From: a virus
IMG/VR virus record: IMGVR_UViG_3300046167_000420
Location: 1-32,522 of that record
Reading direction: 5' to 3' (one strand)
Length of the DNA: 32,522 nucleotides
The translations under genes were made by a program, and so were the position numbers. Position 1 is the stretch's first letter; every line of letters starts with the position of its first letter. The notes beneath the pieces were generated by a model. It saw only the letters and a program-made list of their open reading frames with translations. It searched no databases and was not told the DNA's origin. This document shows positions 1 to 32,522 of the stretch, piece after piece.

Positions 1-239
1 CACTAGCTAACATAGTACCGCCAGTTTTTAACCCCCTACCCCCTGTGTCAGCAATTCTACTCCTCTTTTACCTAGCCAAGATCTATCTGCACCTTGATGT
101 CACCAGCTACCTGTACCTGTGACCTGTCTATCGGCTTGTACCCAGCTCGGTCCAGTAAATCCTTGCTCGCTTCTAGCTGAACGTACTCTGACTTAGCGCC
201 CATGGCTAGCCTTCTCACCGTCCCAGCGGCTAGGGTAGC
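1..239. repeat. Terminal direct repeat, left copy (contig overlap)
   Basis: Bases 1-239 match 32284-32522 with a constant offset of 32,283. The only difference I found is A at 195 against G at 32478. That base is the third position of codon 86 of the small terminase gene (GCT against GCC, both Ala). The simplest reading is a circular or circularly permuted genome whose assembly overlaps itself. True T7-style terminal repeats are possible but would be expected to be identical and not to break inside a gene. Confidence 0.95.
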
Positions 240-452
240 ACTCAGCCCGAACTCCTCGTTCATCCTCTGCATCAGATACTGTTGCACATGTGGTAGCTTC
301 ATCGTCTTGGTTGCAGTTACTCTTCCAGACTCACCGCTACTGTATCCAGCTAACTCTGCTGCCTTAGCTATCGTACACCCGTTTGCTACAATGGTGTCAA
401 CTAACGCTGTCTGTTTCGTAGTCAGCTTTCTTGTAATCGGAACATTACTCAT
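72..452 (-). CDS. Terminase small subunit
   Basis: A 126-aa protein. Residues 11-60 read as a DNA-binding helix-turn-helix of the small-terminase type: a TTKQTALVDTIVANG helix, then TIAKAAELAGYS, followed by a helical stretch with LPHVQQYL. Residues 65-105 (LSATLAAGTVRRLAMGAKSEYVQLEA) look like the oligomerisation helices. In known phages this subunit recognises the packaging site and recruits the large subunit. It is the first gene of the leftward late operon, and the next gene downstream (98 aa, start 32214) lies across the contig joint. The start codon follows AAAGGATGG on the minus strand with rather long spacing. The large terminase is separated from it by eight small genes, which is unusual but seen in marine podoviruses. 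The product call is by motif and position. Confidence 0.75.
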   Translation of the reverse strand: MSNVPITRKLTTKQTALVDTIVANGCTIAKAAELAGYSSGESGRVTATKTMKLPHVQQYLMQRMNEEFGLSATLAAGTVRRLAMGAKSEYVQLEASKDLLDRAGYKPIDRSQVQVAGDIKVQIDLG

Positions 453-483
453 CCGTTCTTACCATCCTTTATCCTCATGCTTG

Positions 484-506
484 CCCCCCTCTCCCTCTCT
501 CCCCCC
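484..506 (-). promoter_or_regulatory. Homopurine/homopyrimidine mirror repeat upstream of small terminase
   Basis: Twenty-three uninterrupted pyrimidines on the plus strand (purines on the minus, coding strand of the late operon). Read backwards, the tract matches itself at 21 of 23 positions. Mirror-symmetric purine tracts can form triplex (H-) DNA, and in mRNA a purine tract can bind ribosomes. It ends 31 nt upstream of the small terminase start codon. Function is inferred only. Confidence 0.4.
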
Positions 507-539
507 AACAGGCACTATTTCGTCGGGCTATGTCAATAT

Positions 540-554
540 GTGACGTGGCGTCAC
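540..554. promoter_or_regulatory. Palindromic operator-like site (copy A)
   Basis: GTGACGTGGCGTCAC is a perfect inverted repeat of 6-bp arms around TGG. It directly abuts a minus-strand TTGACA (536-531), on the upstream side for the late operon. Closely related 15-mers occur at 1470-1484, 4173-4187 (reverse strand) and 4838-4852. An arrangement between two divergent operons and next to a -35 box suits a repressor or activator site. The two HTH proteins encoded at 3210-3615 are candidate ligands (inference). Confidence 0.5.
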
Positions 555-564
555 TACCTCATTT

Positions 565-614
565 AGGTATCATACTACCTCTAAAAGCTGTTGACATGCT
601 AAACATACTATAAC
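565..614. promoter_or_regulatory. Inverted repeat plus TTGACA / TATAAC promoter-like elements
   Basis: AGGTA (565-569) and TACCT (576-580) form an inverted repeat with a 6-nt spacer, flanked by TTT and AAA. TTGACA at 591-596 is a perfect -35 hexamer on the plus strand, and TATAAC at 609-614 resembles a -10. The 12-bp spacing between them is too short for a normal sigma-70 promoter. The elements may belong to an unusual or activator-dependent promoter, or be operators. The transcription start cannot be fixed from sequence alone. Confidence 0.35.
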
Positions 615-719
615 CAACATCGAGTGTAAGTATCGCTAATTCAGATACGCATTACGTCGTTCTCCTTGTCAATTCACCCAACCTCTTGCCTTGCCCTGCG
701 TGACAAGCTCCACAAAACA

Positions 720-884
720 TTCGCAACTACTTTCTATTTGTAGCTCATATCTCTGTGTGTGTGGGCTCTTCCTTGCCTAGTCCAGCCTGCGCCTGTTGGA
801 GAAAGCAGTTGCGAACGTCATGCCCCGGCAAGCCGGGATTTGTGGGCATGTCTCTGGGTCTGCATCAAGAGGGTTGGCCTCTTG
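720..884 (+). promoter_or_regulatory. Structured 5' leader of the early operon (possible cis-RNA)
   Basis: Three secondary-structure elements lie in series upstream of the first early gene. (1) TTCGCAACTACTTTC at 720-734 is complementary to GAAAGCAGTTGCGAA at 801-815 at 14 of 15 positions, extended by one more pair (735/800), enclosing about 64 nt. (2) CATGCCC at 819-825 pairs with GGGCATG at 844-850, with an inner CCCGG/CCGGG alternative (824-828/833-837). (3) CAAGAGG at 866-872 pairs with CCTCTTG at 878-884 around a 5-nt loop. The ribosome-binding site AGGAG (891-895) follows within 10 nt. No T-tract follows hairpin 3, so it is not a plain terminator. It could be a regulatory leader, an RNA-stability element or a small RNA. 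No known riboswitch class was recognised. Confidence 0.45.
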
Positions 885-903
885 ACTAACAGGAGAACTA
901 GAA

Positions 904-1320
904 ATGACTAAGGTATCTAAATTAGCTCAACTTAAACTAGAAGTTATCAACTATCATACTACAGATAAGCCATCAGCTGACGGCCCAATCATCAACGATA
1001 AATTCCTCATCGGCTTAGGACGTGATGCTTGCTACACATCCAACAACAGCCTCACCTTCAAGAAGAAACAGATTGCTGATTCACTCGCTGAATACGACAT
1101 CGCTGTAGATGAGAAGAATACATACGCTATGGAGCGGACAGAACGCTGGATCAACACGCTCCTCCCTGAGCTTGAAGAGCTTCAAGTCCGTCACAACGCA
1201 GACTGTGAAGTCTTCGCTGCACTGACAGGCGGTGAGGTCTGGACTCCAAACAAGCGCCCCGCACCTAACAAAGCTGCCAAGCCAGCTAACTTCAGCAAGC
1301 TCAGAGAGCAGGTGGCGTAA
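904..1320 (+). CDS. Hypothetical early protein (138 aa)
   Basis: First gene of the rightward operon, preceded by AGGAG with 8-nt spacing and by the structured leader. The protein is soluble and mixed alpha/beta in look. A helical stretch at about residues 74-100 (YAMERTERWINTLLPELEEL) is followed by VRHNADCEVFAALTGGEVW. The C-terminal 25 residues are rich in Pro, Lys and Ala. I recognise no family. As the leading early gene with an elaborate leader it may be strongly expressed, perhaps in host take-over, but this is inference. The stop codon lies inside a GGTGGCGTAAGTCACC inverted repeat (1311-1326), a loose relative of the operator-like palindromes. Confidence 0.75.
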   Translation: MTKVSKLAQLKLEVINYHTTDKPSADGPIINDKFLIGLGRDACYTSNNSLTFKKKQIADSLAEYDIAVDEKNTYAMERTERWINTLLPELEELQVRHNADCEVFAALTGGEVWTPNKRPAPNKAAKPANFSKLREQVA

Positions 1321-1324
1321 GTCA

Positions 1325-1373
1325 CCCCCTGAGGGGAGCTTAGGCTCCTCTCAACTCTATCAACTCTATCAAC
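1325..1373 (+). promoter_or_regulatory. Alternative hairpins and a 9-bp tandem repeat before a tiny ORF
   Basis: GAGGGGAGC (1331-1339) pairs with GCTCCTCTC (1344-1352) around TTAG, a 9-bp stem with one G-U pair. A competing small hairpin, CCCC (1326-1329) with GGGG (1333-1336), uses the same G run, so the two are mutually exclusive. AACTCTATC is repeated in tandem at 1353-1361 and 1362-1370. No U-run follows, so this looks more like a translational or processing element than a terminator. Confidence 0.35.
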
Positions 1374-1386
1374 AAGGAGAGACCCA

Positions 1387-1473
1387 ATGGGTGATCGTGA
1401 AGACAAGCTAATCTTTGGACTATACATCGTAGTTCTTTTCGTAGTCACGCTCGGCATAGTATTCATGCCGTGA
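1387..1473 (+). CDS. Very small single-pass membrane protein (28 aa)
   Basis: ATG at 1387 follows AAGGAGA at good spacing. The 28-residue product has a charged N-terminus (MGDREDK) followed by one hydrophobic segment, residues about 8-27 (LIFGLYIVVLFVVTLGIVFM), long enough to span the inner membrane. It sits between the first early gene and the 64-aa gene on the same strand. Its stop codon is embedded in operator-like copy B. The strong ribosome-binding site and the clean membrane segment support a real gene. Function is unknown; small early phage membrane peptides often interfere with host functions or superinfection, but nothing here shows that. Confidence 0.65.
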   Translation: MGDREDKLIFGLYIVVLFVVTLGIVFMP

Positions 1474-1484
1474 CGTGGCGTAAC
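1470..1484. promoter_or_regulatory. Palindromic operator-like site (copy B)
   Basis: GTGACGTGGCGTAAC differs from copy A (540-554) at one base in 15. It overlaps the stop codon of the 28-aa ORF and lies upstream of a TATAAT (1531-1536). A GGGGG/CCCCC hairpin follows at 1488-1505. The position suggests control of an internal early promoter. Confidence 0.45.
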
Positions 1485-1510
1485 CTTGGGGGTTTTGCCA
1501 CCCCCACACC

Positions 1511-1536
1511 TTACAAAAAGCGTCCCGCCATATAAT
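1511..1536 (+). promoter_or_regulatory. Candidate internal early promoter (TATAAT)
   Basis: A perfect -10 hexamer TATAAT lies at 1531-1536 in an otherwise AT-rich 60-bp gap before the 64-aa gene. The upstream TTACAA (1511-1516) is only 14 bp away, so the -35 is weak or absent. The nearby operator-like copy B would allow regulation. This is a prediction from hexamers only. Confidence 0.35.
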
Positions 1537-1578
1537 GTAATGGTTAAAGTTTAAATAAACTTCTGAAGGAGAACATGA

Positions 1579-1773
1579 ATGGAAATTGCTGCGCACCGCG
1601 TCAATAACATCAGGGTTAAAGAAACAATCCATGCCACATTTGTTGTCAAAGACATCAGCTTATTTGATGGCAACGGCAATGAATTAAAAATCAAACTGTT
1701 CGGTGAGAACCGGACAGCACTCAACTTTATTTACGAAGACATACTTGATGCAAGGGAGAACGAGTTATGCTAG
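1579..1773 (+). CDS. Hypothetical early protein (64 aa)
   Basis: A 64-aa product with an alternating hydrophobic/polar beta pattern (HATFVVKDISLFDG, ELKIKLFGENRTALNFIYED), suggestive of a small beta-rich domain. The start ATG is eight bases after GGAG. A closer ATG at 1575 would give only a 10-residue peptide and is rejected. The last seven bases overlap the start of the DUF932 gene, implying translational coupling. No family was recognised. The coupling and shared operon suggest a role linked to the DUF932 protein. Confidence 0.7.
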   Translation: MEIAAHRVNNIRVKETIHATFVVKDISLFDGNGNELKIKLFGENRTALNFIYEDILDARENELC

Positions 1774-2615
1774 ACTTTCAAACCAACAGCTACAACTTTC
1801 CAGTTGAAGAGCAGCCTGTCTTTACTCAAGACGGTGAATTAATTCCAGATCATAAGTGTATCGTGCGCACTGACACAGGCAAAACGCTTGGCTTGCACGG
1901 CAGTAGATACAAGATGATACCACATGAAGATGTGGTTGAATCAATCGTTGACGGGGTTAAAGCAAGCAATCTTACCAGTGACTATGAGATCAGCGTTAAC
2001 GTAGCTGAAGATGGCCGTAAGCTAAGAGGTGAGATAATCTTTCCTGATCTAGTGCAAGAGCCAGTAGTCGGTGACTACACACAGTTCCGCGTCAGCTTCT
2101 TTAATAGCTACGATGGATCATGGCCCTTCTCTCAGCAAGCCAATGGTCTCAGATTATTTTGCTTGAACGGATGCACCACACCAGATGCTATTGCACGATC
2201 ACGCTTCAAGCACACAGCATCAGTCAACGTGGATGGCAGCGCAGCTAAGATTATAGGTGGCGCTGAACACTTCATGAGCCGCAGTAAAGAATGGCAGTCA
2301 TGGATGCAGACACGATTGAACAACGATCAAGTCGAGCAGTTCTTTCGCTCAACCATATGCAAGGTAGTTACTAAACAAAAACAAATGGTTAAGACTAACG
2401 AGAAGCAACTTGAGAATCTTATCTCTGGTTGGGATCGTGAGAAAGCAGATCTTGGTCGAAACAAATGGGCATTGTACAATTGCCTGACTCATTGGGCCAC
2501 GCATACTGATGACCTCAAGTCACCAGAGGTAGCTCGATACAATCGAGAGATCGCAATCAGCAATGCAATGAATCATCAACTGTTCACTTCGATGGTAGGT
2601 GAGAACGTAATCTAA
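1767..2615 (+). CDS. DUF932 domain protein
   Basis: A 282-aa protein with hallmarks of the DUF932 / phage-plasmid-like protein family. The N-terminal segment has LGLHGSRYKMIPHEDVVESI (residues about 42-61), followed by a mid region on an altered GRKLRGEIIFPDL strand and SFFNSYDGSW. Then come the FCLNGCT motif and RFKHT (about residues 131-151) and a helical C-terminal half. Family members are common in phages and plasmids. Their biochemical role is unsettled; some are annotated as DUF945 or anti-restriction-neighbourhood proteins. Length is close to the family norm. It overlaps the preceding gene by 7 nt, and a new AAGGAGAACGAA ribosome-binding site follows it for the next ORF. Confidence 0.75.
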   Translation: MLDFQTNSYNFPVEEQPVFTQDGELIPDHKCIVRTDTGKTLGLHGSRYKMIPHEDVVESIVDGVKASNLTSDYEISVNVAEDGRKLRGEIIFPDLVQEPVVGDYTQFRVSFFNSYDGSWPFSQQANGLRLFCLNGCTTPDAIARSRFKHTASVNVDGSAAKIIGGAEHFMSRSKEWQSWMQTRLNNDQVEQFFRSTICKVVTKQKQMVKTNEKQLENLISGWDREKADLGRNKWALYNCLTHWATHTDDLKSPEVARYNREIAISNAMNHQLFTSMVGENVI

Positions 2616-2625
2616 GGAGAACGAA

Positions 2626-2802
2626 ATGAATGAGCATAGACAAAAGCTATTTAGAAATCTTTACGATGCTGTCAATGATATGTTCAATACTTGGGACAAC
2701 ATAGAAGATATTTATGTCTCAGACTTAATGGCAATAAGAAAAGCTCAAATGAAACTATGGCGTGAGTTTAAAGAAGAATGGCAGAAAGAAGGAGAAAAAT
2801 AA
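2626..2802 (+). CDS. Small acidic/helical hypothetical protein (58 aa)
   Basis: ATG at 2626 follows TAAGGAGAACGAA, nearly the same initiation cassette used by several genes of this operon. The protein is strongly helical and charged: MNEHRQKLFRNLYDAV, then MFNTWDNIEDIYVSDL, and a Lys/Glu-rich C-terminus ending KEEWQKEGEK. The stop codon TAATG shares a base with the next start at 2802. No family was recognised. Confidence 0.7.
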   Translation: MNEHRQKLFRNLYDAVNDMFNTWDNIEDIYVSDLMAIRKAQMKLWREFKEEWQKEGEK

Positions 2803-3005
2803 TGCGCATGTCACGACAACACTACGAATTTTTAGCTGATAAACTTGGGCCACTTGTACCGTGGCCCACCCACCTTCATAGTATTGCGGATGAACTCGAG
2901 GCAACTAACCCAAAGTTTAATCGCGATAAGTTTATCAAACGTGGAACAGAAGCATGGGAAAAGAACTATGCTTCACCAGTTATAGACGATGAGGTGCCGT
3001 ACTAA
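2802..3005 (+). CDS. Hypothetical protein (67 aa)
   Basis: The frame is open from an ATG at 2778, but I choose the ATG at 2802. It is preceded by AAGGAGAAAAAT and couples to the upstream stop (TAATG), while 2778 lies inside the upstream coding end without a ribosome-binding site. The product begins MRMSRQHYEFLADKLGPLVP and continues with HSIADELEATNPKFNRDKF. That pattern (helix, LGPLVPWP, helix, FxRDKFxxR) resembles short phage proteins often found near replication genes. No function is assigned. The stop overlaps the next ATG at 3005. Confidence 0.7.
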   Translation: MRMSRQHYEFLADKLGPLVPWPTHLHSIADELEATNPKFNRDKFIKRGTEAWEKNYASPVIDDEVPY

Positions 3006-3190
3006 TGAAAGTATTAAGAACAACAGTAGCATGTAAAGAATGCACGGGAGATGGGTTCATCGAGGTTGAGAGTATGCCAATGAGAACCTCATACAATGAT
3101 GCACCTGAACCATATTGTGAGTCAGAACCTTGTGAAAATTGTAATGGCTCTGGTGAAATACAAATGGATGATGTTGACTTTGAGGATTAA
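3005..3190 (+). CDS. Small DnaJ-like zinc-knuckle protein
   Basis: A 61-aa protein with two CxxCxGxG-type units: CKECTGDGF (Cys10, Cys13) and CENCNGSGE (Cys43, Cys46), plus Cys38. This is the arrangement of the DnaJ central zinc domain reduced to one zinc site. The protein ends in an acidic tail (DDVDFED). Known roles of such domains include protein-protein contact and chaperone-like disulfide chemistry, and small free-standing versions are common in phages. The start overlaps the upstream stop (TAATG). Zinc binding is a fair inference from the four cysteines; its biological job is unknown. Confidence 0.7.
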   Translation: MKVLRTTVACKECTGDGFIEVESMPMRTSYNDAPEPYCESEPCENCNGSGEIQMDDVDFED

Positions 3191-3209
3191 CATACTGCAT
3201 TAGTGCAAT

Positions 3210-3494
3210 ATGAAATCGTATCTTCAAATATTAAATAAACAAGCTAAGGATGCTAACGTGTCCTTGCTTAGAGCGTTTAGTCGGGCAATGATTCCGACTT
3301 CAACATACTACAGAACAATCAAAGGCACGACTGAGATACGGTATGATACTGCGTTAAAGGTACACCATGCCATCGAACAAGTTCGTCAGATACAACAAGC
3401 CGTTGAAGATACCGAAAGACTACGGTCCAATGGTAAGCCAGTTAATAGACGCTCGATCAAAGCGAAAGTTAAGTCAAGAAGAACTAGCACATAA
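3210..3494 (+). CDS. HTH regulator, Cro/CI-like (94 aa)
   Basis: The N-terminal half has a helix-turn-helix pattern. LQILNKQAKDANVSLLRAFS is followed by IPTSTYYRTIKGTTEIRYDT (residues about 28-47) and ALKVHHAIEQ, resembling phage Cro/CI-like proteins. The C-terminal 40 residues are basic and low in structure (NRRSIKAKVKSRRTST). There is no strong ribosome-binding site; the start codon follows a TGCATTAGTGCA inverted repeat (3195-3206). Its last 128 bases overlap, in another frame, the start of the next HTH gene. A regulator of the early/late switch is a natural inference. Confidence 0.65.
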   Translation: MKSYLQILNKQAKDANVSLLRAFSRAMIPTSTYYRTIKGTTEIRYDTALKVHHAIEQVRQIQQAVEDTERLRSNGKPVNRRSIKAKVKSRRTST

Positions 3495-3615
3495 AATAGG
3501 ATGCACATCCTCATTGATTCACAAGTGGGAAACACACAAACGAATACCTTCTGGGTTTATGTTAATGTGCTGGCTGGATGCTTTAAGCTATGACATCACG
3601 GTCACAGAAAGGTAA
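3367..3615 (+). CDS. XRE-family HTH regulator (82 aa)
   Basis: Clear XRE motif: MVSQLIDARSKRKLSQEELA (residues 22-41), then HKIGCTSSLIHKWETHKRIP, placing the recognition helix at about residues 46-55. ATG at 3367 follows AAAGG. A later ATG at 3430 is possible but would cut helix 1. The gene starts inside the preceding HTH gene in the +1 frame (128-bp overlap, or 65 bp with the later start), and its end overlaps the following gene by 26 bp. XRE proteins of this size usually bind short palindromes as dimers. The GTGACGTGGCGTCAC family in this operon is a plausible target (inference). Confidence 0.8.
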   Translation: MPSNKFVRYNKPLKIPKDYGPMVSQLIDARSKRKLSQEELAHKIGCTSSLIHKWETHKRIPSGFMLMCWLDALSYDITVTER

Positions 3616-3865
3616 AGCACACATCTGTGCAAGCTGCAAAATAGCGACTCACTTCTATGTTGCTATACTCAAGACACACAGCGGACGCTCAACAGAAAAG
3701 CACTGGTTCATTTGCATGAGCTGTTACGTTAACGACAAATGGCAAGAACCAACGTCGAAAACAAAACCAAACAAAAAGATAATTAAAAAACCTAGCGTCA
3801 AGCTAAAGGCTGGCGCGTGGGAAGACAGCATCCAAGCAAACGTAAAGCCATCAACCGATTGGTAA
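3590..3865 (+). CDS. Small zinc-ribbon protein (91 aa)
   Basis: Two CxxC pairs, CASC (Cys13/Cys16) and CMSC (Cys42/Cys45), separated by 25 residues, form a zinc-ribbon pattern. A Lys-rich tail follows (KTKPNKKIIKKPSVKLKAG). Such proteins bind nucleic acid or proteins; no specific family was recognised. The start overlaps the end of the XRE gene by 26 bp and has no obvious separate ribosome-binding site, so translation is probably coupled. The stop is 10 nt before the resolvase gene. Confidence 0.65.
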   Translation: MTSRSQKGKAHICASCKIATHFYVAILKTHSGRSTEKHWFICMSCYVNDKWQEPTSKTKPNKKIIKKPSVKLKAGAWEDSIQANVKPSTDW

Positions 3866-3875
3866 GGAGATTGAC

Positions 3876-4346
3876 ATGCTCATCTATGGAATCGACCCCG
3901 GATTTACAGGAGCAGTCAGCATATATGACACAGAACTAGACAGCTTAATCATTCATGATATTCCTGTAGTTAAATCTCCAAAAGGCAAGACGCTTATCAA
4001 CTTGCCTGAGTTACTTTCAATCTTAAACAACACAGAAAACCAACCATCCCTGGCAGCCATTGAGCTTGTAAATGCTATGCCTAATCAAGGTGTTAGCAGT
4101 ACATTCAGGTTTGGTCAGGGCTTTGGTCAACTGCAAATGGGGATCGTGGCATCAAAGCTACCCATAGAATATGTGACGCCACGTCAGTGGAAGAAATACT
4201 TTGACCTTACGAGAGACAAAGGTGAGAGTAGAAGACTAGCGAAGCTCTGCTTCCCTAACCATGCACACTATTTCAAACGAGTCAAAGATGATGGCCGAGC
4301 AGAAGCCGCACTCATTGGATTGTATGCAAAAGAAAACTTAATCTAA
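3876..4346 (+). CDS. RuvC-like Holliday junction resolvase
   Basis: A 156-aa protein of RuvC size and fold signature. IYGIDPGFTGAVS carries the first acidic residue (Asp7), AAIELVNAMPNQG the second (Glu63), and the C-terminal KDDGRAEAALIGLYA the last acidic cluster (Asp138/Asp139). The VTPRQWKKYF motif (residues 100-109) is typical of phage RuvC-like nucleases. The enzyme resolves four-way or branched DNA, needed here before packaging of recombination-generated concatemers. ATG follows AAGGAGATTGAC. It sits in the same operon as the YqaJ exonuclease, ERF and SSB-like genes. An operator-like 15-mer lies within its coding sequence at 4173-4187. Confidence 0.85.
   Translation: MLIYGIDPGFTGAVSIYDTELDSLIIHDIPVVKSPKGKTLINLPELLSILNNTENQPSLAAIELVNAMPNQGVSSTFRFGQGFGQLQMGIVASKLPIEYVTPRQWKKYFDLTRDKGESRRLAKLCFPNHAHYFKRVKDDGRAEAALIGLYAKENLI
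4173..4187 (-). promoter_or_regulatory. Operator-like 15-mer inside the resolvase gene (copy D)
   Basis: On the minus strand the sequence is CTGACGTGGCGTCAC, 14 of 15 identical to copy A. It encodes part of the conserved VTPRQW motif, so coding constraint may explain it in part. It could still serve as an auxiliary site, as in DNA looping. Confidence 0.25.
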
Positions 4347-4356
4347 GGAGAACAAC

Positions 4357-4578
4357 ATGACTGTTACACATACACAGACAAATGAAATCAAAGCATATCT
4401 GAAAAAGGGTTATCGCATTACACCAATAGATGCGCTCCAAGCATTTGGTTGCTTTCGATTAGCGGCACGAATCAAAGAAATTAGAGATGAAGGTATGCAG
4501 GTTGAAAAGGTAATGGTTGAAACAGTTAACGGCGCTCGTGTAGCGCAGTATTACTGCCCATCAAAGGTGCGCACATGA
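4357..4578 (+). CDS. Small HTH-domain protein (HTH_39-like, 73 aa)
   Basis: The core RITPIDALQAFGCFRLAARI (residues 20-39) followed by KEIRDEGMQVEKVMVE matches the short winged-HTH pattern remembered for Pfam HTH_39. There, I/L-TP-x-D/E-A and FRLAARIxELR are conserved. Such proteins are frequent in phages and probably bind DNA. ATG follows AAGGAGAACAAC, an initiation cassette identical to those at 4914 and 5696. The stop overlaps the next start (ATGA). Confidence 0.75.
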   Translation: MTVTHTQTNEIKAYLKKGYRITPIDALQAFGCFRLAARIKEIRDEGMQVEKVMVETVNGARVAQYYCPSKVRT

Positions 4579-4841
4579 CATACAAAACAACCAAGCTTAG
4601 TGATGCAGCACGTCCTTCTGTATGGGACGCACATGTCTCAAAGGCAGCAAGCTCTCCGGTTATGGCCCGTGAGTACAAGAAGTCTGGCTATGTCTTAGAC
4701 AGCGACAAGATTATGGCGCAGCGTATTCGCAATGGTGAAGCTATCGGTGAGCCATACCTCAAAGGTGAAACTAAGAAGCGCCTCAAGAAATTCCAGAACT
4801 TATCAGAAGAGCACTTCGAAAAGTATGGAAAGTACGAATGA
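4575..4841 (+). CDS. Hypothetical protein (88 aa)
   Basis: An 88-aa charged protein starting at an ATG that overlaps the previous stop by four bases. Features are a Ser/Ala-rich segment near residue 25 and a basic helical C-terminus (GETKKRLKKFQNLSEEHFEK). No family was recognised. The stop codon lies within the palindromic element at 4838-4852, upstream of the exonuclease gene. Confidence 0.65.
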   Translation: MTYKTTKLSDAARPSVWDAHVSKAASSPVMAREYKKSGYVLDSDKIMAQRIRNGEAIGEPYLKGETKKRLKKFQNLSEEHFEKYGKYE

Positions 4842-4886
4842 CGTAACGTCACTTCGTATTGCCTAAGCTGCACATAAGCAGTAGGC
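4838..4886 (+). promoter_or_regulatory. Palindrome (copy C) and hairpin upstream of the recombination genes
   Basis: ATGACGTAACGTCAC at 4838-4852 contains TGACGT-A-ACGTCA, a perfect inverted repeat. It is extended outward by TACGAA/TTCGTA arms with one bulged base. It matches copy A at 12 of 15 positions. Immediately downstream, GCCTA..CTGC (4861-4871) pairs with GCAGTAGGC (4878-4886) around ACATAA, with a 2-nt bulge. Together they occupy most of the 72-bp gap before the YqaJ-type gene. An operator plus leader hairpin controlling the recombination cassette is the likely reading. Confidence 0.45.
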
Positions 4887-4913
4887 TAATAACTGATAAC
4901 AAAGGAGAACAAC

Positions 4914-5699
4914 ATGGAACGCAAAGGTTTCATAGGTGGTTCCGACTGCGTAAAGATAATGCAGGGGAACTGGCTAGAGTTATGGCAGATCAAGACAGGT
5001 CGAGTTGAGCCTGAAGATTTGTCTCGCAATCTTGCAGTGCAGATGGGCATACAGACTGAAGAGTTTAATTTGCTTTGGTTTGCCAATGAGTATGACTGCA
5101 CTCTTACTGACTTCCAGAAGACATTCGAAGAAAAGATTGGATCAGTACCAGTTAAGGGCACGGTTGACGCTATGGTAGGGGATTCTATTGAGGACTCTAT
5201 CGTAGAGGCAAAGCATACCAACTCATACAATACTTTAGACAAAGTAATTGAGTATTACATGCCGCAAGTGCAGCTATACATTCACCTAGCAAAAGCTGAA
5301 GGCGCTCATATGTCTGTTATCTTTGGCAATAATAAGTGGGAGTCAGCTCATGTCAGACGCAACGAAGAGTATTTCAATTCTATGTGGGCAGTGGTGTCGG
5401 ACTTCTGGGGTTACGTGCTTCGCGATGAAGAGCCAGTTGGTAATGACCAGCCGATACAACTTAGCATTGACAAGGTGTCGGTGGACAACATGGTCAAACG
5501 TGACGCCACCCAAGACAACCACTTCAATGATGCAGCCTACACCTACATTACTCTAGAAGCAGATGCCAAAGCATTTGAGTCAGCCAAAAAACAAATCAAA
5601 GATATGGTTGGCGACAATGAGCGTGAAGTTTACTGCGATCATCTAACCGCAAAGCGTGACAAGCGTGGAGCTATTCGTATCACAAGGAGAACAACATGA
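4914..5699 (+). CDS. YqaJ-type viral recombinase / PD-(D/E)XK exonuclease
   Basis: A 261-aa protein. GFIGGSDCVKIMQGNWLELW (residues 5-24) and the KTGRVEPEDL segment match the YqaJ family start. The catalytic PD-(D/E)XK core is visible as GTVDAMV (Asp85) and IVEAKHT (Glu98, Lys100), with Glu49/Glu50 upstream and MPQVQLYIHL downstream. The family degrades duplex DNA ends 5' to 3' to give single-stranded tails for an annealing protein. Such a protein, ERF, is encoded next and overlaps by 4 bp. ATG follows AAAGGAGAACAAC. The length fits lambda-exonuclease-like proteins. Confidence 0.85.
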   Translation: MERKGFIGGSDCVKIMQGNWLELWQIKTGRVEPEDLSRNLAVQMGIQTEEFNLLWFANEYDCTLTDFQKTFEEKIGSVPVKGTVDAMVGDSIEDSIVEAKHTNSYNTLDKVIEYYMPQVQLYIHLAKAEGAHMSVIFGNNKWESAHVRRNEEYFNSMWAVVSDFWGYVLRDEEPVGNDQPIQLSIDKVSVDNMVKRDATQDNHFNDAAYTYITLEADAKAFESAKKQIKDMVGDNEREVYCDHLTAKRDKRGAIRITRRTT

Positions 5700-6136
5700 C
5701 CGATACAGCAATCAAGGCGCTGCTCAAAGCGCAGCAAGCAATGGAGTCTGTAAAGAAAGACAGCCTCAACCCACACTTCAAGAACCGTTATGCCTCACTC
5801 GAGGCAGTGATTGACGCTACGTCAAAGGTGTTCCAAGAGAACGGGTTCGTTGTCATGCAGCCTTGTGGCCGTGACGAGCTTGGCATGTATGTCGAGACAA
5901 AGATACTTCACACCTCAGGAGAGGCGTTCTCAAGCAGGGTTTACCTTGTCTTGAGTAAACAGGACATGCAGGGCTTAGGCAGCGCTATAACGTACGCTAG
6001 ACGCTACGGCTTGCTAGGCATGGCTTGCCTTGCACCAGAAGATGATGACGGGAACATGGCGGCTAAGCAATCTAGCGGTGTTCAAGTGACCAAAGGTCTA
6101 TCATCAGAGAATCCATCTGCATCAGGCGGGTGGTAA
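5696..6136 (+). CDS. erf: ERF-family single-strand annealing protein
   Basis: A 146-aa protein with the ERF signature: NPHFKNRYASLEAVIDA (residues about 25-41), a central beta region (MYVETKILHTSGEAFSSRVY) and QGLGSAITYARRYGLLGMAC, then acidic EDDDGN. ERF proteins bind single-stranded DNA and anneal complementary strands, working with a 5' exonuclease. It is somewhat short for the family, with a truncated Gly/Ser-rich tail ending ASGGW. It is coupled to the exonuclease gene (ATGA overlap) with its own AAGGAGAACAAC. Together with the SSB-like protein and resolvase it forms a complete recombination set. Confidence 0.88.
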   Translation: MTDTAIKALLKAQQAMESVKKDSLNPHFKNRYASLEAVIDATSKVFQENGFVVMQPCGRDELGMYVETKILHTSGEAFSSRVYLVLSKQDMQGLGSAITYARRYGLLGMACLAPEDDDGNMAAKQSSGVQVTKGLSSENPSASGGW

Positions 6137-6141
6137 ACCGA

Positions 6142-6163
6142 GGGGGTTAATTCCCCAATTAAC
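6142..6163 (+). promoter_or_regulatory. Mutually exclusive hairpins upstream of the SSB-like gene
   Basis: GTTAATT (6146-6152) and AATTAAC (6157-6163) form a perfect inverted repeat with a CCCC loop. The loop can instead pair with GGGG (6142-6146). The two folds exclude each other and lie just before the AAGGAG ribosome-binding site (6166-6171). Autogenous control by the SSB-like product is possible but unproven. Confidence 0.3.
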
Positions 6164-6179
6164 ATAAGGAGCCAGAAGC

Positions 6180-6551
6180 ATGGCAGATACATACGACGAT
6201 ACAAACCGGGGCGCAGCGTTCACCCCGTTCCCTACACAGCAGATGATCTTGCAAGGTAAGCTCAACGTCGAGGGCAACGACAAGAAAGTTATGCTGGTTA
6301 AAGACCAGACGCGAGACGGCAAGCCTGTCATTGAGATGTATGAAAAAATTGGCGTGTTCTTTGACAACGATAAGAAAGGTAACGAGTCAGCTCCTGACTA
6401 CAGCGGCCCACTTGGTGACACAAAACGTCTTGCTGGGTGGAAGAAGATGAAGGATGGTAAGCCTTATATGTCGTTCCAAGTTAGTGAAAAGATGTCAGGT
6501 GGCGGCAAGCCAACAACTGATCCCTTGCAAGGTGATGACATACCGTTTTAG
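6180..6551 (+). CDS. SSB-like single-stranded DNA-binding protein (candidate)
   Basis: A 123-aa protein whose C-terminus ends GDDIPF, the classic acidic tip of bacterial and phage SSB proteins used to recruit partners. The body has beta-strand blocks (KKVMLVKDQTRDGKPVIEMY, KIGVFFDND) and LAGWKKMKDGKPYMSFQVSE. The last resembles DUF736-like phage proteins thought to be small DNA-binding folds. The position directly after exonuclease and ERF supports an SSB role. A canonical SSB OB-fold signature is not obvious, so the call is moderate. It is preceded by TAAGGAG and followed by a strong terminator. Confidence 0.6.
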   Translation: MADTYDDTNRGAAFTPFPTQQMILQGKLNVEGNDKKVMLVKDQTRDGKPVIEMYEKIGVFFDNDKKGNESAPDYSGPLGDTKRLAGWKKMKDGKPYMSFQVSEKMSGGGKPTTDPLQGDDIPF

Positions 6552-6575
6552 AAAGGAGGTGTTCTCCTATCAACT

Positions 6576-6601
6576 GGTCAGCCTTCGGGCTGGCCTTTTT
6601 T
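6576..6601 (+). terminator. Rho-independent terminator after the recombination module
   Basis: GGTCAGCC (6576-6583), TTCG loop, GGCTGGCC (6588-6595), then six T (6596-6601): an 8-bp GC-rich stem with one G-U pair and a UUCG-type tetraloop. Just upstream, AAAGGAGGT (6552-6560) is a perfect Shine-Dalgarno sequence that can fold against CTCCT (6564-6568) and serves no evident gene. Confidence 0.88.
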
Positions 6602-6616
6602 AATTGAGGAACAAAT

Positions 6617-7303
6617 ATGCCAAGAACAGAACTTAGCAAGTGCATTAACGCAGCAGAGATGGGGCTAACGCAAAGAGAAGCATCCACCTTATTAGACATA
6701 CCTTATTCAACTATTAAAGAACTCACGAATAAATATGGCATAAAATTCGTATGCCCTAGAAGGAAAGCCAATGAAAGAAGAAGCCTCCAAAGCCCTCGAA
6801 AGAGCGAAGCGCCTGCTATCAATGATGATCAAAAAAGCAGACAGCAACCAACGCCCAAACCTAAAGCAAGAACTAGAAGAAATAAAAGCTCTGATAGAGA
6901 TAGCGCAAAAAGAATAGATGAAATCTACAGCAGCAATCTCTCTCGAACAGAGAAATATGAGCTGCTATATGCTGAAGCAATATGGACTTTCGAGCAGAAG
7001 ATGATTGATCTAAAGATGCGGCCCCCGTTTCCTGTTAAAAAAAACTATACACCAGAGAATGCTTCTAATGCAGCAATAAGAAAGCAACGAGAGCAGTCGA
7101 TCCATCGACGCCAGATAATAATGGATTGCTTTAAAGGTAGCGAAACAAAAGTAGCTGAAGACATTACGAGAAAAACAAAGCTACCACTTCGTATATCCAG
7201 CCAGATGCTAGACCTTATGTATAGAGACGGAGTGCTTAACAGAGAGCGAGTTCAAATTGGAAAGAACAAACGCAATAGCGTCTATCATTACTCAAAGAAT
7301 TAA
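6617..7303 (+). CDS. Two-domain DNA-binding protein, candidate late regulator or replication initiator
   Basis: A 228-aa protein with three parts. Residues 1-45 hold a helix-turn-helix (MGLTQREASTLLDIPYSTIK, followed by ELTNKYGIKF). Residues about 50-100 are a polar, low-complexity linker rich in Arg, Ser, Pro and Lys. The C-terminal part (about 105-228) includes KVAEDITRKTKLPLRISSQM followed by MYRDGVLNRERVQIG, a winged-helix pattern. It is the last rightward gene, beyond a strong terminator, and so probably depends on read-through or its own promoter. Such a position is typical of late activators or lambda O-like initiators. Neither is proven. The linker is overprinted by a second ORF (6771-6917). 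Confidence 0.7.
   Translation: MPRTELSKCINAAEMGLTQREASTLLDIPYSTIKELTNKYGIKFVCPRRKANERRSLQSPRKSEAPAINDDQKSRQQPTPKPKARTRRNKSSDRDSAKRIDEIYSSNLSRTEKYELLYAEAIWTFEQKMIDLKMRPPFPVKKNYTPENASNAAIRKQREQSIHRRQIIMDCFKGSETKVAEDITRKTKLPLRISSQMLDLMYRDGVLNRERVQIGKNKRNSVYHYSKN
6771..6917 (+). CDS. Nested helical protein ORF (48 aa) in the linker of the 228-aa gene
   Basis: In another frame within 6617-7303, an ATG preceded by AAGGAAA with 5-6 nt spacing opens a 48-residue ORF. It reads MKEEASKALERAKRLLSMMI, then a KKADSNQRPNLKQELEEI and KALIEIAQKE region. The product is a charged amphipathic helix pair with normal amino-acid use. The overlapping portion of the large protein is low-complexity Arg/Ser/Pro sequence, as expected where one frame is constrained by another. 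It may be a genuine overprinted gene, or the two domains of the 228-aa ORF may have been separate genes. Confidence 0.45.
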   Translation: MKEEASKALERAKRLLSMMIKKADSNQRPNLKQELEEIKALIEIAQKE

Positions 7304-7309
7304 TCGTGT

Positions 7310-7380
7310 GGGTGGCCGTTGATAGTTAAAAGTGGCGCTTTTTGGTAGCAACGTCATCCGAGGTAAACAACCGCCATCCC
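7310..7380. terminator. Possible bidirectional terminator in the convergent gap
   Basis: The 124-bp gap 7304-7427 separates the ends of the early and late operons and holds no gene. GGGTGGCCGTTG (7310-7321) is complementary to CAACCGCCATCCC (7368-7380) with one mismatch and one bulge. Inside is a weak AAAAG/CTTTT hairpin (7328-7342) ending in T5. GTGGGTGG (7308-7315) also pairs with CCACCCAC (7413-7420). The expected place for transcription to stop on both strands, though no textbook terminator is present. Confidence 0.35.
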
Positions 7381-7427
7381 CGTGGATAAGCTGATTTGGT
7401 TTATGATGATAACCACCCACTCGATTC

Positions 7428-7883
7428 TTATACTACTAACTCGAAATGAGGTCCATCAATAAATGGCCTCCGACCCTGTGATCTACGCAAATCAATGTAA
7501 CTATTCATTGCATCTTCCATATTGCCCTCACCATACTGAGCAATGTTTGGAACAGACCAAGCAGCGCCCCAGATAATAGGAACATCAACAGCGCGGGCGC
7601 CCTCTGCCATGGCGTCAGCAATTTCATCATAGAGATTGAGTTCCCATCTGCCTCCATCAATGTAGGCCATAAGGTCAACAGCCAATCCATCAATATGCTT
7701 AGACTTCATTGTTTGACTAGCACCCTTAGCAACGAGAGCCCTCTGCTCTTCGATCGTGCGCAGCCCACAGATCACAGAGAAGTCTTGCTTAGTCACGTTG
7801 ATTGCATACTTCACAACAGCAACCATACGTTCATCAACGCCAATCAGCCTATCAAGACTACGCTTACCTAACTTGTAACTCAT
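7428..7883 (-). CDS. Endolysin, M15-type peptidase (L-Ala-D-Glu endopeptidase-like)
   Basis: A 151-aa protein with the M15/VanY zinc-ligand pattern: SKHIDGLAVDL (His63, Asp70) and GPHFELV (His146). It also has the N-terminal GLRTIEEQRALVAKGASQT substrate-side segment typical of phage peptidoglycan endopeptidases such as the T5 type. It would cut the peptide stem of the cell wall at lysis. There is no signal peptide, so access needs the holin encoded immediately upstream (ATGA overlap, 4 bp). It is the last gene of the late operon. The length is standard for single-domain M15C endolysins. Confidence 0.88.
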   Translation of the reverse strand: MSYKLGKRSLDRLIGVDERMVAVVKYAINVTKQDFSVICGLRTIEEQRALVAKGASQTMKSKHIDGLAVDLMAYIDGGRWELNLYDEIADAMAEGARAVDVPIIWGAAWSVPNIAQYGEGNMEDAMNSYIDLRRSQGRRPFIDGPHFELVV

Positions 7884-8473
7884 TTCTTAAACCCCTTCAT
7901 TGTACGGATACCAAAGCTAGCCGAGATACTAGCGAAACAAGCCCACTGAAACCACTCTGGCGCAGCTGAAATATTAGCGAAGCCCTCCTTCATATAGGGC
8001 TGAAGCGGAGGCACAAACGAACACAGGATTATTGCTATGAAAGCAAGGGTCCAAGCCTCATCTTTCCATGAACCATCGCTTGCCTGTATAGCAGCTTGCT
8101 CCCAACTGATCTCACCAGTGGCAATCTTCATTTTAGTTTCTGCTTCAGCTTTCTTAACAACAGCTTTGCTGTCAAGATAAGTAGCCGCCAAACCACCAAG
8201 CGATCCAATTATCTGACCAATCATTTGCTTCACCTCATACTCTACCTTAGAGCTTGAACCAGTGGATGTTACGCTAGTCTTGGATTCCTTGCCCATCCAT
8301 ATACCAAAGCACCCTGTAAGAGCCCCCATACAGACGCTTACAAGCCCTGATTGAGACACGCTGGGATCATCTAGCCCCATAAACCAATGCACCGCCTGAT
8401 ACGTCAGCACAGTGACTGCCAACATCATCAATCGCGGCAGTATTTTCCAATCATCTAAAACTGTGTGTGCCAT
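7880..8473 (-). CDS. Holin (GTA_holin_3TM-like)
   Basis: I choose the ATG at 8473 (198 aa; MAHTVLDDWKILPRLMMLAV), preceded by AGGAAG. An in-frame upstream start at 8548 would translate through the preceding small gene. Membrane segments are visible at about residues 12-32 and 41-60 (GLVSVCMGALTGCFGIWMGK). Further hydrophobic stretches include WTLAFIAIILCSFVPPLQ and WFQWACFASISASFGIRTMK near the C-terminus. The GIWMGKE and FGIRTMKG motifs fit the 3TM holin family first described for gene-transfer agents. Pore formation would release the M15 endolysin, whose gene overlaps by 4 bp. Confidence 0.8.
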   Translation of the reverse strand: MAHTVLDDWKILPRLMMLAVTVLTYQAVHWFMGLDDPSVSQSGLVSVCMGALTGCFGIWMGKESKTSVTSTGSSSKVEYEVKQMIGQIIGSLGGLAATYLDSKAVVKKAEAETKMKIATGEISWEQAAIQASDGSWKDEAWTLAFIAIILCSFVPPLQPYMKEGFANISAAPEWFQWACFASISASFGIRTMKGFKK

Positions 8474-8600
8474 GTAGCTTCCTACCTTTCTGCAAAAGTA
8501 AAAGAACTTCCTTAAAGTCTCGACCAGATCGTGCAGCCAAGCCCTCAATTATTAACTCAATGTTCTGATCGAACAGCCGTATAATCTCTGCGTCCTTCAT
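8451..8600 (-). CDS. Small hypothetical protein in the lysis cassette (49 aa)
   Basis: The ATG at 8600 directly follows the stop of the upstream gene (TAGATG). The 49-aa product starts MKDAEIIRLFDQNIELIIEG and ends in a basic tail (LLQKGRKLHGTHSFR). It reads as one amphipathic helix and a positively charged end. It overlaps the holin start by 23 bp in another frame. Tight coupling on both sides supports a real gene. A helper or antiholin-type role is conceivable from position only. Confidence 0.6.
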   Translation of the reverse strand: MKDAEIIRLFDQNIELIIEGLAARSGRDFKEVLLLLQKGRKLHGTHSFR

Positions 8601-9068
8601 CTACCATTTGCCCTGCTGTTTGCCGATAAAATATAACACGGCCCCAAGGCCAGCAATTCCAGCTAAAACAATTGTCCCACCAACCACCCACATTACGATG
8701 GCCTCTTTGATTTCGGCCTTACGATACGCAGTCTTCTTGCGCTGCGCTCTGATCTTGCGGAGCGTGTCTTTATATTCCTCTAAACCTTGAGGCCCATGCT
8801 GGTACATAATTATTGTTTCAATTTCTTTCTTCATTGCTTGTAAACGCTTCTGAGCGGAGAACGCATCAATTGCAGCCTGCTCTGCGGAGCCAGTCAGAGA
8901 TGCAAATACACCCGGATTCTTGGCCTTTTCAGCAGCATAATTTACGTCACTAACCGCGCCAGCAAATTTGGATAACGCGCCTGAAGCATCTCTACCCGCA
9001 GCCAGTAAAGTCTTTGCACTAGATACAGCAGAAGCTGCTATTGAAAGTGCTGAGATAGGATCAATCAT
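8601..9068 (-). CDS. Membrane-anchored hypothetical protein of the lysis cassette (155 aa)
   Basis: The N-terminal half is Ala/Ser-rich and helical (SALSIAASAVSSAKTLLAAG). A long charged helix follows (about residues 70-120, with RLQAMKKEIETIIMYQHGPQ), then a clear C-terminal membrane segment at about residues 125-148 (MWVVGGTIVLAGIAGLGAVL). The body is probably cytoplasmic or periplasmic with a C-terminal anchor. Similar proteins are common near lysis genes of marine podoviruses. A spanin-like or holin-modulating role is possible but not shown. The start overlaps the preceding stop by 4 bp (ATGA). Confidence 0.7.
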   Translation of the reverse strand: MIDPISALSIAASAVSSAKTLLAAGRDASGALSKFAGAVSDVNYAAEKAKNPGVFASLTGSAEQAAIDAFSAQKRLQAMKKEIETIIMYQHGPQGLEEYKDTLRKIRAQRKKTAYRKAEIKEAIVMWVVGGTIVLAGIAGLGAVLYFIGKQQGKW

Positions 9069-9238
9069 GTTTCAACAAACCTTGCTGGGCAAACAAAGAG
9101 ATAGCTGACACGATAAACCTTATCGTACCACAAGCCATTCTTTTGAAGGCCGCAATCATAATAACAGTATTGAAACAGCTGGTTCCCGCCCTGCGTCCAA
9201 GCGTGGTTGAAAGAGACAAAGGCGAGAACACAGATCAT
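9065..9238 (-). CDS. Small secreted cysteine-containing protein (57 aa)
   Basis: A short ORF starting at ATG 9238, sharing one base with the upstream stop (TGATG), and ending in ATGA overlap with the next gene. The N-terminus (MICVLAFVSFNHAW) looks like a short signal peptide. The mature part has FQYCYYDCGLQ and, near the end, LFVCPARF. The CYYxCG...CP spacing is a pattern I remember from small hypothetical proteins of marine phage lysis regions. Periplasmic location with a disulfide is the likely state. No lipobox is evident, so it is not a clear Rz1-type spanin. Function unknown. Confidence 0.65.
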   Translation of the reverse strand: MICVLAFVSFNHAWTQGGNQLFQYCYYDCGLQKNGLWYDKVYRVSYLFVCPARFVET

Positions 9239-9432
9239 CAACCCATCTTTGTTAAGACTGCGACCAAGAGTGCAATGATAGATCCTGTAGCTGCAAGCAT
9301 GATACTTTCCATGCGCTTGACGCGGCTAAACAAATCTTTGAACTGAATCTTTACCTCAGTCTTGATAGCGATCACTTCTTTCTCTAAGCCATCAATCCGC
9401 TCATGCGCGGATGCTACTGTACGTTTGTCCAT
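9238..9432 (-). CDS. XhlA-like coiled-coil membrane protein (64 aa)
   Basis: The N-terminal two thirds is a heptad-like charged helix (HERIDGLEKEVIAIKTEVK). It is followed by RVKRMESIML and a C-terminal membrane segment (AATGSIIALLVAVLTKMG). This order (coiled coil, KR-x-ES, one transmembrane helix) is that of XhlA/haemolysin-type lysis-associated proteins. It probably sits in the inner membrane and cooperates with the holin. It is the first gene of the lysis cassette, coupled to the 57-aa secreted protein by a one-base overlap. Confidence 0.7.
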   Translation of the reverse strand: MDKRTVASAHERIDGLEKEVIAIKTEVKIQFKDLFSRVKRMESIMLAATGSIIALLVAVLTKMG

Positions 9433-9441
9433 GTTTTATTC

Positions 9442-9942
9442 CTATGGTTTAGTCGGCCAGTCGGAGTCAGCCAAATTAGGCCAATCCGCATGTGTGGTAA
9501 TGTCACGCAAAGCCTGACGATACGTTGTCATAGCAGCGTCCATTGTCACATCAGTCAATGCAAAGTAATCAGTATCAGCCAGCAGGCCATCACGTTTAGT
9601 ACGATTGCTTTTAGCTAACCTAGCATCAAGACCAGCTTGATATGCAGCCTCATGCTCTGCCTTGGTGGTTGTTACGCCATCCTCGTCAGTTGTGTCAGCA
9701 AACATATCCCGTGCAACGTAGTTCTCAACCCAGTTGCCATTTGCGTCTTGGACTACACCATCACGCACAGAGCTTTGATACTGTGTAGTTGTAGCCGCTG
9801 GGCTGCGCAGTACAGCCTCTAGGTTTAGGCCATCCAGTGTTGCTTGCTTCCATACACGAGGCATAGATACGTTGCTGTAGTGGCTCCGCCATTGCCCTTG
9901 GGTCTTAACTTCGCCTGTTTCTGTGTGTCTATATTCAGCCAT
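9442..9942 (-). CDS. Tail assembly chaperone-like / fibre-associated protein (166 aa)
   Basis: I choose the ATG at 9942 (MAEYRHTETGEVKTQGQWRS), preceded by AAAGGA. The in-frame ATG at 10005 lies inside the restored end of the upstream tail gene. The C-terminus has TTYRQALRDITTHADWPNLA ending in DSDWPTKP. The YRxxLRDI...WPxxP pattern is typical of phage tail-fibre assembly chaperone domains (Phage_tail_APC-like). The position directly after the host-recognition tail protein fits a role in its folding or attachment. Confidence 0.65.
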   Translation of the reverse strand: MAEYRHTETGEVKTQGQWRSHYSNVSMPRVWKQATLDGLNLEAVLRSPAATTTQYQSSVRDGVVQDANGNWVENYVARDMFADTTDEDGVTTTKAEHEAAYQAGLDARLAKSNRTKRDGLLADTDYFALTDVTMDAAMTTYRQALRDITTHADWPNLADSDWPTKP

Positions 9943-9973
9943 CTGCGAGTGATCCTTTCGTGATGCTGTTGAG

Positions 9974-10180
9974 TTATGCGATTGCATAGAAGATGTAAGT
10001 GTCACCTGATCTATTGGTTCTAACGTTATTATTAACTATAAAACCACTTGCATCTGGGTCTATATAATCTGCTGTAGTCACCTCTGCGTTATTGCTATTT
10101 AGCTCTATGTAGGGGTCATTCCCAGTTACTATACCACGGACGCTATCCCAAAGGTTCCAGCTTCCTGAATTATTAGTTCT
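9974..10180 (-). pseudogene. Out-of-frame C-terminal part of the LamG/DUF7483 tail protein
   Basis: From AGA at 10180 the minus strand stays open for 68 codons in another frame: RTNNSGSWNLWDSVRG, then NAEVTTADYIDPDASGF and GDTYIFYAIA before TAA (9976-9974). This continues the second repeat of the upstream protein. The first repeat of that protein ends with the comparable DWYIWDTMRGF and GQTYIYMAIRRG. Adding one A to the AAA at 10182-10180 would join ...FIIIK to RTNN. It is therefore a broken or frameshifted end of the gene starting at 12603. Confidence 0.75.
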
Positions 10181-12603
10181 TTGATAATAATAAACCTTGC
10201 ACCTGTTGTGAAACCACAGTCTATAACCCGTCCATTAGTACCATCACCGGTGTAGCTTCCCACCTTCGATATACCGGGTAGGCTTGCGAAGAGGTAGGCT
10301 ATGAAAGTGTTTCCTGAGTGGTTACAGTCTTGGTTTGTGCCTAAAGTAAATTCAGTGCTAGTCGGTGCAGTATCGTTCCAAAGCGTATTACTATCAGAGG
10401 CAGCACTTGTACTAAAACGTATAAAGTCTGTTTCAGGCCTACCGTCACCATCAACATCTAAACCAGTGTGATAAACACACCAAGGGTCTACACCACTGCG
10501 CTTCTTCACCCACATCATCTCAGGTACAACACCAAGGTTATGGCTTACAGTACGTCCTGCTGTTCCGTTGCCCGTGTAGGCCACAACATCGCAGAAGTTA
10601 GGCGCACGTTTCCACATATATGCTATAATAGCAGCCCCTTGGTTTGGCTGAGAGTTCCATCCATTGTTATAATCAAAGGCGTATTCAGCATCGCTGTTTT
10701 CAACAGCAGTGGTATCTGTTTCTAAGTACAAGGGTGCAGTTAATCTAGGTACGATAAAGTTATTGAGTGTAGAAGAAGTAACTTTACGCTCAATAGCAAA
10801 GTCAACGGGGAAGTCAGATCTAAAAGCAGGCGCACTTGAATCAAAGTTATCTTGCTGCAAGGCAAACACCTCAGTCGCACTCTCAGGTGGAGCAAGAGGG
10901 CCACGGCGGATTGCCATGTAGATGTAGGTTTGACCGCTGTTATTTGCAGCGTTAGACGCTCCGTGAAGGCTAAATCCCGTTGAAGTTAAGGCTATGCCAT
11001 CAAAGTCGCTTTCTGCGTTCGCCTCATTAGGCTTTAAATTTAAGTTGTTTGTGTCTGTACCGCTGTAGGTTTTAAACCCACGCATGGTATCCCAGATGTA
11101 CCAATCGTGAGCAAAGGTTGTGGGTTTTGTTAGTATCCACTGAGGCTCAAACCCTAGATCAATCTCTTGATCGGACCCATTACCAGTGTAACTCCCACAC
11201 TTGATAATATCAGCATCACCATCAGGGCCGAACTCACCATCACCATCGTTGTGGGCGAAGAGGTAGGCTACGTAGGTGTCGCCAGAACGGTTTACCCAAG
11301 AGTTAGTACCAACTGTAAAGTTAGTAGATGTTGGGGCTGTGTCGTTCCAGTTAACAGATGTGTTCGCACGTGCAGTTGTATCGTTAAAGCGTAACACGTA
11401 ATCCTCTGGAGCAGTGCTATCTACACCCCTATGGTAAACCGCCCAGTTTGTGACATTGCTTAAGCACTTCACCACAATCATCCCAACTTCACAGCCAAGG
11501 TCATGGCCAATTTGTCTTCCAGCAACACCATCCCCTGTCCAAGTCACCACATCAAAGAACTTAGGGGCTTTGCGGAATGTCCAAGAGGCAAAAGTATCTC
11601 CACTTGAGTTTGCACCACCAAGACCTTGCCCAAACCCTAATGAAAACCCATCAGAGTTAAACGAAGTTACTGGGCCTGTGTTTTGTTCTCCGGCTGTAGT
11701 TTGGGATTGAAGATATTTTGTTATATTTCTATCAGAGTCATGCAGGTAATGAGAGTTTCCATTATTACGACCCTTCAACCAAACAAGACCACCTTGGCCT
11801 TCAACTAAGGTGTCCTGTGGGAACTTGGCGGTTGGGACAGTGTAAGAAGAACCTGTGTATCGAGCCTTCCCAAGTGTCACTCGTATATCTTCTAGCCTAC
11901 CAAATAAATCATAATTGCTAAGTCTATTAGGGTCAATGCCACCTATTTCAGTATTGGTTCCTGTATATATAGAAGGCATAGTCGTGTCGCTGTCTTTTAA
12001 CGTGCCATCTAAGTAAAGCCTGTGAGTTGTTCCATCATAAGTCCAAGCAACATGATACCAAGTACCTGTAGAAACACTGGAAGAGCCTGTTGTTAGATAA
12101 ACAGTGCCACCATTTATCCTTACAACGATTTGGTCATTTTGACTACCAAACAACATGCGCCCAGCTTCGCCACCTGTGTACTGGTTGGCAATCATACCCA
12201 TATCGCTGGTTGAACCAACGTTGTTAAACCTCACCCAAGTCTCAAAACAAAAAGGGGTAGCACTATCAAAGACAGGTTGACTTAGAGTAAGAAAGTCAGC
12301 GTTGCCATCAAACTGATAGCAGGTGCTAAACTTAGCTAAACTAGTATCGAGAGAAGTCCCGCCGGTGTTGGTTACAGTAATAGTGGAAAGGGGTGAAAAG
12401 TTCCCCGTTACACTGTTAGTGCTTGATTGATAATAAACTCCATCAGCCGCACCGTCACCAAGGCTAATACCGTTAGTAATCGTTTGCGTAGAGCCGTTAC
12501 CCTCATAGAGATATGTAGAGAATACATCTGTAACATCAGGGCCGGGTTCACCACCACCAGCACCTCCAGCCGCAGCCATAAGCATTTTCTTTTTAGTAGC
12601 CAT
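10129..12603 (-). CDS. LamG / DUF7483-like tail (receptor-binding) protein, frame-disrupted at its end
   Basis: An 824-aa product. After a short basic, Gly-rich start (MATKKKMLMAAAGGAGGGEP), residues about 95-260 form a concanavalin/LamG domain with FCFETWVRFN, WYHVAWTYDGTTHRLYLDG and LEDIRV. Two copies of a roughly 190-residue beta-rich unit follow. They begin at about residue 348 (DVVTWTGDGVAGRQIGHDLG) and about residue 669 (DVVAYTGNGTAGRTVSHNLG), each with WNDTAPTST and SGxTxxAYLFA. This resembles DUF7483 phage tail proteins that probably bind surface glycans. The reading frame ends early at 10129. The natural end lies at 9974 after a 1-nt correction at 10180-10182. Start supported by AAGGAG. 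Confidence 0.78.
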   Translation of the reverse strand: MATKKKMLMAAAGGAGGGEPGPDVTDVFSTYLYEGNGSTQTITNGISLGDGAADGVYYQSSTNSVTGNFSPLSTITVTNTGGTSLDTSLAKFSTCYQFDGNADFLTLSQPVFDSATPFCFETWVRFNNVGSTSDMGMIANQYTGGEAGRMLFGSQNDQIVVRINGGTVYLTTGSSSVSTGTWYHVAWTYDGTTHRLYLDGTLKDSDTTMPSIYTGTNTEIGGIDPNRLSNYDLFGRLEDIRVTLGKARYTGSSYTVPTAKFPQDTLVEGQGGLVWLKGRNNGNSHYLHDSDRNITKYLQSQTTAGEQNTGPVTSFNSDGFSLGFGQGLGGANSSGDTFASWTFRKAPKFFDVVTWTGDGVAGRQIGHDLGCEVGMIVVKCLSNVTNWAVYHRGVDSTAPEDYVLRFNDTTARANTSVNWNDTAPTSTNFTVGTNSWVNRSGDTYVAYLFAHNDGDGEFGPDGDADIIKCGSYTGNGSDQEIDLGFEPQWILTKPTTFAHDWYIWDTMRGFKTYSGTDTNNLNLKPNEANAESDFDGIALTSTGFSLHGASNAANNSGQTYIYMAIRRGPLAPPESATEVFALQQDNFDSSAPAFRSDFPVDFAIERKVTSSTLNNFIVPRLTAPLYLETDTTAVENSDAEYAFDYNNGWNSQPNQGAAIIAYMWKRAPNFCDVVAYTGNGTAGRTVSHNLGVVPEMMWVKKRSGVDPWCVYHTGLDVDGDGRPETDFIRFSTSAASDSNTLWNDTAPTSTEFTLGTNQDCNHSGNTFIAYLFASLPGISKVGSYTGDGTNGRVIDCGFTTGARFIIIKELIIQEAGTFGIASVV

Positions 12604-12615
12604 TATGTAAGCTCC

Positions 12616-13290
12616 TTATGCTAGAGCCTGACCAGCTGTGAATCCATACCAGTTAGTTCCACCGTCACGGGTAGTGAACACGAAAATGTCCTTCGCACTA
12701 GCAGTGGCTGTGGGAATAGGAGCAGTTGCGGCAGGCCAGTCTACTGAGGTAGGCCATGTAACTATGAAGCCACTAGCAGAGGCATCTTGGATGATCTCAA
12801 TGCTGAAGGTGTAGGACGTACCGCTTGCAGGTGGATTGCTAAACGTAAACGTGGTGTTCTCCGTCAGTGTGTGGCTGAACGAGTTGCCAGCCTCACAGTC
12901 TACAGTGGTGGCGTTGGAGGATGAAGTTACCGCTGCGTAGGTCTCATTGTAGCTGTCAACAATTAACTCGCCAGTAATGTCCACATCGCCAGTATAAATT
13001 GCTCCAACTTTTGTATCAAGTTGAGTCTGGATTGCAGACGTTACACCGTCAACGTAACCAAGCTCAACCGCTGTTAATGTGCCTGGGATTCCATCTAATA
13101 CGTTTAATTCTGTCGCGCTGGCTGTAAGATCACTGATCTGTGACACAGTGAGACTTGTCGCAACCGGGGCAACGTCTTGCCATGCAGACCCGTTATAGAC
13201 CTTCATTTTATTTTCGGCAGTATTAAAGACAAGATCGCCCTCGTCTAAGCTTGTAGCCGGATCACTAGCTGCAATGCGGTACGTTTCGCT
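12616..13290 (-). pseudogene. Distal part of the tail fibre, in the frame after a 1-nt disruption
   Basis: This frame is open from 13290 as SETYRIAASDPATSLDEGDL, then VFNTAENKMKVYNGSAWQDV, with no good start before the Met at 13206. The SLDEGDLVFNT...LKVYNGSAWQ motif normally follows the repeat region of T7-like marine tail fibres. The rest has ELNVLDGIPGTLTAVELGYV and a beta-rich tip (TTFTFSNPPASGTSYTFSIE) ending in the GFTAGQALA region. It is best read as the 224-aa C-terminal part of the fibre starting at 14356, separated by a +1 shift at TTTT (13294-13291). Internal initiation at 13206 (196 aa) is the alternative. Confidence 0.75.
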
Positions 13291-14356
13291 AAAACTGTTT
13301 CACGTTGGCAATGTTGCTTGCGACTGTGTTGACGTTGGTAATTGACCCAGCAACAGTTGTGACGTTAGCCGAGGCCCCCGCAACAGTTGTGACGTTAGCG
13401 GCAATACCTGCAACAGTGGTGACGTTTGCCGTTACAGCAGCAACGGCGGTTACGTCCGTGTCTACAGCAGCCACCGCAGTGACATCCGAATCTACAGCAG
13501 CAACGCTTGTAACAGCAGAGCTAATACCAGCTACCGTTGCCAAATTTGCTGAAATGCCTGCAACAGTTCCAATGTCTGTTTCGTTAGCAGCTACAGTGGT
13601 CACATCTGCGCTAATGTTAGCAACAGTTGTGACGTTAGAAGATATTCCCGACACCGTAGTAACATTAGCTGAAATGCTAGATACCGTTGTTACGTTTGAC
13701 GCAATTCCGGAAACTGTACTGACCTCAGAGGAAATCGCGCCTACTGCTGTAATATCATTTCGAGCTGCATTTACGTTTGTAATAGCATTAGTTGCAATCG
13801 TACCATCTTGAATATCTGCAAGCGCAGCGATGTCAGCAGTTACGTTTGAAAGACTTTGAACATCTGCAATCTTAGGGCCGACCTCTACATTACCTGACGT
13901 TGCATTGAAGCCAAGAACTGTGCCTTTTCGCTCATTCAGTAAGGGGAGGGTGTAAGTCGCTGTTGCATCAGAATCTGCTGCGCGTATAGATCGAATAGAT
14001 TTATCCTGAACATCCGCAGCTATAGCAATGATGCGATCTAATTCTGTATTAAGAGCGCTAATTTGAAAGGGGCCAGAGGTTGGGAAATCCGCGGTTCGCT
14101 CAAGAGGTATTTCTCTAGTAATGACTACAGTCGATCCACCTGATGCACCAGTTACAGATATTAAGACTGAACCTGTAGAGCCGTTACCACCTGTTGTTGT
14201 GTAATCTGTAGTTAAGGTTTTTAAAACGCTATCTACATATACGTTCAAGCTCTCTTCTGCAAAGAACTCAAACGGTACAGTAAACGTAGACTGAGTTACG
14301 CCCTGCGCTACCGAATAAGATATTCGCGGAGAGTTATCAGAGAGATTGATAGTCAT
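13289..14356 (-). CDS. Tail fibre, T7 gp17-like N-terminal domain plus repeat stalk
   Basis: A 355-aa product as read. The first about 140 residues match the T7-type fibre head-binding domain: RISYSVAQGVTQSTFTVPFE, VNVYVDS-like LNVYVDSVLK, TREIPLERTADFPTSGPF and LNTELDRIIAIAADVQDK. From about residue 201, fifteen decapeptide repeats (NVTTVAGISA type) form what is probably a trimeric stalk. The stop TAG at 13291-13289 directly follows TTT. Skipping one T leads into the long downstream frame that carries the expected continuation. The full fibre would be about 579 aa (14356 to 12616). ATG follows AAAAAAGGAATG. Attaches to the tail tube and recognises the host. Confidence 0.8.
   Translation of the reverse strand: MTINLSDNSPRISYSVAQGVTQSTFTVPFEFFAEESLNVYVDSVLKTLTTDYTTTGGNGSTGSVLISVTGASGGSTVVITREIPLERTADFPTSGPFQISALNTELDRIIAIAADVQDKSIRSIRAADSDATATYTLPLLNERKGTVLGFNATSGNVEVGPKIADVQSLSNVTADIAALADIQDGTIATNAITNVNAARNDITAVGAISSEVSTVSGIASNVTTVSSISANVTTVSGISSNVTTVANISADVTTVAANETDIGTVAGISANLATVAGISSAVTSVAAVDSDVTAVAAVDTDVTAVAAVTANVTTVAGIAANVTTVAGASANVTTVAGSITNVNTVASNIANVKQF
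13307..13756 (-). repeat. Fifteen 30-bp repeats encoding decapeptides in the tail fibre
   Basis: Consecutive 10-residue units such as NVTTVSGISS, NVTTVAGIAA, DVTAVAAVDT and NVNTVASNIA, one per 30 bp. Hydrophobic Val/Ile positions are conserved while Asn, Asp, Ala and Ser vary. The regular spacing suggests a fibrous trimeric stalk. Repeat number could change by recombination and alter fibre length. Confidence 0.85.
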
Positions 14357-14399
14357 GTGACATTCCTTTTTTCATCGACTAGCAAGCTGGCCGCTTTTC

Positions 14400-14414
14400 A
14401 TCAACGCACAATTA
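14400..14414 (-). promoter_or_regulatory. 15-mer at stop codon, copy 1 (shared with 28942-28956)
   Basis: TAATTGTGCGTTGAT begins exactly with the stop codon of the 1166-aa gene and opens the 55-bp gap before the tail fibre. The identical 15-mer begins with the stop codon of the large terminase gene. It may be part of an intra-operon promoter or an RNA processing site. Chance cannot be excluded. Confidence 0.3.
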
Positions 14415-17400
14415 GTATCTACCAAAACCAGATGGGCCATCATCAAGCTCAGATTCTAACATTCGAGTCATTCTATTAACAAAATCATTCCACATCCAAA
14501 GATTGGAAAATGGCAATGCACGGATAAACTCTTTGCTACCTTCTCCAACATTACCCGTCAGCATATTAGCCATACCATTGGCATACTCCATACCAATAGA
14601 AGGGCCAGCACCAAGTAAGCCAGTAACAGCATCAGTTGCATTGGGCTCTTGTGGGTATCTAGGCTGCAATAAACCGCCAGTAATGTTAGGGCCGCCTAGT
14701 GCAAGGCTAGTACTCATAGCAGTATAGAACAAATCAGAGTAGATAGGTGCTATACCAGAGTAATCGAAGGCTCTAGCAAACTGATCTTGTGGTGACATCT
14801 CTACAAAGTCAGGGGTTTTGTATTGTAAAACTGTATATCCAAGGCCCATAGCAATTGCTGTGCCTAAGAATTGATTCTTTAGTTGACCGTGGCCGTAAGC
14901 TGCGAGTGTTTTGTTTGTTGCTGCCAATGCGTAGCTATAGAACTGGAAGGGCAAACCAAGCAAACCATTCTCTACTCTAGCATAACCTGTGTACTTGCTG
15001 TCTTCTTTCATGCCAAATCTTCTAGCAACATGAATTGGAATGTAAGCTACACCATCAGTAATAATCGGCTTATCAGCTGGTGTACCCATTAAGATCGTAT
15101 TGGCTATACCGGAGCTAAGAGCGTTGCGGAATGATTGAACAGTCTCAGGCGTAACCCTAGCTTGCTTTTCTATCTCAGCTACGGCCATATCATTTATAGC
15201 GTTTTCGTAAGCGGCTAGACCTTTTTTAGTACGCTTATCAAAGCCAAGAGACTTAGAAGAATGCAGAGTGTGCATGATTTCGTGCATCTTAATGAAAGTA
15301 ACATAATCGTCTGGCGTGTTTATAACCCCTGCTTTGATTGGGTTTACGCCCTCTACTCTAGGATTTTCCCAGCCACGATCCTGCCACATTACGTCACGAA
15401 TATAATCTTCATCTATGTAAACTTTATTCTCAGATTGCCTGTAGAATGCTGGCTTATATCTTCCGCTTTTGGTGAAAGATTCCGTTGGGCCGGTTACAAT
15501 GTCGGCAGTAGTAGAAGGAAACTCAATTGTATTTGTCCAAGCCTCGGTGTTGGCCATATACATTCCTGCCTCAGACTTTTGCCAAGGCGCATTGGCAATC
15601 TTACCCGCTGTATCTAGGTCAATGCCATAACGAAGCAGATACTCTTGCTCCATCTTAGAGGCTTTACCTTGGGTCCAGCGAACAGAGTAGTCAATGATAG
15701 TATGGCTACGCATCATGCCATCAAAGTCTTTAAAGATACGAGTGATAGGCGCCAAACCGTTAAGCGCGTAGAAAGCATTCTTGCTCTTGTCCATGAAGTT
15801 AGAACGCAATGGGTTATTACCCATATCATCTACAAGACGTAGGTGAGAAGAGCCCATTAATATCTCTAGGGCTTCACCAGCTATCCTTGCTTCTTTAGCC
15901 CCCATCTTTAACTGAGAGTCAGATAGAACGCTAAACAAGCCCTTCATAGTCTTGCCTATACCATGCTCCATCATAATTTTAGCGGGTTCAGTAATTGTAG
16001 ATACACCGGCAGCGCCAAGATAACCAAGCTGCGCTGCGCTTCGTAACACCTCAGCAGCCTTTTGATTCATAGTGTCTGGCTCACGAACAACAGTGCCAGC
16101 CACTCGATCATACATATGACGTATATCTTTAGCAGCAGCGTTAGCCTGATCTACAGTCATACCAGACTGAATCATCTCAGACATCTTATCGTCAATTACA
16201 TCATCAATTTCTTGACCATCAAACTTTACTGAAAACTCATACTTAGCAGCAGTACGCGCAGTGTATGCTTTCATAATGGAAACAGGATTGCGGTGCATAT
16301 AATCAAGGACGAGCTTATTGGGTATATCAATTCCACGATGCTTTAGGTGCTTAGACTTGCCGTATCCAAAGCTAGCAACGTCTAAGTCGGTTACATCTCG
16401 CAAGCCAAGAATAGAGTCCACTGCATCTGACGCACGTTTTGCAATTGCATTTTCATCAGTAGAAAATGTTGTCTTAACGTACTTGCCCATATTGTTTCTG
16501 CCATAACCATCTGGGTTTTGCCGAAACCAATCCGCCAAAATCTCTTCTAATCCAGAACGATCTTTTGCAATAGCGTCTTTGTCCCAATATCTAGGGCGAA
16601 ATATTTCTTCATTTGCAGGGGATGTAGGGCCAGCAGCATCTATCTCTTCAAGCGTAGACTTGTGCTGCTTGATTACATCTGAGTTTTTATCAACAATACC
16701 CTTTAAGCGAGTGTACTCAGGCGTTCCACGATAACGCTCAATGCTAAAGTTAATGTTATCTATCTTCTTTTGACGTGCATCTATATCACGAATGTAGAAA
16801 CCTTTATTGCCAATTAACCCCCTTTCGCTCAAGCGGGATTCCCACTTGCTATAGAAGTTATTGATCTGATCCATAGCCTTAGCTTCAAAATCATCTGCTG
16901 GTTTCTGACCGCGCATTGCTTTTGAGTCAACGCTAGTTAACCACTCCTCAAAGTCAGAGCGTTTATACATGTAATCCAATGGCTTAACTACACCAGAGCC
17001 TTGAGACTCGCCCCAGATTGATACCATTTCATCGTAGGCTTGTACCCATTCGCCATCTCGTAGCTTCGCATTCTGAAACACTGAGTTCTTAATTGCAAAG
17101 CCTTGCTTGTTTGCCGCTAGCAAAATGCCAGCATCATTAGCAATATCAAGCATAGTTAGCTTAACTGAGTTGGGAACAGCTTCATCTTGGAGCACACGCT
17201 TCATTGGCGTTGTTACAGACTTAAACAGCCATGATTCAGTAAATGCGCTTGTTGCAATAGACGGATCTATTTCTACACCTTCAAGCGGCTCAATAGCTTG
17301 ACGCAGATTTTCAATCTCAACTTCTGTTCTTTGTATTGCACTTGCTCTACGAGCTGCGGGTACAGATAGGGCCCCACCTAAAGCCGTACCTAAAACAAAA

Positions 17401-17912
17401 GCAGACCCAACATTAATTGCTGTTTCTGATGTTGTTGCCAACGGATCAATAGGCGCTCGAATGGCTTCTTGAGCCCCTACAACAGCACTTGTCTGCAATC
17501 CAGATCGAAGAGCCGTTGCCCCAAGACTTGTAAACCGCAGTGGAATAGAAATAAAGTTTACTGGATCGAATATTTCAGCCGCAAAACTAACCCCAAGACC
17601 AGATTTAGCATTTGTTTCTCTAGTTTTAAGCCGTTCTCTAAGGCTGTTTATCTTGAAGTCCATATGTTGCTGATTGCTAGCAGACAACAAAGAAGAGCCA
17701 TAAGGCTTTAAATCTTCTGGTATATTTTCCCTAGCGTTGTAGCCATCTTCTGGCAAAGGTGCTGATCCAAAGGTATAAGTTTCTTTGATAAAGTCTAGCA
17801 TCGGATTGTATTTATAAGCCAAAGAGGCCCCAACAGTCTCCGCAAAACTCGGAGCTGAAACTGTTTCTCTTCCTACTTCTATATCTGGGGCAAAGCGCAA
17901 ACCGTTTTTCAT
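14412..17912 (-). CDS. Internal virion (ejection) protein with HEXXH metallopeptidase motif, gp16-like position
   Basis: An 1166-aa protein, the third and largest in the T7-like internal protein series. The N-terminal region has hydrophobic helices (INVGSAFVLGTALGGALSV near residue 170) compatible with membrane insertion on ejection. Near residue 877 the sequence KMHEIMHTLHSSKSLGF contains HEXXH (His877, Glu878, His881). Glu903 in AAYENAINDMA is a possible third zinc ligand, giving a glu-zincin-like site. I see no lysozyme-like transglycosylase motif such as T7 gp16 carries. The role is probably forming the trans-envelope DNA channel, with a protease activity in place of muralytic activity (inference). 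It starts 4 nt after the preceding stop. Confidence 0.75.
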   Translation of the reverse strand: MKNGLRFAPDIEVGRETVSAPSFAETVGASLAYKYNPMLDFIKETYTFGSAPLPEDGYNARENIPEDLKPYGSSLLSASNQQHMDFKINSLRERLKTRETNAKSGLGVSFAAEIFDPVNFISIPLRFTSLGATALRSGLQTSAVVGAQEAIRAPIDPLATTSETAINVGSAFVLGTALGGALSVPAARRASAIQRTEVEIENLRQAIEPLEGVEIDPSIATSAFTESWLFKSVTTPMKRVLQDEAVPNSVKLTMLDIANDAGILLAANKQGFAIKNSVFQNAKLRDGEWVQAYDEMVSIWGESQGSGVVKPLDYMYKRSDFEEWLTSVDSKAMRGQKPADDFEAKAMDQINNFYSKWESRLSERGLIGNKGFYIRDIDARQKKIDNINFSIERYRGTPEYTRLKGIVDKNSDVIKQHKSTLEEIDAAGPTSPANEEIFRPRYWDKDAIAKDRSGLEEILADWFRQNPDGYGRNNMGKYVKTTFSTDENAIAKRASDAVDSILGLRDVTDLDVASFGYGKSKHLKHRGIDIPNKLVLDYMHRNPVSIMKAYTARTAAKYEFSVKFDGQEIDDVIDDKMSEMIQSGMTVDQANAAAKDIRHMYDRVAGTVVREPDTMNQKAAEVLRSAAQLGYLGAAGVSTITEPAKIMMEHGIGKTMKGLFSVLSDSQLKMGAKEARIAGEALEILMGSSHLRLVDDMGNNPLRSNFMDKSKNAFYALNGLAPITRIFKDFDGMMRSHTIIDYSVRWTQGKASKMEQEYLLRYGIDLDTAGKIANAPWQKSEAGMYMANTEAWTNTIEFPSTTADIVTGPTESFTKSGRYKPAFYRQSENKVYIDEDYIRDVMWQDRGWENPRVEGVNPIKAGVINTPDDYVTFIKMHEIMHTLHSSKSLGFDKRTKKGLAAYENAINDMAVAEIEKQARVTPETVQSFRNALSSGIANTILMGTPADKPIITDGVAYIPIHVARRFGMKEDSKYTGYARVENGLLGLPFQFYSYALAATNKTLAAYGHGQLKNQFLGTAIAMGLGYTVLQYKTPDFVEMSPQDQFARAFDYSGIAPIYSDLFYTAMSTSLALGGPNITGGLLQPRYPQEPNATDAVTGLLGAGPSIGMEYANGMANMLTGNVGEGSKEFIRALPFSNLWMWNDFVNRMTRMLESELDDGPSGFGRY

Positions 17913-17915
17913 AAT

Positions 17916-20900
17916 TTAATTACCTCCTCTTCCAAAGGTAATATTCTTTATTTCATCAAAACTTCTCATGCCCGGTCTTTTGCGCACAGCTTCTAATACT
18001 GATTCCCTTACATCTAATTGAGATTCAATTGCTGCGTTTCTATCAATTAATGCTTGAGCGTCATAGTCAGCTAGCTCGCTTTCATCCCACATAGGGATGC
18101 CTTGTTCACCGTCAATGTCCGTTATTAAAGGACGCAACTCATTGTTATCATCTACATAGTAAGCATAATATGCCGCGCCAACTGTTGCCTCATTAGGTAC
18201 AAGATAAACATCTTTTGGCTTAGGCTGATCGCCTACCGCCATTGCCGTTATACCAGTTTCTATTCCAAGGTCTAAATTCCCCTGCATTGCAATGCCTTCT
18301 GGAACTTGAATTCTGCTAGGGGCGCGAGTTGCATGGTTTCTAAGCCTGTATCCATCAGGTAACTCAGAAACAATTATGTCTATAAAGGCATCGCGCCTTT
18401 TTTCATTAGGAAACATTTTTTCAAGGCTATACATTGTCCTCGAAATTTCTCCAACTGGGAATCTAGGATCAACAACAACTCTCGTTTGATGATAATATGT
18501 ATCAACGATCTCTTCTAATCTTGCCTTTACATCTTTTTCAGACCCGCCCATTAGGGCAAGATACTCAGCCGTATCTCCAAGTTCCGCTGCAATTATGTCG
18601 CTTTTAAACTCGCTAGCTAAGTATTGTTTTGGAGTTTGATCGCCAAAAACTAATCCTATGTTAAGTTTAGATTTTTCATCATTTTCTTTGTCTTTTAGCG
18701 CCATAGCAATTTCTTTAGCGCTGCCGCCTTCTGTTTGCTTAACTTTAATAACTGCTTGTAAAAAAGTCGTTTCCTTTGCGCTTATAGGAGCGCCCTCTCC
18801 TGAGCCAAATCTGTTTACGAATAAACCAGTTGACGTAAGGTCATTTGACAAGACAGAAAACAAGTCAAGGAGAGCGTCGGCACCGGGAGTTTCAAGCCCT
18901 AAAGATATATTGTTTAGACCATCAATTAACTCTTGGGATGGAGTTTCCCTCAAGGCTTGAAATAAATCAGCGCGTCTTTCTTCAGTAGCGTATGTAGATG
19001 GATCGGTTAAAACAAAACCCTGAGAAGATAGAATCTCATTTTGTAATACTCTATCTTTTTTATCTGTTACTTTACCGCCGCCTGTTTGGACTCTTTTTCT
19101 GTTATCAGACTTTTTTTGAGCTGCTAAAATTTCTGCTTCTTTGCGACTAATTTTTTCTCTAACAGAGTTAATATGATTAACTACAGAGCTTCGTTTGTCT
19201 TCAGGAACAGTTCCAAGTATTAGATTACCGGCCTTTGCTACAGCAACGCTTACGCCAAGAGTTTCTTGACCACCACTACCAACATAATTTGCAAGAGCGT
19301 TCATATCAAACGAGCTCATATTTGCGGAAACAATGTTGGCAATACCTTTGCCAGCAGCAGAGCGCAGACCACCAGATAAGGAATCGTACTCGTTTGCGGT
19401 AATATCACCATTTGCAAGCGCAGCTGCGGCAAGAGCCTCTGATTTAGCAACAGCTTCTGAATCGTAAACTCCGTTTAGGAACCTAGTCGATTCATTCGAA
19501 ACTTGAGTAAAGAGGTTTGCATTTCTTATCTCTCGATTAATTTTATCTTGAACTTCATTTTGAGTGCCGCTCAATAACGTACGTACATAATTACGATCTT
19601 CAGCTGGATCATAAAGCATAGAGCCTTGAAGCGTAATTAACGCAGCTTGTTGCAATGTGGTTAATGTAGTCATGTCTTGAGGGTCTTGAGTAACTAATGC
19701 CTTTTTTAAAGCATCAATGTTGCCATCACTTGCCATCCCAATAATAGCTGCATCAAGACCAGCGCGTCTTGAGTCTTGCCTGAAAGCGTCTGACGCTTCA
19801 GCGCCAAGACCGTTTTGTTGTGCAAAACTAATTTCTCGTAAGCTCTTTTGATAGGCGTCATTTGCAGCATTGATTGAGCCAATAACGGAAGATTGCTCAC
19901 GAGAATCCCAAGCCTCTCTTGAGTTCATTGCAGCGGTAGCTCGACTTGGTATAATTTCAGTCGCATTATAATTACGACCAAACTCTAATGTTGCTTGTTT
20001 ATATTTCGCAGCTTTTTCACTAGCCTTTGCAGCAGTGATTGCGTTCAAGTTAGAAGATATGACGCCAGCTTCAGAAAGAATGGCTGTAGTGTTGTTCCTA
20101 TCAACGTATCCTATAAACGGCTTAAGCGCTTTTCTTTGCGCTTCTGACATATCATCCGCTCCAATTAAGCCCTGACTGCCAATATAGGCTCGCATCGCGG
20201 CTTGCTGCACTGGAGTAGAATTCTTCATAGCCACTTGGAGAGCCCCAGACATAGCCTGTGCGCCCAGAGTGGACCTTACTGTTGTCGAGTACCCCGGCTT
20301 GTAAAGCTCTGCCTTCTCGGCCTCCACAGAGGCTGTGATGCGCTCTTCTATCATTACGACAGAAGCCTCAAGCTGGCCTGCCGCTGCGGTGTCATAGATT
20401 ACTTCAGAGAATTCATCGTTAGTTGTAGCTACGTTTTGCGCAGCAGCCGCTCTGCTCTTAGCTCTAGCCGCATCGGCAAGCTGAATTTTAGTAGACCCCA
20501 TGATATAGGAGCCTGAATCCATAATAACATTCTTAAAGCGATCATCTGCGCCCTTAGCCATAGAGCCAAGATAAGACTCAAACATGTTCTGATACTGAAC
20601 AGGGTCTTCATACTTTGAAGCAATCTCAGCAGATTTCAGTCGAATGTCCTTATCAACAGAGTCAACAAAGCGGCGCTCAACCACTTGTTCAAATGCAGAA
20701 GCAGCAATACTACCCATGCCCTCCATGCTAGACAGCACTTCTGGCTTACCAGTTGCCGAGTCAAAGACCTTTAAATCTTCTGTTTGGATAGACTGAGCCG
20801 CTTCTGTTCCAAACTTTTCAGCGTTTACTTGAGCGCGTTCATAAAACTCTTGCCCAGCTTTGTCGGCAAAGTTTGATATAGCGCGGCCAACATTCTGTTC

Positions 20901-20969
20901 ACCAGTGTCAAAGCTGCGAACACCAATGGGCTGAGTAAATATTTTCCGTGTTTCGCGTATTACTGGCAT
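17916..20969 (-). CDS. Internal virion protein, gp15-like position (1017 aa)
   Basis: A 1017-aa, mostly helical, Ala/Glu/Lys-rich protein without membrane segments or catalytic motifs I recognise. N-terminal motifs IGVRSFDTGEQNVGRAISNF and a long helical body with many AAAA-type turns (AKSRAAAAQNVATT) are typical of the middle ejection protein of T7-like phages. The C-terminus, from about residue 930, is more ordered (VGAAYYAYYVDDNNELRPLI). The position between the 158-aa and 1166-aa internal proteins matches T7 gp14-gp15-gp16 order. Assignment is by size, composition and synteny, not by sequence identity. It would be injected to form the periplasmic part of the DNA conduit. Confidence 0.65.
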   Translation of the reverse strand: MPVIRETRKIFTQPIGVRSFDTGEQNVGRAISNFADKAGQEFYERAQVNAEKFGTEAAQSIQTEDLKVFDSATGKPEVLSSMEGMGSIAASAFEQVVERRFVDSVDKDIRLKSAEIASKYEDPVQYQNMFESYLGSMAKGADDRFKNVIMDSGSYIMGSTKIQLADAARAKSRAAAAQNVATTNDEFSEVIYDTAAAGQLEASVVMIEERITASVEAEKAELYKPGYSTTVRSTLGAQAMSGALQVAMKNSTPVQQAAMRAYIGSQGLIGADDMSEAQRKALKPFIGYVDRNNTTAILSEAGVISSNLNAITAAKASEKAAKYKQATLEFGRNYNATEIIPSRATAAMNSREAWDSREQSSVIGSINAANDAYQKSLREISFAQQNGLGAEASDAFRQDSRRAGLDAAIIGMASDGNIDALKKALVTQDPQDMTTLTTLQQAALITLQGSMLYDPAEDRNYVRTLLSGTQNEVQDKINREIRNANLFTQVSNESTRFLNGVYDSEAVAKSEALAAAALANGDITANEYDSLSGGLRSAAGKGIANIVSANMSSFDMNALANYVGSGGQETLGVSVAVAKAGNLILGTVPEDKRSSVVNHINSVREKISRKEAEILAAQKKSDNRKRVQTGGGKVTDKKDRVLQNEILSSQGFVLTDPSTYATEERRADLFQALRETPSQELIDGLNNISLGLETPGADALLDLFSVLSNDLTSTGLFVNRFGSGEGAPISAKETTFLQAVIKVKQTEGGSAKEIAMALKDKENDEKSKLNIGLVFGDQTPKQYLASEFKSDIIAAELGDTAEYLALMGGSEKDVKARLEEIVDTYYHQTRVVVDPRFPVGEISRTMYSLEKMFPNEKRRDAFIDIIVSELPDGYRLRNHATRAPSRIQVPEGIAMQGNLDLGIETGITAMAVGDQPKPKDVYLVPNEATVGAAYYAYYVDDNNELRPLITDIDGEQGIPMWDESELADYDAQALIDRNAAIESQLDVRESVLEAVRKRPGMRSFDEIKNITFGRGGN

Positions 20970-20979
20970 AGGTTACACC

Positions 20980-21456
20980 TTAATCTTTTGTTGGCGTGTA
21001 GGTTTTTGGCACATAGGTTTTAGAAAGATCAGCCCCAAGCTCAAAGAGTCGAGACAGATTGTTTATTCTGGCAGCAGACTTTGCACTAGAACCACGCTGA
21101 CGCTCAATCATTGCAGCAACACTTCTGCTAGAACTTTCTATCCCAGCAAGTCTTTGGCTAGAAGCCACATCGGCTGACATAGTTTCCCTTTGGTACTGTT
21201 CAAAAGCAGCAAGACTAGAGCTTTCACCGCCACCTAAGTTAAAAGAAAACTGAGCATTGTTTGATGATCTTGCCAAGTTGTACTCATAAATGCGTAGATT
21301 TTGAGACTCAAGGGCTTGGGCCTCTGCTAGCTTACGGTCAATCTCCATTTGACGCGCTTGCTGTTGAGCCCGAAGGGCATCAGCATTGGCGGCTCTGTTT
21401 GACCCCGCAATTCCAAGAACGGTAGAAACAGCTGTTAAAGCAAGGGTTATGCTCAT
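20980..21456 (-). CDS. Internal virion protein, gp14-like (158 aa)
   Basis: A 158-aa helical protein with a short hydrophobic start (MSITLALTAVSTVLGIAGS) and a Gln/Arg/Ala-rich helix (ALRAQQQARQMEIDRKLAEA). A glycine/serine break (FSFNLGGGESSSLAAFEQ) and a Ser/Arg-rich C-terminal helix follow. This matches the small internal protein of T7-like virions, which in T7 (gp14) enters the outer membrane during ejection. It shares one base with the preceding tail tube gene (TAATG) and lies 10 nt before the 1017-aa gene. The call rests on order and composition. Confidence 0.7.
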   Translation of the reverse strand: MSITLALTAVSTVLGIAGSNRAANADALRAQQQARQMEIDRKLAEAQALESQNLRIYEYNLARSSNNAQFSFNLGGGESSSLAAFEQYQRETMSADVASSQRLAGIESSSRSVAAMIERQRGSSAKSAARINNLSRLFELGADLSKTYVPKTYTPTKD

Positions 21457-23693
21457 TAGAATGTTAACTCCGCTACTATGCCGTTAACTTGCAGTGCAAG
21501 CGGGGCAGATTGTGTAATTGTAATCTGTGGGTCTCTACTGTAGCCCATTAGACGGAAATCTTTTTTGCCAGTAAAAGAGTTTACTTGCATTGAAAGATCA
21601 TCAGTTACATTTCTTAGAACTAGGTTTGCACCATTTACTGTGGCCGAAAGAGTGTTGTGAAGATCAACAACCACGCTTCCTATACGACGAGGTGTACCAG
21701 TAACAGGGCCAGAACCAGTAGAAATATCTAAGGGATTTGTTGTTAAAGTTACATTAAACTTTAAACCTATTTCTGCTTCAGTTAAGTTAGGATCAATAGC
21801 GGATACGTCTATCTCTCCATTAACAACAGTAAACTCACCAACATAGTTATTACGGTCTACAACATTGAGTACAGCACCGTCTTCATAATAATCAGATACA
21901 TCAAAAACTCCAGCGGTCCCACTGTAGATGCTAGAAATGTCAGTGTTATAGGCTTCATCAAACTCACATATAGCAAACACTTCAACATTATCGCCTTGAT
22001 CATATATCACGCTAGCAAATACACGATCATCAATAGTTACAGTAGAATTAAAAAACCCTTGGGTTGTGAACTCCGTCCATCCCGCACGTTCTTCACCTTT
22101 GTTGGAGTTAAAAACTGAAACTGTTCCATTGTAATTTGTAACAAACACATAGCTTTCTGAGCGGCTCATAGCTCCATACATTGTGTTCATTTCAATTGGT
22201 GTTTTTATCAAGTGAGAAGAAATAAGAGAGATTGGATTTGCAATGTAAGCTGACTCTACATCAGAAAATACATACTCTCTTACAATCGCTCCACCCTTTT
22301 GCACAAACAAGGTGGCACCATCTAACGGTTGAGGCCGAACAAAATCACAACCAAATGGGGTCTGCCTACGCACAATAATGTTTGTCGGAGTAATTGGCTG
22401 GCTGCTAAACGCTGGAATATACATTTCAGAAGTCGCAGTAAAAACCTGCAAATCACGATTAGACACTAAGTGACGAATCTGGTTAATCTCACCAATGCTA
22501 GCAGTGATATGAATAGCTTCATCATCTTTCCCAATACCAACATCAAAGTTGTAATACTGCCCACTTTTGCTAAACCAAATTGAATCCGGCTGGGATAGTG
22601 TACCACCAAAAACTAAACGGTTTTGATGGAATGTAACTGCCCCCGGAAATCCTCGAAGAACAGAATATGATTGCTCTTCCCAAGAGGTTGTTGGGGCTTT
22701 TGTTGTAATCTTGGGTGTGCCGCCACCAATTTCAGAAGAATTGGCATTTGAACCTACTGTTATCACAAATTTATCGTCATCAACAATTTCAGCAACAGTT
22801 CTATTGCCATTAATTTGATTGCTAGCAATGCCACCAACTGTACCCGCATGTGAAACTGTAATCGAATCATTGATAGATAGGCCATGCTTGACCAGAGTTA
22901 CCTCAATGTCAGCTTGACCCTCTGTTGTAGTCAAAGCATTTATTCCCAATCTCACGGTTAAGGTATCAAATATATTACCTGTAGCTTGAGTTTCGCTTTG
23001 TACGGACGTTATTTCTATTTCAGCGCCATGATAACGAAGAGTGACACCATCATGGTCTCCGTTCGTAGCAAAGTATGGATCTGATGTCGTTAGAGTAACC
23101 CCATTACCCTGCGTTGCAGAAACTTCTAGTGTAGTACCTTGGCGATGAAAGTTGTAATAAGGTTGATATATTTTTGTTAAGTCAGACCTAGCATCAAAAA
23201 CAAAAGGCTCCACTTGAAAGTCGCTAAGGCTTGTGCGGACAATTTGTTGAGGTATGAACGTAGGATGACAAATAAACATAACATCACCAGCTTGAGCAAA
23301 CGTGTACTCATGCAGAAATCTGTCAGTGAATTTTAAAGGGTTGCCGTTTATGTCCTGGGTTATTGTCGCAACAATATCAAGTACACCAGTTGTGGGATCA
23401 ATAAAGAAAAACTTTATTTTTTCGTGCTCAAGAGAAACCACATAACGTTCATCATCTGAGAATATAAAGGGCAACAACCTTGATTGCTGTGTTTTTGTTG
23501 AGTCTATAACAATGTCATTTCTATAGACCGCTCTGAGGCCAGCTCTTTTAATGACGCCGCCCTCTGCGCGAAGGAAAAAGTTTTCAATACGCTGAGCCGA
23601 TCCCGTGTAAACTGCTGAGTCAGTACGAGAATACAAAGATGGGCTGACTTCTCCATAAGAGAAGTTAGTTACTGGAACTCGTACCTTTTGCAT
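21456..23693 (-). CDS. Tail tubular protein B (T7 gp12-like nozzle)
   Basis: A 745-aa protein with the conserved start of podoviral tail nozzle proteins: PVTNFSYGEVSPSLYSRTDS and AQRIENFFLRAEGGVIKRAG. The central part has LVFGGTLSQPDSIWFSKSGQ and YYNFD. It continues with HLVSNRDLQVFTATSEMYIP and RRQTPFGCDFVRPQPLDGAT, all typical of the gp12 family. It forms the hexameric tip of the short tail through which DNA exits. It overlaps tail tubular protein A by one base and is coupled to the gp14-like gene. Full length, no defects seen. Confidence 0.9.
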   Translation of the reverse strand: MQKVRVPVTNFSYGEVSPSLYSRTDSAVYTGSAQRIENFFLRAEGGVIKRAGLRAVYRNDIVIDSTKTQQSRLLPFIFSDDERYVVSLEHEKIKFFFIDPTTGVLDIVATITQDINGNPLKFTDRFLHEYTFAQAGDVMFICHPTFIPQQIVRTSLSDFQVEPFVFDARSDLTKIYQPYYNFHRQGTTLEVSATQGNGVTLTTSDPYFATNGDHDGVTLRYHGAEIEITSVQSETQATGNIFDTLTVRLGINALTTTEGQADIEVTLVKHGLSINDSITVSHAGTVGGIASNQINGNRTVAEIVDDDKFVITVGSNANSSEIGGGTPKITTKAPTTSWEEQSYSVLRGFPGAVTFHQNRLVFGGTLSQPDSIWFSKSGQYYNFDVGIGKDDEAIHITASIGEINQIRHLVSNRDLQVFTATSEMYIPAFSSQPITPTNIIVRRQTPFGCDFVRPQPLDGATLFVQKGGAIVREYVFSDVESAYIANPISLISSHLIKTPIEMNTMYGAMSRSESYVFVTNYNGTVSVFNSNKGEERAGWTEFTTQGFFNSTVTIDDRVFASVIYDQGDNVEVFAICEFDEAYNTDISSIYSGTAGVFDVSDYYEDGAVLNVVDRNNYVGEFTVVNGEIDVSAIDPNLTEAEIGLKFNVTLTTNPLDISTGSGPVTGTPRRIGSVVVDLHNTLSATVNGANLVLRNVTDDLSMQVNSFTGKKDFRLMGYSRDPQITITQSAPLALQVNGIVAELTF

Positions 23694-24286
23694 TAACTGC
23701 GCCTTTCAGCAATAAATCTTGAAGTTGATAACTTGCGCGTTGTCTGTTGCTGTGAGTCTAGTGTACGCGCTCTCATCATTGCTACTTGGGCCTGTTGACC
23801 CATTAACTGTGCCAAGCTGGCGTCTTGAGCTAGAGAGGAGGCAAACACAGAGGCTAGATCAAACTGAACAGCTACAACAAAGTATGAGGGCCAATCCTGT
23901 TCGTTTGCTCTAAATGTGTAATCAAGGACTACCTCTGAGGTATCACTTGCATCACAAAATATTTTATTACCGTAAGTCTGATACTCAATGTTAAAACCAT
24001 TAACAGTAACCGCGTGAAGCATAAGGGAGTCAAATGGAATCTGATACGCAGCTTTGTATCTTCCAGTAGGTTTTTCAGACAGGCGGTTAAGAACTGATTG
24101 ATTTGTAGCGAAACGCCAGCGGGAGTTTACTAATGCTGAACGAGCTATGTCCTCATACATATTAGCTGCAATCAACGCCTCGCTTGTTCCATCCTCAAAA
24201 GAAGTAATAGGGTCTGCACCAACTAAGATGAGAGCGCGACTAGATACGTCAATTGGGGTGTTAGCCGAGGTACTTAGGACAGCCAT
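23693..24286 (-). CDS. Tail tubular protein A (T7 gp11-like adaptor)
   Basis: A 197-aa protein with family features: ISSRALxxVGADPI-type start (VSSRALILVGADPITSFEDG), EALIAANMYEDIARSALVNS and RWRFAT. Later come the Y/F-rich KAAYQIPFDSLMLHAVTVNG and WPSYFVVAVQFDLASVFASS. It forms the dodecameric adaptor between portal and nozzle and carries the fibres. GGAGGATTTAC precedes the ATG. A terminator lies between this gene and the major capsid gene, so it is probably expressed at a lower level. Confidence 0.9.
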   Translation of the reverse strand: MAVLSTSANTPIDVSSRALILVGADPITSFEDGTSEALIAANMYEDIARSALVNSRWRFATNQSVLNRLSEKPTGRYKAAYQIPFDSLMLHAVTVNGFNIEYQTYGNKIFCDASDTSEVVLDYTFRANEQDWPSYFVVAVQFDLASVFASSLAQDASLAQLMGQQAQVAMMRARTLDSQQQTTRKLSTSRFIAERRS

Positions 24287-24300
24287 GTAAATCCTCCAAA

Positions 24301-24330
24301 CGGAAAGAAAGGGGGAAGTTTCCTCCCCCC
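24301..24330 (-). terminator. Terminator between major capsid and tail genes
   Basis: On the minus strand, GGGGGAG (24329-24323) and TTCCCCC (24317-24311) form a 7-bp GC-rich stem with loop GAAAC, followed by TTTCTTTCC. It lies directly after the major capsid stop. A partial terminator here would boost capsid over tail transcripts. T7 has its own terminator at the same position after gene 10. Confidence 0.75.
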
Positions 24331-24337
24331 AATCAAC

Positions 24338-25147
24338 TTAGTTGTTGTCGAGAACTTCGTAGACGCCGTTATCGTCGATAACAACAGCACCCATAGACAT
24401 CATTGATGTCGCAAGGTGTGCGACCTTCTCAGGAACATAGTTAACTTCTGTCTTAACGTCAGCGTTAACGCCCAGACCGATGGCTCGCATGTGGTAAGCA
24501 AAGTTTTTGCCACCAGCTACAGCAGACGTTGAGAAAATCTTGAAGCCCAAGAACTCTTTCATTGTCATGCCGCCAGCAAACGGAAGCTGCTGTGGACCAA
24601 CATAGTCAGATGAAGCGAACTCGTTAATGTTAAACAAGTCAGCAAAACCAGCTGGGGACATAGCAAGATAGCGATTGCCATCTTCTGGGATGTCGGCTGT
24701 GCCAAAGGTTTCAAACAAAGTTAGCAAGTCAGCTTTGCCAAGTGCGCCAGTAGTATCAGCAATCTGAGTTGAGTTTGCACCAGCGTCCATTGCAGTAGCA
24801 ATGATTTCATCAGTCTTGCGACCAAGTGCAGAAGCCGCAGACTCAGCAACAGCTTGACGCTCGTTGATGTTCATCTTCAGCTCGTCCAACTTGTCGATGT
24901 ACTCAGCTGCGTAGAAGTCAGCCATTGTTGCTTCAACAGTTGTGTGCGCCAGCTCCATAGTAGTTACGTTGCCGTTGCGCGATTTTGTTGATGCCGCACC
25001 TGTGCCAATCTTCTGAAAGCGAGATACAGAAGCAGAGGTGTTTGTGGTGCGAATTGTGTTGCGAAGCTTGGAACCCATGCGCTGATAAGCAAGATGCACA
25101 TCGGTTTCAAACTGCTTGATAAATGCTACGTCAATTGTGTTAGCCAT
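24338..25147 (-). CDS. Major capsid protein
   Basis: A 269-aa protein with the HK97-fold capsid features of the Phage_capsid_2-type family: MANTIDVAFIKQFETDVHLA and YQRMGSKLRNTIRTTN. A Phe-rich dimer region follows, then AAEYIDKLDELKMNINERQA, GNRYLAMSPAGFADLFN and GFKIFSTSAVAGG with YHMRAIGLGVN. It is short for a T7-like shell protein (T7 gp10 is about 345-400 aa) but normal for small marine podoviruses. AAGGA lies upstream. It is followed by a terminator and preceded by scaffold and gp13-like genes. Very likely the most abundant late product. Confidence 0.9.
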   Translation of the reverse strand: MANTIDVAFIKQFETDVHLAYQRMGSKLRNTIRTTNTSASVSRFQKIGTGAASTKSRNGNVTTMELAHTTVEATMADFYAAEYIDKLDELKMNINERQAVAESAASALGRKTDEIIATAMDAGANSTQIADTTGALGKADLLTLFETFGTADIPEDGNRYLAMSPAGFADLFNINEFASSDYVGPQQLPFAGGMTMKEFLGFKIFSTSAVAGGKNFAYHMRAIGLGVNADVKTEVNYVPEKVAHLATSMMSMGAVVIDDNGVYEVLDNN

Positions 25148-25231
25148 TTGAACAGTCCTTGTTAAAGTTTATCGGGTTTGCATCTTGGGTATCCGCTCAA
25201 CATCCTCAACGAAGGTATCCTTTCGGGCTTC

Positions 25232-25756
25232 TCAGTGCATTACGGGCCTTGATAATTTATCTGAAACATCTTTTTCCATCGGATTGCAACGCACAAACTC
25301 AATATATTTGTAATTATAGCGTTCAGATATACCTACTGGCTCAAAGCCAAGGGACGCTGCCCAGTTAAGCATAATCGGGAAATCAGACAGTATAGCCATA
25401 CAAAGACGGGGATGTGTTTGATCAAACAATCCCATTATCATGCGCGATCCTATTATCAAAAGACGTAGATTTTTCTTTATTTCATTTGTGAATACACAAA
25501 AGAACTGAGGTAATTCTATTGTAACATCAAAGGCTAAGCCTGTTACGCATAGTATTGGGCCGCCATCACTCTTAACAACATACGACTCAGAGATTTCCAT
25601 CATCTCTAACAGCGCTTCTCTGGGATTATCATAGCCAAGACTTTGAAGGTCACGAAGGCCTTCAGGTGGAAGGTTGGAACAAATTTCATCCACATGGCTG
25701 TACGAAAACGGGGTAAGATAAAACTTACCCCGCTGCATAATTTTTATATCATCCAT
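25232..25756 (-). CDS. T7 gp13-like acyltransferase-fold protein (DUF2833-like)
   Basis: I choose the ATG at 25756 (174 aa; MDDIKIMQRGKFYLTPFSYS), which overlaps the scaffold stop by 8 bp. Upstream in-frame ATGs lie deep in the scaffold gene. The mid region has PREALLEMMEISESYVVKSD followed by GGPILCVTGLAF. Near the end WAASLGFEPVGISERYNYKY shows the LGF motif of GNAT acetyltransferases, as in T7 gp13 and its relatives. T7 gp13 is needed for virion internal-core assembly. Here the gene is between scaffold and capsid, not among tail genes. Whether it retains acetyl-CoA binding is not clear. Confidence 0.65.
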   Translation of the reverse strand: MDDIKIMQRGKFYLTPFSYSHVDEICSNLPPEGLRDLQSLGYDNPREALLEMMEISESYVVKSDGGPILCVTGLAFDVTIELPQFFCVFTNEIKKNLRLLIIGSRMIMGLFDQTHPRLCMAILSDFPIMLNWAASLGFEPVGISERYNYKYIEFVRCNPMEKDVSDKLSRPVMH

Positions 25757-26504
25757 AAAGTTTCTTAAACCCAGACTGTACTTGCTTAACATAGTTGTCA
25801 TCTCTTACGCGAGGGTTCCAGTATCTTTCATCTCGCATCATTTCGTTTAAAGACGCTTCGCTAAGTGAGTCGGCAGTCCCGGTCTCTACATTCATTGAAG
25901 GTTCTTTCATTGCCGACATGATCGCCTCAAGGGCAATGATACCATCAGCGCCTTCACACATGCGTTCAATTGCTGGCATCGCATCTTCTGAAAAGAACTT
26001 ATTAGCAAACAGGGAAGCAGCCTCAATCCGAGCGTTTGCATTATCGCCAAGATGCTTCGCCTCTTCTTCTAAGTTAGGCTCTTCGGGCATTGACTCCATA
26101 TAAAGCTCAATGCCTTTCTGAAACTCTTCTTGGTTGTATCCATTCTCAAGGCAATGATCTGCCCAGTTTTTGAGTGCATCGCTTTCAACCGCTTCCGCTT
26201 CATCAATAAAGTCTGGCAGTTCATACTCGCCGGATGTAGCTGGCACACCTTCTTTTGGAGCGCTCATCTCTTCTTTTAAGCGTTCGCGAATAGCATCTTC
26301 CTTTTCGCCTATCTTAGACTCAAGACTTTTGTACGCGTTCTCTAAGTCTTCTGCGCTTTTGTACTTACCTGCAAGCAGGGTCTCTTCTGATTGCGCCTCT
26401 GCTTCTGGCTGTGCCTCCGCTGTTTCCGTAGCGTCAACTTGAGCTTCGTCTTGCGCTTCAGTTTCTGTTGATTGTTCGAGAAGTGTGCTTTGTTCAGACA
26501 TCAT
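25749..26504 (-). CDS. Capsid assembly scaffolding protein
   Basis: A 251-aa acidic protein. Residues 1-42 are Glu/Gln/Ala-rich and disordered. LLAGKYKSAEDLENAYKSLE (about residues 42-61), followed by a coiled-coil segment (KIGEKEDAIRERLKEEM), is the hallmark of T7 gp9-like scaffolds. The C-terminus is helical and basic (YWNPRVRDDNYVKQVQSGFK), as needed for capsid-protein contact. AAGGTG precedes the tandem ATGATG start, which overlaps the Bbp19-like gene by 11 bp. Position after portal and before capsid supports the call. Confidence 0.85.
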   Translation of the reverse strand: MMSEQSTLLEQSTETEAQDEAQVDATETAEAQPEAEAQSEETLLAGKYKSAEDLENAYKSLESKIGEKEDAIRERLKEEMSAPKEGVPATSGEYELPDFIDEAEAVESDALKNWADHCLENGYNQEEFQKGIELYMESMPEEPNLEEEAKHLGDNANARIEAASLFANKFFSEDAMPAIERMCEGADGIIALEAIMSAMKEPSMNVETGTADSLSEASLNEMMRDERYWNPRVRDDNYVKQVQSGFKKLYG

Positions 26505-26760
26505 TTTTCACCTTATGCGAATGATTAATACGAGACTCAATGAGGCCAACGATATAACGCTGCCCTTCTAGGTGTCGTAACTCTTCTGTTGATACATTTG
26601 GGCCGTTAACCATTTCAATGGTAATTGACCTCAAGTATTGCAGGACTGCCTTACCAGATGGCTTCCCGAATACTTCAGCGACATTAAGACTAATCTCTCT
26701 ATCCCGCTGCAATGGGCGCTGAATACCATCGACGCCCATGTGAACTTTTGCTTTTTCCAA
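26494..26760 (-). CDS. Bbp19-like small head-region protein (88 aa)
   Basis: An 88-aa protein; the first codon is TTG at 26760 preceded by GGAG. The alternative ATG at 26739 would remove seven residues. The central LQYLRSITIEMVNGPNVSTE and LRHLEGQRYIVGLIESRI match a small conserved family found between portal and scaffold genes in podoviruses (Bbp19-like, from memory). It probably takes part in head assembly; the exact role is unknown. It overlaps the scaffold gene by 11 bp. Confidence 0.7.
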   Translation of the reverse strand: MEKAKVHMGVDGIQRPLQRDREISLNVAEVFGKPSGKAVLQYLRSITIEMVNGPNVSTEELRHLEGQRYIVGLIESRINHSHKVKNDV

Positions 26761-26763
26761 GCG

Positions 26764-28308
26764 CTACTCCAACTGTTGCGGTGCAGCTCCCATTCCAGCT
26801 TGTTGCTGTTGTGACATTTGCTGCATCATTGCAACTATTTCTTTACGCTCTGATTCGTCACGAATCAAGTTATCTGGTACACCAAATTTTTTCGCAAGAT
26901 ATGCAGCAGCTTCTTCTGAGTTAACCAGAACCTGTGTCATCTCTGGCCCGAAGGCAGATTGAGCAAGCTCCATGAAGCGAGAAATAGACGTAATATCAGA
27001 GTTTGCTTGAGCTTGAGCTAGTGGAGAAATAGATCGAACCTTAACCTCTCTGCCGTTCACTGTTGGTAGATCAATGCGCCCCTGCTTTTTCAAGATATAG
27101 ATTACTCGTTGCAGTACAGGCTGTACCAACTCAGCTTGCAATCGACCGAACGCAGAGCCCACACGCCGTGAAAGGTCTGCCATTCGCTCAGCAACCTCTG
27201 TAGCAGAGGCGGGGGTGCGATCTGGATTGCCAAGCATATCATTGTATAAAGCGCGCTTAATGTTCAGTCGCATATCTGACAGTATCAACTGTGCAACATC
27301 AAAGTTTCCCGCAGCTTGTATCGGCTGCAAGCCAGAAGAGCCCATCGCCTTTGGTATAATCGTTCCCGGTACAAGGTTAATAGTATCAGGATTAATTACG
27401 CCATCATCTTCCATTTGATAAATGCCAGAGATTGACATCTGTGCATTCTCAAGAATTAACTCAATGGTAAGATTAGTGGTCTTGATCGCAGACAAAGCAT
27501 TAATTAACGGGCCACGGCCATAGACTTCACCAGCGCATTTAGACCAGCGGAAGCATATAAACGGGTTTGAGCCTATTCCTTTCATCTCTTTCGAGTACAC
27601 CACACACTTAGTTGTCATGCAGATAGCATAGCTAACATAGGCTTCTTCGTTTAACTTACTGTAATCACGACAAACAATTTCAAGGATGGTTGTTGTTTTT
27701 TCAGGAGAGTTCTGCACTTGGTTCATTAAGTCAGGTGGCATCTGGGCCTTGGGGTACAAAACCATAATCTGACCAAACTTAATGTTCTTCCGCTCACGGA
27801 ATACATGATCAATTTTATCGTCAGGCCCGGTATCCAGAACGACATGTGGCAAAGGAATAGCCGAAAAGCTAACGGGACTTATAGCATCGCCTTCTTCACA
27901 AACAAGAATACCAGTGCCTACAGCTAAATCCATGAAGGACTCATGCACTTCTTGAGAGAAGTTAGAGTTCTGTATCACCTCAAAGACGTAATCAGTTACA
28001 TCATCAAGATCATTGTTAACTGCATCGCGTTGTTCTTTTGGTATCTCAGACCCTGCGGTAAGGTCAGCCCACCTAGCAAAGTTAGGAACGAGACCAGACT
28101 GCAATCTAGACGCAAATTCTTGAACGCCAACTACGGCTGTTTCGTCGAAGATTCGATCATCTCGCCGCTGTCCAGTTGCCTCGTAATAAAAAGATTCGCG
28201 CTGTGGTAGCGCATACTCATAACACTCGTCGAACAGCGGAACAAAGTTTTCACGTTTTGCTTTTGCCGAGTCGTACAGCTTCATATACTTCTGCGCTACA
28301 TTATCCAT
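26764..28308 (-). CDS. Portal (head-tail connector) protein
   Basis: A 514-aa protein of the T7 gp8 / podoviral head-tail connector type. The N-terminus has the KRENFVPLFDECYEYALPQR motif, then RDDRIFDETAVVGVQEFASR and LQSGLVP. Mid-protein GRGPLINALSAIKTTNLTIE is typical of the family. ASATEVAERMADLSRRVGSA and QPVLQRVIYILKK form the crown-side helices. The C-terminus is Gln-rich (QQMSQQQQAGMGAAPQQ). Twelve copies form the DNA-entry ring. TAATG overlap with the upstream coiled-coil gene. Confidence 0.92.
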   Translation of the reverse strand: MDNVAQKYMKLYDSAKAKRENFVPLFDECYEYALPQRESFYYEATGQRRDDRIFDETAVVGVQEFASRLQSGLVPNFARWADLTAGSEIPKEQRDAVNNDLDDVTDYVFEVIQNSNFSQEVHESFMDLAVGTGILVCEEGDAISPVSFSAIPLPHVVLDTGPDDKIDHVFRERKNIKFGQIMVLYPKAQMPPDLMNQVQNSPEKTTTILEIVCRDYSKLNEEAYVSYAICMTTKCVVYSKEMKGIGSNPFICFRWSKCAGEVYGRGPLINALSAIKTTNLTIELILENAQMSISGIYQMEDDGVINPDTINLVPGTIIPKAMGSSGLQPIQAAGNFDVAQLILSDMRLNIKRALYNDMLGNPDRTPASATEVAERMADLSRRVGSAFGRLQAELVQPVLQRVIYILKKQGRIDLPTVNGREVKVRSISPLAQAQANSDITSISRFMELAQSAFGPEMTQVLVNSEEAAAYLAKKFGVPDNLIRDESERKEIVAMMQQMSQQQQAGMGAAPQQLE

Positions 28309-28892
28309 TAGCTAGCAAACCTATCATAATAACCTATGCCACCACCAAGTCCTGTAATCAAACTGCGGCGACTGCGTGAACCAGATCGACGAGAAGCGCG
28401 ACCTCTTGTTGCTATTGAACCAAATTTTGAAATTCGCTGTTGACGTTGAGCGGCCATACTTATTGCAGGACCTTTTTCTTTTTGCGCTTCTGCTTCTTCA
28501 GTCTGTTTTTTCATATAAGATTGTTGACTTGCAATTAAACTTTTTTGATTTTCTTGCAAAGCCTTTATCAGCGCAAGGGTCTCTTCTCGTTCTTTTGCAG
28601 CGGCTGCTGAAAGACCTTCAGTTGCTGAAAGACCTTCAGTTTTATTTACTTCTTCTTGAAGAGTTACAGTTTTATTTAGTTCCTCTTGACGTTTAGCCTC
28701 TTGCTCAGCCTTGTAGATTTCTATGGCTTCCGCTTTAGCTGCTTCAATTGCTGCTTTTTGCGCCGCTTCTGCCTCCGCTTGCGCTGCTGCTTTTGCTTCT
28801 GCGGCTGCCGCCTCTTGCTTAGCCTGCTCAGCTGCTGTTTGTTCAGCTGCTTGTTGAGCTGCTTGAGAACTACCTTTACTCTTAAAGCACAT
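28308..28892 (-). CDS. Ala/Glu-rich coiled-coil protein between terminase and portal (194 aa)
   Basis: Residues 8-80 are almost entirely Ala, Glu, Gln and Lys, a long helix or coiled coil (QAEAEAAQKAAIEAAKAEA). An 18-bp tandem duplication yields TEGLSATEGLSA near residue 90. A second helix follows, then a basic C-terminal region (RASRRSGSRSRRSLITGLGG) ending GYYDRFAS. Such proteins sit next to portal genes in many marine podoviruses and are probably minor head or portal-associated proteins. The basic tail could contact DNA. AAAGGAGAG precedes the start; the stop overlaps the portal start by one base. Confidence 0.65.
   Translation of the reverse strand: MCFKSKGSSQAAQQAAEQTAAEQAKQEAAAAEAKAAAQAEAEAAQKAAIEAAKAEAIEIYKAEQEAKRQEELNKTVTLQEEVNKTEGLSATEGLSAAAAKEREETLALIKALQENQKSLIASQQSYMKKQTEEAEAQKEKGPAISMAAQRQQRISKFGSIATRGRASRRSGSRSRRSLITGLGGGIGYYDRFAS
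28606..28641 (-). repeat. 18-bp tandem duplication in the coiled-coil gene
   Basis: GCTGAAAGACCTTCAGTT (plus strand) occurs at 28606-28623 and 28624-28641 with no mismatch. It is in frame and adds six residues. Perfect identity suggests a recent slippage or recombination event. Confidence 0.9.
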
Positions 28893-28941
28893 ATAAACTC
28901 TCCTTTCCTTTGTCTCTGCATATTCACAGAATCAAAATAAA

Positions 28942-28956
28942 ATCAACGCACAATTA
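28942..28956 (-). promoter_or_regulatory. 15-mer at stop codon, copy 2, with overlapping TATAAT
   Basis: TAATTGTGCGTTGAT starts with the large terminase stop codon and is identical to 14414-14400. Here the bases just upstream complete a TATAAT (28958-28953), and TAGGCA lies 17 bp further upstream as a poor -35. The following 60-bp gap precedes the head gene block. A late internal promoter is possible. Confidence 0.35.
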
Positions 28957-30474
28957 TATTCTGGACCAAAGACCCTGCCTACGCTGAGGTCTTTTCTTTG
29001 CAAATACATCAAACGAGCGGCCGGCAACAGTAGGCTGCGCTGGTTTTTGGCTGTTCATTAGCGCCCTGCCTTCACCAGCACCCAGCATCATGTACTGTAG
29101 TGCATCGTGAATGTGCGAATACATATTCTTATCTGGCTTATCGGCGTACCGTTCGCCCGAAACTTCCATGCGTTTATACTGATAGCCACCCTCGAAGCCT
29201 TTAATTAGCTGCTGACATCTGGGGTCTATCAAGAAGGCGGCTTTACCATCGCTCATTTTCTGTAGCTGGGACGCAACAGATTCAAGGCGCAAGTCAACTG
29301 AGTTAGAAGGGGCTGGGAACGCTCGTAAACCAGCACCTCGAAGTATATGGAACGGGGTGGTCTCGTCGGTTTGAGCGCGAAAGTCACCAGCAGGGTCGCC
29401 GTAGATAAATACTTCTGAGCATTCTGAAAAGCGTGTGGAAAGTTCTTCACGAAGCACCTCAGCAAAGCGTACAATACCCATATCAAACGCAACAAGCTCG
29501 GCTTGCACTAGCCATCGCCCTCGAACCTTCTGACCAATCGTAGCGGCTGGGGTAAGTCCAAAGTCTAAGCCAACATATACAGGTAATCCCGCAGCAATCG
29601 GCACTTCTTCCTTAGCAACGTGCATATCTCTAGCAAACATTTGGTAAATAGGCTTACCATCTTGAATAGAGCCAAGCTTATTCATCACATAAACGTCTAT
29701 CCAGCTCTTAGTCTTACCACGAATAAGGTTAGAATAGTAATCTTTTCGCATGTACTTAGCGTTTTCTGCGGCTTTGCTGGATTTATAATCCGCTACTTCG
29801 CCTTCATCATCTTGAACCTCTATCATCGCTGGTGGCTGCGTATAGAAAGACCAGTTGTCTGGCTTAACCAACATCCTCGCTTGCTCTCGCGGTATATGAT
29901 CTGGGATGGGAACCTCACCCGACATAATCGGCCACCAATGATCTTCCTCTGGCGCGTTGGTGTCAGCAATTACGCCCGTCCATGTAGCGCCGCCATCACG
30001 CATAGAAGGAAAACGCCCAACCCTCATGGTGCAAGCATCAATAATTGACTTGGGAACTTCCCTCGCCTCGTTAATCCAGATGCCAGTAAGCTCTAAGGAA
30101 AGAAGTTTCTTAACATCTTCGGGTCGATCAAGAGCTAAGAAGATCACCTCAAGCTCTAGGTCGCCTTTTTTAATGTTGTGGGTGTATGGGACTGACCATG
30201 TGAACCTACCCCAATCAGATTCTGGAAACCAATCAAGCCAAGTCTTAATGGTTGTGGTCTTTAGCTGTGGGTTTGTGTTCCGAATGATCGCCCATCGGCT
30301 ACGGCGCAATCCATTCTTGTTGGGCTCTTGCGCTAGTGCGCGGCGGAATATCTCAACACAGCAGGAAACAGACTTACCAGAACCTACTGGACCTCTTATG
30401 CCACGAAAGAAGGTGTTATCCTTCATAAACGCCTTAACCACTGCGCCATCTGGCTTGTACTTGAAGTCAGCCAT
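28954..30474 (-). CDS. terL: Terminase large subunit
   Basis: A 506-aa packaging motor. Walker A is GPVGSGKS (residues 28-35) and Walker B lies in LTGIWINEARE with catalytic Glu136. The C-terminal RNase-H-like nuclease shows VGLDFGLTPAA (Asp304), IYGDPAGD (Asp360) and a final acidic His/Asp region YSHIHDALQYMMLG. It cuts concatemeric DNA and pumps it through the portal with the small subunit encoded at 72-452. The start overlaps the upstream 107-aa gene by 8 bp. Length is normal and no defect was seen. Confidence 0.95.
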   Translation of the reverse strand: MADFKYKPDGAVVKAFMKDNTFFRGIRGPVGSGKSVSCCVEIFRRALAQEPNKNGLRRSRWAIIRNTNPQLKTTTIKTWLDWFPESDWGRFTWSVPYTHNIKKGDLELEVIFLALDRPEDVKKLLSLELTGIWINEAREVPKSIIDACTMRVGRFPSMRDGGATWTGVIADTNAPEEDHWWPIMSGEVPIPDHIPREQARMLVKPDNWSFYTQPPAMIEVQDDEGEVADYKSSKAAENAKYMRKDYYSNLIRGKTKSWIDVYVMNKLGSIQDGKPIYQMFARDMHVAKEEVPIAAGLPVYVGLDFGLTPAATIGQKVRGRWLVQAELVAFDMGIVRFAEVLREELSTRFSECSEVFIYGDPAGDFRAQTDETTPFHILRGAGLRAFPAPSNSVDLRLESVASQLQKMSDGKAAFLIDPRCQQLIKGFEGGYQYKRMEVSGERYADKPDKNMYSHIHDALQYMMLGAGEGRALMNSQKPAQPTVAGRSFDVFAKKRPQRRQGLWSRI

Positions 30475-30790
30475 CAGGTTTTAACAAACTTTTCTTAGAA
30501 GCCCCGCCAGACTTACTTCTTTTTTTAGCGGCATCTACTGCATTAGAAATAGAATCAAATCTAGGAAACTTTTTTCCCGTCCTTTGCTCGTAGGAAAACG
30601 CTTCATTCCAAGCCTTATCGCCAGAAAGAAACTGAGGCTTTCCTGTTTCAGAATCAAACCATATTTGAGGTATATTCCAAGCGCTTCCCTCTGGTGAGCT
30701 TTCGCTGGCAAGGTACTCAGTGGCTTGCCTTCCCCCGGGCAAGCTAATCTTTTTATGTTTTCTGGGATCAAAGGGGATTAAATCTGCCAT
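30467..30790 (-). CDS. Hypothetical protein upstream of large terminase (107 aa)
   Basis: A 107-aa protein: MADLIPFDPRKHKKISLPGG, then RQATEYLASESSPEGSAWNI, WFDSETGKPQFLSGDKAWNE and AFSYEQRTGKKFPRF. It has a conserved look (many Trp, Phe and Gly) and a Lys/Ser-rich tail. Similar proteins precede terL in related phages as far as I recall, but no function is known. Coupled on both sides (one-base overlap with the 66-aa gene, eight bases with terL). Confidence 0.65.
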   Translation of the reverse strand: MADLIPFDPRKHKKISLPGGRQATEYLASESSPEGSAWNIPQIWFDSETGKPQFLSGDKAWNEAFSYEQRTGKKFPRFDSISNAVDAAKKRSKSGGASKKSLLKPDG

Positions 30791-30990
30791 TACCTTAGTC
30801 CTTTGTCTACACCAAACTTAATCATGCGCTCCACGACCTCAGGGCCGATACTCTCAATGAGCTTGTCACACTCTTTGTCTGTAACAAAAGACTTACCGTG
30901 CTTTGCCTCAACATAGGCAAACTCAGTCTTCCGAACTATGCCACGAAGCAACTCTAGCTCCATTGGCTTTAAGGTACTGATAAAGCTCAC
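30790..30990 (-). CDS. Hypothetical protein (66 aa), GTG start
   Basis: The frame opens with GTG at 30990 overlapping the previous stop (GTGA). An internal ATG at residue 10 is an alternative. The product is mostly helical: LKPMELELLRGIVRKTEFAY followed by DKECDKLIESIGPEVVERMI. Unlike its neighbours it is not strongly basic. No family recognised. Confidence 0.6.
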   Translation of the reverse strand: MSFISTLKPMELELLRGIVRKTEFAYVEAKHGKSFVTDKECDKLIESIGPEVVERMIKFGVDKGLR

Positions 30991-31091
30991 TTCTTCTTAA
31001 CCTTCACTGGCTTAGGCTTCTTTGTTGCGGCGGCTGCGGCTTTCATACCAGCCTTGGTGTACGGATATTTCTTACCAGCTACGTTAGGCAT
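30987..31091 (-). CDS. Tiny basic protein (34 aa)
   Basis: I choose the ATG at 31091, preceded by AAGGAAG. The frame extends further upstream but without initiation signals and over the neighbouring gene. The product MPNVAGKKYPYTKAGMKAAA ends in KKPKPVKVKKK. The VAGKKYPYTxAG motif is one I recall from small proteins of many phages. Highly basic; DNA or RNA contact is a guess. Overlaps genes on both sides. Confidence 0.55.
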   Translation of the reverse strand: MPNVAGKKYPYTKAGMKAAAAATKKPKPVKVKKK

Positions 31092-31323
31092 TGCGATACT
31101 TCCTTGTTTTCTTGGCAATGGATTTGGGCTGAGCAACGAACTGCTTACCCTTGGCCTTACCTTTGCGTTTAGCTGCGGTTGTTGCAGCATACTCGGAGCT
31201 TGTCAGGGCTTTAATCGCCTTCTCTGGAAGATAACGCTCGCCCGTCTCGCTAGATTTCTTGCCAGACTTAGTGCGCCACTTCTGTTTGCCCCAATTAATA
31301 AGGGACTTTTGAGGAGCCTTCAT
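31084..31323 (-). CDS. DUF5872-like small basic protein (79 aa)
   Basis: A 79-aa protein with the motif WGKQKWRTKSGKKSSETGER followed by YLPEKAIKALTSSEYAATTA and KQFVAQPKSIAKKTRKYR. I recall this pattern from DUF5872-type proteins in phages and large DNA viruses of algae (not checked). Very basic, probably nucleic-acid binding. ATGA overlap with the upstream 55-aa gene and 8 bp with the downstream 34-aa gene. Confidence 0.65.
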   Translation of the reverse strand: MKAPQKSLINWGKQKWRTKSGKKSSETGERYLPEKAIKALTSSEYAATTAAKRKGKAKGKQFVAQPKSIAKKTRKYRNA

Positions 31324-31487
31324 TTGTATCCACCCCCAGCTGCCTTGTATCTCTTAGCAAGTAGCTGCGCCTTACGAGCCGACCACTTCCCAGCCGCCGT
31401 TCCCTGCACATTCGCGGCTTTGATCCGCTTGAACAAGGTCTTCCTCATGCCCGGTTTGGTATAATTACCCGCTGCGTTTACTGCCAT
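31320..31487 (-). CDS. Small basic protein with WSARKAQLLAKRYK motif (55 aa)
   Basis: I choose the ATG at 31487, preceded by AAGGCTAAGG; the frame upstream of it lies inside the 83-aa gene. The product has KPGMRKTLFKRIKAANVQGT, AAGKWSARKAQLLAKRYKAA and ends GGGYK. The GxWSARKAQLLAxxYKxxGGGY motif is conserved in phage and giant-virus proteins as far as I remember. In this phage it sits next to the 79-aa protein as two genes. Basic; unknown function. Confidence 0.65.
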   Translation of the reverse strand: MAVNAAGNYTKPGMRKTLFKRIKAANVQGTAAGKWSARKAQLLAKRYKAAGGGYK

Positions 31488-31716
31488 TTGCCTTAGCCTT
31501 AGCTTTCTTCTTAGGCTTAGAAAAAGCCTCATTAACATCTGGCGTAGATGGATCATCACCTACTAAACGACCATTGGTCTTGCGGGTACGGGTGGGGTCA
31601 TCACCTTCTACTAAACGCCGGGAGGACGCGTTGCGCGTTTTACCGCTGTAGGTTGTACCCGCAAGCTCGTGGGTGTCGCCTGTATAAAGCTCACCGCTAG
31701 TTAAATACCATGCCAT
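31465..31716 (-). CDS. Hypothetical protein (83 aa)
   Basis: An 83-aa protein starting MAWYLTSGELYTGDTHELAG, with TYSGKTRNASSRRLVEGDDP. A near-repeat gives RLVEGDDPTRTRK and RLVGDDPSTPD about 15 residues apart, and the C-terminus is Lys-rich (FSKPKKKAKAKANGSKR). The YTGDTHELxGxTYSGxTR start resembles small phage proteins I have seen near terminase genes. Start overlaps the upstream stop by one base; the end overlaps the 55-aa gene by 23 bp. Confidence 0.6.
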   Translation of the reverse strand: MAWYLTSGELYTGDTHELAGTTYSGKTRNASSRRLVEGDDPTRTRKTNGRLVGDDPSTPDVNEAFSKPKKKAKAKANGSKRSG

Positions 31717-31913
31717 TATTTCTTCTTCCCTTTTCCGTAACGAAGCTCTCTGTCTTTAGCGCCACGCTTAAATAACGTCTTTGCTTCCGTACCAGCCTTC
31801 GCATCTAAAAGCGCTCCAAATTTACCAGCGGCCTCAACAGGGGTGAGAACCCCCTTTGCAACCTGACCTAAAATCTTGAGAACTACAGGAGGCATCTTGC
31901 TCTGCTCTGACAT
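31716..31913 (-). CDS. Small basic hypothetical protein (65 aa)
   Basis: The frame is open from 31973, but the ATG at 31913 lies just after the upstream stop and 7 nt after AAGGG, so I choose it. The product reads MSEQSKMPPVVLKILGQVAK, then GVLTPVEAAGKFGALLDAKA and ends in a basic tail RYGKGKKK. Helical and positively charged at the end. No family recognised. Confidence 0.55.
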   Translation of the reverse strand: MSEQSKMPPVVLKILGQVAKGVLTPVEAAGKFGALLDAKAGTEAKTLFKRGAKDRELRYGKGKKK

Positions 31914-31917
31914 CTCT

Positions 31918-32214
31918 CTATCCCTTCTTAGCTTTGTTACGGGCACTAATGGACGCAGCTTTCTTCTTTGCATCAGCTTTGGACGAAGCGCCCCATGCCT
32001 TTAAGCTGAGAAGAAGACGGGTGGGTTTGCCCTTGGCATCACGCTCGGGCCCCTTCATACCACCCATCCTCGCAAGGAAAGAAGCACGGCGGGGATTGTC
32101 ACCGCTCTTAACAGGAGCCTTCAACGTACCCTTCTTGTAAGAGGCACGGCCCTTGGCATTCAAACCACCCTTGGGGTTCTTGCCCTCTTTCCTTGTCCAA
32201 GCTGCTGTCTTCAT
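31918..32214 (-). CDS. DUF6321-like small basic protein (98 aa)
   Basis: A 98-aa protein: MKTAAWTRKEGKNPKGGLNA, KGRASY and SGDNPRRASFLARMGGMKGP, then RDAKGKPTRLLLSLKAWGAS with a Lys/Ala-rich tail. The AWxRKEGKNPxGGLNxKGRASY and RxSFxARMxGMxGP motifs recall DUF6321 proteins of aquatic phages (from memory). About a quarter of residues are Lys or Arg. AGGG precedes the ATG. It is the first gene after the small terminase, from which it is separated by 140 non-coding bases (32215-32354) rich in G runs. Confidence 0.65.
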   Translation of the reverse strand: MKTAAWTRKEGKNPKGGLNAKGRASYKKGTLKAPVKSGDNPRRASFLARMGGMKGPERDAKGKPTRLLLSLKAWGASSKADAKKKAASISARNKAKKG

Positions 32215-32283
32215 AATCGTACCCTATACCAGAAAAATATTTGCAGAGGCGAGCTTTTTTTAACTATCACTAGAGTGAGGGAC

Positions 32284-32522
32284 CACTAGCTAACATAGTA
32301 CCGCCAGTTTTTAACCCCCTACCCCCTGTGTCAGCAATTCTACTCCTCTTTTACCTAGCCAAGATCTATCTGCACCTTGATGTCACCAGCTACCTGTACC
32401 TGTGACCTGTCTATCGGCTTGTACCCAGCTCGGTCCAGTAAATCCTTGCTCGCTTCTAGCTGAACGTACTCTGACTTGGCGCCCATGGCTAGCCTTCTCA
32501 CCGTCCCAGCGGCTAGGGTAGC
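32284..32522. repeat. Terminal direct repeat, right copy (contig overlap)
   Basis: Second copy of bases 1-239, differing only at 32478 (G for A at 195). The junction falls next to a short direct repeat: CACTAG occurs at 32267-32280 (tcactagagtga) and again at 32284. Interpreted as assembly overlap of a circular map. Confidence 0.95.
32355..32522 (-). CDS. Terminase small subunit, partial second copy (C-terminal 55 codons)
   Basis: This is the same gene as 72-452, cut by the window edge. It covers about residues 72-126 and the stop codon, with the synonymous GCC codon for Ala86. It is not a second gene but the overlap of the circular sequence. Confidence 0.9.
   Translation of the reverse strand, partial: ATLAAGTVRRLAMGAKSEYVQLEASKDLLDRAGYKPIDRSQVQVAGDIKVQIDLG

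Follow-up and report, generated by a model that had tools for sequence, protein, structure and literature searches.

Near the end of the gene for a LamG/DUF7483 tail protein, a frame break interrupts the window, that is, the whole stretch of DNA that was analysed (the 32,522-base virus record IMGVR_UViG_3300046167_000420). The presence of this break in the sequence is confirmed, far beyond chance, and it is probably a consensus error of this metagenomic contig, introduced sporadically in sequencing or assembly. As written, the contig is short of one base, in net terms, towards the end of the second DUF7483 unit, with the result that a stop codon follows 16 residues later and the last 67 codons are stranded in the next frame. 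The phage itself would make the full-length tail protein.

The tail protein gene and its frame break

The LamG/DUF7483 gene (10129..12603, minus strand) is found in the ORF list as a zero-frame ORF of 824 residues with a truncated C-terminus, and its assignment is supported by Pfam and PHROGs. With the Pfam curated cut-offs as the threshold for domain membership, the product belongs to both PF24299 (DUF7483; 286.6 bits, cut-off 27, two stretches) and PF13385 (Laminin_G_3; 67.9 bits, cut-off 27.6, residues 99-242), and its PHROGs matches are annotated as tail fiber or virion structural. The gene product is a distal tail protein, consisting of an N-terminal segment, a LamG domain and two DUF7483 units. 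An initial annotation of this DNA had described two copies of a unit of about 190 residues; there are indeed two copies, with a length of about 225-240 residues, and their front parts are 42% identical over 166 residues.

The break is located at 10175..10190 (minus strand), with the AAA at 10182-10180, and both the translations and the nucleotide alignments described below agree with the initial annotation on this position. Near its end, the ORF 12603..10129 reads GARFIIIK, which is followed by ELIIQEAGTFGIASVV and a stop, 16 residues past GARFIIIK, and the next frame reads from 10177 as TNNSGSWNLWDSVRG and continues to GDTYIFYAIA and a stop. This stranded C-terminus (9974..10177, minus strand) comprises 67 codons (10177..9977), ending in YIFYAIA, and the TAA at 9976-9974. 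In a separate match, it corresponds to the C-terminal part of the first repeat unit. The second unit does lose its end through the break, as had been proposed. A complete second unit ending in YIFYAIA in one frame is absent from the window, and 124 related ORFs have the last 67 codons in frame. The next gene on the minus strand (9440..9942) belongs to the phage tail assembly chaperone family (PF16778), and it starts 31 nt past the TAA of the stranded segment versus 186 nt past the premature stop; the equivalent gene spacing in isolates is 27-53 nt.

Related viral contigs, with which a comparison had been suggested, read straight through this site. In a translated search, the match to 29 relatives switches from frame -3 to frame -2 at the site, and in all 45 nucleotide alignments spanning it the relative shows an offset of +1 modulo 3 against the window. 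A total of 124 ORFs from 120 related loci have the C-terminus in frame, directly following GARF[IV]L[IL]KR or a near variant of it. The gene is also intact, with the same C-terminal motif, in the cultured roseophages CRP-1, CRP-4, CRP-9, CRP-13 and CRP-603. Their proteins (CRP-4 gp52, CRP-13 gp45, CRP-1 gp41, CRP-9 gp44 and CRP-603 gp52) show 41-47% identity to residues about 265-810 of the window protein, which is the DUF7483 region. Like the gene in the window, the roseophage LamG/DUF7483 genes lie before the tail assembly chaperone gene and encode the C-terminal motif YIFYA[IV]A, whereas in the window gene a different frame holds the final 67 codons. An exact DNA search of viral contigs with the flank of the break site gave no match, so a near-identical phage is lacking for comparison at the site. 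The near relatives L082, L083 and L016 have no similar DNA covering it, and a single distant match was obtained in the genome contigs searched.

The stranded 67 codons contain no stops. Compared with 121 relatives, they have a median pN of 0.31 and pS of 0.79, and the 67 codons upstream have a pN of 0.27 and pS of 0.70. This shows that the stranded codons are about as constrained as the upstream ones, with pS near saturation, which leaves the break undated. Gene decay was rejected because pN/pS of the stranded codons is like that upstream. The structure of an intact relative (L184) was predicted from a 30-sequence alignment with a mean pLDDT of 85 and a pTM of 0.87, and in this model the corresponding residues 594-660 form five strands, mostly with pLDDT >90. 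According to the model, the truncated protein would be without a large part of the last beta domain. The model can be matched along its entire length to a predicted viral DUF7483 protein; among solved structures no convincing fold match was found, and the weak matches returned were to the LamG part. The place of the last domain and the names of its families suggest a role in receptor binding.

The phage and its tail module

The window derives from a T7-like marine podovirus. Genes for the terminase, head-tail connector, major head protein, tail tube and internal virion proteins are found on the minus strand, and those for an ERF annealing protein, a RecE-like exonuclease and a Holliday junction resolvase on the plus strand. 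Upstream of these recombination genes, a DUF932 protein gene is located at 1767-2615 on the plus strand. The contig ends (1-239 and 32284-32522) overlap by 239 bases with one mismatch, at position 195, and the relative L083 spans the contig-end junction, which together indicate that the contig covers a closed map. The mismatch is either an error or strain variation.

Relative to L016, the window is 90% identical at 13653-17334 and 93% identical at 4227-8236, and between these regions (8236-13653) the tail module is replaced by divergent homologues. Judged from these alignments, the tail module at 8.2-13.65 kb has been exchanged relative to L016, and it is likely involved in host range. A diversity-generating retroelement was also considered, and no reverse transcriptase match was obtained among the ORFs scanned, which included part of the small ORFs.

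A second break is present in the neighbouring fiber gene, of which the front part (13289..14356, minus strand) matches tail fiber PHROGs and changes frame near 13295. The ORF 14356..13289 stops at a TAG, and homology resumes in another frame from 13299. The rear part (12616..13299, minus strand) is homologous from residue 1 to proteins of L016, L029, L061, L015 and L065, all of which have a single frame through the corresponding place. The context of this break (13289-13300) is GTG AAA CAG TTT TAG C. Here the window is longer than its relatives by one base modulo 3, so the sign is opposite to that of the DUF7483 break. The initial annotation had reported two like events in adjacent genes; the second event is real, and its net length change is in the other direction.

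A probable consensus error or a recent mutation

Multiple observations favor a sporadic consensus error: the 124 related ORFs and the five isolates read through, the stranded stretch is free of stops and has a pN/pS like that of the upstream codons, sporadic breaks of this kind occur at a similar rate in essential genes of like contigs, such as the L153 capsid gene, and the overlapping contig ends disagree at 1 base in 239. Constrained stranded codons, intact homologues and similar breaks in essential genes of like contigs are found together, as expected of such an error. The case resembles the indel errors described for viral metagenome assemblies, in which an isolated one-base length change shortens a predicted gene (PMC6487183). 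The reported indel rates of virome assemblies are <2 per 100 kb for short reads and ~23 per 100 kb for polished long reads (PMC6487183). At 2 per 100 kb, the probability of two or more indels in 32.5 kb is 0.14, and the two indels are compatible with the range of the published rates.

The main rival, which is itself rather unlikely, is a real single-base mutation that arose recently in the sampled phage population, resulting in a defective or altered variant with a truncated second DUF7483 unit. Constrained codons and intact homologues would also be expected of a recent mutation and are therefore not specific to an error. Other findings speak against an error. Gene sequence totalling ~19 kb shows no indel with a net effect on the reading frame when set against near relatives, which indicates that the contig is not error-ridden; the apparent accuracy of the remainder of the contig fits a mutation. 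The rate among relatives predicts 0.1 breaks in ~24 kb, with a probability of about 0.005 for two. Both breaks also lie within the exchanged tail module, a region that could tolerate a loss or change, or in which one could be selected, and for two events their co-location in a module without a near relative for base-level checking is only weakly unlikely. The mismatch between the contig ends could, on this account, be strain variation.

On the other hand, no relative, cultured or not, is broken at the site. The truncation would cost the last domain five strands that are predicted with confidence, so it should be harmful. The stranded codons are without decay, although this only bounds the age of a mutation. 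Taking these points together, a consensus error is favored over a recent mutation, the former being the probable reading and the latter a rather doubtful one, even though the two give nearly the same picture; we infer an error rather than a mutation in the sampled phage. If the phage does carry the break, it would be a tolerated truncation of a tail adhesin.

Phase variation and ribosomal frameshifting as unlikely alternatives

It is highly improbable that the tail protein really exists in two forms, one of them lacking the last five strands of its second DUF7483 unit, with the frame break being switched or bypassed in the phage and the fiber gene behaving in the same manner. In the case of switching, slippage at repeat tracts would toggle the end of the tail protein, and that of the fiber, and thereby alter host range. 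The initial annotation had raised such phase-variable receptor-binding proteins, in view of one-base frame changes at short A or T runs in two neighbouring genes with a likely role in host range. Phase variation is known in phages: Campylobacter phages with polyG tracts are cited as an example in a review (PMC11868660). The present case is like the homopolymer phase variation cited there in that a one-base length change affects a likely host-range gene, and unlike it in that the window site is without a long tract and the relatives are without recurrence.

The tracts at the breaks are just 3-4 bases long, with AAA at the DUF7483 site, and there are ~1,100 A/T runs of at least 3 bases in the window. 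In relatives, the sequence at the site has short runs, commonly AAACGN or AAGCGN, and no long mutable tract; runs of 2-6 bases occur near the site in these relatives, yet none is broken there, and 0 of the 124 related ORFs are in an off state at this site. The 29 homopolymers of 6-8 bases in the window do not coincide with a detected break, and some of them lie within long open genes, e.g., 19111-19117 and 7037-7044. Frame breaks are also no more frequent in this family than elsewhere: one was found in ~285 kb aligned for the LamG/DUF7483 family (in L218, at a different site) and two in ~423 kb for control structural genes, of which one affects the major capsid gene. These rates are approximate, since for each query the 80 best-matching loci were used, some of which overlap, and within this precision they are alike in the family and the control genes. 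In addition, literature searches returned no report of a phase-variable LamG/DUF7483 gene. Phase variation is therefore hardly credible here. The other initial suggestion, a systematic homopolymer error, also fits poorly, with 0 of the 29 longer runs at a detected break and two breaks of opposite sign.

Programmed ribosomal frameshifting, which would yield the full-length protein from the sequence as written, is similarly far from credible: the downstream frames are open and conserved, and TTT TAG C at the fiber break is a conceivable +1 slip context that resembles the +1 site of prfB, but the DUF7483 site has no X XXY YYZ slippery heptamer, the RNA around the two breaks is no more stably folded than shuffled sequences (z +0.96 and +0.44), and the relatives do without a shift at both places.

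When a metagenomic phage contig is broken by one base, the result can mimic host-range switching, and two quick discriminators are the break rate relative to capsid and portal genes in like contigs and the intactness of longer homopolymers. In annotating the contig, it is best to take the LamG/DUF7483 gene and the fiber gene each as a single gene. Among the relatives, the LamG/DUF7483 gene of L218 is broken (L218:1540-1600) at a different place in the protein, and frame breaks in the major capsid gene of L153 (11905-12710) and the tail tube gene of L121 (5521-7549) provide a yardstick for sporadic errors.
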